The notes below the pieces were generated by a model. That model saw only the letters and a list, made by a program, of their open reading frames with translations. It ran no database searches and was not told the origin of the DNA. Position numbers and translations under genes: made by a program. Shown here piece by piece: positions 1 to 64,000 of a stretch of DNA of 64,000 bases (positions are counted from its first letter, which is position 1; each line of letters starts with the position of its first letter). Source of the stretch: Nocardioides jejuensis (GTDB lineage: Bacteria > Actinomycetota > Actinomycetes > Propionibacteriales > Nocardioidaceae); assembly GCF_004337475.1 (NCBI RefSeq), contig NZ_SJZJ01000004.1, positions 1 to 64,000 on the forward strand. Reading direction: 5' to 3'.

Positions 1-74
1 CGGATGCCGGGGGCCTTCTGCATTTTCACCATGTTCGCGTGCGCACGCACGACCTCACGGCCCTCGTGCAGGCG

Positions 75-110
75 ACCTCACGCTTGTGAAGGCATGCACA
101 AGCGTGAGGT
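75..110. promoter_or_regulatory. Perfect 14-bp inverted repeat upstream of narK1
   Basis: ACCTCACGCTTGTG (75-88) is the exact reverse complement of 97-110, with an 8-nt spacer. The left arm shares GACCTCACG with an additional direct copy at 51-59. It is either an operator for the nitrate locus or the terminator of a gene beyond the left edge. The extra direct half-site 23 bp away favours protein binding. Confidence 0.45.
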
Positions 111-130
111 GAATGCCGGTTTCCACGCCC

Positions 131-156
131 GTAACTGCGCGAAACACAGCCGTCAC
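131..156 (+). promoter_or_regulatory. Putative GlnR-type box upstream of narK1
   Basis: GTAAC (131), GAAAC (141) and GTCAC (152) occur in the alternating order of the actinobacterial GlnR a/b sites (GTnAC-n6-GAAAC repeats). The second spacing is the expected n6; the first is n5. The position, about 180 bp before the narK1 start, and the nitrate-assimilation context fit, but the match is partial. Confidence 0.4.
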
Positions 157-337
157 GAAAGTCCAGTGAAGCGGTGAGATTTTATTGACGCAGGGCCGTC
201 CGGCGCGCGCGGCCCACCGCAATGTCCGCTTCCTACGTTTCTCCCAACCCGGTGGACAGCACCGGAGACCCACCCCCGGAAGAGCCGCAGCGCCAGAGCT
301 GCCGCAGCGGATCCCGGCAAAGCGTCTGGAGCACGAC

Positions 338-1960
338 GTGAGCACTACCGAATACACGGCCCCAGCGGCCGCCGTGACCGCCAAGGGCGGCACCTGGATC
401 GAGGACTGGCGTCCCGAGGACGACGCGTTCTGGGAGAACGGTGGCAAGGCCATCGCCAAGCGGAACCTGCTGTGGTCCATCTTCGCCGAGCACCTCGGCT
501 TCTCGGTCTGGCTTCTCTGGTCGGTCTCGGCCGCGCTCATGGTGGCGCAGCGCCCGGAGTTCCTGGACACCTTCAACGTCGACCCCACGGGCAAGTCGGT
601 CAAGCTCTTCTACCTGATCGCCCTGCCCAACCTGGTCGGCTCCCTGGTCCGCATCCCCTACACGTTCGCGGTGCCGAAGTTCGGTGGCCGTAACTGGACG
701 GTCATCAGCGCGCTGCTGCTGCTGATCCCGACCGTGCTCTTCACCGTCGCGGTGCAGAACGCGGGCACGCCGTACTGGGCGTTCATGGTGATCGCCGCGA
801 CCGCCGGCTTCGGTGGTGGCAACTTCGCCTCCTCGATGGCGAACATCAACTTCTTCTACCCGGCCAAGGCCAAGGGTGCTGCGCTCGGCCTCAACGCCGC
901 CGGCGGCAACCTGGGTGTCGCGCTCATCCAGTTCTTCCTGCCGATCATCGTCGGTGCGGGCGGTGCCTTCGGCCTCGTCGTCGCCGCGAAGAAGACGAAC
1001 GCGATGGGCAAGCTCGTCCCGGACGTCCACCTCGAGTACGTCGGCTACCTGTACGCCGGTCTCGCGATCGTCGCCGCGCTCGGTGCCTTCTTCTTCATGA
1101 ACAACCTGCGTGAGGCGAAGTCCTCGCCGAAGGAGCAGCTCGCTGTCCTGAAGCAGAAGCACACCTGGGTGATGTCGTTCCTCTACATCGGCACCTTCGG
1201 GTCCTTCATCGGCTACTCGGCCGCGATGCCGCTGCTGCTCAAGATCAACTTCTTCCGCGCCCCGGTCCCGACCGCCCCGATCGGCATCAACTTCGTCTGG
1301 TACGCGTTCCTCGGTGCGCTCGTCGGCTCCATCGCCCGTCCCTTCGGCGGCTGGCTCGCTGACAAGTACGGCGGCGCCAAGGTCACCGTCGTCGCCTTCA
1401 CCGGCATGATCCTCGGCACCCTCGGTGTCTGGTACACGCTCACCCAGATGAAGTCCGTCGCCCCGCCGGACCCGGAGAAGCTGAAGGCCTGGAAGGCCGA
1501 CCCGACCACCTTCCCGGGCTGGGACGCGAACCCCTTCCTCATCGGTGTCCACGACGCCGTCACCTGGAACGCCAACCACATCTTCCCGGTGTTCCTGACG
1601 CTCTTCCTCCTGGTCTTCGCCTTCACCGGCATCGGTAACGGCTCGACCTACCGGATGATCCCGCTGATCCAGAAGCACAAGGCCACCGAGGCGACCGAGG
1701 AGGGCACGCAGGAGCGTCACCAGGCGCTGCTGGCCGCCACCAAGGAGTCGTCGGCAGTCATCGGCTTCGCCGGCTCCATCGGCGCCCTGGGCGGCTTCCT
1801 GATCCCGATCGTCTTCACCGCCCCGTGGGTGGCGAACCCGGTCGACTCGATCAAGTCGGCGTTCCTGATCTTCACCGCCTTCTACGTGATCTGCCTCGGC
1901 GTGACCTACTGGTTCTTCCTCAAGAAGTCCGGCAAGTCCCTCGGCCACGTCAAGATCTGA
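338..1960 (+). CDS. narK: NarK-family nitrate/nitrite transporter 1
   Basis: MFS permease of 540 residues that moves nitrate and/or nitrite across the cytoplasmic membrane. About twelve hydrophobic segments are visible. NarK-type glycine-rich signatures are present around residues 159-195 (GGGNFASSMANINFF and AAGGNLGVALIQF) and again near residue 431 (GIGNGSTYRMIPLI). The GTG start at 338 is chosen because GGAG lies 7 nt upstream and the family N-terminus (GGTWIEDWRPEDDAFW) follows; upstream in-frame codons look non-coding. It opens the nitrate cluster and is followed by a hairpin and a second narK copy. Whether it is an importer, a nitrite exporter or an antiporter cannot be told from sequence. 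Confidence 0.93.
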   Translation: MSTTEYTAPAAAVTAKGGTWIEDWRPEDDAFWENGGKAIAKRNLLWSIFAEHLGFSVWLLWSVSAALMVAQRPEFLDTFNVDPTGKSVKLFYLIALPNLVGSLVRIPYTFAVPKFGGRNWTVISALLLLIPTVLFTVAVQNAGTPYWAFMVIAATAGFGGGNFASSMANINFFYPAKAKGAALGLNAAGGNLGVALIQFFLPIIVGAGGAFGLVVAAKKTNAMGKLVPDVHLEYVGYLYAGLAIVAALGAFFFMNNLREAKSSPKEQLAVLKQKHTWVMSFLYIGTFGSFIGYSAAMPLLLKINFFRAPVPTAPIGINFVWYAFLGALVGSIARPFGGWLADKYGGAKVTVVAFTGMILGTLGVWYTLTQMKSVAPPDPEKLKAWKADPTTFPGWDANPFLIGVHDAVTWNANHIFPVFLTLFLLVFAFTGIGNGSTYRMIPLIQKHKATEATEEGTQERHQALLAATKESSAVIGFAGSIGALGGFLIPIVFTAPWVANPVDSIKSAFLIFTAFYVICLGVTYWFFLKKSGKSLGHVKI

Positions 1961-1977
1961 CGGACGCCACCACGAAC

Positions 1978-2021
1978 ACGCCGTACGTCGCCGGGTCCAG
2001 CTCCCCGGCGGCGTACGGCGT
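1978..2021 (+). terminator. Strong hairpin after narK1
   Basis: An 18-bp stem (1978-1995 with 2004-2021, one G.T wobble) closes an 8-nt loop 17 bp after the narK1 stop. There is no U-tract, as is common in high-GC actinobacteria. It separates the two transporter genes, implying that narK2 has its own promoter. Confidence 0.7.
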
Positions 2022-2042
2022 CGTGTGCGTGGAGAAGAGGTT

Positions 2043-2058
2043 GTCACCTCCGCGAAAC
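2043..2058 (+). promoter_or_regulatory. GlnR-like box upstream of narK2
   Basis: GTCAC-n6-GAAAC is a perfect half of the GlnR a/b site. Weaker continuations in the 11-bp register follow (GAACG at 65, GAAAT near 75). It lies 70 bp before the narK2 start, after the terminator, so it can control only narK2 and genes downstream. Confidence 0.5.
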
Positions 2059-2127
2059 AAACGGGAACGGGCGCGAAATCCTCGGCACCTACCTTGGCGA
2101 TGTATTCCGACTCGAGGAGCTGGCTCG

Positions 2128-3624
2128 ATGACCCCCACCCTTGCTGCGCCGCCGCAGATCCCCTCCACGGCCCCTGCCGGTGGCACCTGGATCGACGAGT
2201 GGCACCCGGAGGATGACGGCTACTGGGAGGCCGTGGGCCGTGAGGTCGCCCGCCGCAACCTGGCCTGCTCGATCTTCGCCGAGCACGTCGGCTTCTCGGT
2301 CTGGCTGCTCTTCTCGGTCCTGGCGGCCTACCTGCCGTTCCAGGGCTTCGACTTCTCGGTCTCGCAGCTCTTCCTGCTGGTCGCGCTGCCGAACCTCGTC
2401 GGCGCGCTGCTCCGCCTGCCCTACACCTTCCTGCTGGGTCGGCTGGGTGGGCGCAACTGGGCGACGATCAAGACGTCGTTGCTGCTCCTGCCGACGCTCT
2501 CGTTCGCCTACTTCGTGCAGCACCCGGGCACGCCGTACGCCGTCTTCGTCGGCATCGCGCTGCTGGTCGGCCTCGGTGGCGGTGGCTTCGCCTCGTCGAT
2601 GGCGAACATCAACTTCTTCTTCCCGGCGAGCGCCAAGGGCATCGCGCTGGGTCTCAACGCGGCCGGCGGCAACCTCGGCGGCGCCGTCATGCAGTTCGTC
2701 GTGCCGATGGTCGTCGGTGCCGGCGGCTGCTTCGGCTTGGTCAAGGGCGGCGTGCTGCACCTGCAGGTGGCGGCGTACCTCTACGCCGGCCTCGCGGCGG
2801 TCGCGGCGTTCCTGGCCTTCCGGAACATGAACAACCTGCGCGACGCGAAGTCCAGCCCCAAGGCGGTGCTGGCTCTCTTCGGCCACAAGCACACCTGGGT
2901 GATGTCGCTGCTCTACATCGGTACCTTCGGCTCCTTCATCGGGTACGCCGCTGCGATGCCGCTCCTGATCCGCCTCAACTTCGCGGTCATCGACCCGCAG
3001 ACCGCGCAGATCACCGGCATCCACTTCGCCTGGTACGCCTTCATCGGCGCTCTCGTCGGTGCGCTCTTCCGTCCTGTCGGCGGCTGGCTGGCGGACCGTT
3101 TCGGCGGCGCGCGCGTCACGCTCTGGGCCTTCGTGGCGATGATCCTCGGCACGCTCGGCGTCCTCGCCACGCTCGCGCAGGTCACGCCGAACCCGGCCAA
3201 GGACCCGGCGATCGCGCTCGGCAACCAGCACCTGTTCGTCTGGTTCCTGCTCAGCTTCACGTTCATCTTCGCCGCGACCGGCGTGGGCAACGGGTCGACG
3301 TACCGGATGATCCCGCTGATCTGGCGTCACAAGCACACCGCTGACGCGGAGACCTCCGCGGAGCACGAGGCGGGCGTCGTCCGGGCGACCAAGGAGGCCT
3401 CCGCGGTCATCGGCATCGCCGGCGCGGTGGGTGCCCTCGGTGGCTTCCTGATCCCGATGGCCTTCGGTGCGCCGTGGGTGTCCGACCCGTTCGCCGCGGT
3501 CCGCACGGCGTTCATCGTCTTCGCGGGCTACTACGTCTTCTGCCTGGTGCTGACCTGGTTCGAGTTCACCCGCAAGCACCTCTTCACCGACCGCATCCCG
3601 AGCCTGGCGCACGCCCGCATCTGA
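2128..3624 (+). CDS. narK: NarK-family nitrate/nitrite transporter 2
   Basis: Second MFS nitrate/nitrite permease, 498 residues, clearly paralogous to the first. It shares the N-terminal GGTWIDEWHPEDDGYW block, the GGGGFASSMANINFF and NAAGGNLGGAVMQF motifs and the late GVGNGSTYRMIPLIW motif. It lacks the insert of about 40 residues found before the last helices of the first copy (rich in Lys, Pro, Trp). The ATG at 2128 is supported by AGGAG 8 nt upstream. It sits 70 bp before the nitrate reductase gene and is probably co-transcribed with it. One copy may import nitrate while the other exports nitrite, or they may differ in affinity; sequence alone does not decide. Confidence 0.92.
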   Translation: MTPTLAAPPQIPSTAPAGGTWIDEWHPEDDGYWEAVGREVARRNLACSIFAEHVGFSVWLLFSVLAAYLPFQGFDFSVSQLFLLVALPNLVGALLRLPYTFLLGRLGGRNWATIKTSLLLLPTLSFAYFVQHPGTPYAVFVGIALLVGLGGGGFASSMANINFFFPASAKGIALGLNAAGGNLGGAVMQFVVPMVVGAGGCFGLVKGGVLHLQVAAYLYAGLAAVAAFLAFRNMNNLRDAKSSPKAVLALFGHKHTWVMSLLYIGTFGSFIGYAAAMPLLIRLNFAVIDPQTAQITGIHFAWYAFIGALVGALFRPVGGWLADRFGGARVTLWAFVAMILGTLGVLATLAQVTPNPAKDPAIALGNQHLFVWFLLSFTFIFAATGVGNGSTYRMIPLIWRHKHTADAETSAEHEAGVVRATKEASAVIGIAGAVGALGGFLIPMAFGAPWVSDPFAAVRTAFIVFAGYYVFCLVLTWFEFTRKHLFTDRIPSLAHARI

Positions 3625-3694
3625 CCGGAGCAGACGGGTCCGTCCCGTCGGCTGCCAGACTCGCCCCACGATCCCGCCACCGCGAGGAGACCCC

Positions 3695-5779
3695 ATGAGC
3701 ACCACCACCCACTGCCCCTACTGCTCCCTGCAGTGCGGCATGCGGCTCTCGCGCCCTGAGGGGTCGCGCACTGTCGAGGTGTCGGAGTGGGCGGAGTTCC
3801 CGGTCAACAAGGGTGCGATGTGCCGCAAGGGCTTCACCTCCGCCCAGCTCCTCCGCAACCCCGAGCGCCTCACCACGCCGCTGATCAAGGACGAGGTCAC
3901 GGGGGAGTACCGCGGTGTGTCGTGGGACGAGGCGCTTGACTTCGTCGGTGCCCGCCTCGCCGACATCCGCGAGGAGCACGGCGCGGACGCGATTGGCATC
4001 TTCGGTGGCGGTGGCCTGACCAACGAGAAGTCCTACCAGCTCGGCAAGTTCGCCCGGGTCGCCGTCGGCACGTCCCAGATCGACTACAACGGCCGCTGGT
4101 GCATGAGCTCGGCGGCCAACGCCGGCATCCGCGCCTTCGGCGTGGACCGTGGCCTGCCGTTCCCGCTCGCGGACATCGAGGAGACCGACGTCCTCGTGCT
4201 CGTCGGCTCGAACATGGCCGAGACGATGCCGCCGGCAGCGCGTCACCTCTCTGCGCTGCGGGAGAAGGGCGGCAAGGTCATCGTGATCGACCCGCGCAAG
4301 ACCTCGACGGCCACCAACGCCGACGTCGTCCTGCAGCCGGTGCCGGGCTCGGACCTCGCCCTCGCCCAGTCTCTGCTCCACCTGATCATCGGCAACTGCC
4401 ACGTCGACGAGGCCTACGTGGCCGAGCGGACGACGGGCTGGGACGCCGTGAAGGCCTCCGTCATGGCCTGGTGGCCGGAGCGCGGCGAGCGCGTCACCGG
4501 CATCACCGCGCCGGAGCTCCGTGAGGTCGCCGAGATCCTCGGCACCGCGGAGAAGGTCACCATCCTGACGGCCCGCGGTGCGGAGCAGCAGGCCCAGGGC
4601 GCCGACACCGTCGTGGCCTGGATCAACATCGCTCTCGCGCTCGGCATGCCCGGCAAGCAGTACGCCGGCTACGGCTGCCTCACCGGCCAGGGCAACGGCC
4701 AGGGCGGTCGCGAGCACGGCCAGAAGGCCGACCAGCTGCCCGGCTACCGGATGATCGACGACCCGGCCGCGCGCGAGCACGTCGCCGGCGTCTGGGGCAT
4801 CGACCCGGCCACGATCCCGGGCAAGGGCCGGTCGGCGTACGAGCTGCTGGATGCGCTCGGCCAGGAGAACGGCCCCAAGGCCCTGCTGGTCTTCGGGTCC
4901 AACATCATCGTCAGCGCTCCCAACGCCAACCACGTGGGCTCGCGCCTGGATGCGCTCGACCTGCTCGTCGTCTGCGACATGGTGATGAGCGAGACCGCCG
5001 CGCGGGCCGACGTGATCCTGCCGATCACGCAGTGGGCGGAGGAGAGCGGCACGATGACCAACCTCGAGGGCCGGGTCATCCTGCGCCAGCGCGCGATCAC
5101 GCCGCCTGCAGGCGTACGCAGCGACCTCGAGATCATCAGCGGCCTCGCGGAGCGGCTGAAGTCGCCGATCGCGTTCTCGACCGATGCCGAGGAGATCTTC
5201 GGTGAGCTCGGGCGGGCCAGTGCGGGTGGCAAGGCCGACTACTCCGGCATCACGTGGGACCTCGTCGCCGAGCAGAAGGGCGTCTTCTGGCCCGCGCCTG
5301 CTGGCCAGGTCAACGCCGACGGGACGGTCGGCACCGAGCGCCTCTTCGCGGACCGCTTCTTCACCCCCGACGGCCGCGCGAACTTCATCGCCGTGGAGCA
5401 CGGCGGCCCGGCGGAGGAGCCGGATGCGGAGTTCCCGCTCTACCTGACGACGGGCCGCGTGCTCGCGCAGTACCAGTCCGGTGCCCAGACCCGACGCATC
5501 AAGGACCTGCCCGACGAGGGCGCCTTCGTCGAGCTGCACCCGATGCTCGCCCGGCGAATCGGCGTCGTTGACGGAATGTCGGTCACGCTCGAGACTCGGC
5601 GCGGTGCGATGGTTGCTCCCGTCAGGGTCACGGCGACCATCCGGCAGGACACGGTCTTCGTGCCGTTCCACTGGGTCGGCGCCAACAAGCTGACCAACGA
5701 CGCGCTCGACCCGTACTCCCGGATGCCGGAGTTCAAGGTCTGCGCGGCGCGGATCTCGACGGCGGAGGGTGCGGCATGA
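3695..5779 (+). CDS. Assimilatory nitrate reductase, molybdopterin catalytic subunit
   Basis: Cytoplasmic molybdopterin-guanine-dinucleotide oxidoreductase of 694 residues that reduces nitrate to nitrite. The N-terminus has the four [4Fe-4S] cysteines (C7, C10, C14, C43) in CPYCSLQC and MCRKGF. The likely molybdenum ligand is Cys136 in GRWCMSSAANAG. The C-terminal dinucleotide-binding domain starts near FPLYLTTGRVLAQYQSG. No signal peptide or Tat motif is present, which separates it from periplasmic Nap. ATG is preceded by GAGGAG. Its stop overlaps the next start (ATGA), so it is coupled to the flavoprotein that probably feeds it electrons. It is called nasA, nasC, nasN or narB in different species, so no symbol is assigned. 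Confidence 0.9.
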   Translation: MSTTTHCPYCSLQCGMRLSRPEGSRTVEVSEWAEFPVNKGAMCRKGFTSAQLLRNPERLTTPLIKDEVTGEYRGVSWDEALDFVGARLADIREEHGADAIGIFGGGGLTNEKSYQLGKFARVAVGTSQIDYNGRWCMSSAANAGIRAFGVDRGLPFPLADIEETDVLVLVGSNMAETMPPAARHLSALREKGGKVIVIDPRKTSTATNADVVLQPVPGSDLALAQSLLHLIIGNCHVDEAYVAERTTGWDAVKASVMAWWPERGERVTGITAPELREVAEILGTAEKVTILTARGAEQQAQGADTVVAWINIALALGMPGKQYAGYGCLTGQGNGQGGREHGQKADQLPGYRMIDDPAAREHVAGVWGIDPATIPGKGRSAYELLDALGQENGPKALLVFGSNIIVSAPNANHVGSRLDALDLLVVCDMVMSETAARADVILPITQWAEESGTMTNLEGRVILRQRAITPPAGVRSDLEIISGLAERLKSPIAFSTDAEEIFGELGRASAGGKADYSGITWDLVAEQKGVFWPAPAGQVNADGTVGTERLFADRFFTPDGRANFIAVEHGGPAEEPDAEFPLYLTTGRVLAQYQSGAQTRRIKDLPDEGAFVELHPMLARRIGVVDGMSVTLETRRGAMVAPVRVTATIRQDTVFVPFHWVGANKLTNDALDPYSRMPEFKVCAARISTAEGAA

Positions 5780-7203
5780 GTGCAGACAAGATCGACCAGC
5801 GGAAGCGGCGCGAGCGGCTGGTCATCGTCGGCAACGGCATGGCGACGACCCGGCTCGTCGAGGAGCTCGTCGCGCGCCAGTACGACGGCGACATCATCGT
5901 GCTCGGCGACGAGGACCACCCGGCGTACAACCGGATCCTGCTGTCGGCGGTGCTCGAGGGCACCCACCCGATCGACGCGCTGACGCTGCGCCAGCCCGAG
6001 TGGTACGCCGGCCAGGGCGTCGACCTGCGCACGGGCGCCCGCGTGCTCGAGGTCGAGCGCGAGCTGCGCGACGTGATGCTGGTCGACGGCACCAAGATCG
6101 AGTTCGACAAGCTGGTGCTCGCCACCGGCGCGATCCCGACGCTGCCCCCGATCCGCGGCCTCGTGCAGCTCGACGGATCGCTGCACCCGAAGGTCCACGC
6201 CTTCCGGAGCCTGGCGGACTGCGAGCGCCTGATCGAAGCCGTCGAGGCGCTGCCGGAGGGTTCGCGGGCCGTCGTCGTCGGCGGCGGACTGCTCGGCCTC
6301 CAGGTGGCCCGTGCGCTCAGCGTCCGCGGCGTCGCGACCGAGGTCGTCGAGGGCACCGAGCACCTGCTGTCGCAGCAGGTCGACCGCCGTGGCGGCACGG
6401 TCCTCAAGCGTCACCTCAAGAAGCTCGGCACCGAGGTCTACACCGGTGCCCGCGCGGTGCGGCTGACCGATGAGGGTCTCAAGCTCGACAACGGCTTCTC
6501 GCTCGAGACCGACCTCGTCGTGCTCACCGCCGGCGGTCGTCCCTCGACCGCGCTGGCCCGCCGTGCCGGCCTGACCGTACGCCGCGGCGTCGTGGTCGGT
6601 GACCAGCTGCAGTCGATCGACGATGACGCGATCTTCGCGATCGGTGACTGCGCTGAGCACGACGGCAAGGTGACCGGCTTCGTGCCGCCGGCGTGGGAGC
6701 AGGCGTCCCTGCTCGCCGCCCACCTGACCGGCGAGGACGTGAAGTACGCGGGGTCCCGTGCCGTGGCCCGGCTGCGCGCCACCGGCCTGGACGTCGCCGT
6801 GCTCGGCGACCCGGAGCACACCGAGGGCGACGTCGTCGAGGTGACCAACCCGATCGTCGGCACGCACCGCAAGCTCGTCGTCGACGGCAACATCATCGTC
6901 GCGGGCACGCTGATCGGTGACCTGTCGCGCATCGGCCTGATCACCCAGCTCTTCGACCGCCGCACGATCCTCGCCGACTCCGAGCCGGGTGAGCTGCTGA
7001 TGGCGGAGCGCCTCGAGGCCGACAGCTCGATCCTGCTGCCCGACGAGGCCGAGGTCTGCGCCTGTGCTGGCGTCAGCGCCGGCCGGATCCGCGCCTGCCG
7101 CACGTTCGAGGAGGCGCGCGAGAAGACGCGTGCCACCACGGGCTGTGGGGGATGCGCATCGGTCGTCAAGGAGCTCATTGAGTCGGCCAAGGCGCCGGTC
7201 TGA
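5776..7203 (+). CDS. FAD/NAD(P)-dependent electron-transfer subunit of nitrate reductase
   Basis: Flavoprotein of 475 residues resembling the N-terminal half of NirB and Bacillus NasB. It has an FAD-binding start (VIVGNGMATTRLVEEL), a second dinucleotide fold (VVVGGGLLGLQVA, near residue 170), a GDCAEHDG motif and a C-terminal BFD-like [2Fe-2S] module with CAC, then C, then GCGGC. It overlaps the nitrate reductase stop by four bases, so the pair is almost certainly a functional unit that passes NAD(P)H electrons to the molybdenum enzyme. No siroheme domain follows, so it is not itself a nitrite reductase. Confidence 0.85.
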   Translation: MSADKIDQRKRRERLVIVGNGMATTRLVEELVARQYDGDIIVLGDEDHPAYNRILLSAVLEGTHPIDALTLRQPEWYAGQGVDLRTGARVLEVERELRDVMLVDGTKIEFDKLVLATGAIPTLPPIRGLVQLDGSLHPKVHAFRSLADCERLIEAVEALPEGSRAVVVGGGLLGLQVARALSVRGVATEVVEGTEHLLSQQVDRRGGTVLKRHLKKLGTEVYTGARAVRLTDEGLKLDNGFSLETDLVVLTAGGRPSTALARRAGLTVRRGVVVGDQLQSIDDDAIFAIGDCAEHDGKVTGFVPPAWEQASLLAAHLTGEDVKYAGSRAVARLRATGLDVAVLGDPEHTEGDVVEVTNPIVGTHRKLVVDGNIIVAGTLIGDLSRIGLITQLFDRRTILADSEPGELLMAERLEADSSILLPDEAEVCACAGVSAGRIRACRTFEEAREKTRATTGCGGCASVVKELIESAKAPV

Positions 7204-7218
7204 GCCCCGCCGCCGTGT

Positions 7219-7236
7219 GCGTGACGTCGGTCACGC
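7219..7236. promoter_or_regulatory. 18-bp palindrome between flavoprotein gene and nirB
   Basis: GCGTGAC-GTCG-GTCACGC is a perfect palindrome starting 16 bp after the flavoprotein stop. The arms are short for a terminator (7 bp) and could equally be an operator for the nirB promoter. Confidence 0.4.
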
Positions 7237-7261
7237 CACGCGGGGGCGTGCGCGCAGATGC

Positions 7262-7315
7262 AACATTCGGGTCTGTGGGTGCGTGATCTGTTTCCTGCCC
7301 GAAACATTCGGAAAC
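7262..7315 (+). promoter_or_regulatory. nirB upstream control region with GlnR-like elements
   Basis: Contains GTTTC (7290)-n6-GAAAC (7301)-n5-GAAAC (7311) and two exact copies of AACATTCGG (7262-7270 and 7303-7311). GAAAC elements are the conserved half of GlnR boxes. The 41-bp-spaced direct repeat suggests a second DNA-binding protein, for which the NnaR-type regulator encoded downstream is the natural candidate. Confidence 0.4.
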
Positions 7316-7369
7316 TCACCGGGCACACTGCGTCTTTAGCGTTGGGGACGAGCTGAAAGGCAGGTCCCC

Positions 7370-9931
7370 ATGAGCACTCGCAAGACCCTGGTAGTCGCCG
7401 GTCACGGCATGGTCGGTCACCGTTTTGTCCAGGCCGCCATCGAGCGTGGCCTCACCGAGCGGTATGACGTCATCGTCTACGGCGAGGAGCCCCGCGAGGC
7501 GTACGACCGCGTCGCCCTCACCTCGTACTACGAGGTCGGCGCCGACGCGCTGTCGTTCCTGCCGGGCGGCAAGTACGAGGACCCGCGTGCGGTCGTCACC
7601 CTCAACACCGAGGTGACCGCCATCGACCGCGAGGCCAAGACGGTCGCGCTCTCCGACGGCACCACGCAGGCGTACGACGTCCTCGTGCTCGCCACGGGTG
7701 CTGCGCCGTTCGTGCCGCCGGTGCCGGGCAAGGACCTGAAGAACGTCTTCGTGTACCGCACGATCGAGGACCTGCAGGCGATCGAGGAGGCGGCCAAGAC
7801 CGCCAAGGCCGGCGTCGTCATCGGTGGTGGTCTCCTCGGTCTCGAGGCGGCCAACGCACTGCACAAGCTCGAGGTCGAGACGCACGTCGTCGAGCTCGCC
7901 CCGCGCCTCATGGCCGTCCAGGTGGACGACGCCGGCGGCGCGACCCTGAAGCGCCACATCGAGAAGCTGGGCCTCACGGTCCACACCGGTGTGATGACCG
8001 AGTTCATCGACGCGGACAAGGACGGCGTCGAGGACGGCAAGGTCTCCGGCCTCAAGTTCAAGGACGTCGACGAGGTCCTCCCGGCCGACATCGTCATCTT
8101 CTCGGCCGGCATCCGCCCCCGCGACCAGCTGGCCCGCGACTGCGGCCTCGAGGTCGCCGAGCGTGGCGGCATCCTGGTCTCCCCGAACATGCAGACCTCC
8201 GACGAGTCGATCTACGCGATCGGCGAGTGCGCCGCCCCCGGTGGCCGGATGTACGGCCTGGTCGCCCCCGGCTACACGATGGCCGAGGTCGCGGTCGACG
8301 CGCTGCTCGAGGGCCCGGGCGAGTTCCTGGGCGCCGACATGTCCACCAAGCTCAAGCTCATGGGCGTCGACGTCGCGTCCTTCGGTGACGCGTTCGCGAC
8401 GACCGAGGGTGCGCTCGAGCTCGTCTACTCGGACGCCGTCGCCGGTGTCTACAAGAAGCTCGTGATCTCCGAGGACTGCACCAAGCTCCTCGGCGGCATC
8501 CTGGTCGGCGACGCGTCGTCGTACGGCATCCTGCGGCCGATGGTCTCCAGCGGCATCGCGCTGCCGGAGAACCCCGAGGACCTGATCCTTCCGGCGTCGC
8601 GCGGCACCGCCCAGATCGGCATGCCCGACGAGGCGCAGGTCTGCTCCTGCATGAACGTCACCAAGGGCGAGATCTGCAAGGCGATCCACGACGAGGAGCT
8701 CACCGACGTTCCTGCGATCAAGCAGTGCACGAAGGCCGGCACCGTCTGCGGCTCCTGCACCAACATCCTGAAGAACCTCCTCACCGAGGAGATGGAGAAG
8801 TCCGGCAAGGCCGTCGACAAGTCCATCTGTGAGCACTTCGCCTACTCGCGCCAGGAGCTCTTCGACCTCATCAAGATCGGTCAGCTGAAGAGCTTCGACG
8901 CGGTCGTCGAGGCCCACGGCACGGGTCGCGGCTGCGACATCTGCAAGCCCGCGATCGCCTCGATCCTGGCCTCGCAGTTCAACGGCCACGTCCTCGACAA
9001 CAAGACGACGGGTGCCCTCCAGGACACCAACGACGCCTACCTGGCCAACCTCCAGATCAACGGCACCTACTCGGTCGTCCCGCGCATCCCCGGTGGCGAG
9101 ATCACCCCGGAGAAGCTGATCGTCATCGGTGAGGTCGCCCGCGACTTCAACCTGTACACGAAGATCACCGGTGGCCAGCGCATCGACATGTTCGGTGCCC
9201 GCATGGAGCAGCTCCCGGAGATCTGGAAGCGCCTCGTCGACGCCGGCTTCGAGTCGGGCCACGCCTACGGCAAGTCGCTGCGTACCGTGAAGTCCTGCGT
9301 CGGCTCCGAGTGGTGCCGCTACGGCGTCCAGGAGTCCGTCGCCATGGCGATCGAGCTCGAGCTGCGCTACCGCGGCCTGCGCTCGCCGCACAAGCTCAAG
9401 GGTGGAGTCTCCGGCTGCGCCCGTGAGTGCGCGGAGGCCCGCGGCAAGGACTTCGGCGTCATCGCGACGGAGAAGGGCTGGAACCTGTACGTCGGCGGCA
9501 ACGGCGGCGCCGTTCCCGCGCACGCGCAGCTCCTGGCCGGCGACCTGTCCAAGGAAGACCTGCTCAAGTACCTCGACCGGTTCCTCATGTACTACGTGCG
9601 GACCGCCGACCGCCTGCAGCGCACGTCGACCTGGATCGACCAGCTCGACGGCGGCCTCGACCGGGTCAAGGAGATCGTGCTCCACGACTCCCTCGGCCTC
9701 GGCGAGGAGCTGGAGAACGAGATGGCCCGCCACGTCGACACCTACTTCGACGAGTGGAAGGCCACGATCGAGGACCCGGAGAAGGTCGCTCGCTTCGTCT
9801 CCTTCATCAATGCGCCCGGCACCCCGGACCCGAACATCTCGTTCACCGAGGACCGCGGTCAGATCCGCCCTGTCACGTTCGACGAGCCCGTCTCCCTCGG
9901 TTCGTCCATCCCGGTTGGAGCGCCCCAGTGA
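7370..9931 (+). CDS. nirB: NAD(P)H nitrite reductase, large subunit NirB
   Basis: Siroheme enzyme of 853 residues that reduces nitrite to ammonium in the cytoplasm. The order is the family standard: FAD domain (VVAGHGMVGHRFVQA), NAD domain (GVVIGGGLLGLEAANAL), a BFD-like [2Fe-2S] region (CSCMN ... CTKAGTVCGSC, residues about 424-465), then the nitrite/sulfite reductase half-domain and the siroheme/[4Fe-4S] cysteines (SCVGSEWCRYG and GCAREC, residues about 643-685). Length matches the family. The ATG at 7370 follows a purine-rich GAAAGG. It begins the coupled chain nirB-nirD-nnaR-chelatase, whose genes overlap by four bases each. Confidence 0.96.
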   Translation: MSTRKTLVVAGHGMVGHRFVQAAIERGLTERYDVIVYGEEPREAYDRVALTSYYEVGADALSFLPGGKYEDPRAVVTLNTEVTAIDREAKTVALSDGTTQAYDVLVLATGAAPFVPPVPGKDLKNVFVYRTIEDLQAIEEAAKTAKAGVVIGGGLLGLEAANALHKLEVETHVVELAPRLMAVQVDDAGGATLKRHIEKLGLTVHTGVMTEFIDADKDGVEDGKVSGLKFKDVDEVLPADIVIFSAGIRPRDQLARDCGLEVAERGGILVSPNMQTSDESIYAIGECAAPGGRMYGLVAPGYTMAEVAVDALLEGPGEFLGADMSTKLKLMGVDVASFGDAFATTEGALELVYSDAVAGVYKKLVISEDCTKLLGGILVGDASSYGILRPMVSSGIALPENPEDLILPASRGTAQIGMPDEAQVCSCMNVTKGEICKAIHDEELTDVPAIKQCTKAGTVCGSCTNILKNLLTEEMEKSGKAVDKSICEHFAYSRQELFDLIKIGQLKSFDAVVEAHGTGRGCDICKPAIASILASQFNGHVLDNKTTGALQDTNDAYLANLQINGTYSVVPRIPGGEITPEKLIVIGEVARDFNLYTKITGGQRIDMFGARMEQLPEIWKRLVDAGFESGHAYGKSLRTVKSCVGSEWCRYGVQESVAMAIELELRYRGLRSPHKLKGGVSGCARECAEARGKDFGVIATEKGWNLYVGGNGGAVPAHAQLLAGDLSKEDLLKYLDRFLMYYVRTADRLQRTSTWIDQLDGGLDRVKEIVLHDSLGLGEELENEMARHVDTYFDEWKATIEDPEKVARFVSFINAPGTPDPNISFTEDRGQIRPVTFDEPVSLGSSIPVGAPQ

Positions 9932-10269
9932 CGAAGACTGCTGACTTCATCTCCATCTGCCGTCTCGAGCAGCTCGAGCGGGAGCGGGGAGCCACCGCGC
10001 TCGTCGCCGGTCACGCCGTCGCCATCTTCCGGACGTACGACGACCAGGTCTTCGCGCTGGGCAACTACGACCCGTTCTCGAAGTCGAGCGTGATCGCGCG
10101 CGGCATCGTGGGTACCCGTGGCGACATCCCGTTCGTCGCCTCGCCGGTCTACAAGCAGGCCTTCGACCTTCGCACCGGTGCGTGCCTCGACGACGCGGGC
10201 GTCAGTGTCCCGGCGTACGAGGTCCGGGTGGAGGATGGTCTCGTGCTGGTGGGTCCGAGGAAGCGATGA
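9928..10269 (+). CDS. nirD: NAD(P)H nitrite reductase, small subunit NirD
   Basis: Rieske-like small subunit of 113 residues that partners NirB. It has the NirD fold landmarks GNYDPFSKSSVIARG and ASPVYKQAFDLRTG but no Rieske Cys-His cluster ligands, as is normal for NirD. The GTG start overlaps the nirB stop (GTGA), with GGAG 7 nt upstream. The next gene overlaps its stop in the same way. Confidence 0.93.
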   Translation: MTKTADFISICRLEQLERERGATALVAGHAVAIFRTYDDQVFALGNYDPFSKSSVIARGIVGTRGDIPFVASPVYKQAFDLRTGACLDDAGVSVPAYEVRVEDGLVLVGPRKR

Positions 10270-11411
10270 GCAGCCAGGTCGCCGAGGCGACCCTCGACGA
10301 GGGCGTGCGCGCGCTCGAGGGGTATCGCATCGGCGTCACCGCTGCGCGCAAGGTCGACGAGCAGGTCGCGCTGCTCGAACGCCGTGGCGCGGTTGTCGAG
10401 ACAGCCCCGGTGCTCTCGATCGAGCCGTACCAGATCGACGAGGACGCGTTGCGTCAGCAGACGCTCGAGGTGCTCGGCGGTCCGGTGGACCTCTTCGTGG
10501 CCACCACCGGCATCGGCCTGCGGTCGTGGTTCACCGCTGCGGAGTCGTGGGGCCTGCTGGACCTGCTGCTCTCCGCACTCGGCTCCGCCGAGATCCTGGC
10601 GCGCGGTCCGAAGTCGGTGGGTGCGCTGCGTTCCCACGGGCTGCGCGAGCTGTGGTCGCCGCAGTCGGAGACGTTCGAGGACGTGCTGGCCCACCTGCGC
10701 GGCCGTGACCTGACCGGCAAGCGGATCGTCGTGCAGGAGCACGGCCAGTCGCTCAACAACGTCGCGCACGCGCTGCGTCGCCAGGGAGCCAACGTCCACG
10801 TCGTCACGATCTACCGGATCGAGGGCGTCGGGGACCCGGAGCCCGTCTTCCGCATGGTCGAGCACGTCGCGGACCGCAAGCTCGACGCGGTCACCTTCAC
10901 CTCGGCCCCGGCCGTTGCCACCTTCATGGAGATGGCCGGCGTCGTCGGTCGCCGCGAGGACGTCGTCGCGGCCTTCCAGGCGGACGTCGTCGCGACCTGC
11001 GTCGGCCCGGTGACCGCTGCGGCGTTCGAGATGTGGGGCGTGCCGACGGTGCAGCCCGAGCGCAACCGCCTCGCCGCCATGGTCAAGCTGCTCGAGACCG
11101 AACTGCCGTCGCGCCGCGAGGGCACCGCCCTCGAGGTCGCGGGACACACCCTGCTCATGCACGGTGACGTGATCCTGGTCGACGGCGTCGAGGTGCGGCT
11201 CTCGCCCGCGCCGCTGTCGGTCCTCCACGCCCTCGTCGTGAACCCCGGTCACGTCGTCTCCCGCCGCGACCTCCTCGGCTGCCTGCCCACGGGCCAGGCG
11301 TCGTCGGAGCACGCGGTCGAGATGGCCGTCGCGCGTCTGCGCGCCGCGATCGGCACGCGCCTCGTGCAGACGGTCGTCAAGCGCGGCTATCGCCTGGTGG
11401 TCGAGTCATGA
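10266..11411 (+). CDS. nnaR: NnaR-type regulator: HemD-like domain fused to a DNA-binding winged helix
   Basis: 381 residues. Residues about 20-265 resemble uroporphyrinogen-III synthase. Residues about 285-381 form an OmpR-type winged helix (APLSVLHALVVNPGHVV, then VEMAVARLRAAIG and VQTVVKRGYRLVVE). This fusion is the architecture of NnaR, known in Streptomyces and mycobacteria as a co-activator of nitrate/nitrite assimilation genes that works with GlnR. It is coupled to nirD and the chelatase by ATGA overlaps. It could retain synthase activity, but fusion and position argue for a regulator that may sense a tetrapyrrole or nitrite-linked signal. Confidence 0.85.
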   Translation: MSSQVAEATLDEGVRALEGYRIGVTAARKVDEQVALLERRGAVVETAPVLSIEPYQIDEDALRQQTLEVLGGPVDLFVATTGIGLRSWFTAAESWGLLDLLLSALGSAEILARGPKSVGALRSHGLRELWSPQSETFEDVLAHLRGRDLTGKRIVVQEHGQSLNNVAHALRRQGANVHVVTIYRIEGVGDPEPVFRMVEHVADRKLDAVTFTSAPAVATFMEMAGVVGRREDVVAAFQADVVATCVGPVTAAAFEMWGVPTVQPERNRLAAMVKLLETELPSRREGTALEVAGHTLLMHGDVILVDGVEVRLSPAPLSVLHALVVNPGHVVSRRDLLGCLPTGQASSEHAVEMAVARLRAAIGTRLVQTVVKRGYRLVVES

Positions 11412-12100
11412 GCCGCCTTGTCACGGTCGCGCACGGCACCCGCGTGGTGGCGGGCAACCGGATCGCTGCCTCGCTGACGGCACAGGCAGCCGAGCTGCTC
11501 GGCGTCGAGGCCACCACGTCGTACGTCGAGCTGTGCGAGCCGCTCGTCGCCGACGTGCTGGCGTCGTCGGTGGCGCCGACTGTCGTCGTGCCGCTGCTGC
11601 TGTCGACCGGCTTCCACGTGAAGGTCGACATCCCTGCTGCCGTGCGAGGCTCGCGCGGACCGGCAGCGCTGACCCGACCGCTCGGGCCTGACCCGGTGCT
11701 CGCCGCTGTGCAGCGCGCCCGGCTGGTCGAGGCCGGCGCGAAGCCGGGCCAGCCGGTCGTCCTCGTCGCGGCCGGCTCCAACGACCCCGACGCCGTGCCG
11801 GACCTCGTGGCCGCCGCGCGTTACCTCGCCCGGGTCTGGGGCGGCCCGGTGCTCACCGCGACCGTCTCCGGCGCCGGTCGTTCGATCGAGAGCGCTGTGG
11901 CCGAGGCGTCGCTGTACGGCGACGTCGCCGTGTCGACGTACCTGCTCTCTCCGGGGTTCTTCTCCCGCAAGGTCGCGACGCTGGCGACCGAGGCCGGTGC
12001 TGCTGTCGTTGCCGACGTGCTCGGTGCCGACGCGGCGATCGCCGGTCTGATCGCGGACCGTTACCGCGAGGCGCTCGCAGCTCTCAGCATCGCCGCCTGA
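11408..12100 (+). CDS. Sirohydrochlorin chelatase (CbiX/SirB family)
   Basis: 230 residues. The N-terminal VTVAHGTRVVAGN and the PLLLSTGFHVKVDIP segment carry the two histidines typical of class II chelatases (His in AHGT, His in GFHV). The C-terminal half repeats the fold in weaker form (VAAGSNDPDAVPDLV). It most likely inserts ferrous iron into sirohydrochlorin to make siroheme for NirB, which explains its place at the end of the coupled nirB operon. A cobalt chelatase role cannot be excluded from sequence. Confidence 0.85.
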   Translation: MSRLVTVAHGTRVVAGNRIAASLTAQAAELLGVEATTSYVELCEPLVADVLASSVAPTVVVPLLLSTGFHVKVDIPAAVRGSRGPAALTRPLGPDPVLAAVQRARLVEAGAKPGQPVVLVAAGSNDPDAVPDLVAAARYLARVWGGPVLTATVSGAGRSIESAVAEASLYGDVAVSTYLLSPGFFSRKVATLATEAGAAVVADVLGADAAIAGLIADRYREALAALSIAA

Positions 12101-12114
12101 CCCTCCCCGTCGCC

Positions 12115-12257
12115 GAGACGGGGCGTGTGCCGCGCTGAGACGAGGCGTGTGCCGCGCCGAGACGGGGCGTGTGCCGCGCCGAGACGAGGCCCGTGCCGGT
12201 GCGCCTGTGGAGAAGTGCCGCACAGGGCCCGTCTCGGCGCGGCACGAGCCCCGTCTC
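12115..12257. repeat. 22-bp iterated repeat, core type A (locus 1)
   Basis: Four direct 22-bp units start at exactly 12115, 12137, 12159 and 12181. Each begins GAGACG and ends near GTGCCGCGC. After a spacer containing CCTGTGGAGAA, two inverted units follow (12214-12235 and 12236-12257). The last inverted unit runs into the ispF stop codon. The element fills the space between two convergent genes and may act as a bidirectional terminator. A second copy with the same layout lies at 51491-51611. Confidence 0.9.
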
Positions 12258-12732
12258 AGGGCAGGAAGACCAGCGCGGTGGCGATCGCGGCGATGCCTTC
12301 GCCCCGACCGGTGAGACCGAGTCCATCGGTCGTGGTCGCGGAGACCGACACGGGCGCGCCGACGACCTGGCTCAGCACCTGCTCGGCCTCGGCCTTGCGG
12401 GCGGCCATCCGCGGCCGGTTGCCGATGACCTGCACGGCGACGTTGCCGACCTCGAAGCCGGCGGCGCGCACGCGGCGTACGGTCTCGGCCAGAAGTGCGG
12501 TTCCAGCGGCTCCTGCCCACTCGGGCTCGGCCGTGCCGAAGTTGCTGCCGAGGTCGCCGAGACCCGCCGCGGACAGCAGCGCGTCGCACGCCGCGTGGCA
12601 GGCGACGTCCGCGTCGGAATGGCCCTCGAGGCCCGCTGGCTCGTCGGGCCAGTGCAGGCCCGCGAGGTACATCGGAACGCCGTCGGCGAAGCGGTGGACG
12701 TCGGTGCCGATGCCGATGCGGGGGATGCTCAC
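12256..12732 (-). CDS. ispF: 2-C-methyl-D-erythritol 2,4-cyclodiphosphate synthase IspF
   Basis: 158 residues, normal family length. It makes 2-C-methyl-D-erythritol 2,4-cyclodiphosphate in the MEP isoprenoid pathway. The metal-binding GTDVHRF (Asp, His) and [12 protein letters not shown] (His) motifs and the [17 protein letters not shown]-terminal signature are present. The start is GTG at 12732; no good Shine-Dalgarno is visible. It stands alone, with a plus-strand gene 32 bp upstream, so it is not fused to or followed by ispD as in many relatives. Confidence 0.94.
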
Positions 12733-12764
12733 CGGACGATCATGACGGATGGGAGCATGGGGGT

Positions 12765-14348
12765 GTGAGCAGAGTCCGTCTCTCCTGGGGCGCGGCCGGG
12801 CTGGTGGCCGGTCTCGCCGGCTTCGGTGTCTCCTACGGCGCGACGCAGTACCTCGGCCGGCGGCTGTCGCCGTTCGACGCTGTCGCCGAGCTGGTCATCT
12901 CGCTCACTCCGGGTCCCGTGTCGCACTGGTTCATCCAGCGCGTCGGCACCCACGACAAGGCGATCCTGGGCGTGATCATCGCGCTGGTCACGATCGTGGT
13001 GCTGCTCTCGGCCGGCCGACTCGCGGCTCGTGCGTGGTGGGCGCCGCTGCCGGCGTTCGGCTTCCTCGGCGCCGTCGCTGCGGTTGCCGCGCTCACCCGC
13101 GAGGACAGCAAGATCGACGACGCGCTGCCGGTGGCGCTGGGCGTGGTCACCTGGGTGCTGGCCCTGTCCTGGCTCACCGAGCCGATGCACAGGGAGCGTG
13201 CTGCGGAGCGCGCTCCGGAGCCGTCGGATGGACCTGCCGACGGCCCGTCGCGGGCGGCGCTCGTCGACGCCTCACGTCGTACGGTCCTGATCCGTGCCGG
13301 TGTGATCACGGTGATCGGCGCCGGCACGGCGCTGCTCGGTCCGATCGTCGGCCACGGGCGACGTCGTGTGGAGCAGGCCCGCCGCCTCCTCAACCTGCCG
13401 GTCAGTCGCCCCGTGGTGCCGAAGCGCGTGAGCGTCCACGTCCCGGGCGTGACGCGCTGGCAGACGCCGAACTCCGACTTCTACCTGATCGACACGGCGT
13501 TCACGAAGCCCGCGATCGACCCGGATACATGGCGGCTACGCATCCACGGGATGGTCGAGCGCGAGGTCGTGCTGACCTATCAGGACTTGCTCGACCGCGA
13601 GATCACCGAGGACTGGATCACGCTCAACTGCGTCTCGAACCCGGTCGGCGGTGACCTGATCGGCAACGCCTGGTGGAGCGGCGTACGGATCGCGCCGTTG
13701 CTGAAGGAGGCCGGGGTCAAGGCCGGGGCCGACGCGGTCCTGCAGACCTCGGAGGACGGCTGGACCTGCGGTACGCCGCTCGAGGCGCTTACCGACGACC
13801 GTCAGGCGATGATCGCCTTCGCGATGAACGGCGACCCGCTGCCGATCGAGCACGGCTTCCCGGCGCGGGTGATCGTCCCGGGTCTTTACGGCTACGTCTC
13901 CGCGTGCAAGTGGGTCGTGGACATCGAGGTGACCCGCTTCGACCGGATCTCGGCGTACTGGGTCGACCTCGGCTGGGCCGAGCGGGCGCCGCTGCAGATG
14001 AGCTCGCGCATCGACGTGCCTCGTGACGGCGCGGACCTGCCTCGCGGGCCGGTCCGGATCGGCGGGGTCGCGTGGGCGCAGCACACCGGCATCTCCCGTG
14101 TGGAGTACGCCGTCGACGGCGGCCCGTGGCTGCCGGCAGAGACCGGCGGGGCCGCGGTGCGCCCCGACGGCTCGCCCAACCGCGACACCTGGGTGCAGTG
14201 GTCGGCCACGGAGCACCTCGCCGACGGCGATCACGTCGTCCGGGTGCGCGCGATCGACGTGGACGGCACGGTGCAGACAGGCGTGGAACGCGATGTGGCC
14301 CCGGCCGGTGCGACCGGCTGGCACGCGCGGCGATTCACCGTCGGCTGA
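12765..14348 (+). CDS. Membrane-anchored molybdopterin oxidoreductase (sulfite-oxidase family)
   Basis: 527 residues. The first 200 or so hold several membrane helices, followed by an Arg/Pro linker and another hydrophobic segment ([14 protein letters not shown]). The rest is a sulfite-oxidase-type molybdopterin domain with Cys289 in [15 protein letters not shown] as the likely metal ligand, then a C-terminal dimerisation-like beta domain. The GTG start at 12765 has GGAG 9 nt upstream. The catalytic part probably lies outside the membrane. The substrate is unknown; related proteins act on sulfite or on oxidised methionine. Confidence 0.85.
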
Positions 14349-14362
14349 GGCCTGCGGCTCGA

Positions 14363-14368
14363 TAAAGT
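14363..14368 (+). promoter_or_regulatory. Probable leaderless -10 box for the C39-like gene
   Basis: TAAAGT matches TANNNT and ends 6 nt before the GTG start at 14375, the spacing expected for leaderless transcription in actinobacteria. No Shine-Dalgarno is present. Confidence 0.5.
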
Positions 14369-14374
14369 CGAGGC

Positions 14375-15721
<1,347 letters not shown>

Positions 15722-15727
15722 CGGGCG

Positions 15728-15846
15728 CCCGGAGCCCTTCCTCCAGGAAGGGGACCCCGGCCTACCATCCGGCCGCTCGTTCCTCGCGGCCTCCCGCCAG
15801 ACCCAGCCACGGCTCGGGGTTCCCCTTCCTTACGGAAGGGCCCCGG
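15728..15846. repeat. Inverted pair of hairpins (REP/BIME-like or bidirectional terminator)
   Basis: Two small hairpins, CCCTTCC-loop-GGAAGGG at 15735-15752 and again at 15823-15840, are each flanked by GGGGACCCC-like sequence. The left block (about 15728-15760) is nearly the reverse complement of the right one (15814-15846). They lie between the convergent C39-like and rlmB genes. The layout suggests a bidirectional terminator built from a mobile palindrome. Confidence 0.7.
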
Positions 15847-15855
15847 GCGGACGGG

Positions 15856-16809
15856 TCAGGCGCGGAACTGAGCCACGGCGTACAGGACGACCGAGGCGGC
15901 GACACCCGCGTTGAGCGACTCGACCGAGTTGACCATCGGGATGGAGATGATCCGGTCGCAGTTCTCGGCGACCAGGCGCGACAGCCCGTCGCCCTCGGAG
16001 CCGACGACGACCACGAGCGGGCCGTCGGCCACCTCGTGGATGTCGGCGGTCGTGAGGTCGCCGTCCATGTCGAGGCCGATGACGGTGCAGCCGGCCTCCT
16101 GGTACTCCTTGATCTGACGGTTCAGGTTGACCGTCTGCGCGACCTTGAGGCGTGCGGCGGCACCGGCGGAGGTCTTCCAGGCAGCGGCGGTCATGCTGGC
16201 CGAGCGACGCTCCGGGATGACCACACCGTGGGCGCCGAACGCCGCGGCCGAGCGCACGATCGCGCCGAGGTTCCGCGGGTCGGTGATGTGGTCGAGGATG
16301 ACGATGAGGGCGGGCTCCTGCGCGTCCTTCGCCACGTCGAGCAGGTCGTCCGGGTGCGCGTACTGGTACGCCGGCACGCGGGCCGCGAGGCCCTGGTTGC
16401 CGCCGAAGCCGCACATGCGGTCGAGCTCGGGCTTGGTGACCTCGAGCAGCGGGATACCCAGCTCGGCGGACAGCTGGAACGCCTCGCGGAGGCGGCCGTC
16501 GCGCTCGGCGCCCTCGGCGACGTACAGCGCGTTGACCGGGACGCCCTCGCGCAGTGCCTCGACGACGGGGTTGCGGCCGATGATCCACTCGGCGTCACCG
16601 GCAGCGCGCTTGCGGGGGCCCGGTCGGCGGGCCTCCGCCTTCTCCTTGGCCGCCTTGATCTTGTACTGCTTGTGGTACTCGCGGTCGGAGGCCTTCGGGG
16701 TCGGTCCCTTCGCCTCGAGGCCACGGCGCACGCGCCCGCCGGAGCCGGCGGTCGGGTTGCCCTTGCCGCTCTTCTTGATCGCGCCCTTGCGCTGTGAGTT
16801 GCCGGCCAT
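15856..16809 (-). CDS. rlmB: 23S rRNA 2'-O-ribose methyltransferase RlmB (SpoU/TrmH family)
   Basis: 317 residues. A basic N-terminal extension (Gly/Lys/Arg-rich, about residues 1-75) precedes the substrate-binding domain (IIGRNPVVEALREG) and the SPOUT knot domain with ILDHITDPRNLGAIVRSA, VVVVGSEGDGLSRLV and a C-terminal SIPMVNSVESLNAGVA motif. It modifies a guanosine of 23S rRNA in the peptidyl-transferase region. The ATG at 16809 is preferred over an upstream frame because it overlaps the cysS stop (TGATG) and has GGAG 6 nt before it. Confidence 0.92.
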   Translation of the reverse strand: MAGNSQRKGAIKKSGKGNPTAGSGGRVRRGLEAKGPTPKASDREYHKQYKIKAAKEKAEARRPGPRKRAAGDAEWIIGRNPVVEALREGVPVNALYVAEGAERDGRLREAFQLSAELGIPLLEVTKPELDRMCGFGGNQGLAARVPAYQYAHPDDLLDVAKDAQEPALIVILDHITDPRNLGAIVRSAAAFGAHGVVIPERRSASMTAAAWKTSAGAAARLKVAQTVNLNRQIKEYQEAGCTVIGLDMDGDLTTADIHEVADGPLVVVVGSEGDGLSRLVAENCDRIISIPMVNSVESLNAGVAASVVLYAVAQFRA

Positions 16810-18206
16810 CAGAGGCTCCACTTCGTGCCAGTAGGGGTGTCCTCGAGGACGATGCCGGCGGCCTTGATCCGGTCGCGGATCGCGTCGGCAGCGGCGAAGT
16901 CCTTCGCCGCACGGGCAGCGTTGCGCTGCTCGAGGAGGCCGGCGACGAGGGCGTCGACGGCCAGGGTGAGCTTGTCGTTGTCGCCGGAGGACGAGGTGCC
17001 CCAGGCAGGGTCGAGCGGGTCGAGACCGAGCACGTCGAGCATCGCCCGTACGTCGGAGGCGACGTCCGCCGCACCGGTGGTGTCGCCATCACCGAGCAGC
17101 TTGTTGCCGTCGCGCACCGCGTCGTAGATCGCGGCGACGGCGGAGGGGGTGCCGAGGTCGTCGTCCATCGCGTCGACGAACGCGGCCCGGAGCTCCGTCG
17201 AGGCGTCCGGCATCCCGGCGCGCTCGAGGAAGCCCTCGATCCGCTGGAAGCCGACGGCGGCCTCGTCGAGCGCCTCGAAGCTGAACTCGACGTTGGAGCG
17301 GTAGTGAGCGGCGACCATGTAGAACCGCAGCTCGATCGGCCGCACGCGCTCGAGGACCGACGGGACGACGAGCGAGTTGCCGAGCGACTTGCTCATCTTC
17401 TCGCCGGCGGTGGTGATCCAGGCGTTGTGCATCCAGTACGTCGCGAAGCCGTGACCGGCAGCGCGGGACTGGGCCTGCTCGTTCTCGTGGTGGGGGAAGC
17501 GCAGGTCGACGCCGCCGCCGTGGATGTCGAAGGCCTCGCCGAGGTACTTGCCGGCCATCGCCGAGCACTCGATGTGCCAGCCCGGGCGCCCGCGGCCCCA
17601 CGGAGACGGCCAGGACGCCGTCTCCGGCTCGGACTCCTTGCGGCCCTTCCACAGGGCGAAGTCGCGCGGGTCGCGCTTGCCCCGCGGATCTGCATCCGCG
17701 GCGGCCTCCATGTCGTCGATCTTCTGGTGCGTCAGCGACCCGTAGTCCGCAAGGGAGCGGACGTCGAAGTAGACGTCACCGGAGCCGTCGGCCGCGGGGT
17801 AGGCGTGGCCGCGCTCGATGAGCAGCGCGATCATCTCGATCATCTCCGGCACGTGGCCGGTCGCCGCGGGCTCGTACGTCGGCGGCGCGACGTTGAGCGC
17901 GGCGTACGCCTTGGTGAGCTCGCGGTGCATGTCGTAGGCGAGGTTGAACCACGGACGGCCCTGCTCGGCGGCCTTGGTGAGGATCTTGTCGTCGATGTCG
18001 GTGGTGTTGCGGATGAACGTGACGTCGTAGCCCGAGGCGGCCAGCCAGCGGCGCAGGACATCGAAGTTGACGCCCGAACGGATGTGGCCGACGTGGGGCT
18101 CCGACTGGACGGTCAGGCCGCAGACGTAGATGCCGGCGCGACCCTCGACGAGGGGCACGAAGTCGACGACGTCTCGTCGGGCGGTGTCATAGATCCTGAG
18201 GGCCAC
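16809..18206 (-). CDS. cysS: Cysteinyl-tRNA synthetase
   Basis: 465 residues, normal for the family. Class I synthetase charging tRNA-Cys. The zinc-binding [12 protein letters not shown]-type HVGHIRSG, the zinc site WHIECSAM plus HHENEQAQS, and the KMSKSLGNS loop are all visible. The start is GTG at 18206 with poor ribosome-binding sequence. It is coupled to rlmB by a one-base overlap, a pairing common in actinobacteria, where ispD-ispF often precedes it. Here ispF lies 4 kb away. Confidence 0.96.
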
Positions 18207-18277
18207 CGGAGGAGTCTACGGGCGCAGGCGGTCTGGACCGGAAACGCGACGGTCGTGCGGGAGGGGGCCGGTCCGCT

Positions 18278-18283
18278 TACGCT
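18278..18283 (+). promoter_or_regulatory. Probable leaderless -10 box
   Basis: TACGCT (TANNNT) ends 7 nt before the ATG at 18291 in the 84-bp divergent region with cysS. This fits a leaderless transcript. Confidence 0.5.
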
Positions 18284-18290
18284 TCGGCCC

Positions 18291-18887
18291 ATGCTCCGAT
18301 TGGTCCGTTTTGTGACGGCAACTGCCGCCGTCGTGGCAATTGCCGGTTTTGCGACACCTGCTGACGGTGCGATCGCGAACGACACCGACCAGACCAGCGA
18401 CATGGTGCAGTGCGACGCGAACGGCGCCAACTGCGTCGCGGACAACGGAGCGCAGGGCGACATCTCCGCCATCACGATCAACGCCGGCGCCACGACGGTC
18501 ACGGTGACGACGACCTTCCGTGGGCTCACCTCGTTCGACGACGGCATGCAGGGCGAGGCCGTGCGGATCCAGACGAAGGCCGGTGTGAACCGCACCGTGC
18601 GCCTGGTCCGTTCGGGTGGCCAGCTCCTCTTCGACCTCGTCGACGCCTCGGGTGGCGCGCTCACCTGTGCCGGGATGAGCCAGTCGATCGACTTCGGGGC
18701 GAAGACGATGCAGGTCTCCGTGCCGACGTCCTGCCTCGACAACACCACCCAGCTCTCGGTCGGCATCGCCTCGGTCTGGAGCAACGACCCCGAGGGCAGC
18801 GTCGTGCACGTCGACGACGCCTACGCCAACCGCACCACCTCGCTGCCGGCGACGCCCTCGCTCAGCCACAAGATCAACGTCGGCTGA
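18291..18887 (+). CDS. Secreted protein of unknown function
   Basis: 198 residues with a clear signal peptide (hydrophobic residues about 6-22, cleavage probably after PADGA). The mature part has four cysteines and alternating hydrophobic/polar stretches suggesting a beta-sandwich (ITINAGATTVTVTTTF, KTMQVSVPTSC). No family is recognised. It is followed directly by a strong terminator, so it is probably monocistronic. Confidence 0.75.
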   Translation: MLRLVRFVTATAAVVAIAGFATPADGAIANDTDQTSDMVQCDANGANCVADNGAQGDISAITINAGATTVTVTTTFRGLTSFDDGMQGEAVRIQTKAGVNRTVRLVRSGGQLLFDLVDASGGALTCAGMSQSIDFGAKTMQVSVPTSCLDNTTQLSVGIASVWSNDPEGSVVHVDDAYANRTTSLPATPSLSHKINVG

Positions 18888-18901
18888 TCCGAGCCCGACG
18901 T

Positions 18902-18939
18902 CGAAGGGCCCGCGCACCGTCCGGTGCGCGGGCCCTTCG
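18902..18939 (+). terminator. Perfect 17-bp terminator hairpin
   Basis: CGAAGGGCCCGCGCACC (18902-18918) pairs perfectly with 18923-18939 around a 4-nt loop, 14 bp after the secreted-protein stop. The tail is only mildly T-rich. Confidence 0.85.
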
Positions 18940-18956
18940 CATTGCATGATGGGCGG

Positions 18957-19961
18957 ATGAAGACACGGGGAATCAGGGCCGCGCTGGCGACCTGGCTGGT
19001 GGCAGCGCTGACAGCGGGGCTGCTCGCCGGCTGCGGCGGCGCCGATGCCGCGGACAGGTTCCGGGACCTGCCCGGCGTGCGCGCCGCCAGTGTCGAGCGT
19101 CGCGCGCTCGACACCGACTACTACGCCTGGGACGCCGTGGTCGACATGCGCGGGGATGCGACGGCGGAACAGGTCGCCGCTGTGCTCGACCGGCTTGCCG
19201 CGTGGCGTGGCGCCGATGCCGGCGAGGAGCGCACCACCGCGGTCTACCTCGACGCCCACACCACGCGGTACGACGACGGGTGGCTGCCCGAGGGCGCCTC
19301 GATGGCCCGCTCCCGACGCTCGCATGCGGCCAACCTTGCGAATGCCCGCCTGCTCCTGGCTGCCCATGCTGCGCTCGGCGGGCGCGTGACGATCTTCGGC
19401 GACGACCTCATGAAGCAGTGGCGGGTGCAGTCCCCGGACATGCGGGCGACGCTGCGCGCGATCCGGGCGGACCCGGTGCTGTCCGCGGCGCCCCGGCTGG
19501 TGATCGAGGCGCCGCATGCGCGTCTGGGCACGCTGGGGCCGCTGACCGCCGACTGGGTCGCGGCGTACGAGCGCTCGGTCACGACGTTGCCGAAACCGAA
19601 GGGCGTGCGGACCTCGGTTGCCTACTTCGGCACCCCCATGGACGGTGAGGACTTCAACCCGGGTGCCCGGCCCGGGCAGCTCGAGATCCTGATGGCGCTC
19701 CAGATGAGGGAACGGCGCGCCCGGCAGCTGGTCAATGCCGATGCCGCAGCGGACCCGCGGTGGCCGGCGGTCCGCTCGCAGCTCGACGTGCTCGCGGGGC
19801 GACCTGCCGGGTCGAAGATGATCGTCTGGCTGCAGTACGACGCGATCGGCAGCGAGTACCGCCGGATCCACGACCTGGTCGACCTGACCCTCGGGCGGCC
19901 CGTGCAGGCAGGCAAGCAGCCCAGCTGGAACGACGAGGCCGCGGCGTACCTGACCGACTGA
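18957..19961 (+). CDS. Predicted lipoprotein of unknown function
   Basis: 334 residues. Basic N-terminus, hydrophobic core and lipobox LLAGC place it as a membrane-anchored lipoprotein with the lipidated Cys near residue 23. The mature region is rich in Ala and Arg with no recognised domain. The ATG at 18957 lies only 17 bp after the preceding terminator hairpin, so its promoter overlaps that hairpin or the transcript is leaderless. It is 56 bp upstream of an acyl-CoA synthetase gene, but no functional link is evident. Confidence 0.75.
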   Translation: MKTRGIRAALATWLVAALTAGLLAGCGGADAADRFRDLPGVRAASVERRALDTDYYAWDAVVDMRGDATAEQVAAVLDRLAAWRGADAGEERTTAVYLDAHTTRYDDGWLPEGASMARSRRSHAANLANARLLLAAHAALGGRVTIFGDDLMKQWRVQSPDMRATLRAIRADPVLSAAPRLVIEAPHARLGTLGPLTADWVAAYERSVTTLPKPKGVRTSVAYFGTPMDGEDFNPGARPGQLEILMALQMRERRARQLVNADAAADPRWPAVRSQLDVLAGRPAGSKMIVWLQYDAIGSEYRRIHDLVDLTLGRPVQAGKQPSWNDEAAAYLTD

Positions 19962-20017
19962 CGGCCGATTTCGGCGAACCCCTTGCCACGCTGCTGGCGG
20001 ACGGCCAACGATGCGGC

Positions 20018-21694
20018 ATGGACCAGACGCGAACCGTCCCGGCGCTCGACGCCGCAAGCCTCTGTGAAGCCTTCCAGGTGACGGTTCGTCACCGTCCCGA
20101 CCAGGTTGCGCTGCGCATCCCCGGCGGGGCTGTCGAGATCACGTGGTTCGAGTACGGCGAGCGGGTGCGCCGCCTCGCTGCGGGCCTCGCTGCGTGCGGT
20201 GTCCGGGCCGGCGACACCGTCGGGATCATGATGGTGAACCGGCCGGAGGCGGCCATGATCGATACCGCAGCCTTGCATCTGGGAGCGATCCCGTTCTCCG
20301 TCTACAACACCTCCTCGCCGGAGCAGCTGGCCTATCTGCTGGGCGACGCGGGCTGCAGGGTGGTGGCCACGCAGCAGGGGTTCCTCGCGGGAGTGCGGGG
20401 CTCCGGGGTCGATCTCTCGACGGTCATCAGCGTCGACGGCGGCGACGGGACGCTCTCGTTCGCCGACCTGGAGGCGAAGGGTGACGTCGACTTCGACTTC
20501 GAGGCGTCGTGGCGCGCGGTTGGCCCCGAGGACGTCCTCACGCTGATCTACACCTCGGGCACCACGGGTCCGCCCAAGGGTGTGGAGCTGACGCACGGCG
20601 GCATGCTGGCCCAGCTCCGCGGTGTTCAGCAGATCCTCCCGGCGACCCCGGACGACCGGGCGGCGTCGTACTTGCCGTTCGCGCACGTCGCGGACCGCTG
20701 GGCCTCGCAGTACAACCACCTCGTCTTCGGCATCCAGGTGACCTACGTCGACGACCCGAAGGCGATCGTGGGGGCGCTCGCCGACGCGAGGCCGACCTTG
20801 TGGGGCGCCGTTCCGCGGGTCTGGGAGAAGATCAAGGCGGCGCTCGAGGCCAAGGGGATCACCGACCCGGCGGCCCTGTCGGCCGAGATGCGCGCCGGTG
20901 TCCTGCAGCTGCTCGGTCTCGACCAGGTGACGTGGTCGGTCTCCGGTGCGGCGCCCATCGCGCCCGAGGTGCTGCAGTTCTTCCTCGACCTCGGCCTGCC
21001 CATCTGCGAGCTCTGGGGCATGTCCGAGATCTCCTGCGTCGGCACGGTCAACCGCACCGACGACATCCGGATCGGCACCGTCGGCCAGGTCCTGCCCGGC
21101 TGCGAGGTGACGCTCGCCGACGACGGCGAGCTGCTCTTCCGCGGGCCCACGCTGATGCATGGCTACCGCGGGCTGCCGGAGAAGACCGCCGAGGCCATCG
21201 ACGCGGACGGCTGGCTGCACACGGGCGACATCGCGACCATCGACGACGAGGGCTTCGTGACCATCGTCGACCGCAAGAAGGAGCTGATCATCAGCGCAGG
21301 CGGCAAGAACATGTCGCCGGCCAACATCGAGCAGGTCATGAAGGCTGCCCACCCGCTGATCGGTCAGGCGGTGGTGATCGGTGACCGTCGGCCGTACAAC
21401 GTTGCGCTGCTCGTGCTCGACCCCGACGCGTGCGCCGCGTACGCCGCGCAGGCGGGCCTCGCCGACGCCTCCGCCGCGGCCCTGTATGCCGATCCGGGCG
21501 TGGTGGCAGCCGTCGCCATGGCCGTCGAGGAGGCCAACGGCCGGCTCTCGCGGGTCGAGCAGATCAAGAGGTACCGGATCCTCGACGTCGACTGGCTGCC
21601 CGGCGGCGACGAGCTCACCCCGACGATGAAGCTGAAGCGCAAGCCGATCGACGCCAAGTACGCCGACGTGATCGAGGCGCTGTACGCCGACTGA
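20018..21694 (+). CDS. AMP-binding long-chain fatty acyl-CoA synthetase
   Basis: 558 residues. The P-loop YTSGTTGPPKGVELTH lies near residues 178-193. The adenylate motif (CELWGMSEISCVG), the GWLHTGDIATID hinge region and the C-terminal Lys in PTMKLKRKPI are all in family order. It activates a carboxylic acid, probably a fatty acid, to its CoA thioester via an acyl-adenylate. The ATG at 20018 starts the family-like N-terminus; longer in-frame sequence upstream overlaps the lipoprotein gene. Substrate chain length cannot be read from sequence. Confidence 0.9.
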   Translation: MDQTRTVPALDAASLCEAFQVTVRHRPDQVALRIPGGAVEITWFEYGERVRRLAAGLAACGVRAGDTVGIMMVNRPEAAMIDTAALHLGAIPFSVYNTSSPEQLAYLLGDAGCRVVATQQGFLAGVRGSGVDLSTVISVDGGDGTLSFADLEAKGDVDFDFEASWRAVGPEDVLTLIYTSGTTGPPKGVELTHGGMLAQLRGVQQILPATPDDRAASYLPFAHVADRWASQYNHLVFGIQVTYVDDPKAIVGALADARPTLWGAVPRVWEKIKAALEAKGITDPAALSAEMRAGVLQLLGLDQVTWSVSGAAPIAPEVLQFFLDLGLPICELWGMSEISCVGTVNRTDDIRIGTVGQVLPGCEVTLADDGELLFRGPTLMHGYRGLPEKTAEAIDADGWLHTGDIATIDDEGFVTIVDRKKELIISAGGKNMSPANIEQVMKAAHPLIGQAVVIGDRRPYNVALLVLDPDACAAYAAQAGLADASAAALYADPGVVAAVAMAVEEANGRLSRVEQIKRYRILDVDWLPGGDELTPTMKLKRKPIDAKYADVIEALYAD

Positions 21695-21721
21695 GCGAGC
21701 GGCAGGTCGCTTGGCTACGAT

Positions 21722-21752
21722 GGCGTGCGCTGTCCTCAGGGCAGCGCACGCC
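21722..21752 (+). other. Leader hairpin overlapping the tRNA-Thr 5' end
   Basis: GGCGTGCGCTG (21722-21732) is the exact reverse complement of 21742-21752, whose last three bases are the first three of the tRNA. A TACGAT -10-like box lies just before it at 21716-21721, so the hairpin would be the 5' leader of the tRNA precursor. Confidence 0.5.
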
Positions 21753-21823
21753 GCGTTAACTCAGTTGGTCAGAGTGCTGCTCTTGTAAAGCAGATGCCGT
21801 CGGTTCGATTCCGACACGCGGCT
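21750..21823 (+). tRNA. tRNA-Thr (anticodon TGT)
   Basis: A full cloverleaf of 74 nt can be drawn: acceptor GCCGCGT/ACGCGGC, D-arm ACTC/GAGT, anticodon stem CTGCT/AGCAG with loop CTTGTAA, and T-arm GTCGG-TTCGATT-CCGAC. The anticodon TGT reads ACA threonine codons. The 3' CCA is not encoded. Confidence 0.97.
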
Positions 21824-21889
21824 CCGATTTGGTTCGCCTGTGGCGCATCCATTGCGCCGTGGATGCACCGCAACGAAACCCCCGGCTCC

Positions 21890-22660
21890 TCAGGCGACCT
21901 GGAAGCTCCGCTTCGACAGGCCCACGTGGAAGCCGTCGATCCGCTGGTCCGGCGCAGCGGTCGGGTCGGTCGCTGCGCCGAGGGTCAGGAAGAGCGGCGT
22001 GTAGTGCTCGACGGTGGGGTGCGCGTAGGGCATGCCCGGGGCCTTCGACTGGTACGCCGCGAGCTCGTCGATGTCGCCGCGCTCCAGGGCCTCCTTGGCC
22101 CAAAGGTCGAAGTCGGAGGACCAGCCGGGGGCCGCGGCGTCGATCGACCAGTCCCGCAGGAACGGCAGGCCGTGGGTCATGAAGCCCGACCCGATGATCA
22201 GCACGCCCTCCTCGCGCAGCTCCCGCAGGCGCTGGCCGAGGCCGAGCAGCTGGTAGGGGTCGCGGGTCGGCATCGACATCTGCAGCACGGGGATGTCGGC
22301 GGCCGGGTACATGATCTTGAGCGGCACCCAGGCGCCGTGGTCGAGTCCGCGGGTGCGGTGCTGGTGCACTTCCATGCCGTCGGGCATCGCCTTGGTGATG
22401 CGCTGCGCGAGCCACGTGGAGTCCGGGGTCTCGTAGGTCATCCGGTAGTACTTCGGGTCGAAGCCGCCGAAGTCGTAGACGAGGGGCGCCTGGTTCGCGG
22501 TGAGCGACAGCGGCGCCTTCTCCCAGTGGGCGGAGATGATCAGGATCGCCTTCGGCCGCGGCAGGTCCTGCGCCCAGGACGTGAGCTGTGCCGACCACAG
22601 CGGGTCCTCGAACAGCATCGGGGAGCCGTGGCCGATGTACAGGGCTGGCATCGTCGTCAT
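21890..22660 (-). CDS. Class III extradiol dioxygenase, DODA/YgiD-like
   Basis: 256 residues, the usual length for 4,5-DOPA-dioxygenase-like proteins. The metal-binding and catalytic segments ALYIGHGSP (His), ISAHWE (His) and RGLDHGAWVPL (His) are present, and SGFMTHGL follows. It opens catechol-type rings with oxygen at a non-haem iron or zinc site; the in vivo substrate of this bacterial branch is uncertain. The ATG at 22660 has GGAGTGG just upstream. The promoter region carries a TTGA-n4-TCAA palindrome. Confidence 0.85.
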   Translation of the reverse strand: MTTMPALYIGHGSPMLFEDPLWSAQLTSWAQDLPRPKAILIISAHWEKAPLSLTANQAPLVYDFGGFDPKYYRMTYETPDSTWLAQRITKAMPDGMEVHQHRTRGLDHGAWVPLKIMYPAADIPVLQMSMPTRDPYQLLGLGQRLRELREEGVLIIGSGFMTHGLPFLRDWSIDAAAPGWSSDFDLWAKEALERGDIDELAAYQSKAPGMPYAHPTVEHYTPLFLTLGAATDPTAAPDQRIDGFHVGLSKRSFQVA

Positions 22661-22673
22661 GTCCACTCCAATG

Positions 22674-22687
22674 GTTGACACTTCAAC
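22674..22687. promoter_or_regulatory. Operator-like palindrome upstream of the dioxygenase gene
   Basis: GTTGAAGTGTCAAC: GTTGA and TCAAC form an inverted repeat around a 4-nt centre, 14 bp before the dioxygenase start. The size fits a MarR- or TetR-type repressor half-site pair. Confidence 0.35.
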
Positions 22688-22712
22688 TTTATTCCACGGG
22701 TGGCACGAGCAC

Positions 22713-23399
22713 CTAGGCCGGGAGCGACCAGTCGACAGCCGCGGCCCCCTGAGCGACCAGCAGGTCGTTGACCTGGCTGAACGGCTTCGACCCGAAGAAC
22801 CCGCGGTACGCCGACAGCGGTGACGGGTGCGCGGACTCGATGGCCGGGACGTCGCCGAGCCACGGCCGCAGCCGCCGCGCGTCGTTGCCCCAGAGGATCG
22901 CCACGAGTGGTCCACCACGCTGCGCGAGGGCCCTGATGGCGTGCTCGGTCACGGCCTCCCACCCCTTGCCCTTGTGGCTGTTGGAGTTGCCGGGCTCGAC
23001 CGTCAGCACCCGGTTGAGGAGCATGACGCCCCGATCTGCCCACGCCGACAGGTCGCCGTGAGTGGCAGGGGCGACACCGAGGTCGGTCTCCAGCTCGGCG
23101 TAGATGTTGGCCAGGCTCGGCGGCAGCGGCGCCACCTCACGCGGCACCGAGAACGACAACCCGACGGGATGGTCCGGGTTGGGATACGGGTCCTGCCCGA
23201 CGACCAGCACGCGGACGTCGGCCAGAGGGCGCTGGAACGCCCGCAGCACGCGGTCGCCCGAGGGCTGGTAGCGACGCCCGGCAGCCAGCTCTGCCCGCAA
23301 GAAGTCGCCCATCGCGGCGATCTGCCCCTCCACCGGAGCGAGCGCCTCGGCCCAGTCACGAGCGACCAGCCCCTTCTCCACGAGTACGTCGAGTGTCAC
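22713..23399 (-). CDS. ung: Uracil-DNA glycosylase, family 1
   Basis: 228 residues. It removes uracil from DNA at the first step of base excision repair. The water-activating [18 protein letters not shown] motif has Pro where enterobacterial enzymes have His, the normal actinobacterial form. The [11 protein letters not shown] leucine-loop motif and LLNRVLTV are present. GTG at 23399 is taken as start ([12 protein letters not shown]), lacking a strong Shine-Dalgarno. It follows the amine oxidase gene by 33 bp on the other side of its start. Confidence 0.95.
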
Positions 23400-23431
23400 G
23401 CGCGCCAACCTAGGCGATCGGCGCGCAGTCG

Positions 23432-24916
23432 TCACGGAGCGGCGATGACCTCCGCTGCCGCCCGCTGCCCGGCCCGGACAGCGCCGTCCATGTAGCCGGT
23501 CCAGTACGTCGAGGTCTCGGTGCCGGCCCAGTGCACGCGGCCGTGCGGCGTACGGATCGAGGAGCCGACGGTCGACATCGTGCCCGGCCCCATGACCGCC
23601 ACGGGTGCGCCCCGCGTCCAGCGCTCGTGGGTCCAGTCGTGCTCGGTGTAGTCGATCGGCGAGAGCGCCTGCTTGCCGAACATCTTCGCGAAGCCCGCGA
23701 GCACGGCCGCGCGACGGGCGTCGAGCGAGAGCGTGCCGAACTGCGCCCAGGTCGTGCCCCCGACGAACGCCAGCAGGATGCCGTGCCCCGTGGAGGGAAC
23801 GCCGTTGTCGAACGCCACGCGCACCGCGCCGTTGTCGCTGACACCCATGCCGGACAGCCCCGCCTCGCGCCAGAACGGCGTCTCGTAGACCGCGTCGCAC
23901 TTCATCAGGCGGCCCATCTTCATCTGCTGCAACAGCGTGCGTCGCGCGGCGGGGAGGCCGGGGTTCCAGACGATGTCGAGGACGAGCGGCGGGGGACAGG
24001 CCACGATCACGCGGCGGCACGCCACGGTGCCCCGTGCGGTGTGCACGACCGCCCCGCCGGCGACCTGGTCGACCTGCCGCACGGCCGCGTTGAGCGCCAC
24101 GGTGTCACCGAGCTGGCTGGCCAACGCGAGCGGCAGGCGCTGCGATCCGCCGACGAAGCGCCGCTCCTGCGCGCCGCCTGCGGTGTCGGCGTTCAGGTTG
24201 AAGGTGCCCTTCGTCGTCTCGTTGCCGGAGCAGGCGATGTAGTGGATGACGAAGAGCAGGGAGAGCTGGTCCGGGTCGGCGCCGAAGCCCGGCTGCGTCC
24301 ACGACTTCAGCAGGTTGATGATGCCGGCGCCGTTGACCGAGTGCCCACGGACGTACGCCGCGAGCGTCGTCGCGTCCCACTGCTTCGCCTTCGGGTGCGC
24401 CCACGGTGCGGCGACGTCGATCTCGGCGGCCCAGCCGTCGAGCTGCTTCAGCAGCAGCAGGGCGTCGAGCAGGATGGTCGGGTCCGGCGGGACGGTGCCG
24501 GAGTAGGTCTGCCGGCCGAGCAGCTTCGAGACGTAGACGTTCTTGCCGTCGACGTACTCGGGGAAGGTCGCGACGCCGAGCTCGGCGGCCAGCGCGGCGA
24601 CGTGGTCCTGGGTGGGGCCGATGAACGCCCCGCCCGCCTCGATGGTGCCGCCGGTCGTGAGCCGATGGTTGAGCAGTCGGCCACCGACGCGTGACCGTGC
24701 CTCGACGACGAGGACCGATCGCCCGGACCGCGCGACCTCACGGGCTGCGACGAGTCCGGAGAGCCCGCCGCCGACGACCACCGTGTCGACGCGAGCGGGC
24801 AGGGAGCCCTGCAGCGTCGCGGCGGTGGCCTGCGTGCCGAGCCCGTCCATGGCCAGTACGCCGAGGGCGGCTGCCGTGCTGCCGAGGAGGTGCCGGCGGT
24901 TCAGGTCGAGAGACAT
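23432..24916 (-). CDS. Tat-exported flavin amine oxidase
   Basis: 494 residues. The N-terminus carries a twin-arginine signal ([17 protein letters not shown]), implying folded export with FAD bound. Then comes the FAD-binding [20 protein letters not shown] (residues about 47-66), RVGGRLLNH, and a C-terminal [21 protein letters not shown] typical of flavin monoamine oxidases. It oxidises an amine to an aldehyde with hydrogen peroxide release; the substrate is not predictable. ATG at 24916 follows a GGGGA. Confidence 0.9.
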
Positions 24917-25001
24917 TCCCCGATGCAACACCGGGCGCGCCGCCGCGGTCCACGGAATCGACCAACCGGATCTGTGTGAATCCGGTCCGGAAACCGGTGA
25001 G

Positions 25002-25550
25002 TCAGGCGGTGACCGCGTCGCGCGCGGAGACACAGAACGCTGCGAACCACACCGCGACGACCAGCGTTGCCGCCCGGAGCACGTCGACGACGGACCCCGT
25101 CCAGGACGGTCCGCTGCCCGAGGTCTCGAGAGCCAGCGCGAGCCCGAGGAGAGGGACGACCACGAACGCCGAGCGGGCGATGCGGACGGCGGCGGCGGAG
25201 CGCCACGCGTCGGCCAGCGCGGCGTGCAGACCGGTTGATCCGCTCCGGATGACGAGGAGCAGCGCGACCACCGCGAGCGAGCCGACGACGGTGGACGAAC
25301 CGACACGGGCGAGGGCCATCGCACTGCCAGCCGCCCCGAGGAGCGCGCCCACGCGGGCCACGTTGAACGCGTCCGCCGCGACCACGCCGTCGGAGGTACG
25401 CCGACCGTCGGTGTCGCGGGCCAGGACCGTGCTGGCCACCACGCAGAGGGCTGCACCCGCGAGCGCGGTGGCCGGGACGGCGTACAGACCGGAGGCGGCG
25501 CCCAGCAGGGCGCCGACCGCGAGCAGGACGAGGGCGTTGCGCGCGTTCAC
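25002..25550 (-). CDS. Small polytopic membrane protein of unknown function
   Basis: 182 residues, Ala/Val/Leu-rich, with five to six hydrophobic segments (starting ALVLLAVGALLGAASGL). No charged motif or family is recognised. The GTG start at 25550 overlaps the stop of the upstream hydrolase gene (GTGA), so the two are co-translated. Confidence 0.7.
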   Translation of the reverse strand: MNARNALVLLAVGALLGAASGLYAVPATALAGAALCVVASTVLARDTDGRRTSDGVVAADAFNVARVGALLGAAGSAMALARVGSSTVVGSLAVVALLLVIRSGSTGLHAALADAWRSAAAVRIARSAFVVVPLLGLALALETSGSGPSWTGSVVDVLRAATLVVAVWFAAFCVSARDAVTA

Positions 25551-26710
25551 GACTTCAGCTTCGACGTGAGGGCCCGCGAGCCGGCGGACGAGTGGCGGCG
25601 CCTGGGGTTCGCGCCGATGCCCATGCGGGAGGTGCCGGCCGAGGCCCACTGGTCGAGCCAGGCGTCGATCAGCGGCCAGGTCTTCGTCCGGGCTGCACGG
25701 CCGGTGACCATGCCGAGGTGGCCGCCCGGGACGGCCTCCCAGCGGACGGCTGGGGCTCCCTTCAGCATCGCGACGATCGGGCGTACGGCGCCAAGCGGGG
25801 CGATGCCGTCGGTCTCGCCACCCATGACCATCACCGGCACCTTCACGTCGCGGACATCGATGGTGCGCTCACCGAGCTCCAGGCGCCCGGTGCGCAGCTC
25901 GTTGTTGCGGATCACCCGGTGGTAGAGCTGCCCGAAGGTGCGGCCCGGGTAGGCCATCATGTCGCGCCCGAACGCCGAGACGGCCTCGAGCTGGGCGAGG
26001 TAGTCGGTGTCGTCGAGGTGCTGGACCGTGACCAGTGGCTTGGTGACCAGCTTGTCCACGGCCGAGAGCTGGAAGCCCCACCGGACCAGCGTGCTCGGTG
26101 CGCCCCCGAGGACCTGGTAGCCCTTGGTGATGACCCGGAGCGGCTCGGGCAGGTTCGCGTTGAGCAGCGGCCGGATCGGTGCGAGGAGCGGCACCTTCGC
26201 GATGTCCCACGGCGAGCCCATCGTGGTCAGCGAGGCGACCGGCAGGTCCTGGTGCGCGGCCAGCGTGAGGACCGAGAAGATCCCGCCCAGGCTCCACGCC
26301 ACGAGGTGGACCGGACGACGACCGGTGTCACGGTGGACGGCGTCGATCGCCGAGGGCAGCACCTCGTCGATCCAGTGCTCGAACCCGAGCGCCCGGTCCT
26401 TGAACGCCACCTCGCCGTACTCCACGAGGTACGTCGGCCGGCCGGCGTTGACGAAGTGCTCGACCAGGGAGCAGGTGCGCCGCAGGTCGTAACAGCTCGA
26501 CGGCGCCGCCAGCGGCATGACCAGCAGGACGGGGTCGCCGAACACGTCGACGCCCTCCGCGCGGTCGTAGCGGAAGACGAAGCGCAGCGGGCCCTCGTCG
26601 ATGAGGGTGCGGGGCATCGGTCGCAGGTCGGCCACGCCGCCGTGGAGGACTTTGCTGGCAACGTTGCTCGCCGCGGAAGCAACCTGATCGGGCTTGGGGA
26701 TCAGATCCAT
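25547..26710 (-). CDS. Alpha/beta hydrolase related to PhaC polyester synthases
   Basis: 387 residues. The fold and order resemble class III poly(3-hydroxyalkanoate) synthase: VLLVMPLAAPSSCYDL, the nucleophile elbow VAWSLGGIFS near residue 143, TTMGSPWDIAKVPLL, VMVMGGETDGIAP (Asp) and VPGGHLGMVTG (His). The nucleophile is Ser, whereas true PhaC uses Cys, so polymerisation is doubtful and a hydrolase or acyltransferase is more likely. It is coupled to a small membrane protein and divergent from a glutamate-synthase-like gene. Confidence 0.8.
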   Translation of the reverse strand: MDLIPKPDQVASAASNVASKVLHGGVADLRPMPRTLIDEGPLRFVFRYDRAEGVDVFGDPVLLVMPLAAPSSCYDLRRTCSLVEHFVNAGRPTYLVEYGEVAFKDRALGFEHWIDEVLPSAIDAVHRDTGRRPVHLVAWSLGGIFSVLTLAAHQDLPVASLTTMGSPWDIAKVPLLAPIRPLLNANLPEPLRVITKGYQVLGGAPSTLVRWGFQLSAVDKLVTKPLVTVQHLDDTDYLAQLEAVSAFGRDMMAYPGRTFGQLYHRVIRNNELRTGRLELGERTIDVRDVKVPVMVMGGETDGIAPLGAVRPIVAMLKGAPAVRWEAVPGGHLGMVTGRAARTKTWPLIDAWLDQWASAGTSRMGIGANPRRRHSSAGSRALTSKLKS

Positions 26711-26768
26711 GTCCGAAACCTATCCGCAATCCCTCGACACGGGGCAGGTGTACCGCTAGACACGGTGC

Positions 26769-28307
26769 ATGAACTGGAAAGCACTGGTAGCAGCCGGCGC
26801 AGCCGGAGTCGGAGTGGTCGCCGTCAAGGACCTGACCCAGAAGTCGCATGCCCTCCAGCGCAACTTCCCGGTGCTCGCGCATGCGCGCTACTGGATCGAG
26901 TCCATCGGTCCCGAGCTGCGCCAGTACATCATCAGCGGCGACGACGAGGAGCGCCCCTTCAGCCGCGACCAGCGCCGCTGGGTCTACTCCTCGGCCAAGT
27001 TGCAGAACAACTACTTCGGCTTCGGCACCGGCAACGACGTCGAGAACACCAACGGCTACACGATCATCAAGCACCGCACCTTCTCCCACGTCGCGCCGAG
27101 CACGGCGATCCACGCGGGAGAGGAGGTCCCGATCCCGTCGGCGAAGGTGCTCGGCGGTCCGCGCGACCGCAAGCACGCCTTCAGGCCCAACTCGATCGTC
27201 AACATCTCCGCCATGAGCTTCGGGTCGCTGTCGGGCGCCGCCATCGAAGCGCTCAACAAGGGTGCGAAGATCGCCGGCGTCCTGCACAACACCGGCGAGG
27301 GCGCGCTCTCGCCGCACCACCGCCAGGGCGGCGACATCACCTTCCAGATCGGTACGTCGTACTTCGGCTGCCGTGACGAGAAGGGGCGCTTCGACATCGA
27401 ACGCCTCAAGGAGGTCATCCAGACCGCGCCGGTCAAGGCGATCGAGATCAAACTCAGCCAGGGTGCCAAGCCGGGCCTGGGCGGCATGCTGCCGGCCGCC
27501 AAGATCAGCGAGGAGATCTCGCAGATCCGCGGCATCCCGATGGGCCAGGACTGTTCGAGCCCGTCGCGCCACACGGCGTTCTCCGACGTCGACTCGATGC
27601 TCGACTTCGTCGAGATGGTCGCGCAGGAGACCGGCCTGCCGGTCGGCATCAAGTCGGCCGTCGGGCACATGGACTTCTGGCACCACCTGCTCGACAAGTC
27701 GGGCCCGGACCGCAACGTCGACTTCATCACGATCGACGGCGGCGAGGGCGGCACCGGCGCGGCGCCGCTCGTCTTCACCGACTCGGTCTCCCTGCCCTAC
27801 CGGCTGGGCTTCACCAACGTCTACAAGCTGTACGCCGAGGCCGGCCGCACCGACGAGGTGACGTTCATCGGCTCGGCGAAGCTCGGCATCCCGGAGAACG
27901 CGATCGTCGCGTTCGCCCTCGGCGCCGACATGGTCAACACCGCCCGCGGCGCAATGCTCGCGCTCGGCTGCATCCAGGCCCAGAAGTGCCACACCGACCA
28001 CTGCCCGACCGGTGTCGCGACGCAGAACCCGTGGCTGACCCGCGGCCTCGACCCGACAGACAAGTCGGTGCGCGTGGCCAACTACCTCAAGACGATGCGT
28101 CGCGACCTGCTGAAGGTCTCCGAGGCCTGCGGTGTCGCCCACCCCGGCCTGCTGAGCGTGCACGACATCGACATCGTCGACGGCGTCCACACCAAGCGTC
28201 CGCTCGATGACGTCTACGGCTACCAGCCGGGCTGGGGCGTCCCGTCGGAGATGATCCGCAACGAGATCACGGAGATCATGAAGCCGCGGCTGCCCGCGGC
28301 CACCTGA
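26769..28307 (+). CDS. FMN-binding glutamate synthase family protein
   Basis: 512 residues matching the central FMN/[3Fe-4S] synthase domain of GltB, without the amidotransferase domain. Key segments: ISAMSFGSLSGAAIEALN, HNTGEGALSPHH, EIKLSQGAKPGLGGMLP, DFITIDGGEGGTGAAPLV, and a cysteine cluster C-IQAQKCHTDHCPTGVATQ. The N-terminus has one hydrophobic stretch (VAAGAAGVGVVAV), suggesting membrane association. The substrate of this branch is unknown and true glutamate synthesis is not assured. Its stop is only 3 bp from the stop of convergent otsA. Confidence 0.85.
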   Translation: MNWKALVAAGAAGVGVVAVKDLTQKSHALQRNFPVLAHARYWIESIGPELRQYIISGDDEERPFSRDQRRWVYSSAKLQNNYFGFGTGNDVENTNGYTIIKHRTFSHVAPSTAIHAGEEVPIPSAKVLGGPRDRKHAFRPNSIVNISAMSFGSLSGAAIEALNKGAKIAGVLHNTGEGALSPHHRQGGDITFQIGTSYFGCRDEKGRFDIERLKEVIQTAPVKAIEIKLSQGAKPGLGGMLPAAKISEEISQIRGIPMGQDCSSPSRHTAFSDVDSMLDFVEMVAQETGLPVGIKSAVGHMDFWHHLLDKSGPDRNVDFITIDGGEGGTGAAPLVFTDSVSLPYRLGFTNVYKLYAEAGRTDEVTFIGSAKLGIPENAIVAFALGADMVNTARGAMLALGCIQAQKCHTDHCPTGVATQNPWLTRGLDPTDKSVRVANYLKTMRRDLLKVSEACGVAHPGLLSVHDIDIVDGVHTKRPLDDVYGYQPGWGVPSEMIRNEITEIMKPRLPAAT

Positions 28308-28310
28308 CCG

Positions 28311-29756
28311 TCAGGCCGAGGGCCGGCGCACCCGGCGCCGGCCGGACGGCCGGACGGCATCGAGCTCGTCGAGGAAACCGGTCGCCCAGCGGTCGACGTC
28401 GTGCTCGGCCACGGTCTTGCGCATCGCCTTCATCCGCCGGGTCAGCTCCTTCGGGTCGGCGTTGGCGGCCTCGACGATGGCGGCCTTCATGCCGTTGATG
28501 TCATAGGGGTTGACCAGCCACGCCTGGCTGAGCTCGTGTGCGGCGCCGGCGAACTCCGACAGCACCAGGGCGCCGTCGTTGTCGTAGCGGCAGGCGACGT
28601 ACTCCTTGCAGACGAGGTTCATGCCGTCGCGGTACGGCGTGACGACCATGATGTCGGCGGCCCGGTAGAGCGCCGCCATCTCCTCGCGCGGGTAGGAGGA
28701 GTGCAGGTAGGAGATCGCCGGACGCCCGATCTGCCCGAGGTCGCCGTTGACCCGGCCCACGAGCATGTCGATCTCGTCGCGCATCTTGCGGTACTCGTCG
28801 ACGCGCTCGCGCGAGGGCGTGGCGACCTGGACGAAGACGGTGTCCTCGACGTCGAAGGTGCCGTCGGCGACCAGCTCGGCGTACGCGCGAAGGCGGGGGT
28901 AGATGCCCTTGGTGTAGTCGAGGCGGTCGACGCCCAGCAGGACCCGCTTGGGGTTGCCGAGCGCCGCGCGGATCGCTTCCGCACGGCGGGTGACGTCGGG
29001 GGAGCGGGCCAGGTCCTCGAAGTCGGCGGCGTCGATCGAGATCGGGTACGCCGCGGCGCGTACCTGGCGGCCGTCGGGCAGGGTCACGAGGTCGCGGTGT
29101 GTCTTGTGGCCGACGCGCTGGCGGACGAGGCGCACGAAGTTCTGCGCGCCGCCGGGGAGGTGGAAGCCGACGATGTCGGCGCCGAGCAGGCCCTCGAGCA
29201 CCGCCCGCCGCCACGGCAGCTGGGAGAAGAGCTCGGCCGGCGGGAACGGGATGTGCAGGAAGAAGCCGATCCGCAGGTCCGGCCGGAGCTCGCGGAGCAG
29301 CTGCGGCACGAGCTGGAGCTGGTAGTCGTGGACCCAGACCATGGCGCCGGGCGCGGCCACCTCGGCGGCGCGCTCGGCGAAGCGCTGGTTGACCCGCTTG
29401 TAGGACTCCCACCACTCACGCTTGAACAGCGGCTTGGCCACGACGTCGTGGTAGAGCGGCCAGAGCGTGGCGTTGGAGAAGCCTTCGTAGAACTCCTCGA
29501 CCTCCCGCGCGCTGAGCGGCACCGGTACGAGCTGCATGCCGTCCTCGACGAACGGAGCGAGGTCGTCGCTCTCCTCGGAGGTGCCGCCGGTCCAGCCGAT
29601 CCAGGCACCGTCGTGGACCCGCATGACGGGCTCGAGCGCAGAGACGAGGCCTCCGGGCGAACGACGCCAGCTGGACGTCCCGTCGGGCTCGACGACACGG
29701 TCGACAGGGAGCCGGTTGGCGACGATGACCAGGTCGGCGGATCCGGAGGCGGTCAT
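28311..29756 (-). CDS. otsA: Trehalose-6-phosphate synthase OtsA
   Basis: 481 residues, GT20 glycosyltransferase that joins NDP-glucose and glucose-6-phosphate. N-terminal VIVANRLPVD, the WVHDYQLQLVP segment, the RLDYTKGI loop and the C-terminal VTPYRDGMNLVCKEYVA are diagnostic. The ATG at 29756 is preferred over GTG at 29762 because AGGG is better spaced for it. Its partner otsB lies at 32265 on the opposite strand, with a nucleotide-signalling pair and two small genes between. Confidence 0.94.
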   Translation of the reverse strand: MTASGSADLVIVANRLPVDRVVEPDGTSSWRRSPGGLVSALEPVMRVHDGAWIGWTGGTSEESDDLAPFVEDGMQLVPVPLSAREVEEFYEGFSNATLWPLYHDVVAKPLFKREWWESYKRVNQRFAERAAEVAAPGAMVWVHDYQLQLVPQLLRELRPDLRIGFFLHIPFPPAELFSQLPWRRAVLEGLLGADIVGFHLPGGAQNFVRLVRQRVGHKTHRDLVTLPDGRQVRAAAYPISIDAADFEDLARSPDVTRRAEAIRAALGNPKRVLLGVDRLDYTKGIYPRLRAYAELVADGTFDVEDTVFVQVATPSRERVDEYRKMRDEIDMLVGRVNGDLGQIGRPAISYLHSSYPREEMAALYRAADIMVVTPYRDGMNLVCKEYVACRYDNDGALVLSEFAGAAHELSQAWLVNPYDINGMKAAIVEAANADPKELTRRMKAMRKTVAEHDVDRWATGFLDELDAVRPSGRRRVRRPSA

Positions 29757-29777
29757 GTCCACGACCCTAGGCCATGC

Positions 29778-30785
29778 TCAGTCCGGGGAACGGCGGGCCG
29801 GCATCGGCCGCACCACCCAGGCCTCCAGCCGGCTGTAGCCGCGCACGGACTCCGGCGGGATGCGGCGCACGGTCCACCGGTCGCCGATGACCTCGGCGAG
29901 CGCGGCGTTCGCGAGGACGGTCCCCGGCCTGGCCAGCGAGGTCAGGCGGGAGGCGATGTTGACGGTCTCGCCGAAGACGTCGCCCATGCGCGGCAGCACC
30001 GGCCCCCAGGTGATCCCCGCGCGGACCTGGGGGAACGTCGGGTCCTCCACGTGCAGCTGGGCGAGCGTCGTGGCGATCTCGGCCGTTGCGTGCGGGTCGT
30101 CGGCGACGAAGAGGATCTCGTCGCCGATCGTCTTGACGACCTGGCCGCCGCACGCGGCGACGAGCGCGCTGGCCTGGCTGTCGAAGCGTTCGAGCAGAGC
30201 GGCGAGCTGGCCCATCGAGAGCTCGCGGCTGGTGCGGGTGAAGGCGACCATGTCGACGAAGCCGACACCGCGCTCCACCTCGCCGGGCTCGCGCACGAGG
30301 ACGGCACGGCCGGCCGCCCGTGCGAGGTGGCGGCGCCACACGTAGTCCTGCAGCTGCTGCAGGACCGGCAGGATCTCGGTCACCGCCCCGCCGAGCTCGT
30401 CCTGGGGGACGTCGGCCAGGGCACGGGTCATCAGCCGCACCTCCCAGTCGGCGAGCCGGCTGAACGTGCGCCCCATCGAGCGGGCCGCGGTGAGCTCCTC
30501 ACCCTCCTCGAGGCCCATGGGGGCGAGGAAGTGGGGCAGCAGCTCCAGGACGGCGATGTCGGCATCGGTGAACATCGCGGTGTCGTCATCGGCGGACGGA
30601 AAACCGAGCGCGCGCCACAGGCTGGTCAGGCGCTCCAGCTCGATGCCGGTCGCCGCGGCCACGTCGGAGCGCGTGTAGCGCGCGTCCTCGCCGAGGATCG
30701 CCCGCACGACGTCGTCGTACGGACTGCTGGAAAGGGCGGAGGCCGGGGACCCCTGGTCCCCGGCCTCCTCGAGCTCTTCGTCCAA
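29778..30785 (-). CDS. Class III adenylate/guanylate cyclase domain protein
   Basis: 335 residues. The C-terminal class III catalytic domain (about residues 165-320) has both metal aspartates (GFVDMVAFT and KTIGDEILFV) and the transition-state Asn-Arg pair in GETVNIASRL, so it looks catalytically competent. The N-terminal 160 residues are helical with an acidic start; an HTH-like segment (YTRSDVAAATGIELERL) is seen. The start appears to be TTG at 30785, 3 bp after the stop of the cyclic-nucleotide-binding gene, a clear coupling. It probably makes cAMP. Confidence 0.82.
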   Translation of the reverse strand: MDEELEEAGDQGSPASALSSSPYDDVVRAILGEDARYTRSDVAAATGIELERLTSLWRALGFPSADDDTAMFTDADIAVLELLPHFLAPMGLEEGEELTAARSMGRTFSRLADWEVRLMTRALADVPQDELGGAVTEILPVLQQLQDYVWRRHLARAAGRAVLVREPGEVERGVGFVDMVAFTRTSRELSMGQLAALLERFDSQASALVAACGGQVVKTIGDEILFVADDPHATAEIATTLAQLHVEDPTFPQVRAGITWGPVLPRMGDVFGETVNIASRLTSLARPGTVLANAALAEVIGDRWTVRRIPPESVRGYSRLEAWVVRPMPARRSPD

Positions 30786-30788
30786 GGG

Positions 30789-31193
30789 TCAGCTGTCCCC
30801 GAGGCGCTCGGAGGTCGTGGTCTCGAGCGCGGTCTTGAACGTCGACGACTTCGCCATGAGGTCGGCGACGGCCTCGTTGGTGAAGTGGAGGACCTCGAGG
30901 TCCGTCACGGAGACGACGCTCGCCGTGCGGAGGCGGTGGCCGACGATTGCGGACTCGCCGACCGTGTCACCCGGGCCCAGGCGCGCGATCTCGTCGCGAC
31001 CCTTCCGGACCGAGACCTCGCCGGACAGGATGATGTACGCCTTGTCCGCGGGGGTCTTCTCCCAGATCAGGCCCCAGTGGGCGGGGATGTGGACGGCGGT
31101 GCCGTGGTCGGCGATGAGCTTGAGCTCAGCGTCGGTCAGGCCGGAGAAACGGTCGAGTGCGCGCAGGGCAGCAACCGTGTTCATGTCGGTCAC
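30789..31193 (-). CDS. Cyclic nucleotide-binding domain protein
   Basis: 134 residues forming one cNMP-binding domain and nothing else: LDRFSGLTDAELKLIADHG, then IILSGEVSVRKG, the phosphate-binding-cassette-like GPGDTVGESAIVGHRLRTASV, and a short helix. There is no DNA-binding domain, so it is a stand-alone sensor or a regulatory subunit. GTG at 31193 has GAGGA upstream. It precedes and is coupled to the cyclase gene, suggesting a small synthesis-and-sensing module. Confidence 0.85.
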   Translation of the reverse strand: MTDMNTVAALRALDRFSGLTDAELKLIADHGTAVHIPAHWGLIWEKTPADKAYIILSGEVSVRKGRDEIARLGPGDTVGESAIVGHRLRTASVVSVTDLEVLHFTNEAVADLMAKSSTFKTALETTTSERLGDS

Positions 31194-31420
31194 GGGCAGG
31201 GTCCTCTCAGAAATGTGACGTACCTCCCAGCAGGATCTTCGCTTGGATGACCGGTCCTGTCCAGCGATCGCGCCTCATTGGTCACAACTGTTCACAGGCG
31301 TTTCCCGGCGTCTCCAGGCACGCCGTCGGGGCGAATGACATGCCTGTGATTACGTGTCAGGATGGGTCCGTCCGGTCAGTCGGACGCAGTTCTGGGTTCA
31401 GCGCGAAGGGGTCGAAACGC

Positions 31421-31717
31421 ATGGACGCCGCCGAGACGGTCAACCAGGGTGAGGGCGCCGATGGTGCCTCGCTCACCGAGCGCGATCGCGCCATCCTCGA
31501 GTTCGAGCGCCAGTGGTGGAAGTTCGCCGGCGCCAAGGAGCAGGCGGTCCGCGAGAAGTTCGACATGTCCTCGACGCGCTACTACCAGGTGCTCAACGCG
31601 CTGATCGACAAGCCCGAGGCCCTCGAGGCCGACCCGCTGCTGGTCCGCCGCCTCCGTCGCCTCCGCGCCGCGCGTCAGCGCCAGCGCTCCGCGCGCCGAC
31701 TCGGTTTCGAGCTGTGA
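31421..31717 (+). CDS. DUF3263 domain protein
   Basis: 98 residues. The DUF3263 core is seen in LTERDRAILEFERQWWKFAG followed by KFDMSSTRYYQVLNALID, which resembles a short helix-turn-helix, and a very basic C-terminus (RRLRRLRAARQRQRSARR). It is found across actinobacteria next to a LytR_C protein, as here. Function unknown; nucleic-acid binding is plausible. It is coupled to the next gene by a GTGA overlap. Confidence 0.85.
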   Translation: MDAAETVNQGEGADGASLTERDRAILEFERQWWKFAGAKEQAVREKFDMSSTRYYQVLNALIDKPEALEADPLLVRRLRRLRAARQRQRSARRLGFEL

Positions 31718-32217
31718 GCACCGCTCGTCGTCGCCGCGACGAGCAGGGCGCTGCGGCCCCGTCGTTCGTCGTTGTCCTGAGCGTCGTTGCCGTCGCCATG
31801 GCCGGCATCGCCCTGATCGCCAAGCACGACTCCGGCGACGGCCTCGAGCCGGTCGCGCAGCCGACGTCGACGACCACTGTCGTCGACTCGGGCAGCCCGT
31901 CGGTCGCGCCCACCTCGTCCGTTGCCCCGAAGCCGGTCAAGCGCAACGAGGTCAACGTCGAGGTCTACAACACCTCCAGCATCAAGAAGCTCGCCGCGCG
32001 CACCGCGGAGCGGGCCTCGACGCTGGGCTGGCAGGTCCTCGGCACCGACAACTGGCCGGGCAGCGTGCCCGCGCCGACGGTCTACTACGGACCCCGCCTC
32101 GAGGCAGCCGCCAAGCTCCTCGGCCAGGACCTCGGCATCCGCCGGATCCGCCCGTCGGTCGACCCGATGAAGCCGGACCGGATCACCGTCATCCTCGACC
32201 GCACGTACACCGAGTAG
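31714..32217 (+). CDS. LytR C-terminal domain membrane protein
   Basis: 167 residues. A short basic cytoplasmic N-terminus, one membrane helix (about residues 18-40), a Thr/Ser/Pro/Val-rich linker and a C-terminal LytR_C domain (VNVEVYNTSSIKKLAARTAE ... DRITVILDRTY). It lacks the LytR-CpsA-Psr catalytic domain, so it is an accessory, probably cell-envelope, protein. The GTG start overlaps the DUF3263 stop. Confidence 0.85.
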   Translation: MSTARRRRDEQGAAAPSFVVVLSVVAVAMAGIALIAKHDSGDGLEPVAQPTSTTTVVDSGSPSVAPTSSVAPKPVKRNEVNVEVYNTSSIKKLAARTAERASTLGWQVLGTDNWPGSVPAPTVYYGPRLEAAAKLLGQDLGIRRIRPSVDPMKPDRITVILDRTYTE

Positions 32218-32264
32218 GTCCCGCGGCCGGCCGCGGCGGCGAGGCCCCGTGGTTGAGTAGAGGC

Positions 32265-33107
32265 ATGCGCTTCACCTCACCCGACGCCATGCAGCGCTAC
32301 GCCGCGCTGGCCCGGGTTGCTGCGCAGTCGGTCGTCGGGCTGGACTTCGACGGCACGCTCGCGCCGATCGTGGACGACCCCGAGAAGGCCCGGATCCATC
32401 CGCGCGGCCCGGGCGTCCTGCTCGACCTTGCCGCCCAGGTGCGGGGGATCGCGATCGTCACCGGCAGGCCGGCACGTCAGGTGGTCGCGCTCGGAGCACT
32501 GGACGACCTCGGCACGTCCTTCTCGGACCAGGGGCGCGAGCTCCAGGTCTTCGGCCAGTACGGCAACGAACGATGGAGCTCGGCGGACCGACGGGTCCTC
32601 GGGCCGCGTCCGCCGCACGGCCTGGCGTCGTTCCTCGGCGACCTGCCGCGGATCCTTCGGCGCTGCGACGCCGCCGACGCGTACGTCGAGGACAAGGGTC
32701 TCGCGGTGGCCGTCCACACCCGACGCCTCGCGGCGCCCGACGCGGCGTTCCAGCGGCTGCTGCCGGAGCTGGCCATCGCCGCCGAACGACACGGCATGAA
32801 GGTCGAGCCGGGTCGCCAGGTGATCGAGGTCCGCGCGCCCGGTGCCGACAAGGGCGACGTCGTCCAGAAGCTCGCACACGACCTCGGTGCGACGGGCTTC
32901 TGCTTCGTGGGCGACGACCTCGGCGACCTGGATGCCTTCCACGCCGTCGCGGAGCTGCGGGAGGACGGTCTGGCGACGCTGCTGGTCTGCTCGGCCTCCG
33001 ACGAGGAGAGCGCCCTCGTGCCGCTCAGCGACGTCGTGGTGGCCGGCCCGGGCGGCGTACTGGACTTCCTGTCGCGGCTCGCGACCGATGCTGCCGCGAG
33101 TGCCTGA
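32265..33107 (+). CDS. otsB: Trehalose-6-phosphate phosphatase OtsB
   Basis: 280 residues, HAD-family phosphatase releasing trehalose from trehalose-6-phosphate. The DFDGTLAPIVDDP nucleophile motif, IAIVTGRPARQV, and FVGDDLGDLDAF (acidic motif IV) are present. ATG at 32265 is chosen; an in-frame TTG 12 nt upstream is less likely. It completes the OtsAB pathway with the divergent otsA 2.5 kb away. Confidence 0.93.
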   Translation: MRFTSPDAMQRYAALARVAAQSVVGLDFDGTLAPIVDDPEKARIHPRGPGVLLDLAAQVRGIAIVTGRPARQVVALGALDDLGTSFSDQGRELQVFGQYGNERWSSADRRVLGPRPPHGLASFLGDLPRILRRCDAADAYVEDKGLAVAVHTRRLAAPDAAFQRLLPELAIAAERHGMKVEPGRQVIEVRAPGADKGDVVQKLAHDLGATGFCFVGDDLGDLDAFHAVAELREDGLATLLVCSASDEESALVPLSDVVVAGPGGVLDFLSRLATDAAASA

Positions 33108-33176
33108 TCCGCCGCGTCGATCCGCAGCCTCGATCCGCAGAGTGAAACGAATTCGCGCGAGCCTTCGCGGTGCCCG

Positions 33177-33182
33177 TAGTCT
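33177..33182 (+). promoter_or_regulatory. -10-like box before the SAM riboswitch
   Basis: TAGTCT lies 9 bp before the riboswitch P1 stem, the position needed for transcription to begin just upstream of the aptamer. No clear -35 is seen. Confidence 0.4.
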
Positions 33183-33190
33183 GGAGCCTG

Positions 33191-33317
33191 CTCATCGAGA
33201 GGGACTGAGGGAACGGCCCGACGAAGTCCCGGCAACCGCCACGAACCCCCTGCTTCGGCAGTCGTGGAAACGGTGCTAATTCCGGCCCGCGGCGAAAGAC
33301 GGCGTGGGGAAGATGAG
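33191..33317 (+). ncRNA. SAM riboswitch (SAM-I/S-box class)
   Basis: The conserved S-box core is readable in order: P1 5' strand CTCATC with GAGAGGGA, then GAGGGAACGGCCCGACGAAG, TCCCGGCAACC, a P3 stem capped by CTGCTTCGGCAG, GGTGCTAATTCC, a GCGGCGAAAGACGGC hairpin, and the P1 3' strand GATGAG at 33312-33317. It lies immediately before the ribosome-binding site of a threonine-synthase-like gene, so control is probably translational. S-adenosylmethionine sensing ties the downstream genes to methionine or sulfur supply. Confidence 0.93.
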
Positions 33318-33330
33318 AGGGAGGTTCCTC

Positions 33331-34596
33331 ATGAGCGTTGTAGAGACTGCCGGTCAGGTCCTGCGAGACGGCGCGTTCGGTCACGCCACCGCCCTGTCCT
33401 GCCGTGAGTGCGGCCACCAGGTCGCCCTCGGCCCGTTCTACGCCTGTCCGGAGTGCTTCGGTCCGCTGGAGATCTCGTACGACTTCCCCGCGGTCACGCG
33501 CGAGGAGATCGAGGCCGGTCCGGCCAACATCTGGCGCTACAAGGCGCTGCTCCCGGTGCCCTCCGACATCGAGCTGAGCCCCAACATGGAGCCCGGCTTC
33601 ACCCGTCTGCTGAAGGCGCACAACCTCGGTCGTGAGCTCGGCATCGACAACCTCTGGGTGAAGGACGACTCGACCAACCCCACCAACTCCTTCAAGGACC
33701 GCGTCGTCGCCTGCGCCCTCTCGGCCGCGACGGAGCTGCACGCGAAGGTCTTCGCCTGCCCCTCGACGGGCAACCTGGCGAACGCCGTCGCTGCCGCCGG
33801 CGCCCGCGCGGGCATCAAGACGATGGTCTTCATCCCGGCCAACCTGGAGAAGCCCAAGCAGGTCAACTCCGCGATCTACACGGACTCGCTGGTGGCCGTC
33901 AACGGCAACTACGACGACGTCAACAAGCTGGCTTCCGAGATCGCGGGCGAGGAGGAGGGCTGGGCGTTCGTCAACGTCAACGTCCGTCCCTACTACGCCG
34001 AGGGATCCAAGACGCTCGGCTACGAGATCGCCGAGCAGCTCGGCTGGCGCCTGCCCGACCAGGTCGTCATCCCGGTGGCGTCCGGCTCGCAGCTGACCAA
34101 GGTCCACAAGGCGTTCCAGGAGCTGATCAAGCTCGGCCTCGTCGAGGACAAGAAGTACAAGATCTACGGTGCCCAGGCCACGGGCTGCGGCCCGGTCGCC
34201 ACGGCGTTCAAGGCCGGCGTCGACGCGATCCGCCCGGTCAAGCCGGACACGATTGCCAAGTCGCTTGCCATCGGCAACCCCGCCGACGGCATCTACGTCC
34301 TCGACATCTGCCGCGAGACCGGCGGTGCGGTCGAGGAGGTCACGGACGACGAGATCCGTGACGGCATCGTCCTGCTGGCGCGCACCGAGGGCATCTTCAC
34401 GGAGACGGCCGGTGGCACCACCACCGCCGTCCTGAAGAAGCTCGTCGAGACCGGCCAGCTCGACACCTCGCTCGAGACCGTCTTCATCAACACCGGTCAC
34501 GGCCTCAAGACCCTCGACGCCATTGCCGACAAGGTGGGCGCCGCGGCGACCATCGACCCGTCGTACGACGCCTTCAAGGCCTCCGGCCTCATCTGA
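33331..34596 (+). CDS. thrC: Threonine-synthase-like PLP enzyme under SAM riboswitch
   Basis: 421 residues, fold-type II PLP enzyme. The N-terminus has a zinc-ribbon CRECG ... CPEC (residues about 24-45). The PLP lysine is in NPTNSFKDRV and the phosphate loop is PSTGNLANAVAAAG. It is longer than the usual 350-360-residue ThrC of actinobacterial hom-thrC-thrB operons, and here no hom or thrB is adjacent. It would act on O-phosphohomoserine, giving threonine, or homocysteine if a sulfur donor replaces water. The SAM riboswitch and the sulfur-carrier gene 26 bp downstream favour the second. ATG at 33331 follows AGGGAGG. Confidence 0.85.
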   Translation: MSVVETAGQVLRDGAFGHATALSCRECGHQVALGPFYACPECFGPLEISYDFPAVTREEIEAGPANIWRYKALLPVPSDIELSPNMEPGFTRLLKAHNLGRELGIDNLWVKDDSTNPTNSFKDRVVACALSAATELHAKVFACPSTGNLANAVAAAGARAGIKTMVFIPANLEKPKQVNSAIYTDSLVAVNGNYDDVNKLASEIAGEEEGWAFVNVNVRPYYAEGSKTLGYEIAEQLGWRLPDQVVIPVASGSQLTKVHKAFQELIKLGLVEDKKYKIYGAQATGCGPVATAFKAGVDAIRPVKPDTIAKSLAIGNPADGIYVLDICRETGGAVEEVTDDEIRDGIVLLARTEGIFTETAGGTTTAVLKKLVETGQLDTSLETVFINTGHGLKTLDAIADKVGAAATIDPSYDAFKASGLI

Positions 34597-34622
34597 TCCA
34601 GTCTGATCCAGGAGCAACTGCT

Positions 34623-34901
34623 GTGAGCGTTTCCGTCCGTATCCCCACCATCCTGCGCACCTACACGGGCGGCGCGTCCGAGGTCACGGCCGAGGGTGCG
34701 ACCCTCGCCGAGGTGCTCGACAACCTCGAGGCCCAGTACACCGGCATCAAGGACCGCATCCTCGACAGCGCGGGCGAGCTGCGTCGCTTCGTCAACGTGT
34801 ACGTCGGCAACGAGGACGTCCGCTTCCTCGAGAGCCTGGCCACGGCCACCCCGGCCGGCACCCAGATCTCGGTCATCCCTGCCGTCGCCGGCGGCTGCTG
34901 A
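34623..34901 (+). CDS. CysO/MoaD-like sulfur carrier with Gly-Gly-Cys tail
   Basis: 92 residues, ubiquitin-like ThiS/MoaD fold closest by eye to mycobacterial CysO (VRIPTILRTYTGG, FVNVYVGNEDVRFLE, IPAVAGG). Such proteins carry sulfur as a C-terminal thiocarboxylate on Gly-Gly. Here one extra Cys follows the Gly-Gly, so a protease (a JAMM/Mec+-type enzyme in related systems) would have to trim it before activation. No such protease or adenylyltransferase is in this window. It follows the riboswitch-controlled PLP enzyme by 26 bp and is likely its sulfur donor. Confidence 0.88.
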   Translation: MSVSVRIPTILRTYTGGASEVTAEGATLAEVLDNLEAQYTGIKDRILDSAGELRRFVNVYVGNEDVRFLESLATATPAGTQISVIPAVAGGC

Positions 34902-35085
34902 ACCCGTTCCACTGCTCCGCGTCACGCGGAGAAACCCAGGCCCGTTGTCCGCGGCATAGTCATGCCCCGGCCGACGGGCCTCGGTGTTTTCGCACGCTGT
35001 CGGTGATCGGCTGATCAGCAGATGCGATCGGACGGTGCTCCTTGTCATAGTGCCTCCCGAGCGCCTGCTGCGTAGCCTCGGGGTC

Positions 35086-36516
35086 GTGGCTCTCGACGCT
35101 CTCTCCTCTGTCCTGCACGACGCGATCGCCGCGACGGGTGACGCCCCGTCGGGCCTCCTCCCGGCGCGTGACCAGATGGCGCTGTCGCTGGGATCCCACA
35201 TCGTGCTCGCCTGCTTCGGCGTCGCGTTCCCGTCGATGATCTTCGTCGTCCACATCCTCGGCCTGCGGGGCAACGCGACCGCGTTGACGCTGGCCAAGCG
35301 GTGGTCGAAGGCGTCGGCGGTGCTCTTCGCGATCGGGGCCGTCTCCGGCACGGTGCTCAGCTTCGAGATGGGCCTGCTCTGGCCCGGCCTCATGGGCAAA
35401 TATGGCGATGTGCTCGGCCTGCCGTTCGCCTTCGAGGGCATGTCGTTCTTCATCGAGGCGATCTTCCTGGGCATCTACCTGTACGGCTGGGGGCGCATGT
35501 CGCCCAAGGTGCACCCGTTCATGCTGCTGCCGATGGCCGCTGCCGGCATCTTCGGCACCTTCTGCGTCCTGTCGGTCAATGCGTGGATGAACTGGCCCAC
35601 CGGCTTCCGGCTGGTCAATGGCGAGGTGACCGACGTTCACCCCTGGCGGGCGATGTTCAACGAGCGGGTCTGGCTGCAGTTCGCCCACATGTGGGTCGGT
35701 GCGTTCATGGTCGTCGGCTTCACGGTGGCCGGGGTGTACGCCGTCGGCATGCTCAAGGGGCGTCGCGACGCACACCACCGGCTCGGGTTCCTCGTGCCCT
35801 TCGTCTTTGCCAGCTGTGCGGCGCTGGTGCAGCCCGTGATCGGCCACGTGCTCGGGTTCGGCATGGACGCCCACCAGCCCTCGAAGCTGGCGGCGTTCGA
35901 GTTCGCCGAGACGACGACCGACGGTGCCTCGCCGCTGCGGATCGGGGGCGTCTGGATCGACGGCAAGCCGCGCGGCACCATCGACATCCCCAAGGTCGGC
36001 TCGCTGGTCGCGGAGAACTCCTTCACCAAGCCGGTCACCGGCATGGACACGATCCCGGCTGCCGACCGTCCCGACGATTCCGCGATCAACATCGCTCACT
36101 GGACCTTCCAGTCGATGATCGGCCTCGGGAGTGCGCTGGCCGGCGGCGTCGTGCTGTTCTGGTTCGCGCGCTGGCGCAGACGCGACCTGCTCGCCAACCG
36201 CTGGTTCCTGCGGGGCGTCGCCCTCGCCGGGCCGGCGGCCATCCTCGCTCTCGAGTTCGGCTGGACGGCGACCGAGGTCGGCCGGCAACCCTGGGTGGTC
36301 TACGGCTACCTCCGCACCGCGGATGCGGCGACGGACAACCCCTGGCTGTGGTGGTCGCTCGGCGGCGTGACCGTCCTGTACGTCGCCATGGGCATCGCCG
36401 GCGCTGTGGTGCTGCGTTCGATGTCGCGCCGCTGGCGTGAGGGCGTGGCCGACCTGCCGTCGCCGTACGGCCCGGCCCGCATCCAGGAGACCGCCGACAA
36501 GGGAGCCCACGCATGA
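35086..36516 (+). CDS. cydA: Cytochrome bd-type quinol oxidase subunit I
   Basis: 476 residues from the GTG at 35086, with about nine membrane helices. The N-terminal LARDQMALSLGSHIVLACFG holds the haem-ligand His. The GRQPW motif (ATEVGRQPWVVYGYLRT) is present and the quinol loop is short, as in the cyanide-insensitive (CIO) branch. It oxidises quinol and reduces oxygen to water without proton pumping. An earlier in-frame GTG at 35050 is possible, but the extra residues do not look membrane-like. It overlaps cydB by four bases. The CydDC assembly exporter is not in this window. Confidence 0.92.
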   Translation: MALDALSSVLHDAIAATGDAPSGLLPARDQMALSLGSHIVLACFGVAFPSMIFVVHILGLRGNATALTLAKRWSKASAVLFAIGAVSGTVLSFEMGLLWPGLMGKYGDVLGLPFAFEGMSFFIEAIFLGIYLYGWGRMSPKVHPFMLLPMAAAGIFGTFCVLSVNAWMNWPTGFRLVNGEVTDVHPWRAMFNERVWLQFAHMWVGAFMVVGFTVAGVYAVGMLKGRRDAHHRLGFLVPFVFASCAALVQPVIGHVLGFGMDAHQPSKLAAFEFAETTTDGASPLRIGGVWIDGKPRGTIDIPKVGSLVAENSFTKPVTGMDTIPAADRPDDSAINIAHWTFQSMIGLGSALAGGVVLFWFARWRRRDLLANRWFLRGVALAGPAAILALEFGWTATEVGRQPWVVYGYLRTADAATDNPWLWWSLGGVTVLYVAMGIAGAVVLRSMSRRWREGVADLPSPYGPARIQETADKGAHA

Positions 36517-37514
36517 GCGCCGAGCTGATCGTTGCCGCCGCCCTCTTCACCGGTGTCCTCGCCTACGCGATCTTCGGTGGCGCCGACTTCGGATCCGGCT
36601 TCTTCGATGCCACGGCCGGCGGTGCCCGCCGCGGCGCAGAGCTGCGCACGCTGATCGACCACAGCATCGGCCCCGTCTGGGAGGCCAACCACGTCTGGCT
36701 GGTCTACATCCTGGTGACCTGGTGGACGGCGTTCCCCACGGCGTTCGCCGCGGCCATGACGACCCTGTGGCTGCCGCTCATGCTGGCCCTGCTCGGGATC
36801 GTGCTCCGCGGCGCCAGCTTCGCCTTCCGCAAGTACTCAGAGACGCTCGGCGAGGCGCGGCTCTTCGGCGGCATCTTCGCTCTCTCGTCGCTGATCACGC
36901 CGTTCTTCCTCGGCTGCACGGCCGGTGCGATCGCCTCGGGCCGCGTCCCGGCAGGGGGCCACGGTGACCTGATCACCTCCTGGCTCAACCCGACCGGTGT
37001 TGTCGGAGGACTGGTCGCCGGCGGCACGTGTGCGTTCCTGGCCGGGTCGTTCCTCGTCGCCGATGCGGCACGCGCGGGCCACGAACACCTCGCTGACCAG
37101 TTGCGGATCCGCATGCTCGGCGTGGGCGTGGCCACCGGCCTCGTGGTCTTCGCCGGTCTCTTCCTGCTGCGCTCGGATGCGCCGACGCTCTTTGACGGGC
37201 TGTCGGGACGTGCGCTCCCGCTCGTCCTGCTCTCGGCCGGGGCCGGCCTGGCCACCCTCGTGCTCGTCGCGCGGCGCCGCTATGCGGTGGCCCGGTTCAC
37301 GGCGGTCGGTGCGGTCGGCACCGTCGTGCTCGGCTGGGGTGTCGCCCAGTACCCGTGGTTGCTCGTCGACCAGGTGAAGTTCGCCGATGCCGCCGGTGCT
37401 CCGGCGACGCTTCACGCCTTGATCTTCGCGACCGTGCTCGCCGCGGTGCTGGTGGTCCCGGCGCTGGCCTACCTCTACTACCTGACCCAGACGGAGCGCT
37501 GGACCAAGCACTGA
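36513..37514 (+). CDS. cydB: Cytochrome bd-type quinol oxidase subunit II
   Basis: 333 residues, eight to nine membrane helices. The N-terminal FGGADFGSGFFDATAGG and VWEANHVWLVYILVTWW motifs are diagnostic of CydB, with the RGASFAFRKY segment after. It pairs with CydA as the structural subunit. It starts inside the cydA stop (ATGA). Confidence 0.94.
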   Translation: MSAELIVAAALFTGVLAYAIFGGADFGSGFFDATAGGARRGAELRTLIDHSIGPVWEANHVWLVYILVTWWTAFPTAFAAAMTTLWLPLMLALLGIVLRGASFAFRKYSETLGEARLFGGIFALSSLITPFFLGCTAGAIASGRVPAGGHGDLITSWLNPTGVVGGLVAGGTCAFLAGSFLVADAARAGHEHLADQLRIRMLGVGVATGLVVFAGLFLLRSDAPTLFDGLSGRALPLVLLSAGAGLATLVLVARRRYAVARFTAVGAVGTVVLGWGVAQYPWLLVDQVKFADAAGAPATLHALIFATVLAAVLVVPALAYLYYLTQTERWTKH

Positions 37515-37582
37515 CCGACCCTTCTGCCTGCGTCCATGGCGGGTTGGGGATCGGTTCACGCGGGTGTGGTTCAACAGGACCC

Positions 37583-40241
<2,659 letters not shown>

Positions 40242-40251
40242 TCCACTCGTC

Positions 40252-40317
40252 GAAACCCGGGTCTTGGCACGCCGAGACCCGGGTTTTGCCGTCTTCAGAC
40301 CCGGGTTTTGGCGGCTG
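40252..40317 (+). repeat. 22-bp iterated repeat, core type B (locus 1, direct part)
   Basis: Three 22-bp units start at 40252, 40274 and 40296, each GA(A/G)AC or CAGAC followed by CCGGGT(T/C)TTG. They begin 11 bp after the groEL stop. Inverted units of the same type lie on the far side, at 40437-40480. Confidence 0.88.
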
Positions 40318-40382
40318 CCGCCGGCGCGTGGGAGACTGGACGCAGTCGACCGAACGGGGCTTCCACCCTGCAGGTCGAACAG

Positions 40383-40417
40383 AAGGGCCCCGGTGTCTTC
40401 CGGGGCCCTTTGCTTTT
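40383..40417 (+). terminator. Intrinsic terminator after groEL
   Basis: AAGGGCCCCGG (40383-40393) pairs perfectly with 40400-40410 around a 6-nt loop, followed by TTTGCTTTT. It lies inside the intergenic repeat region, on the groEL side of alkB. Confidence 0.85.
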
Positions 40418-40436
40418 GCCGGGTATTCGCGTGCCC

Positions 40437-40480
40437 TGCGCGCCACTACCCGGGACTCGACACGTCAAAACCCGGGACTC
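40437..40480 (-). repeat. 22-bp iterated repeat, core type B (locus 1, inverted part)
   Basis: Two 22-bp units read on the minus strand (40459-40480 and 40437-40458), each beginning GAGTCCCGGGT. They adjoin the stop of the minus-strand alkB-like gene and mirror the direct units after groEL. Confidence 0.85.
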
Positions 40481-40485
40481 GGCGG

Positions 40486-41112
40486 TCAGCTGACGCCGGC
40501 GGGGCGGAACTGCACCGAGACCCGTGGCCCGGCCGCGGCCACCTTCGGCACCGCGTGCTGCCAGGTCCGCTGGCAGGAGCCGCCCATGACCAGCAGGTCG
40601 CCGTGGCCCATCGTGAAGGCGATCGAGGCACCGCCGGACTCCGGGCGGAGCAGCAGGCGGCGCGGGTCGCCGAACGAGAGGATCGCGACCATCGTGTCCT
40701 CGTTGGCACCGCGGCCGATCCGGTCACCATGCCAGGCCACCGAGTCGCGGCCGTCGCGGTAGTAACAGCAGCCGGCGGTCACGAACGGTTCGCCCAGCTC
40801 CGGCAGGTAATGGTTGGTCAGCGCCTGACGCGCGCTCGTGAGCACGCGGTGTGGCAGGCGGTCGTCGCCGGCGTACGTGTGGACGAGACGGGGGACGTCG
40901 ACGACGCGGTCGTACATCTCGCGCTGCTCGGCGCGCCACGGGACGTCGCGGACGAGCGCGCGGAAGACCTCGGAGGAGCCCTGCACCCACGAGCGTCGTA
41001 CGTCGATCCAGGCGCCGTCGCCGAGGACGGTGCGCTCGACCGACCCGCGGAGCCGGCCGAGGGACACCTCGGGAGCGAGGTCGAACAGGTCGCCCTGGAA
41101 CTCGACGGACAT
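40486..41112 (-). CDS. AlkB-like 2-oxoglutarate/Fe(II) DNA dealkylase
   Basis: 208 residues. The iron-binding HxD in VAWHGDRIG, the distal His in TWQHAVPK and the 2-oxoglutarate Arg in RVSVQFRP are present, as is the NHYLPELGEPF nucleotide-handling segment of the family. It probably removes alkyl lesions such as 1-methyladenine from DNA by oxidation. ATG at 41112. A perfect LexA box lies 21 bp upstream, so damage induction is expected. Confidence 0.88.
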   Translation of the reverse strand: MSVEFQGDLFDLAPEVSLGRLRGSVERTVLGDGAWIDVRRSWVQGSSEVFRALVRDVPWRAEQREMYDRVVDVPRLVHTYAGDDRLPHRVLTSARQALTNHYLPELGEPFVTAGCCYYRDGRDSVAWHGDRIGRGANEDTMVAILSFGDPRRLLLRPESGGASIAFTMGHGDLLVMGGSCQRTWQHAVPKVAAAGPRVSVQFRPAGVS

Positions 41113-41132
41113 GGGACGAGGCTAGCAGTTGA

Positions 41133-41148
41133 TCGAACACAGGTTCGA
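41133..41148. promoter_or_regulatory. LexA SOS box for the alkB-like gene
   Basis: TCGAAC-ACAG-GTTCGA is an exact match to the actinobacterial SOS box (TCGAAC-n4-GTTCGA), extended to 8-bp arms (41131-41150). It lies 21 bp before the alkB-like start codon, where bound LexA would block transcription. Confidence 0.9.
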
Positions 41149-41167
41149 TCGACCCGGGGTGTCCGTC

Positions 41168-41183
41168 TAGTCAGATCGGACTA
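41168..41183. promoter_or_regulatory. Palindrome upstream of the GntR gene
   Basis: TAGTC-n6-GACTA lies 79 bp before the GntR start. A site of this size in this position is a candidate autoregulatory operator. Confidence 0.45.
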
Positions 41184-41261
41184 TTTGCCGGCAATGTGGA
41201 CATGGATGGTTGCCATTTCATCCACACTCGGCCCGTGGCACGGACCGTGGGGGAACAGCGC

Positions 41262-41960
41262 GTGGAATCGCCGAAGTTGAAGTACGTCCAGGTCCGCGAC
41301 CACCTGCGCGGGCTCCTCGCCGACGCGGACCCCGGCATGGCGGTCCCGTCCGAGCGTGAGCTGGTGCAGCAGTTCGGCGTTGCCCGTATGACCGTCCGTC
41401 AGGCCGTCGACGCGCTGGTGGCCGAGGGCCTGCTCGAGCGGAGCCCCGGCCGCGGCACGTTCGTCGCCGAGCCGACCCTGCCGGCCACCGGCATCCAGGG
41501 CTTCACCGAGGACATGCGTCGCCGTGGGCTCGACACGGACTCGACGACCGTCCTCGCCCGTGTCGAGAAGGCGAACGGCGGCATCGCCCGCGCCCTCGGC
41601 CTCACCGCGGGGGACCCGGTCATCCACTGGAAGCGCGTACGCCGTGCCGACGGCGCGGCGATCTGCATCGAGGACACCTACCTCAACGAGGTCATGCTCC
41701 CTGGCTTCCTGCAGGCCGCCATGCCGGCCAGCCTGTACGCCGTCCTCGACCGCCGCGCGCTCCGACCGACCTGGGCCGAGGACGTCTTCACGGCTGCCCT
41801 CGCCACGGCGGAGGAGGCCGCCCTGCTCGGGATCGAGGCCGGCGAACCAGTCCTGCAGATCAGCCGTCGTGCGCTGCACCGCAACCGGCCGATTGCGGTC
41901 TCGCGCAGCGTGTACGTCGCCGGACTCCACTCCGCGCACGTCCAGTACGCCGACCTCTGA
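41262..41960 (+). CDS. GntR-family (HutC subfamily) transcriptional regulator
   Basis: 232 residues from GTG at 41262, preferred because GGGGGA lies 7-8 nt upstream. The N-terminal winged helix (about residues 5-70) has the GntR signature VPSERELVQQFGVARMTVRQ and GRGTFVA. Residues about 85-225 form a UTRA ligand-binding domain (WKRVRRADGAAICIEDTYL, ISRRALHRNRPIAVSRSVY). Such regulators often sense sugars or amino-sugar phosphates, but no transport or catabolic gene is adjacent, so the target is unknown. Confidence 0.9.
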   Translation: MESPKLKYVQVRDHLRGLLADADPGMAVPSERELVQQFGVARMTVRQAVDALVAEGLLERSPGRGTFVAEPTLPATGIQGFTEDMRRRGLDTDSTTVLARVEKANGGIARALGLTAGDPVIHWKRVRRADGAAICIEDTYLNEVMLPGFLQAAMPASLYAVLDRRALRPTWAEDVFTAALATAEEAALLGIEAGEPVLQISRRALHRNRPIAVSRSVYVAGLHSAHVQYADL

Positions 41961-41975
41961 GCGAGGCTGGTCGGC

Positions 41976-43391
41976 TCAGCCGGCGCAGCCGCGGGCGAGG
42001 CGCCGGAACTCCGCCATGGTGGCGGGCGAAGCGGTGTCCGCCTGGATCTGGGCCGGCGTGAAGTGCTCGACGAGTGCGGTGCCGTAGCAGCGGGCAGCGT
42101 CGTGCGGCCAGTGGTCCTTGATCAGGCTGCGCGTCACGTAGGTGCGCTCCAGGGCGAGGTTGAGCGCCGCGTCGGAGTGGCCGTCGTCGCCCTTGGCGGC
42201 GGTGCCGGGGTCGCAAGAGGAGAAGAGCAGACCCTTGTGTCCCTCGCGCGACACGGTCGCGACGCCCTTCGGCCCGCGACGGATCCACTCCGTCAGGGCG
42301 GTGTGCAGCTCGTCGGCGTCGCGCGCGGTGTCGCCGACGTACCGGATGTCGACGCAGGACTTCCCTGACGCGTTCGTGTAGGCGACGTACCGGTCACCGC
42401 CCCAGCCGTCGGTCGCGGTGAGTGCCTGACGCACGGGCAGTCGGGCCGCGAGCGTGAAGAGCCAGCCGGTCGACTCGAAGGTGTTGCTGTCGAACTCCTT
42501 CTCGCCCTTCGACAGCTCCGGCTTGTCCACCTTCACGGCCTTCTGGCCGTCCCAGGTCAGCGTGAACGGGTCGAGGAGGTTCTCCTCGGTGGTCGGCGGC
42601 CTGCGGAAGAGCTTGTCGACCTCGTCCTTGCCGTCGAGCGTGGCCACGTCGAGCAGGGCCTCGCCGAGCGTGTACGGGGCGCCCTGCATCGTGCGCAGCA
42701 CCTCCGGCACGTCCTTGATCGACTTCTTCGCTCCGCGGTACTGGCGCGCCTCGTCGCGGTGCAGCGCTCGCCGCTGCTCCGGAGTCAGCTGCGCGGCGTA
42801 CTTCGTCTGGATCCGGGAGGCGTCGCCCTCGACGAGGGCGTCGTAGGCGAGGCCCTCGCTGTCGTCCTTCTTGGCCAGCTGGTGGCTGCGCTTGGCGGAG
42901 TCGAAGTTCTGGTCCTGGAGGACGTGCACCAGCTCGTGGACGAGCGTCGACTTCATCGCAGGGGTGATCCGCGTGCCGCGCACCCGGATCAGCTTGTCGT
43001 CGAGCGAGTAGTACGCGAGCGTCCCGCCGGTGCTCAGCTTGTCCTGTTCGTCGAAGAGGTCGACGTCGCCGTGCACCAGTCCGAGCGCGCGCATCATGCC
43101 GGTCCAGTGCTCGAGGTCCTCGAGGTCGTCCTTGCTGAGGTCGCCCTTGTCGCTGCTCAGCTCCTTCTCGAACTCCTTCGGCGTCTGGAACTCCACCGTC
43201 ACCGGATGCGTGAACTCGAGGTGTCGCAGCTTCGAGGCGAGGTGGACATACGGCAGGACGCGCTTGTCCCACGTCTTCGGGAACGTCGGGCCGGCGTCGG
43301 CCTTCGTGCTGTGCGGCAACGAGCAACCCGCCACGGGCAGGAGCAGGGCAGCGCAGGTGAGGGCGGCGGTACGCCGGAAAGCGGGCTTCAC
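41976..43391 (-). CDS. Lipoprotein zinc metallopeptidase-like protein
   Basis: 471 residues. Lipobox LLPVAGC puts the lipidated Cys at 23. The zinc motif HELVH is at 152-156 and a downstream LVEGDAS supplies the likely third ligand Glu (about residue 185), so a gluzincin-type metalloprotease is suggested. The C-terminal half has four cysteines and no known domain. The start is GTG at 43391, with poor ribosome-binding sequence. It is outward-facing on the membrane; the substrate is unknown. Confidence 0.78.
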   Translation of the reverse strand: MKPAFRRTAALTCAALLLPVAGCSLPHSTKADAGPTFPKTWDKRVLPYVHLASKLRHLEFTHPVTVEFQTPKEFEKELSSDKGDLSKDDLEDLEHWTGMMRALGLVHGDVDLFDEQDKLSTGGTLAYYSLDDKLIRVRGTRITPAMKSTLVHELVHVLQDQNFDSAKRSHQLAKKDDSEGLAYDALVEGDASRIQTKYAAQLTPEQRRALHRDEARQYRGAKKSIKDVPEVLRTMQGAPYTLGEALLDVATLDGKDEVDKLFRRPPTTEENLLDPFTLTWDGQKAVKVDKPELSKGEKEFDSNTFESTGWLFTLAARLPVRQALTATDGWGGDRYVAYTNASGKSCVDIRYVGDTARDADELHTALTEWIRRGPKGVATVSREGHKGLLFSSCDPGTAAKGDDGHSDAALNLALERTYVTRSLIKDHWPHDAARCYGTALVEHFTPAQIQADTASPATMAEFRRLARGCAG

Positions 43392-43457
43392 AGCCGGAGG
43401 CTAATCGCGTCGTGCCGCCCTCGTCCGGCGAATGGAGACGGCCGGCCAGCGGGGCCA

Positions 43458-43493
43458 GACCCTCAGAGGTCGCAAGGACGACCTCCGAGGGTC
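43458..43493. other. 15-bp inverted repeat sharing an arm with the xpb 3' end
   Basis: GACCCTCAGAGGTCG (43458-43472) pairs with 43479-43493 with one mismatch and a 6-nt loop. The 13 bases CCCTCAGAGGTCG recur exactly at 43620-43632, covering the XPB helicase stop codon. The 219 bp between the two genes otherwise hold only short GC-rich palindromes and no gene. Confidence 0.7.
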
Positions 43494-43622
43494 GCACGCC
43501 TGCTGCGCGGGACGCGGCACGCGTGCTGGCGGCGTTCTCGTCGGTCGCCGCGGCTCCGCCGCGTCTCCCTTCTCGGCCTTGCCAGCCCGGCGTCGCGTCC
43601 CGCTCGCAACGGCGCCCGGCCC

Positions 43623-45272
43623 TCAGAGGTCGTCCGCGTCGATGATCCGGTAGGCGTAGCCCTGCTCGGCGAGGAAGCGCTGCCGGTTCTGGGCGAAGTC
43701 GGCGTCGACGGTGTCGCGGCTGACGATCGTGTAGAAGTGCGCGACCTTGCCGTCCCGTCCCGGGCGCAGCAGCCGGCCGAGGCGCTGGGCCTCCTCCTGG
43801 CGTGAGCCATAGGACCCGGAGACCTGGATCGCGACCTCCGCGCTGGGCAGGTCGATCGAGAAGTTCGCGACCTTGCTGACGACGAGCAGCCCGATCTCGC
43901 CGGACCGGAACGCGTCGAAGAGCCTCTGGCGCTCCTTGACCGTGGTCTCGCCGGTGATGGTGGGCGCGGGCTCCTCGCCGGTGCCGAGGGACTGCGACAG
44001 CTCCTCGATCTGGTCGAGGTACTGCGCGATCACCAGCGTCGGCTGGTCCGCATGCTGCGCGACGAGCTTCCGCACGACGTCGATCTTGTGGTGCGTGCAG
44101 GCCGCGAGCCGGTAGCGCTCCTCCGGCTCGGCGGTCGCGTAGGCGATGCGCTCGCCCTGTGGCAGCGTCACGCGGACCTCGACGCAGTCGGCCGGCGCGA
44201 TGTAGCCCTGCGCCTCGATGTCCTTCCACGGGGCGTCGTAGCGCTTCGGCCCGATCAGCGAGAAGACGTCGCCCTCGCGGCCGTCCTCGCGCACGAGGGT
44301 GGCGGTGAGGCCGATGCGCCGACGGGCCTGCAGGTCGGCGGTCATCCGGAAGATCGGCGCGGGCAGCAGGTGCACCTCGTCGTACACGATGAGGCCCCAG
44401 TCGCGCGCGTCGAGCAGCTCCAGGTGGGGATAGGCGCCCTTCCGGCGCAGCGTCAGCACCTGGTACGTCGCGATGGTGACGGGGCGGATCTCCTTGACCG
44501 AGCCGGAGTACTCGCCGATCTCGTCCTCGGTCAGGCTCGTGCGCTTGACCAGCTCGTCCTTCCACTGCCGCGCGCTGACGGTGTTGGTGACGAGGATCAG
44601 CGTGGTCGCCTTGGCGTGCGCCATCGCGGCGGCGCCGACGAGCGTCTTGCCGGCACCACAGGGGAGTACGACGACCCCGGAGCCGCCGTGCCAGAACGAC
44701 TCGGCGGCCTCGGCCTGGTAGGGCCGCAGCTCCCATCCGGACTGGTCGAGCTCGATCGCGTGCGCCTCGCCGTCGACGTACCCGGCGAAGTCCTCGGCGG
44801 GCCAGCCGAGCTTGAGCAGCGCCTGCTTGAGGTTGCCGCGCTCGGAGCCGTGGACGACGACCATCTCGTCGGAGACCCGGGCGCCGAGCATGCCGGCCAC
44901 CTTCTTGCTGCGCAGGACCTCCTCGAAGACGGGGCGGTCGCTGGAGACCAGGACGAGGCCGTGCTCGTCGTGCTTCTCGAGGCTGAGGCGGCCGTAGCGG
45001 GCCATCGTCTCGGCGACGTCGATCAGCAGGGCGTGGGGGACGGCGTAGCGGCTGTGGGCCAGCAGCGCATCGATGACCTGCTCGGCGTCGTGGCCGGCCG
45101 CGCGGGCGTTCCACAGGCCGAGGTTGGTCAGCCGGTAGGTGTGGATGTGCTCGGGGGAGCGCTCGAGCTCCGCGAACGGCGCGATCGCCCGCCGCGCCTC
45201 GGCCGCCTTCGGGTGGTCGACCTCGAGCAGGAGGGTCTTGTCCGACTGGACGATGAGGGGGCCGTCGTTCAC
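43623..45272 (-). CDS. Bacterial XPB/ERCC3-type DNA repair helicase
   Basis: 549 residues, superfamily 2 helicase. An N-terminal damage-recognition-like domain is followed by Walker A PCGAGKTLVGAAAM, DEVH (YDEVHLLPAP), the RED motif in VREDGREGD, and C-terminal motif VI QRLGRLLRPG. It unwinds DNA 3' to 5' in the manner of archaeal/eukaryal XPB, a family kept by actinobacteria. The start is GTG at 45272. It lies just downstream of a helicase-associated gene on the same strand, separated by 135 bp of GC-rich short palindromes. Confidence 0.9.
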   Translation of the reverse strand: MNDGPLIVQSDKTLLLEVDHPKAAEARRAIAPFAELERSPEHIHTYRLTNLGLWNARAAGHDAEQVIDALLAHSRYAVPHALLIDVAETMARYGRLSLEKHDEHGLVLVSSDRPVFEEVLRSKKVAGMLGARVSDEMVVVHGSERGNLKQALLKLGWPAEDFAGYVDGEAHAIELDQSGWELRPYQAEAAESFWHGGSGVVVLPCGAGKTLVGAAAMAHAKATTLILVTNTVSARQWKDELVKRTSLTEDEIGEYSGSVKEIRPVTIATYQVLTLRRKGAYPHLELLDARDWGLIVYDEVHLLPAPIFRMTADLQARRRIGLTATLVREDGREGDVFSLIGPKRYDAPWKDIEAQGYIAPADCVEVRVTLPQGERIAYATAEPEERYRLAACTHHKIDVVRKLVAQHADQPTLVIAQYLDQIEELSQSLGTGEEPAPTITGETTVKERQRLFDAFRSGEIGLLVVSKVANFSIDLPSAEVAIQVSGSYGSRQEEAQRLGRLLRPGRDGKVAHFYTIVSRDTVDADFAQNRQRFLAEQGYAYRIIDADDL

Positions 45273-45407
45273 CGCGCGAGTCTACGGGCTGGTGCTGGCC
45301 TGCCGGCCGCGCTCCGCGCTGCCCACCCGGCTTCGGGCTCGCTCGCTGCGCTCGCTACCACCCTCACGTGCCGGGCGGACGGCGCTGCGCGCGCCCGTCG
45401 GCCCCGA

Positions 45408-47351
45408 TCAGTCCGTAGGACGCACGGAGCCGATCCGGTGGACGGCGAACGCCCGCTCGTCCTCGCTGCGGTGGTCGTACGCCGTCAGCTGACCGCCCTC
45501 GACGCGGCGCGGGTCGACGATCCGCTCGGAGCGGGTGCCGTGGTTGTCGAGGTACTCGATGACGACGCTCGAGCCACCCTCGATGGCTGCCCGCAGGGCC
45601 GCGAGGGCGCCGGCGGGCGTGTTGGCGATGACGTCGCGGCCGCGGGAGCTGGCCACCCGGTCGCCCGCGCGGACGGCGGCGACGGCGGCCGCGACCTGAG
45701 CCGCCTCACGGGCGGCGTCGCGGGCCGTGGGGGAGGAGCGGGGCGTGCGGGAGCGGAGCGTGTCCGGTCGCGCGACGTGGACGGTGCCGTCCGACGCCTC
45801 GACGACCGGCGCCAGCCCCAGCTCACGCAGGCGCGCGAGCAGGACGTCGATGGGAGCCGTGCTGATGACCACGGTCGGCGCGAGCAGACGCAGCCCGAGC
45901 GAGGCAGCCTTCGGGTCCGCGACGAGGTGCGCCAGCGCGGCCTCGTCGTCGGAGCGGAGGAACGCCTCGGCGTAGCCAACACGGACGGTGCCGTAGGTCC
46001 GCGCGGTGTCGTCGACGAGATACGACAACGGCTGCGGGACCGGGGTGCGCGACACCGACTCCAGGAAGGCGTGGATCTCCGCGGCCGTCCAGCCGGCGTC
46101 GAGGCCGCGACGGAGCGATCCCGAGGCGAACCGGTAGACCGTCGCCCCGCCGCGTGACTCGACATCGGCGACCTGCTGCAGGCGGGCGGCGAGCGCTGGC
46201 AGCAGCGGGCCGGGCGCGATCGCGGTCAGGTCGCCCTGGATCAGCACGTGGTCGAGCGGCTCGGGGAGCAGTGGCGCCAGGATCTCGGCGGCATCGTGGC
46301 CGGCGAGCAGGGCCCGACCCGCAGGGGTGAGGACACCCATGCCGACGAGCCCCAGGACGGTCGCCTCCTCGACGGCCGAGGCCACCAGCGCCGGCTGGTC
46401 GGAGGGACGGCGCGGACGCAGCCACCGGACACGCGCGACGAGCGACGGAAGGCCGGTGCCGGTCGCGAGGCCTTCCGTCGGAGACAGCTCGGCGAGCTGC
46501 TGGAGCGCCACGATGCGGGTGTCGACCTGATGCGGGTCGACCAGCGCGGGGGCCAGCGCGTTGACCGACTTGCCCGCGGCATCCTTGCCGCCGACCTTGG
46601 CCGGGGTGCGCGCCGACGTCAGCCACGCGCGGGCGACCCGCTGCCACCGTTCGGCGGCCTCGAGCCGGCACCACGCGTCGTACGCGTCGGTGGGGAGCCA
46701 GGCCTCCGCCTCGCCGACGGAGCCGGGGGCCAGGAGTGCGGCCGAGGTCGCGACGTCGACGAGGAGGGCTGCTTCGCGTTCGTCGACGTGCAGCAGGAGC
46801 GCCGCCGTCTTCAGGTCGCGCACCCCCAGACCACCCGTGCGCAGCACGGACGGCGGCTGGGTACCCCAGTGGTCCAGCAGCACCTCGATCCGGCGTACGA
46901 CGTCGAACGCCGCTCCCGCAGCCGTGCGCGCGACGAGCGTCGGCGACTGCTCGGAGGTGACCAGCGCGGGCTCGGGGACCGGACCGGTCGGTGCGGTGGC
47001 GCGGGCGAGCAGCTCGGCCACGACCGTCACCGCGCGCAGGCCCTCGGTCCCGTCCCAGACGAGCGCGAGCTCCTCCAGCCGGTCGAGCGAGATCGCCCCC
47101 TCCTCGAGCGCCGCCCGGGGCGTGGCCCCGCGCGTCACGAGGTCGTGCAGGACGGCCAGGTCCGCGAGGGTGAGCCGGTCCAGTGCCCGCAGCGCGGAGG
47201 CGCGCGTCGCCGCCCGGGAGGCGAGCTGCGTCGAGTCCTGCGGCGGCGGGGTCGCGAGGTCAGGACGGAGCCGCATCAGGTGGGCGACGCGCTCCTCGGA
47301 CCACTGGCGCAGCTGGTCGGCGAGCGAGCGCGGGGCGGGAAGGGCAGTCAT
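45408..47351 (-). CDS. Helicase-associated (XPB partner) protein
   Basis: 647 residues, Ala/Leu/Arg-rich. The sequence resembles the actinobacterial helicase-associated (Helicase_C_3-type) proteins encoded beside XPB. The C-terminus has a WYL-like or XPB-like fold (SVVIEYLDNHGTRSERIVDP ... DERAFAVHRIGSV). No Walker motifs are present, so it is not itself an ATPase. It probably directs or activates XPB in repair. ATG at 47351; no clear Shine-Dalgarno. Confidence 0.78.
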   Translation of the reverse strand: MTALPAPRSLADQLRQWSEERVAHLMRLRPDLATPPPQDSTQLASRAATRASALRALDRLTLADLAVLHDLVTRGATPRAALEEGAISLDRLEELALVWDGTEGLRAVTVVAELLARATAPTGPVPEPALVTSEQSPTLVARTAAGAAFDVVRRIEVLLDHWGTQPPSVLRTGGLGVRDLKTAALLLHVDEREAALLVDVATSAALLAPGSVGEAEAWLPTDAYDAWCRLEAAERWQRVARAWLTSARTPAKVGGKDAAGKSVNALAPALVDPHQVDTRIVALQQLAELSPTEGLATGTGLPSLVARVRWLRPRRPSDQPALVASAVEEATVLGLVGMGVLTPAGRALLAGHDAAEILAPLLPEPLDHVLIQGDLTAIAPGPLLPALAARLQQVADVESRGGATVYRFASGSLRRGLDAGWTAAEIHAFLESVSRTPVPQPLSYLVDDTARTYGTVRVGYAEAFLRSDDEAALAHLVADPKAASLGLRLLAPTVVISTAPIDVLLARLRELGLAPVVEASDGTVHVARPDTLRSRTPRSSPTARDAAREAAQVAAAVAAVRAGDRVASSRGRDVIANTPAGALAALRAAIEGGSSVVIEYLDNHGTRSERIVDPRRVEGGQLTAYDHRSEDERAFAVHRIGSVRPTD

Positions 47352-47472
47352 TTGGAGCCAAAACTACTCGGCCACGGCGTTTCTCAGCGCCTGCTTGGGA
47401 ACGCAGGCCACACTGCTCCGAGACCGCCGGTCGCCAGTGCGGCCGGAACAGCTGTCGAAAGGGGGCCCGCTG

Positions 47473-48429
47473 GTGGCCATGATCGAGGCCAGGGACCTGG
47501 CCAAGTCGTACGCCGGGAAGGCAGCCGTCTCCGGACTCTCCTTCGACGTCCGGCCGGGCACCGTCACCGGCTTCCTCGGCCCCAACGGTGCCGGCAAGTC
47601 CACCACCATGCGCCTGATGCTCGGCCTCGACACCGGCGCGGGCACGTGCACCTTCGACGGCAAGCCGTTCACGGCGTACGCCGAGCCGATGCGGGAGGTC
47701 GGTGCGCTGCTCGAGGCGAAGCCCTTCCACCCGACGCGCACGGCGCGCAACCACCTGCTCATGCTCGCGACGAGCAACCGGATCCCGGCGCAGCGCGTCG
47801 ACGAGGTCCTGGGTCTCGTCGGGCTGGCCGACGTGGCGGGCAAGAAGCCGAGCACGTTCTCCCTCGGCATGGGCCAGCGCCTCGGCCTCGCGGCTGCGCT
47901 GCTCGGCAACCCGCACACCCTGATCCTCGACGAGCCGGCCAACGGCCTCGACCCGCAGGGCATCCACTGGCTGCGCGAGCTGCTCAAGGCACTCGCCAAC
48001 GAGGGCCGCTCGGTCTTCGTCTCCAGCCACCTGCTCTCCGAGATGGCGCTGATGGCCGACGAGCTCGTGGTCATCGGCAAGGGCCGGATGATCGCCAACG
48101 GGCCGGTCGAGGACTTCACCAAGCTGAGCGTGCGCAACCACGTCCTGGTGCGTACGCCGCAGGCGGGCGAGCTCGCCTCCCTGATCGGCGCGAAGCTGGC
48201 CGGCGTCGGCTCCGTCCAGCGCACCGGCGACTCGGAGCTGACCGTCACCGGCCTCGAGGCGAACGCCGTCGGCGATCTCGCCTTCGACAACCGGATCCGG
48301 GTGCACGAGCTCTCCACCCACAACGCCACGCTCGAGGAGGCCTTCCTTGAGATCACCGGCAACGCCGCGGAGTACACCGCACACGCACCGGCCGCTGCTC
48401 CGACGACGCCGCAGGAGGGCGCCCGATGA
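47473..48429 (+). CDS. ABC-2 exporter ATP-binding protein
   Basis: 318 residues. Walker A GPNGAGKSTTMRLML (near residue 35), signature TFSLGMGQRLGLAAAL, Walker B LILDEPANGLDP and switch SSHLLSEM are all present, with a C-terminal accessory region. It drives the permease encoded next, whose start overlaps its stop. GTG at 47473 is 8 nt from AGGGGG and is preferred over the ATG at 47479. Substrate unknown; related pairs export drugs, peptides or lipids. Confidence 0.9.
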   Translation: MAMIEARDLAKSYAGKAAVSGLSFDVRPGTVTGFLGPNGAGKSTTMRLMLGLDTGAGTCTFDGKPFTAYAEPMREVGALLEAKPFHPTRTARNHLLMLATSNRIPAQRVDEVLGLVGLADVAGKKPSTFSLGMGQRLGLAAALLGNPHTLILDEPANGLDPQGIHWLRELLKALANEGRSVFVSSHLLSEMALMADELVVIGKGRMIANGPVEDFTKLSVRNHVLVRTPQAGELASLIGAKLAGVGSVQRTGDSELTVTGLEANAVGDLAFDNRIRVHELSTHNATLEEAFLEITGNAAEYTAHAPAAAPTTPQEGAR

Positions 48430-49289
48430 CCGCCGCGATCCGCTACGAGTGGACCCGTCTCCGCACCCTCCGCTCGACCTGGTGGCTGACCTTCGGCGTG
48501 CTGGCCGTCGGCGTCGGGTTCACCGCCATCGCGGCACTGATCGTCCGCGTCAACGTGCACGCCGACGAGCTCAGTGGCGGCCGGCTCGACGGTGACATGG
48601 CGCGCTTCTACGTCGAGGCGGCGATGACGCAGTTCTCGATCGTCGACCCGATGTTCTACCTGGTGGCGTTCGTCGCCGCGATCGTCGGCATCCTCGGCTG
48701 GGGCCACGAGTACCGCCACGGCATGATCCGCGCGACGCTCACCGCGGTCCCTCAGCGCTGGGCCGTCTTCAGTGCGAAGTACCTCATCGTCGGCCTCTGG
48801 GTGACGGCGCTGGTCGTCACCAGCTGCCTGCTCTCCCTGCTGGTCGCGGGCGTCTTCTTCATCGGCATCGACGTCACCTACGACGCCGGCGACATCCTCG
48901 GCACGATCCTGCGCCACGTCCTCTACAGCGTCCTGGTGACCTGGCTGGCGATGTCGCTGACCGTGCTGGTGCGCCACCAGACGTTCGCCCTCGTGATGCT
49001 TTTCCTGTGGCCGATGGGCATCGAGCTGCTGGTCCGCACCTTCGCGATCATGATCAGCGGCTTCAGCCACAACGACGTCTACGCCAACGCGATGCGCTTC
49101 CTCCCGTTCAACGCCGGCGGCCGGATCATGCAGACCTTCGGCGCGCAGAACGACACCTTCGGGCCGTATCACGACCTGACGACGTTCGGTGATCCGCTCA
49201 GCGCGCTCGGCGGCTTCATCGTCTTCGGTGGCCTGGTGGCCTGCCTGATCGCTGCAGCGTGCGCGGCGTTCTCCACACGCGATGCCTGA
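48426..49289 (+). CDS. ABC-2 type permease
   Basis: 287 residues with six hydrophobic segments; the first is preceded by IRYEWTRLRTLRSTWW, typical of ABC-2 permeases. GWGHEYRHGMIRATLTAVP is the usual cytoplasmic coupling segment. It overlaps the ATPase by four bases (ATGA) and the downstream HAD gene by eight. Confidence 0.88.
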   Translation: MTAAIRYEWTRLRTLRSTWWLTFGVLAVGVGFTAIAALIVRVNVHADELSGGRLDGDMARFYVEAAMTQFSIVDPMFYLVAFVAAIVGILGWGHEYRHGMIRATLTAVPQRWAVFSAKYLIVGLWVTALVVTSCLLSLLVAGVFFIGIDVTYDAGDILGTILRHVLYSVLVTWLAMSLTVLVRHQTFALVMLFLWPMGIELLVRTFAIMISGFSHNDVYANAMRFLPFNAGGRIMQTFGAQNDTFGPYHDLTTFGDPLSALGGFIVFGGLVACLIAAACAAFSTRDA

Positions 49290-49929
49290 CCCAGCCGCGC
49301 GGCGGCAGCTCGTGGTCGGCTTCGACCTCGACATGACGCTGATCGACACCGTCCCTGGCTTCGCGCGCACCCTCGAGGCGCTGGGCGACGAGCTCGGCAT
49401 CGAGCTGCCGATCGAGGACCTGACCTCGAAGCTCGGCCCGCCGCTCGACCACACCCTGCGGCCGCACCTTGCGGAGGAAGCGATCCAGCCCGCGGTGGAC
49501 CGGTTCCGCGCCCTCTACCCGGAGCACGCGGTCGCGCCGGTGCCCGCGCTGGGCGGTGCGCACGACGCGATCGAGGCCGTACGCCGCCATGGCGGGCGCG
49601 TGATCGTCGTGACCGGCAAGTTCACACCCAACGCGCAGCTGCACGTCGACCACGTCGGCTTCGACATCGACCACCTCGAGGGAGCGGTCTGGGGCGTCGG
49701 GAAGGCCGACGCGCTGCGCCGCGAGGGCGCCACGATCTACGTCGGCGACCACATCCACGACGTCGAGGGCGCGCTCGCCGCGGGCATCACCAGCGTCTCC
49801 GTACTCACCGGCGGATGCACGCGTGAGGAGCTCGAGGCAGCGGGCACCCACGTCGTACTGGAGGACCTGACGGCGTTCCCCGCCTGGCTGGACGGCCATC
49901 TGGACGGGCAAACCGGCTCGCTCGCCTGA
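49282..49929 (+). CDS. HAD-superfamily phosphatase (phosphoglycolate-phosphatase-like)
   Basis: 215 residues. Nucleophile motif FDLDMTLID, motif II VVTGKF, Lys in GVGKADAL, and acidic motif YVGDHIHDVEGALAAG complete a HAD active site with a small helical cap. The substrate is a small phosphorylated metabolite, not definable here. ATG at 49282 lies inside the permease gene, so translation is coupled despite unrelated roles. Confidence 0.87.
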   Translation: MPDPAARRQLVVGFDLDMTLIDTVPGFARTLEALGDELGIELPIEDLTSKLGPPLDHTLRPHLAEEAIQPAVDRFRALYPEHAVAPVPALGGAHDAIEAVRRHGGRVIVVTGKFTPNAQLHVDHVGFDIDHLEGAVWGVGKADALRREGATIYVGDHIHDVEGALAAGITSVSVLTGGCTREELEAAGTHVVLEDLTAFPAWLDGHLDGQTGSLA

Positions 49930-50002
49930 GCGCTGCCCACTACCCTGTGGGCGTCGCGTTCGGCGTCAGGTCGCGCAGCAGCACACGGAAGAGGTCAGAG
50001 CA

Positions 50003-50398
50003 GTGCCCGTTGGCAAGGTGAAGTGGTACGACACCGAGAAGGGCTTCGGCTTCCTGTCGTACGACGGAGGGCCGGACGTCTACGTCCACGCCGAGGCGCT
50101 GCCCGAGGGCGTCACCTCGCTGAAGAACGGCACCCGCGTCGAGTTCGGCATCGCCCAGGGCCGTCGTGGCGACCAGGCGCTGCAGGTCAAGATCCTCGAC
50201 GCACCGTCCTCGGTCTCGCGCAACCAGCGCGACGCGCAGCGCAAGAAGCCCGACGAGATGGCCACCATCATCGAGAACCTGATCGTCCTGCTGGATGGCA
50301 TCGGCGAGGGCTACCGCCACGGTCGGCGTCCCGACCCCAAGGCCGCGCGCCCCGTCGCGAAGGCGCTCCGCGCGCTCGCCGACGAGCTCGAGCTCTGA
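50003..50398 (+). CDS. Extended cold-shock domain protein
   Basis: 131 residues. A cold-shock domain (GKVKWYDTEKGFGFLSYDGG, DVYVHAEALPEG) occupies the first 65 residues. A helical C-terminal extension (KKPDEMATIIENLIVLLDGI) follows, making it longer than CspA and like the Streptomyces ScoF4 type. It binds single-stranded RNA or DNA. GTG at 50003 has GAGG 8 nt upstream. Genes for groEL and a MoaD-like protein, its neighbours in Streptomyces as far as I recall, are nearby but not adjacent here. Confidence 0.9.
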   Translation: MPVGKVKWYDTEKGFGFLSYDGGPDVYVHAEALPEGVTSLKNGTRVEFGIAQGRRGDQALQVKILDAPSSVSRNQRDAQRKKPDEMATIIENLIVLLDGIGEGYRHGRRPDPKAARPVAKALRALADELEL

Positions 50399-50402
50399 CG
50401 CC

Positions 50403-50468
50403 GAGACCCGGGTTTTCGCGCGTCGATACCCGGGTTTTGACGGGTTGAGACCCGGGTTCTGGTCACGC
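50403..50468 (+). repeat. 22-bp iterated repeat, core type B (locus 2)
   Basis: Three 22-bp units start at 50403, 50425 and 50447, each GA(G/T)ACCCGGGTT(T/C)T. They lie directly after the cold-shock stop and run into the stop of the convergent deaminase gene. Unit length, register and core match the copy after groEL. Confidence 0.88.
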
Positions 50469-51473
50469 CAGCCAGGCGTCGATGTCCTTCATCGCGAGGT
50501 CGACGACGTCTGACGGGGCGCTCGAGCCGCGGAAGGACATCCGCGCCAGCTCCGCCAGCGTCTCGTCGGGGAGGTCGTGCGCCGCACGCATCGTGGCGTA
50601 CTGACCTTCCAGGCGGGAGCCGAAGAGAAGCGGGTCGTCGGCTCCCAGCGCGACCTGTGCCCCGCCCGCGAGCAGCTGGGGGAGCGGCACCGAGGTGAGG
50701 TCGGAGTAGACGCCCAACGCCACGTTGGAGACCGGGCAGACCTCGAGCGTCACGCCCGAGGCAGCGATGCGCTCGAGCAGCGCCGGGTCCTCCACGCTGC
50801 GTACGCCGTGCCCGAGGCGGTGCGCTCCGAGGTCGTCGAGGCAGGCCCGGATGTTGTCAGCTCCCCGCAGCTCGCCGCCGTGCGGTGCGAGCAGGAGCCC
50901 GGCCCGGTCGGCGATCGCAAAGGCGTGCGCGAAGTCCGACGTGACCCCGCGGCGTTCGTCGTTGGAGAGGCCGAAGCCGACGACCCCGCGCCCGGCGTAC
51001 TGGGCAGCGAGCCGCGCCAGCGTGCGCGCATCCATCGGGTGGCGCGTGCGGTTGGCCGCGATGACCACGGCCATGCCGAGCCCCGTCTCGCGGGACGCCG
51101 AGGCGACGGCGTCGAGCACGAGATCGGTGAACGCCGTGATCCCGCCGAAGCGCGCCGCATAGCCCGACGGGTCGACCTGGATCTCCAGCCAGCGTCCGCC
51201 TTCGCGGACGTCGTCCTCCGCGGCCTCGCGCACGAGCCGGCGTACGTCGGCCTCGGTACGCAGGACCGAGCGCGCGACGTCGTACAGGCGCTGGAAGCGG
51301 AACCAGCCCTTCTCGTCCGCCGCGGACAGCTGAGGCGGCCACTCCTCGACGAGGGCCTCGGGCAGCTGGATGCCGTCGCGCTCCGCGAGCTCGAGGAGCG
51401 TCGTGTGCCGCATCGACCCGGAGAAGTGCAGGTGGAGGTGCGCCTTCGGGAGTACGTCGATCGGCCGTGCCAT
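50463..51473 (-). CDS. Adenosine deaminase family protein
   Basis: 336 residues, TIM-barrel deaminase. The metal and catalytic set is present: HLHLH near residues 12-16, APHGGE, HRLGHG and GADDPLLFG. The Asp that usually follows the first His pair (HLDG) is Ser here (HFSG), so substrate specificity may differ from plain adenosine. It would convert an aminopurine to a 6-oxopurine with ammonia release. ATG at 51473. Repeat elements lie on both sides of the gene. Confidence 0.85.
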   Translation of the reverse strand: MARPIDVLPKAHLHLHFSGSMRHTTLLELAERDGIQLPEALVEEWPPQLSAADEKGWFRFQRLYDVARSVLRTEADVRRLVREAAEDDVREGGRWLEIQVDPSGYAARFGGITAFTDLVLDAVASASRETGLGMAVVIAANRTRHPMDARTLARLAAQYAGRGVVGFGLSNDERRGVTSDFAHAFAIADRAGLLLAPHGGELRGADNIRACLDDLGAHRLGHGVRSVEDPALLERIAASGVTLEVCPVSNVALGVYSDLTSVPLPQLLAGGAQVALGADDPLLFGSRLEGQYATMRAAHDLPDETLAELARMSFRGSSAPSDVVDLAMKDIDAWLA

Positions 51474-51490
51474 GACGAGAACCTACGCCC

Positions 51491-51611
51491 GAGACGGGCC
51501 TTGTGCCGCGCTGAAACGGGCCTCGTGCCGCAGCGAGACGGGACTGATACCGAACCGAGACGGGGCTTGTGCCGGCATTCCTGTGGAAAACCGCGGCACG
51601 AGGCCCGTCTC
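51491..51611. repeat. 22-bp iterated repeat, core type A (locus 2)
   Basis: Four direct 22-bp units start at 51491, 51513, 51535 and 51557 (GA(G/A)ACGGG ... GTGCCG). A spacer with CCTGTGGAAAA follows, then one inverted unit at 51590-51611. This is the same layout and spacer core as the copy at 12115-12257. It lies between the aminotransferase stop and the deaminase start, both on the minus strand. Confidence 0.88.
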
Positions 51612-51618
51612 GGCGCGG

Positions 51619-52920
51619 TCAGGCGCTGAGGTGCTCCGCTGCCGCGAGCAGGACGCAGGTCGCGACGGCCTCCATCGTGTCGCGGACGGCCTCCAGCGAC
51701 GGGAACGACGGAGCCAGGCGGATGTTGCGGTCGCGCGGGTCGTTGCCGCCGGGGAACGACGCACCAGCGGGCGTGAGCGCGATGCCGGCGTCCTTCGCGA
51801 GCTGGACCACGCGGGCCGCGGTGCCGTCGACGACGTCGAGCGAGACGAAGTAGCCGCCCGTCGGATCGGTCCAGGTGGCGACGCCGAGGCCGCCGAGCTT
51901 CTCCTCGAGAACCGAGAGGACCGCGGCGAACTTCGGCGCGAGGATGTCGCGGTGCTTGGCCATGTGCTGGCGCACCCCGTCAGCCGAGCCGAAGAACTCG
52001 ACGTGACGCAGCTGGTTGACCTTGTCCGGGCCGATCGCGCCGGCACCGAGGTGCTTCGTGTACCAGCCGACGTTCTCGACCGAGGCGGCGAGGAACGCGA
52101 CGCCAGCGCCCGCGAAGGTGATCTTCGAGGTCGAGGCGAACTGGATCGGGCGGTGCGGGTGGCCGGCGGCCGAGCAGAGGCCGAGGATGTCGGCGGTCTT
52201 GGCCTCGTCCTGGGTCAGGTGGTGCAGCGCGTAGGCGTTGTCCCAGAGGATCTTGAAGTCCGGCGCGGCGGTCGGCATCGACGCGAGGCGCGCGGCGACC
52301 TCCTGCGTGACGACCGAGCCCGTCGGGTTGGCGTACGTCGGGACGATCCAGATGCCCTTGATGCTCGGGTCGGACGCCGCGAGGCGCTCGACCTCGTCCA
52401 TGTCCGGGCCGTCGGCGTTCATCGGAACGGTCACGGTGTCGATGCCGAACCAGTCGAGCAGGGTGAAGTGACGGTCGTAGCCGGGCACCGGGCAGATGAA
52501 GGTGACCTTCTCCTCCTGGCCCCACGGGCGCTCGCCGTCGACGGCCCCGTGCAGCCAGAGGTCGGTCAGCACCTCGCGCATCATCACCAGCGAGGCGTTG
52601 CCGCCTGCCACGATCTGCGACGGCTCGACCCAGAGCAGCTCGGCGAACATCTCGCGGATCTCGCGGATGCCCTCGAGGCCGCCGTAGTTGCGGACGTCGA
52701 CGCCGTCCGCGTCCTTGTACGACGTCGGCAGCGTCAGCAGCGCGTTGGAGAGGTCCAGCTGCTCCGGCGCCGGCTTGCCGCGCGTGAGGTCCAGCTTCAG
52801 GCCGCGGGCCTGCAGCGCGTCGTACGCCGTCTTCTGCGCGGCGAGGAACGCAGCGAGCTCGTCGGGGGAGCGGTCAGCAAGGGGGGTCTTCCCCTCGGTC
52901 AGGTCGGTCACGAAGCACAT
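51619..52920 (-). CDS. PLP aminotransferase, class I-like
   Basis: 433 residues, fold-type I. The PLP lysine is in FASTSKITFAGAGVAFL; IVPTYANPTGSVV and the terminal Arg in RNIRLAPSFPS fit class I. The sequence resembles a broad actinobacterial group annotated as aminotransferases with unknown amino donor. ATG at 52920 starts the conserved N-terminus; no strong Shine-Dalgarno is seen. It transcribes away from tRNA-Trp. Confidence 0.85.
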   Translation of the reverse strand: MCFVTDLTEGKTPLADRSPDELAAFLAAQKTAYDALQARGLKLDLTRGKPAPEQLDLSNALLTLPTSYKDADGVDVRNYGGLEGIREIREMFAELLWVEPSQIVAGGNASLVMMREVLTDLWLHGAVDGERPWGQEEKVTFICPVPGYDRHFTLLDWFGIDTVTVPMNADGPDMDEVERLAASDPSIKGIWIVPTYANPTGSVVTQEVAARLASMPTAAPDFKILWDNAYALHHLTQDEAKTADILGLCSAAGHPHRPIQFASTSKITFAGAGVAFLAASVENVGWYTKHLGAGAIGPDKVNQLRHVEFFGSADGVRQHMAKHRDILAPKFAAVLSVLEEKLGGLGVATWTDPTGGYFVSLDVVDGTAARVVQLAKDAGIALTPAGASFPGGNDPRDRNIRLAPSFPSLEAVRDTMEAVATCVLLAAAEHLSA

Positions 52921-53005
52921 GTTTCCACGCGCGGGGTGACACCTCGACCCCCTGTCCGCGTACCCACCGGTAGTGAGTCCGTGAGGCGTGTGCGGGTGGT
53001 CCCGG

Positions 53006-53036
53006 TTCGACATCGGATCGGCCGACCCCGTAAGGT
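53006..53036 (+). promoter_or_regulatory. Promoter for tRNA-Trp-secE-nusG
   Basis: A -35-like TTCGAC(A) at 53006-53012 and a -10-like TAAGGT at 53031-53036 precede tRNA-Trp. A 7-bp hairpin (TTTGGTG-n5-CACCAAA, 53041-53059) would lie at the 5' end of the transcript. Confidence 0.5.
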
Positions 53037-53106
53037 TCCGGTTTGGTGTTTCCCACCAAAACTTCGCCATGCCCTTCGGGGGTTTGGAGGAGTGGGGCAG
53101 CATCGG

Positions 53107-53179
53107 AGGGCACTAGCTCAATTGGCAGAGCACCGGTCTCCAAAACCGGGGGTTGGGGGTTCGAGTCCCTCGTGCCCTG
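53107..53179 (+). tRNA. tRNA-Trp (anticodon CCA)
   Basis: A 73-nt cloverleaf: acceptor AGGGCAC/GTGCCCT, D-arm GCTC/GAGC, anticodon stem CCGGT/ACCGG with loop CTCCAAA, T-loop TTCGAGT. Discriminator G. The position 36 bp before secE is the standard actinobacterial arrangement. Confidence 0.97.
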
Positions 53180-53215
53180 CAAAGGCGCAATCGCACTCAG
53201 CGGAAGGTGAACGAC

Positions 53216-53458
53216 GTGTCGGACAACGACGCCGTGCAGGACCAGGCCCAGGGCCGGGTCCGTACGGGCCCGGTCACCTTCTACCGACAGGTCCTGGCTG
53301 AGCTGCGCAAGGTCGTCTGGCCGACGCGCGAGCAGCTGGTCACGTACTTCTTCGTGGTCCTGGTGTTCGTCGTCGTGATGTGCGCGCTGGTGTCGGTTCT
53401 GGACCTCGCGTTCGGCAAGTTGGTCTTCTCGATCTTCAACGGGCCGTCCACCCAGTAA
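53216..53458 (+). CDS. secE: Preprotein translocase subunit SecE
   Basis: 80 residues. A polar N-terminus, the conserved amphipathic ELRKVVWPTREQLVTY and one membrane helix (residues about 45-65) identify single-helix SecE of the SecYEG channel. GTG at 53216 is chosen because GGAAGGTGA lies 8 nt upstream. It is followed by nusG, with which it is co-transcribed. Confidence 0.95.
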   Translation: MSDNDAVQDQAQGRVRTGPVTFYRQVLAELRKVVWPTREQLVTYFFVVLVFVVVMCALVSVLDLAFGKLVFSIFNGPSTQ

Positions 53459-53515
53459 GCAACACCAGCACCACCCGGTGCGGGTCCTCCCGCCCCGGAT
53501 CCAGGAACACGAAAG

Positions 53516-54325
53516 ATGACGGAGCAGCACGTGTCGGACCAGTACGACGAGGCAGTTGGCGACGAGATCGTCGAGGCGCCGGAGTCTGTCGACGGCGAGC
53601 AGGCCGAGCAGGTCGACGTCGAGGGTGACCTCGGCGCCGAGGGCGACGCCCCCGAGGCCGACGCCGCCGATGAGGACGAGGCTGCTGCCGAGGAGTCGGA
53701 CCCGCTCGAGCAGTTCCGTCGCGACCTGTGGGCCAAGCCCGGTGACTGGTACGTCATCCACACCTACTCCGGCATGGAGAACAGGGTGAAGGCGAACCTC
53801 GAGAACCGCATCATCTCCCTCAACATGGAGGACTACATCCACGAGATCGTGGTCCCCATCGAGGAGGTCGCGGAGATCAAGAACGGTCAGCGCAAGCTCG
53901 TCAAGCGCACCGTCCTCCCGGGTTACGTCCTGGTCCGCATGGACCTCACCGACGAGTCGTGGGCCGCGGTCCGCCACACGCCGTCCGTGACCGGCTTCGT
54001 CGGCCACTCGCACCAGCCGGTCCCGCTCTCGATGTCCGAGGTCGAGGACATGCTGGCCCCGGCCGTCGTGGCCGCCGCCGAGGCCGAGGCCGCCGCGTCC
54101 GGCGCGCCGGCTCCCGCGGGCTCCACCCCGGCCGCGCGCAAGCCGGTCGAGGTCGCCGACTTCGACGTGGCCGACTCGGTCATGGTCGTCGACGGCCCCT
54201 TCGCCACGCTGCACGCCACGATCACCGAGATCAACGCGGAGTCGCAGCGCGTCAAGGCGCTCGTCGAGATCTTCGGCCGGGAGACCCCGGTCGAGCTCAG
54301 CTTCAACCAGATCCAGAAGGTCTGA
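53516..54325 (+). CDS. nusG: Transcription termination/antitermination factor NusG
   Basis: 269 residues. An acidic N-terminal extension of about 65 residues ([20 protein letters not shown]) precedes the NGN domain ([31 protein letters not shown]). After an Ala/Pro-rich insert, the KOW domain ([19 protein letters not shown]) ends the protein. It binds RNA polymerase and couples it to Rho or the ribosome. Acidic extensions are usual in actinobacteria. Confidence 0.97.
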
Positions 54326-54348
54326 CCTTCCGGACACGGTTGATTGCC

Positions 54349-54405
54349 CGCTCCGTCGTACGACGGGGCAGGCGCAACGCAGGTGGCAGAGGCGTGAGGC
54401 GCCTC
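54349..54405 (+). other. Paired hairpins in the rplK leader
   Basis: Between nusG and rplK lie CCGTCG-TA-CGACGG (54353-54366) and GAGGCG-n5-CGCCTC (54389-54405). The leader of the L11-L1 genes is the usual target of L1 autoregulation, so one of these may be the L1 site. The match to a known L1 motif was not established. Confidence 0.4.
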
Positions 54406-54436
54406 GTCATGACCACGAGACAGAAAGAGAACTGAA

Positions 54437-54865
54437 ATGCCTCCCAAGAAGAAGATCGCCGCGCTGGTCAAGGTCCAGCTCCAGGCTGGCGCTGCTACCC
54501 CGGCTCCGCCGGTCGGTACGGCCCTCGGTCCGCACGGCGTCAACATCATGGACTTCTGCAAGGCGTACAACGCCCAGACCGAGGCCATGCGCGGCAACGT
54601 GATCCCCGTCGAGATCACCATCTACGAAGACCGCACCTTCACCTTCATCACGAAGACCCCGCCGGCCGCGGAGCTCATCAAGAAGGCCGCCGGCATCGCC
54701 AAGGGCTCGTCGGTCCCGCACAAGGACAAGGTCGCCAAGCTGACCAAGGACCAGGTGCGCGAGATCGCCCAGACCAAGCTTCCTGACCTCAACGCCAACG
54801 ACATTGAGGCCGCCATGAAGATCGTCGAGGGCACTGCGCGCTCGATGGGCGTCACGACCGACTGA
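54437..54865 (+). CDS. rplK: 50S ribosomal protein L11
   Basis: 142 residues, full length. [34 protein letters not shown] is the diagnostic N-terminal rRNA-binding region (read in parts), and the C-terminal ARSMGVTTD helix is present. It forms the GTPase-associated centre with 23S rRNA. It is followed by rplA after 65 bp. Confidence 0.98.
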
Positions 54866-54930
54866 ATCCCCGTGGGAGGGCCGCGCTGGCCCGCTGACCA
54901 CACCTCCTCTTAAGAACCGAAGGAAATATC

Positions 54931-55644
54931 ATGCAGCGCAGCAAGACCTACCGCGCGGCGGCCGAGTCGTTCGACAAGAACGAGATCTTCGCCCCGCTCG
55001 CCGCGATCAAGATCGCCAAGGGTGCCTCCAAGAAGAAGTTCGACGAGACCGTCGACGTGTCGATGTCGCTCGGCGTGGACCCGCGCAAGGCGGACCAGAT
55101 GGTCCGTGGCACCGTCTCCCTGCCGCACGGCACGGGCAAGACCGTCCGCGTCCTCGTGTTCGCGAACGCCGAGAAGGCTGACGCCGCCCGCGAGGCCGGC
55201 GCTGACTTCGTCGGTGGCGACGAGCTCATCGAGAAGGTGGCCGGCGGCTGGACCGACTTCGACGCCGCTGTCGCGACGCCGGACCTCATGGGCAAGGTCG
55301 GCCGTGTCGCCCGTGTCCTCGGTCCCCGTGGCCTCATGCCGAACCCGAAGACGGGCACCGTCACCCCCGATGTCGCGAAGGCTGTTGCCGACATCAAGGG
55401 CGGCAAGATCGAGTTCCGCGTGGACCGTCACGCGAACCTCCACTTCATCATCGGCAAGGCGTCGTTCTCCGAGCAGCAGCTCGCCGAGAACTACGCGGCT
55501 GCCCTCGAGGAGATCCTGCGTCTGAAGCCGGCCTCCTCCAAGGGTCGCTACATCAAGAAGGTCACCGTCTCCACGACGATGGGCCCCGGCGTCCAGGTCG
55601 ACCCGAACCGCACCAAGAACGTCGCGGTCGAGGACGAGTCCTGA
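54931..55644 (+). CDS. rplA: 50S ribosomal protein L1
   Basis: 237 residues. [38 protein letters not shown] and [14 protein letters not shown] are standard L1 segments. It builds the mobile L1 stalk and usually represses its own operon. A strong terminator hairpin follows at 55672. Confidence 0.98.
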
Positions 55645-55671
55645 TTTTCAGCGCTTTCTGAGAATTAGCCG

Positions 55672-55706
55672 CGAAGGCCCCACCCGCACCGCGGGTGGGG
55701 CCTTCG
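55672..55706 (+). terminator. Perfect 16-bp terminator after rplA
   Basis: CGAAGGCCCCACCCGC (55672-55687) pairs perfectly with 55691-55706 around a 3-nt loop, ending the secE-nusG-rplK-rplA transcript. Confidence 0.9.
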
Positions 55707-55725
55707 TCATGTTTGACTACCGCCC

Positions 55726-56565
55726 ATGTCCAACGCCGTGAGCACCGCCAGCCGTACCCGCCGCAATGTCGTGATCGTCCTCAGTGCCGTCGCGGTGCTC
55801 GCCCTCCTCGTGGGAGGACTGCTGCTCCTCAACCGGGGCTCGGACAAGGATGACGCTGCCGTCGGCGACCTCCAGGAGCTGCGGCGCGACGACTTCGCCG
55901 CCGCGCTGATCAACGCGCGCGAGAAGGCCGGCTCCTGGAGCTACCTCGAGGCGCAGACGCTCAATGGCAAGCCCAACGGCGTCCTCAACGGCAAGGTCGC
56001 CTGGGACGGCAAGAAGGTCAAGCTCGCCTTCGCTCCCGCCGGCTCGACTGACGGTGAGGGTGAGTTCCGCTCGGTCGACGGCGATTGGTACTACTACAGC
56101 CCCAAGGACGACGCGAAGAAGCCCTGGCTCAAGCTCGACAGTGCCAAGTCGAAGGTCGTGGTCCAGGCCATGAGCAACGAGGCGGACCCGCGCCGTCAGC
56201 TGGCGATCTTCGAGGACCCGGCCGGCTTCCAGGTCGTCGGTGTGGAGAACATCGGCATCGCCCAGGCCGTGCACTACCGCGTGACCGTGTCGGTCGAGAA
56301 GGTCAAGGAAGTCACCAGCAACCCGGTCGTCGGCAACCCCGGTGACGTCCAGGTCTGGGACGTCTGGGTCAACGACAAGGACCAGGTCGTCAAGATGACG
56401 ATCCCGACCGACATCGGCGCGGTCACCTCGGAGGAGATCATCACCTTCACGGGCTACGGCGACAAGGTCGACATCGAGGTCCCGCCGGCCGACCAGGTCC
56501 GCTCCGCGGCGCTCGTGGCGCAGCCCGAGCCGACCAAGACCGCCACCCCCGGCACCAACCACTGA
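55726..56565 (+). CDS. LppX/LprAFG-like exported protein
   Basis: 279 residues. A single N-terminal membrane helix (VVIVLSAVAVLALLVGGLLLL) anchors it; there is no lipobox Cys. The rest resembles the LppX_LprAFG lipid-carrier fold of actinobacterial lipoproteins (WSYLEAQTLNGKPNGVLNG, VDGDWYYYSPKDD, VHYRVTVSVEKVKEV). It may bind a hydrophobic ligand outside the membrane. It is inserted between the L11-L1 and L10-L12 genes, bounded by terminators on both sides, so it is its own unit. Confidence 0.72.
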   Translation: MSNAVSTASRTRRNVVIVLSAVAVLALLVGGLLLLNRGSDKDDAAVGDLQELRRDDFAAALINAREKAGSWSYLEAQTLNGKPNGVLNGKVAWDGKKVKLAFAPAGSTDGEGEFRSVDGDWYYYSPKDDAKKPWLKLDSAKSKVVVQAMSNEADPRRQLAIFEDPAGFQVVGVENIGIAQAVHYRVTVSVEKVKEVTSNPVVGNPGDVQVWDVWVNDKDQVVKMTIPTDIGAVTSEEIITFTGYGDKVDIEVPPADQVRSAALVAQPEPTKTATPGTNH

Positions 56566-56579
56566 CGTACGCCGTCGTA

Positions 56580-56611
56580 CCCCCGCGCCTGCCGATTTGG
56601 TGGCGCGGGGG
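56580..56611 (+). terminator. Terminator after the LppX-like gene
   Basis: CCCCCGCGCC (56580-56589) pairs with GGCGCGGGGG (56602-56611) around a 12-nt loop. Confidence 0.75.
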
Positions 56612-56629
56612 AGCGGCGCGTAATGTCTC

Positions 56630-56772
56630 CACCTGAAACCCGAGACCGCCGGTCGTCTCCCTGCCCAGCAGGGTGACCGAAGGATCCGCGAAGCGGACGA
56701 CCTGCGCAGGTGTCAGAGCCGGACTTCCGAGTCCATCAACGCCCTGAGCGCCTGCGCCGGGGCGTTTTTTGC
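56630..56772 (+). ncRNA. Ribosomal protein L10 leader RNA with attenuator
   Basis: The 5' leader before rplJ contains a GAGACCGCCGGTC hairpin, the CCCTGCCCAGCAGGGTGACC segment and a final stem AACGCCC/GGGCGTT (56738-56744, 56760-56766) followed by six Ts. This is the arrangement of the L10 leader, to which the L10(L12)4 complex binds to repress rplJ-rplL. The terminal stem is an intrinsic terminator, so attenuation is likely part of the control. Confidence 0.85.
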
Positions 56773-56812
56773 ATGATCCTCCGCGGTGGCCTCACCAATC
56801 GGAAGGAGACCC

Positions 56813-57463
56813 ATGGCACGGGCAGACAAGGCAGCCGCTGTTGCCGAGGTCGTTGACACGTTCAACGCCTCGAACGGCGCCGTCCTGACCGAGTACCGCG
56901 GTCTCACCGTTGCGGAGCTGAAGCAGCTGCGACGCTCCCTCGGCGAGAACGCTGACTACGCCGTGGTCAAGAACACGCTGGCCCTCATTGCCGCCAAGGA
57001 GGCGGGCATCGAGGGTCTGGACGACCTGCTCACCGGTCCGACCGCCATCGCCTTCATCAAGGGCGACGTCGTCGAGACGGCCAAGGGTCTGCGTGACTTT
57101 GCCAAGGCGAACCCCGCCCTTGTCATCAAGGGTGGTTTCCTGGACGGCAACCTCCTCGACGCTGCCGATGTCGCCAAGCTGGCCGACCTCGAGTCGCGTG
57201 AGGTGCTGCTCGCCAAGGTTGCCGGTGCTCTCACCGCCACCATGGCCCAGGCGCTCTACGCGTTCAACGCCCTGCCGTCGAAGACCGCGCAGCTTGCTGC
57301 CGCTCTCGAGGCCAAGGCCGCGAACGACCCCTCGATCCTCGCAGGTGGTGCCGGTGCCCCGGCTGCCGCCGAGGAGACCCCGGCCGTCGAGGCCGCTCCG
57401 GAGGAGGCTGCCGACGAGGCTGCCCCCGCCGAGGCGACCGAGGCCGAGTCCGCCGACGCCTGA
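56813..57463 (+). CDS. rplJ: 50S ribosomal protein L10
   Basis: 216 residues from ATG at 56813 with GGAAGGAG upstream. [20 protein letters not shown] and [14 protein letters not shown] are diagnostic. The C-terminus extends into an Ala/Glu-rich tail of about 40 residues beyond the L12-binding helix, common in actinobacteria. It anchors the L7/L12 stalk. Confidence 0.97.
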
Positions 57464-57544
57464 TTCCAGGCTGACGCACCACACCACCTGAAACCCCGGC
57501 CTTCTCCGACAACCGGAGCGGGCCACTGCGAAAGGACCGCCATC

Positions 57545-57928
57545 ATGGCGAAGCTCACCACCGCCGAGCTGCTCGACGCGTTCAAGGAGCTCACCCTCAT
57601 CGAGCTCTCCGAGTTCGTGAAGGAGTTCGAGGAGACCTTCGGCGTCACCGCCGCTGCTCCGGTTGCCGTTGCCGCTGCTGGTGGCGCTGCCCCGGCCGCC
57701 GAGGCTGCCGCTGAGAAGGACGAGTTCGACGTCGAGCTCACCGCCGCCGGCGACAAGAAGATCAACGTCATCAAGGAGGTGCGCGCGCTCACCAACCTCG
57801 GTCTCAAGGAGGCCAAGGACCTGGTCGAGGCCGCCCCCAAGGTGATCCTCGAGGGCGTCGCCAAGGACGCTGCCGAGAAGGCCAAGGAGGCCCTCGAGGG
57901 CGCCGGCGCCACCGTCACCCTCAAGTGA
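57545..57928 (+). CDS. rplL: 50S ribosomal protein L7/L12
   Basis: 127 residues: N-terminal dimerisation helices ([20 protein letters not shown]), an Ala-rich hinge and the C-terminal domain ([37 protein letters not shown]) that recruits translation GTPases. It follows rplJ in the L10 leader-controlled operon and is ended by a strong hairpin. Confidence 0.98.
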
Positions 57929-57950
57929 CTCTGACTCTCTGAGTCTTCCG

Positions 57951-57986
57951 GACCGGGCGGTCACCCTGCGGGGTGGCCGCCCGGTC
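57951..57986 (+). terminator. 16-bp terminator after rplL
   Basis: GACCGGGCGGTCACCC (57951-57966) pairs with 57971-57986, one G.T wobble, 4-nt loop. Confidence 0.88.
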
Positions 57987-58039
57987 TGCCATTTCCGGAG
58001 GGGCGTTTCCGGCGGGCTCCCGGCACGTGGTTTACCCGT

Positions 58040-58053
58040 CAGTACAAATACTG
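58040..58053. promoter_or_regulatory. Operator-like palindrome upstream of the mce operon
   Basis: CAGTA-CAAA-TACTG, a perfect 14-bp palindrome with an AT-rich centre in a very GC-rich region, lies 126 bp before the first mce gene. It is a candidate binding site for a TetR- or GntR-type mce regulator. Confidence 0.45.
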
Positions 58054-58178
58054 GGCATTGGGTGACGTGGGCCACGAAAGGCCGTAACTTTGCGGTGTCG
58101 GTCACGTTGAGTGCACCGTGAGGCAGTCGACCCCGGTCGGTGCAGCCGCGATACGCACGTAAGGAAGAGGGAACCCTC

Positions 58179-59165
58179 ATGGGTGTTGAGATCAAGATCG
58201 AGCATCTGACGAAGTCGTTCGGCAAGCAGCTGATCTGGAACGACGTCACGCTGACGATGCCCGCCGGCGAGATCTGCGTGATGCTCGGCCCGTCCGGCAC
58301 CGGTAAGTCGGTCATGCTCAAGACCCTCATCGGCCTGCTCAAGCCCGATCACGGCTCGGTCATCATCGAGGGCACCGACATCGCCAACTGTTCGGAGAAG
58401 GACCTCTACGAGGTCCGCAAGCTCTTCGGTGTCCTCTTCCAGGACGGCGCGATGTTCGGCTCGATGAACCTCTTCGACAACGTCGCCTTCCCGCTGCGCG
58501 AGCACACCCGCAAGTCCGAGTCCGAGATCAAGAAGATCGTTCTCGAGAAGATGGACCTCGTCGGTCTGATCGGCGCGGAGTACAAGCTCCCCGGCGAGAT
58601 CTCCGGTGGTATGCGCAAGCGTGCCGGCCTCGCCCGTGCCCTCGTGCTCGACCCCGAGATCCTCCTCATCGACGAGCCCGACTCGGGTCTCGACCCGGTG
58701 CGTACGTCGTTCATCAACCAGCTCTTCGTCGACCTGAACGCGCAGATTGAAGCGACGTTCATGATCGTCACGCACGACATCCACTCGGTCCGTGTCGTCC
58801 CGGACTCGATCGGCCTGCTCTACCACAAGCACCTGGCCATGTTCGGCCCGCGCGAGATGCTGCTGTCCTCGGACGAGCCGGTCGTGCGCCAGTTCCTCAA
58901 CGCCCAGACCGTCGGCCCGATCGGCATGTCCGAGGAGAAGGACGCCGACCAGCTGGCCGCGGAGAAGGACATGGACCTCCCGCCGCTGCCGCCGATCCCG
59001 CTCCAGCTCGAGCCGTCCAACGGCATTCCGCGCCGCACCCAGCGTCCGCCGGGCGAGTGGTGCCGCATCAACGGCGTGACGCCGCCTCCGGGTTCGTTCC
59101 GCGCGGACTCGATCCTGTCGGCCACGGCTGCCGCTAAGGGTGAGCCGGACGCAGCGAAGCTCTGA
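58179..59165 (+). CDS. Mce-system ATPase (MceG/MlaF-like)
   Basis: 328 residues. Walker A GPSGTGKSVMLKTLIG (near residue 37), signature ISGGMRKRAGLARAL, Walker B LLIDEPDSGLDP and the H-switch VTHDIHSV make a complete ABC ATPase. The C-terminal tail of about 80 residues, rich in Pro, is typical of MceG. It powers lipid or sterol import through the YrbE permeases encoded next. ATG at 58179 follows AAGGAAGAGG. Confidence 0.92.
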   Translation: MGVEIKIEHLTKSFGKQLIWNDVTLTMPAGEICVMLGPSGTGKSVMLKTLIGLLKPDHGSVIIEGTDIANCSEKDLYEVRKLFGVLFQDGAMFGSMNLFDNVAFPLREHTRKSESEIKKIVLEKMDLVGLIGAEYKLPGEISGGMRKRAGLARALVLDPEILLIDEPDSGLDPVRTSFINQLFVDLNAQIEATFMIVTHDIHSVRVVPDSIGLLYHKHLAMFGPREMLLSSDEPVVRQFLNAQTVGPIGMSEEKDADQLAAEKDMDLPPLPPIPLQLEPSNGIPRRTQRPPGEWCRINGVTPPPGSFRADSILSATAAAKGEPDAAKL

Positions 59166-59176
59166 GAGGCGGGCCC

Positions 59177-59962
59177 ATGGCAGCGCTCACTGCTTCCAGG
59201 GCTCTCGCGCCTATCGGCACGGCAGGCAAGCTCTTCGCGTTCGCGCTGGATGTTGCCAGGGGGCTGTTCCGTCGACCGTTCCAGACACGGGAGTTCTTTC
59301 AGCAGGCGTGGTTCATCGCTTCGGTGACCATCGTCCCGACTGCACTTGTCGCCATCCCCTTCGGCGCGGTCATCGCGCTGCAGGTCGGTGGCCTCATCGC
59401 GCAGTTCGGCGCCCAGTCGTTCACGGGATCGGCGTCGGTCCTCGCGGTCGTCCGTGAGGCCGGCCCGATCGCGACCTCGCTGCTCATCGCGGGGGCCGGC
59501 GGTTCGGCGATCGCTGCCGACCTCGGCGCGCGCAAGATCCGCGAGGAGCTCGACGCGATGATGGTGCTGGGCATTGACCCGATCCAGCGGCTCGTCGTCC
59601 CGCGCGTGCTCGCCTGCATGCTGGTGGCGGTCTTCCTCAACGGCCTGGTCAGCGTCGTCGGCGTCATGGGCGGCTACGTCTTCAACGTGATCCTCCAGCA
59701 CGGCACCCCCGGCGCCTACCTGTCGAGCTTCACCGCGCTCGCCCAGCTGCCCGACCTCTATCAAGGTATGGTCAAGGCGCTCGTGTTCGGCCTGATCGCG
59801 GCCATCGTCGCGTCCTACATGGGCATGAACGCCGGCGGCGGCCCGAAGGGCGTCGGCGACGCGGTCAACATGTCGGTCGTCATCACCTTCATGCTGCTCT
59901 TCCTGGTGAACTTCGTGCTCAGCGCGCTGTACATCCAGCTCGTCCCACCGAAGACAGGCTGA
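59177..59962 (+). CDS. YrbE/MlaE-type permease A
   Basis: 261 residues, about five membrane helices. The MlaE signature is seen in IPFGAVIALQVGGLIAQFG and DLGARKIREELDAMMVLGID. With the second YrbE protein it forms the transmembrane channel of the Mce importer. It starts 11 bp after the ATPase stop. Confidence 0.93.
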   Translation: MAALTASRALAPIGTAGKLFAFALDVARGLFRRPFQTREFFQQAWFIASVTIVPTALVAIPFGAVIALQVGGLIAQFGAQSFTGSASVLAVVREAGPIATSLLIAGAGGSAIAADLGARKIREELDAMMVLGIDPIQRLVVPRVLACMLVAVFLNGLVSVVGVMGGYVFNVILQHGTPGAYLSSFTALAQLPDLYQGMVKALVFGLIAAIVASYMGMNAGGGPKGVGDAVNMSVVITFMLLFLVNFVLSALYIQLVPPKTG

Positions 59963-59966
59963 CGCG

Positions 59967-60794
59967 ATGGGTGCCCTGCTCGCGCTTCCGCAGCGCTTCC
60001 TCAGCTTCCTCGACCACCTCGGTGGCGAGCTGGCCTTCTACCTGCGTGCCCTCGCCTGGGCGCCGGTCGCGATCAAGCGATGGTCGCGCGAGATCATGCG
60101 CCTCCTGGCCGAGGTCACCCTCGGCACGGGCGCGCTCGCTGTCATCGGCGGCACGGTCGGCGTCATCGTCTCGATGTGCTTCTTCACCGGCACGGAGGTC
60201 GGCCTCCAGGGATACGCCGCCCTCAACCAGCTCGGCACGGGTGCGCTGACCGGCTTCGTGTCGGCGTACTTCAACACCCGTGAGATCGCGCCGCTGGTCG
60301 CCGGCATCGCGCTGGCCGCCACGGTCGGTTGCGGTTTCACCGCGCAGCTCGGCGCCATGCGGATCTCCGAGGAGGTCGACGCCCTCGAGGTGATGGCGAT
60401 CCCGTCGCTGCCGTTCCTCGTGACGACGCGCATCCTCGCGGGTCTTGCCGCCATCGTCCCGCTGTACGTCGTCGGCCTGCTGTCGTCGTACTTCGCGACG
60501 CGCCTGGTCGTGACCAAGGCGTACGGACAGAGCAGCGGTGTCTACGACCACTACTTCCACGCGTTCCTGCCACCCGGTGACGTGCTGTGGTCCTTCGGCA
60601 AGGTGCTCGTCTTCGCCGTGGTCGTCATCCTGATCCACTGCTACCACGGCTACACCGCATCGGGCGGTCCGGCCGGCGTCGGCGTCGCGGTTGGCAAGGC
60701 CGTCCGGACCTCCATCGTGGCCATCAACGTCATCGACCTGCTGCTGTCCATGGCGATCTGGGGCACGTCGACCACGGTCAGGTTGGCGGGCTGA
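59967..60794 (+). CDS. YrbE/MlaE-type permease B
   Basis: 275 residues, second permease. The matching signature is in QLGAMRISEEVDALEVMAIP. The N-terminus is longer and more polar than in permease A, as usual for YrbEB. It starts 4 bp after permease A and is followed 3 bp later by the first MCE protein. Confidence 0.93.
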   Translation: MGALLALPQRFLSFLDHLGGELAFYLRALAWAPVAIKRWSREIMRLLAEVTLGTGALAVIGGTVGVIVSMCFFTGTEVGLQGYAALNQLGTGALTGFVSAYFNTREIAPLVAGIALAATVGCGFTAQLGAMRISEEVDALEVMAIPSLPFLVTTRILAGLAAIVPLYVVGLLSSYFATRLVVTKAYGQSSGVYDHYFHAFLPPGDVLWSFGKVLVFAVVVILIHCYHGYTASGGPAGVGVAVGKAVRTSIVAINVIDLLLSMAIWGTSTTVRLAG

Positions 60795-60797
60795 GAC

Positions 60798-62075
60798 ATG
60801 TCGATCCTGCGCAGTCACCGACTCATCGGTCTCCTCTTCCTCGCATTGATGGCCGCATCGCTGTGGTTCACCTACGCGATCTTCAGCCAGAAGTTCACCT
60901 CGTTCGACGAGGTCACCCTCAAGTCGTCGGCCATCGGCCTGCAGATGCCCGAGCGCGCGGACGTGAAGTACCGCGGCGTGATCGTGGGTCAGGTCCTGGA
61001 CTTCAAGCCGGCCGACGGGGGAGCGGAGATCACGCTCGGAATCCGCCCGGACGAGATGAAGACGATCCCGTCCGACGTCACCGGCTCCATCCTCCCGAAG
61101 ACGCTCTTCGGCGAGAAGTACGTGTCGCTGGAGGCGGCCGCCGGGGACACCTCGAGCGCCCTGCAGCCCCACGACGTCATCGCCCGCACCAAGGTCGCGA
61201 CCGAGGTCGAGGCGGTCCTCTCCGACCTGATGCCGCTGCTGCGCGCGGTCCAGCCCGAGCAGCTCAACTACACGCTCAACGCGCTGGCCACCGCGCTTGA
61301 GGGGCGTGGCCCGAAGCTCGGCCAGGGCCTGACCAACCTCGACAACTACCTCAAGCGGTTCAACCCGGAGGTCGACGACTTCATCACCGACATCCGCAAG
61401 ACCGCGGAGGTCTCGGACCTCTACGCGAGCGTGATGCCGCAGATCGCGACCATCCTTCGCAACACCGTCTACACCGGCAACACGCTCAAGACGCGTGAGG
61501 CGAAACTGCAGCAGCTCTTCGGCGAGGTCTCGGCGTTCTCCGACACGGCGCGCAGCTTCCTCGCGGCCAACGAGAAGAACATCATCCGGCTGGGCCAGCT
61601 CAGCCAGGTGCAGCTCCACCTGCTCGCGGAGTACGCACCGCAGTACCCCTGCTTCCTCCAGGGCATGGAGCTGCAGAACAGCCAGGTCCAGGACATGTTC
61701 CGGGGCCACATGCTCCACATCAACGCCGAGCTGATTCCGCACCAGCCGCGCGGCTGGACGCCCGCCGACGCGCCGGTCAACGGGCTCACCGGCAAGCCCT
61801 ACTGCGGTCCGCTGCCGCGGGACACGACCAACCAGGCGCACACGATGCCCGCTCCGCCGAACTTCAACGACGGCGTCGACACCCCGACGGGCAAGGGCAC
61901 GATGCGCGTCGCACCCGGCACCGACCTCGCTGCGTACAGTGGCACCTCGGCCGAGTCTGCCCTGCTGCGTTCGCTGCTCAGCTCCGTCGTGGGCACCGAC
62001 GCCGCCGACGTACCCGACGCGGCGGTCTTCCTGCTCGCGCCGATGGCCCGTGGATCAGAGGTGAGTGTCCAGTGA
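60798..62075 (+). CDS. MCE-family protein 1
   Basis: 425 residues: an N-terminal membrane helix (residues about 6-27), the MCE domain (about 40-120, FDEVTLKSSAIGLQMPERAD, DVKYRGVIVGQVLDF) and a long helical C-terminus (QIATILRNTVYTGNTLKTRE). MCE proteins assemble as hexameric rings or needles that conduct lipids across the envelope. It overlaps the next gene by four bases. Confidence 0.92.
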   Translation: MSILRSHRLIGLLFLALMAASLWFTYAIFSQKFTSFDEVTLKSSAIGLQMPERADVKYRGVIVGQVLDFKPADGGAEITLGIRPDEMKTIPSDVTGSILPKTLFGEKYVSLEAAAGDTSSALQPHDVIARTKVATEVEAVLSDLMPLLRAVQPEQLNYTLNALATALEGRGPKLGQGLTNLDNYLKRFNPEVDDFITDIRKTAEVSDLYASVMPQIATILRNTVYTGNTLKTREAKLQQLFGEVSAFSDTARSFLAANEKNIIRLGQLSQVQLHLLAEYAPQYPCFLQGMELQNSQVQDMFRGHMLHINAELIPHQPRGWTPADAPVNGLTGKPYCGPLPRDTTNQAHTMPAPPNFNDGVDTPTGKGTMRVAPGTDLAAYSGTSAESALLRSLLSSVVGTDAADVPDAAVFLLAPMARGSEVSVQ

Positions 62076-63109
62076 GCCGCAAGGGCCTCGACAAGCGGAC
62101 CAGCCAGGACCTGATCCGCCTGAGCATCTTCATGGTGATCACGGCGCTGGCCACCGGTCTGCTCGCCGTCACCATCGGCAACCTGTCGTTCCAGCCGACC
62201 GAGGACTACAAGGCGGTCTTCTCCGACGCGACCGGCGTCAACAAGGGCGACGACGTCCGGATGGCCGGCGTGAAGATCGGCAGCGTCAAGGACGTCACGA
62301 TCGTCGACCGCACGCACGCCGAGATCGCCTTCAGCGTCAGCAACGACGTTCACGTGACCGACGGGACGCACCTGACGGTGAAGTTCCGCAACCTCGTCGG
62401 CCAGCGCTACCTCTCGATGACGCAGGAGTCCGGCGATGCGGCCGCGCTGAAGGCCGGCTCGACGGTCCCGATGGACCGCACGACACCGGCGCTCGACCTG
62501 ACCGTCCTCTTCAACGGCTTCAAGCCCCTGTTCGCCGCGCTCTCGCCGCGTGACATCAACAAGCTGTCCTACGAGATCGTGCAGGTCTTCCAGGGCGAGG
62601 GCGGCACCCTCGAGGGGCTGCTGGGCGACACCGCCTCGCTCACCTCCACGCTCGCCGACCGCGACGAGATCATCGGCCAGCTGGTCGACAACCTCAACAC
62701 GGTGCTCGTCCACGTCGGCGACCGCGACGAGCAGCTGAGCAGCCTGCTCAAGAGCTTCCGCACGCTCGTTGGCGGTCTCAACAAGGACCGTGACGCGATC
62801 CTCGGTCCGCTCAACCAGATCTCGGAGCTGTCGGTGCAGACCGCGTCCCTCGTCCAGGGCCTCCGGCCCGACCTCGTCGCTGACCTCAAGCAGCTGCGTC
62901 GCCTGAGCACGAACCTCGACAACAACAAGGGCGAGCTCGACCGCGTCCTCCAGGTCCTGCCGATCAAGCTGACCAAGATCGGACGCACGGCGACCTACGG
63001 CTCGTTCTTCAACTTCTACCTGTGCGAGTTCCACGCCCGCGTGAGCCTGCCGGGCGGCAAGGCGCTGCCGATCGACTACAACACGGCTGCGAAGAGGTGT
63101 GACCTCTGA
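62072..63109 (+). CDS. MCE-family protein 2
   Basis: 345 residues with the same layout: membrane helix about residues 20-40, MCE domain (YKAVFSDATGVNKGDDVRMA, GVKIGSVKDV), then helical coiled regions (DRDEQLSSLLKSFRTLVGGL). The start is GTG at 62072 (GTGA overlap). It overlaps the following ATG by one base (TGATG). Confidence 0.92.
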   Translation: MSRKGLDKRTSQDLIRLSIFMVITALATGLLAVTIGNLSFQPTEDYKAVFSDATGVNKGDDVRMAGVKIGSVKDVTIVDRTHAEIAFSVSNDVHVTDGTHLTVKFRNLVGQRYLSMTQESGDAAALKAGSTVPMDRTTPALDLTVLFNGFKPLFAALSPRDINKLSYEIVQVFQGEGGTLEGLLGDTASLTSTLADRDEIIGQLVDNLNTVLVHVGDRDEQLSSLLKSFRTLVGGLNKDRDAILGPLNQISELSVQTASLVQGLRPDLVADLKQLRRLSTNLDNNKGELDRVLQVLPIKLTKIGRTATYGSFFNFYLCEFHARVSLPGGKALPIDYNTAAKRCDL

Positions 63110-64000
63110 TGATCCCGTTCCGTGAGCGCAATCCCGTCACCATCGGTGCCGTCAGCCTCGCCGTCATCGCGGCGGCGATGGTCGCGGCGTTCCGCGCCGA
63201 CGACCTGCCGGTGATCGGCGGCGGCGACACCTACTACGCCAACTTCTCCGAGGCGGGCGGCCTGAAGCCGGACGACGAGGTCCGCATCGCCGGCGTGCGC
63301 GTCGGCAAGGTCGGCGCCGTCGAACTCGACGGCAACAAGGTCAAGGTCTCGTTCAAGATCTCCTCGGGTGCCGACTTCGGACCCGACACAGCGGCCGCGA
63401 TCAAGGTCAAGACGATCCTCGGTCAGATGTACCTGGCGCTCCTGCCCGCCGGCTCCGGCCAGATGAAGGAAGGCGCGACGATCCCGGTCGACCGCACCTC
63501 TTCGCCGTACGACGTGGTGGACGCGTTCGAGGGCCTGGCCAACACCAGCGACAAGATCGACACGGACCAGCTCGCGAAGTCGCTGCGCACCATCGCCGAC
63601 CTCACGCGCAACACGCCCGAGGAGTTCCAGAAGGCGCTGAGCGGCGTCTCGGCTCTGTCGCGCAACGTGGCCAAGCGCGACGACCAGCTCAACACGCTGC
63701 TGCAGAACCTGAAGAAGGTGTCGGGCGTCCTCGACGACCGCGACCAGGACATCATCGGGCTGATGAAGGACGCCGACGTCCTGTTCCGCGCCGTCGTCGC
63801 GCGCCGTGAGGCGGTCCACAACCTGCTCGTCTCGACCGCGTCGCTCGGCAAGGAGCTCACCGCCCTCGTCAAGCAGAGCCGCGCCGATCTCGCGCCCGCG
63901 CTGACGCACACCGAGCACGTGCTCAACGTCCTCAACAAGAACCAGAAGAACCTCGACCTGTCGCTGCGCCTGATGGCGCCGTTCTACCGGGTCTTCGCCA
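63109..64000 (+). CDS. MCE-family protein 3 (cut by window end)
   Basis: 297 codons are visible; the gene runs past the right edge. The N-terminal helix (VTIGAVSLAVIAAAMVAAF), MCE domain (YYANFSEAGGLKPDDEVRIA, GVRVGKVGAVEL) and a helical tail with KRDDQLNTLLQNLKKVSGVL repeat the pattern of the two previous genes. The unit probably continues with further mce genes. Confidence 0.93.
   Translation, partial: MIPFRERNPVTIGAVSLAVIAAAMVAAFRADDLPVIGGGDTYYANFSEAGGLKPDDEVRIAGVRVGKVGAVELDGNKVKVSFKISSGADFGPDTAAAIKVKTILGQMYLALLPAGSGQMKEGATIPVDRTSSPYDVVDAFEGLANTSDKIDTDQLAKSLRTIADLTRNTPEEFQKALSGVSALSRNVAKRDDQLNTLLQNLKKVSGVLDDRDQDIIGLMKDADVLFRAVVARREAVHNLLVSTASLGKELTALVKQSRADLAPALTHTEHVLNVLNKNQKNLDLSLRLMAPFYRVFA

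Follow-up and report, generated by a model that had tools for sequence, protein, structure and literature searches.

A candidate MetM/MetO operon for homocysteine synthesis behind a SAM riboswitch in Nocardioides jejuensis

In Nocardioides jejuensis we find an operon, preceded by a SAM riboswitch, that most probably (with a rough probability of 0.9) gives the organism the MetM/MetO route to homocysteine, with feedback control by SAM. The route is already in print for Streptomyces (2024), and the locus described here is a well-supported new example of it, of low novelty; what we add is a genome-scale comparative test of the published route across 295 actinomycete genomes. The original prediction, made from a 64,000-nucleotide stretch of N. 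jejuensis DNA (the window), had proposed that the enzyme of this operon makes homocysteine rather than threonine, an assignment that the separate ThrC operon, the complementarity with MetX and MetA and the linkage to a SAM riboswitch now support at the level of sequence comparison. The Streptomyces precedent that it had mentioned proved to be correct, being MetM of Hasebe et al. 2024 (Appl Environ Microbiol 90:e01247-24), to which passages of PMC12172450 refer.

Our literature search found no paper treating homocysteine, O-phosphohomoserine, thiocarboxylate and sulfur carrier together, and PMC12172450 was the only match since 2024 that mentions MetM. The route goes unmentioned in the matched passages of the GapMind paper (PMC7311316) and in those of a 2026 review (PMC13257386), in which 'MetM' and 'Hasebe' have 0 occurrences.

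The operon and its leader

As can be seen from Table 1, the operon comprises metM and metO on the forward strand. The predicted S-box riboswitch upstream of it was confirmed at full length by RF00162, and no second copy was found in the N. jejuensis genome.

Table 1. Features of the metM-metO locus and its upstream surroundings (positions in the window).
Feature	Position	Strand	Basis and remarks
Glycosyltransferase family 20 gene (otsA-like)	28311-29762	-	upstream of the metM operon
Trehalose-phosphatase gene (otsB-like)	32253-33107	+	about 2.5 kb from the otsA-like gene, other genes between
SAM-I (S-box) riboswitch aptamer	33189..33319	+	RF00162, 74.7 bits vs gathering 44.4, model positions 1-108 of 108
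Helix P1, 5' strand	33189..33196	+	cmscan alignment
Helix P1, 3' strand	33312..33319	+	cmscan alignment; its last two bases lie within the putative ribosome-binding site
Putative Shine-Dalgarno AGGGAGG	33318..33324	+	sequence; 6 nt 5' of ATG, overlaps P1 end
metM, predicted PLP-dependent homocysteine synthase, threonine-synthase paralogue	33331..34596	+	421 aa from ATG, N-terminal CxxC pairs
Cys24, Cys27, Cys39, Cys42 (CxxC pairs 24/27 and 39/42)	33400..33456	+	in 130/130 MetM; absent from own ThrC
PLP-lysine motif NPTNSFKDR (residues 116-124, Lys122)	33676..33702	+	sequence and family alignment
Cys286 of MetM	34186..34188	+	C in 130/130 MetM, Ala in own ThrC
metO, predicted sulfur carrier, ThiS/MoaD fold	34623..34901	+	92 aa, ThiS PF02597 E 1e-13, C-terminus PAVAGGC

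The riboswitch probably acts at the level of translation, judging from the overlap of the Shine-Dalgarno sequence with the end of P1 and from the count of 0 terminator-like sites between 33060 and 35100 (mean of 0.9 in shuffled sequences). RNA folding indicates that an alternative pairing is possible, as part of P1 (33191-33195) is complementary to the start-codon region of metM (33331-33335). In the free minimum-energy fold (-65.7) the start codon pairs with the 5' strand of P1, and a fold in which P1 is forced is close in energy (-64.2). If used, the pairing of the start codon with P1 would imply an unusual switch logic, opposite to that expected.

The 421-residue threonine-synthase paralogue with NPTNSFKDR that had been predicted was borne out by the open reading frame, by a match to PALP (PF00291, E 2.2e-68) and by the closest PDB chains, which are threonine synthases (163 bits). 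MetM scores 256.5 bits against the thrC model TIGR00260, above its cut-off of 167.1, and 10/10 other MetM proteins pass it too (11/11 tested in all); the model thus does not separate MetM from ThrC, and genome annotation will probably label MetM proteins threonine synthases. Against the cysteate synthase model TIGR03844 the score is 66.7 bits, below the cut-off of 324.9.

We analysed conservation in a set of 130 MetM proteins made up of the window's own, those of the best 80 of 213 loci, 29 from a class survey and 20 chosen across families; the set is partly redundant, with one genome (G207) present twice (L129 and L140), one strain represented by both L045 and L046, and perhaps further duplicate species. 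Identity to MetM is 81-90% among the best 80 of 213 relatives, nearly all of which belong to Nocardioides, Marmoricola or Pimelobacter, and 149 MetM proteins of other surveyed genomes, among the matches listed, are 61-90% identical. Invariant over the 130 proteins are the four N-terminal cysteines, whose two CxxC pairs we take to be a zinc ribbon, together with Lys122, Arg219, Ser226, Ser251, Gly252 and Cys286, the last of which has a possible role in sulfur transfer. The Asn of NPTN, in contrast, is not general: position 119 holds N in 103 of the 130 proteins and H in the other 27, where the organism's own ThrC has G.

The second gene was confirmed as the expected CysO/MoaD-like carrier ending in Gly-Gly-Cys. 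In 116 of the 130 loci a MetO-like gene lies 0-289 bases downstream of metM in the same orientation. The operon arrangement is not a matter of chance, because the carrier adjoins MetM in these 116 loci and MetM is immediately preceded by the riboswitch in 128/128 genomes with both places listed. The tail itself varies: it is GG in 69 of the 116 linked carriers, GGC in 38, GGA in 3, GGSR in 2 and GGS, GGCA and GGAR in one each, and the remaining carrier (L021) is uninformative because a contig end cuts the gene. By these counts PAVAGG is the usual end, with the extra Cys as a variant, and the Gly-Gly-Cys tail failed as a family trait. We rejected both it and NPTN as markers of the family, since tails are mostly GG and residue 119 is also H. 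MetO is 60% identical to CysO of the same genome, and the two are thus probably paralogues that arose by duplication.

No carrier gene was found near MetM in 14/130 loci (L037, L058, L069, L072, L077, L080, L081, L088, L091, L092, L094, L136, L137 and L139), even by a profile search with filters off; they include loci of Nocardioides luteus and N. albus. By subset, these are 11 of the best 80 relatives, 0/29 of the class-survey loci and 3/20 of those chosen across families. The wider surroundings (7.6 to 19.9 kb) in six genomes, namely 3 of the 14 plus 3 chosen later that share a family with one of these, held no carrier either. A neighbouring MetO is, therefore, not a universal feature. The sulfur donor at carrier-less loci may be CysO, and these loci raise a testable question as to which protein supplies the sulfur.

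Pathway genes in the genome and across actinomycetes

We searched the N. jejuensis genome (3.25 Mb, 99.97% complete) for the remaining genes of the pathway. A second, canonical hom-thrC-thrB locus, for which the original prediction had proposed a search, is present elsewhere in the genome (C1), with homoserine dehydrogenase and GHMP kinase domains. Its ThrC, of 355 residues, carries NPTGSFKDR, aligns with gaps where MetM has the four cysteines and shares 33% identity with MetM. The metM gene thus lies outside the hom-thrC-thrB context and is not the only thrC-type gene of the genome. No metX was found in the genome at E<=1e-40 (the best TIGR01392 score, over a short stretch, was 25.5 bits), nor any metA, and the scan of two proteins for metY gave none at the model's cut-off. 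The search for metB went the other way: a cystathionine gamma-synthase (MetB) type enzyme is present with 664 bits against a cut-off of 513, and a second relative of it lies below every cut-off shown. The MetB-type enzyme might offer another route to homocysteine by transsulfuration; neither MetX nor MetA, which would supply its usual substrate, was found, and reverse transsulfuration is a possible role for it and its relative.

The genome also encodes MetH (1716 bits) and, at a separate locus (C6), a mec-cysO-cysM operon whose CysO ends in GGAR. There is one Prok-JAB (Mec) match in the genome and one ThiF match above the cut-off, in the same protein as a rhodanese domain, as in MoeZR; a second ThiF fragment scores 22 bits. 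The ThiS-family carriers number four: CysO, MetO, one ending in AGG and one ending in QGG, which presumably sits among thiamine genes.

For the comparative test we searched a single set of 295 actinomycete genomes, that of N. jejuensis among them, for MetM (E<=1e-60), MetX (E<=1e-40), MetA and RF00162. E-values were used for MetX because no genome reaches the curated 500-bit cut-off; the matches listed go up to 449 bits, and none of 14 control genomes reaches it. MetM was found in 183/295 and MetX in 197/295 genomes, with both in 88, MetM without MetX in 95, MetX without MetM in 109 and neither in 3, against about 37 with neither expected under independence (Fisher p 1.5e-21, a value that ignores shared ancestry). 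Without four weak MetX matches (G106, G016, G041 and G167) the four counts become 85, 98, 108 and 4. MetA is present in 2 of the 3 genomes with neither MetM nor MetX, which leaves one (G009) without any of the three. Two genomes of the same genus as G009 have MetM, and it may represent an assembly gap, an auxotroph or another route. At the level of genera, in a hand tally that counts a gene as present if any sampled member has it, MetM occurs in 65 and MetX in 72 of 102 genera, and a single genus (g47) lacks both (1/102 vs 10.9 expected, p 2.5e-6). MetM complements MetX and MetA across the 295 genomes. It is the only one of the three found in 95 of them, and the 88 genomes with both MetM and MetX indicate that it is often not the sole route.

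The linkage to the riboswitch extends over the same survey, which for RF00162 was run with stricter filters: RF00162 is present in 182/183 genomes with MetM vs 10/112 of the others. In 128/128 genomes for which both places are among the matches listed, the riboswitch ends 12-115 bases upstream of where the MetM match starts; these lists hold 150 of the 183 MetM places, of which 22 have no listed riboswitch. Within the genus of N. jejuensis, MetM was found in 15 of the 16 sampled genomes; 8 of these 15 show a MetX match as well, a weak one in a single case, and the genome lacking MetM (G070) has MetX but not the SAM riboswitch. A prototroph relying on MetM may, through annotation of the enzyme as threonine synthase, look methionine-auxotrophic on paper, and a simple rule for annotation is to look for a second ThrC-like gene behind a SAM riboswitch.

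Proposed mechanism and alternatives

What we observe is the set of genes present, the riboswitch, the order of the operon, the conservation of the family and the complementarity with MetX and MetA; the reaction steps that follow are proposed. Hom and ThrB would provide O-phosphohomoserine, which MetM would bind on its PLP with elimination of phosphate. The single ThiF-rhodanese (MoeZ-type) enzyme would thiocarboxylate MetO at its C-terminal Gly-Gly once the encoded C-terminal Cys had been removed; the Mec/JAMM peptidase is a candidate for this trimming, the GGC tail being similar to CysO-cysteine, the adduct cleaved by Mec in M. tuberculosis. In MetM the thiocarboxylate would attack the gamma carbon, in contrast to ThrC, where water adds at the beta carbon. 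The product would then be freed as homocysteine and methylated by MetH, and binding of SAM to the riboswitch would lower the expression of MetM and MetO. We offer more tentatively, as a possibility that goes beyond these steps, that in this lineage the synthesis of homocysteine is tied to the CysO cysteine pathway, with MetO a pro-carrier whose GGC end imitates CysO-cysteine, the same Mec and MoeZ-type enzyme maturing MetO, and CysO feeding MetM in lineages without linked metO. If so, one carrier would supply both sulfur amino acids in those lineages.

Several observations count against synthesis of homocysteine by MetM and MetO, namely the 88/295 genomes with both MetM and MetX, the 14/130 carrier-less loci, the MetB-type enzyme, the relative in Microcystis and the acceptance of MetM by the thrC model. 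The last two, and the threonine synthases among solved structures closest to it, would suit an ordinary second threonine synthase that acts on O-phosphohomoserine beside an accidental carrier; passages of PMC12172450 give threonine synthase and deaminase as the reported activities of the Microcystis relative. However, N. jejuensis already has a canonical ThrC in hom-thrC-thrB, the gene in question stands behind a SAM riboswitch and is complementary to MetX, and its invariant residues are specific to the MetM family. We consider an ordinary threonine synthase very improbable and reject it on account of the separate hom-thrC-thrB operon and the SAM riboswitch. That the genome has its own mec-cysO-cysM operon for cysteine led us also to reject the view that MetM is a cysteine synthase (or an enzyme like cysteate synthase) using O-phosphoserine and a carrier as CysM/CysO does. 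The SAM riboswitch and the complementarity with homoserine acyltransferases speak against it as well, which makes it extremely improbable despite the kinship of the carrier to CysO and the fact that cysteate synthase is a paralogue of MetM.

A variant that overlaps with the MetM/MetO route holds that MetM makes homocysteine with free sulfide or with CysO, MetO being optional. The loci without a linked MetO, the six genomes with none in the wider surroundings and the identity between CysO and MetO would all fit such an arrangement. On the other hand, the carrier has been kept beside MetM in the great majority of loci, and Hasebe, Adachi, Maruyama and Hamano (2024) reportedly identified thiocarboxylated MetO as the sulfur donor, so that we regard an optional MetO as unlikely. 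The same authors are said to have found the MetM route in other bacteria and archaea too.

Comparison with known systems

Passages of PMC12172450 credit Hasebe et al. 2024 with the identification of MetM, a homocysteine synthase, in Streptomyces, and state that the enzyme of S. albulus converts O-phosphohomoserine into homocysteine and prevents methionine auxotrophy, that its gene has a SAM riboswitch upstream, that a metO gene is known, and that homologues of MetM occur in cyanobacteria. Compared by these descriptions, the N. jejuensis locus is alike in having a ThrC-like enzyme behind a SAM riboswitch and a metO carrier, and differs in belonging to Nocardioidaceae and in having a carrier that ends in GGC. 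S. coelicolor, of the same genus as S. albulus, is said in a passage of PMC11356490 to lack metA and metXY, and neither MetX nor MetA was found in N. jejuensis at the thresholds used.

The ThrC of Microcystis aeruginosa PCC7806, again in passages of PMC12172450, is 51.6% identical to S. albulus MetM and has a metO-like neighbour gene, and is reported to be mainly a threonine synthase and deaminase that is not fully MetM-like in the cell; unlike metM of N. jejuensis, its gene has no upstream SAM riboswitch. With ThrC in general, MetM shares the fold family, the PLP-lysine motif and the expected substrate, O-phosphohomoserine, and differs from it in the CxxC pairs, N or H for G at residue 119, Arg219, Ser251-Gly252, Cys286 and the riboswitch.

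In Mycobacterium tuberculosis, as passages of PMC3227635 describe, CysM makes cysteine from O-phosphoserine and a CysO thiocarboxylate produced by MoeZR, and Mec hydrolyses the CysO-cysteine adduct. Unlike CysM, MetM is ThrC-like and does not share an operon with mec and cysO, which N. jejuensis carries separately together with cysM. The predicted MetM/MetO system nevertheless resembles CysM/CysO in combining a PLP enzyme, a phospho-amino-acid and a carrier thiocarboxylate, and in a MetO closely related to the organism's own CysO.
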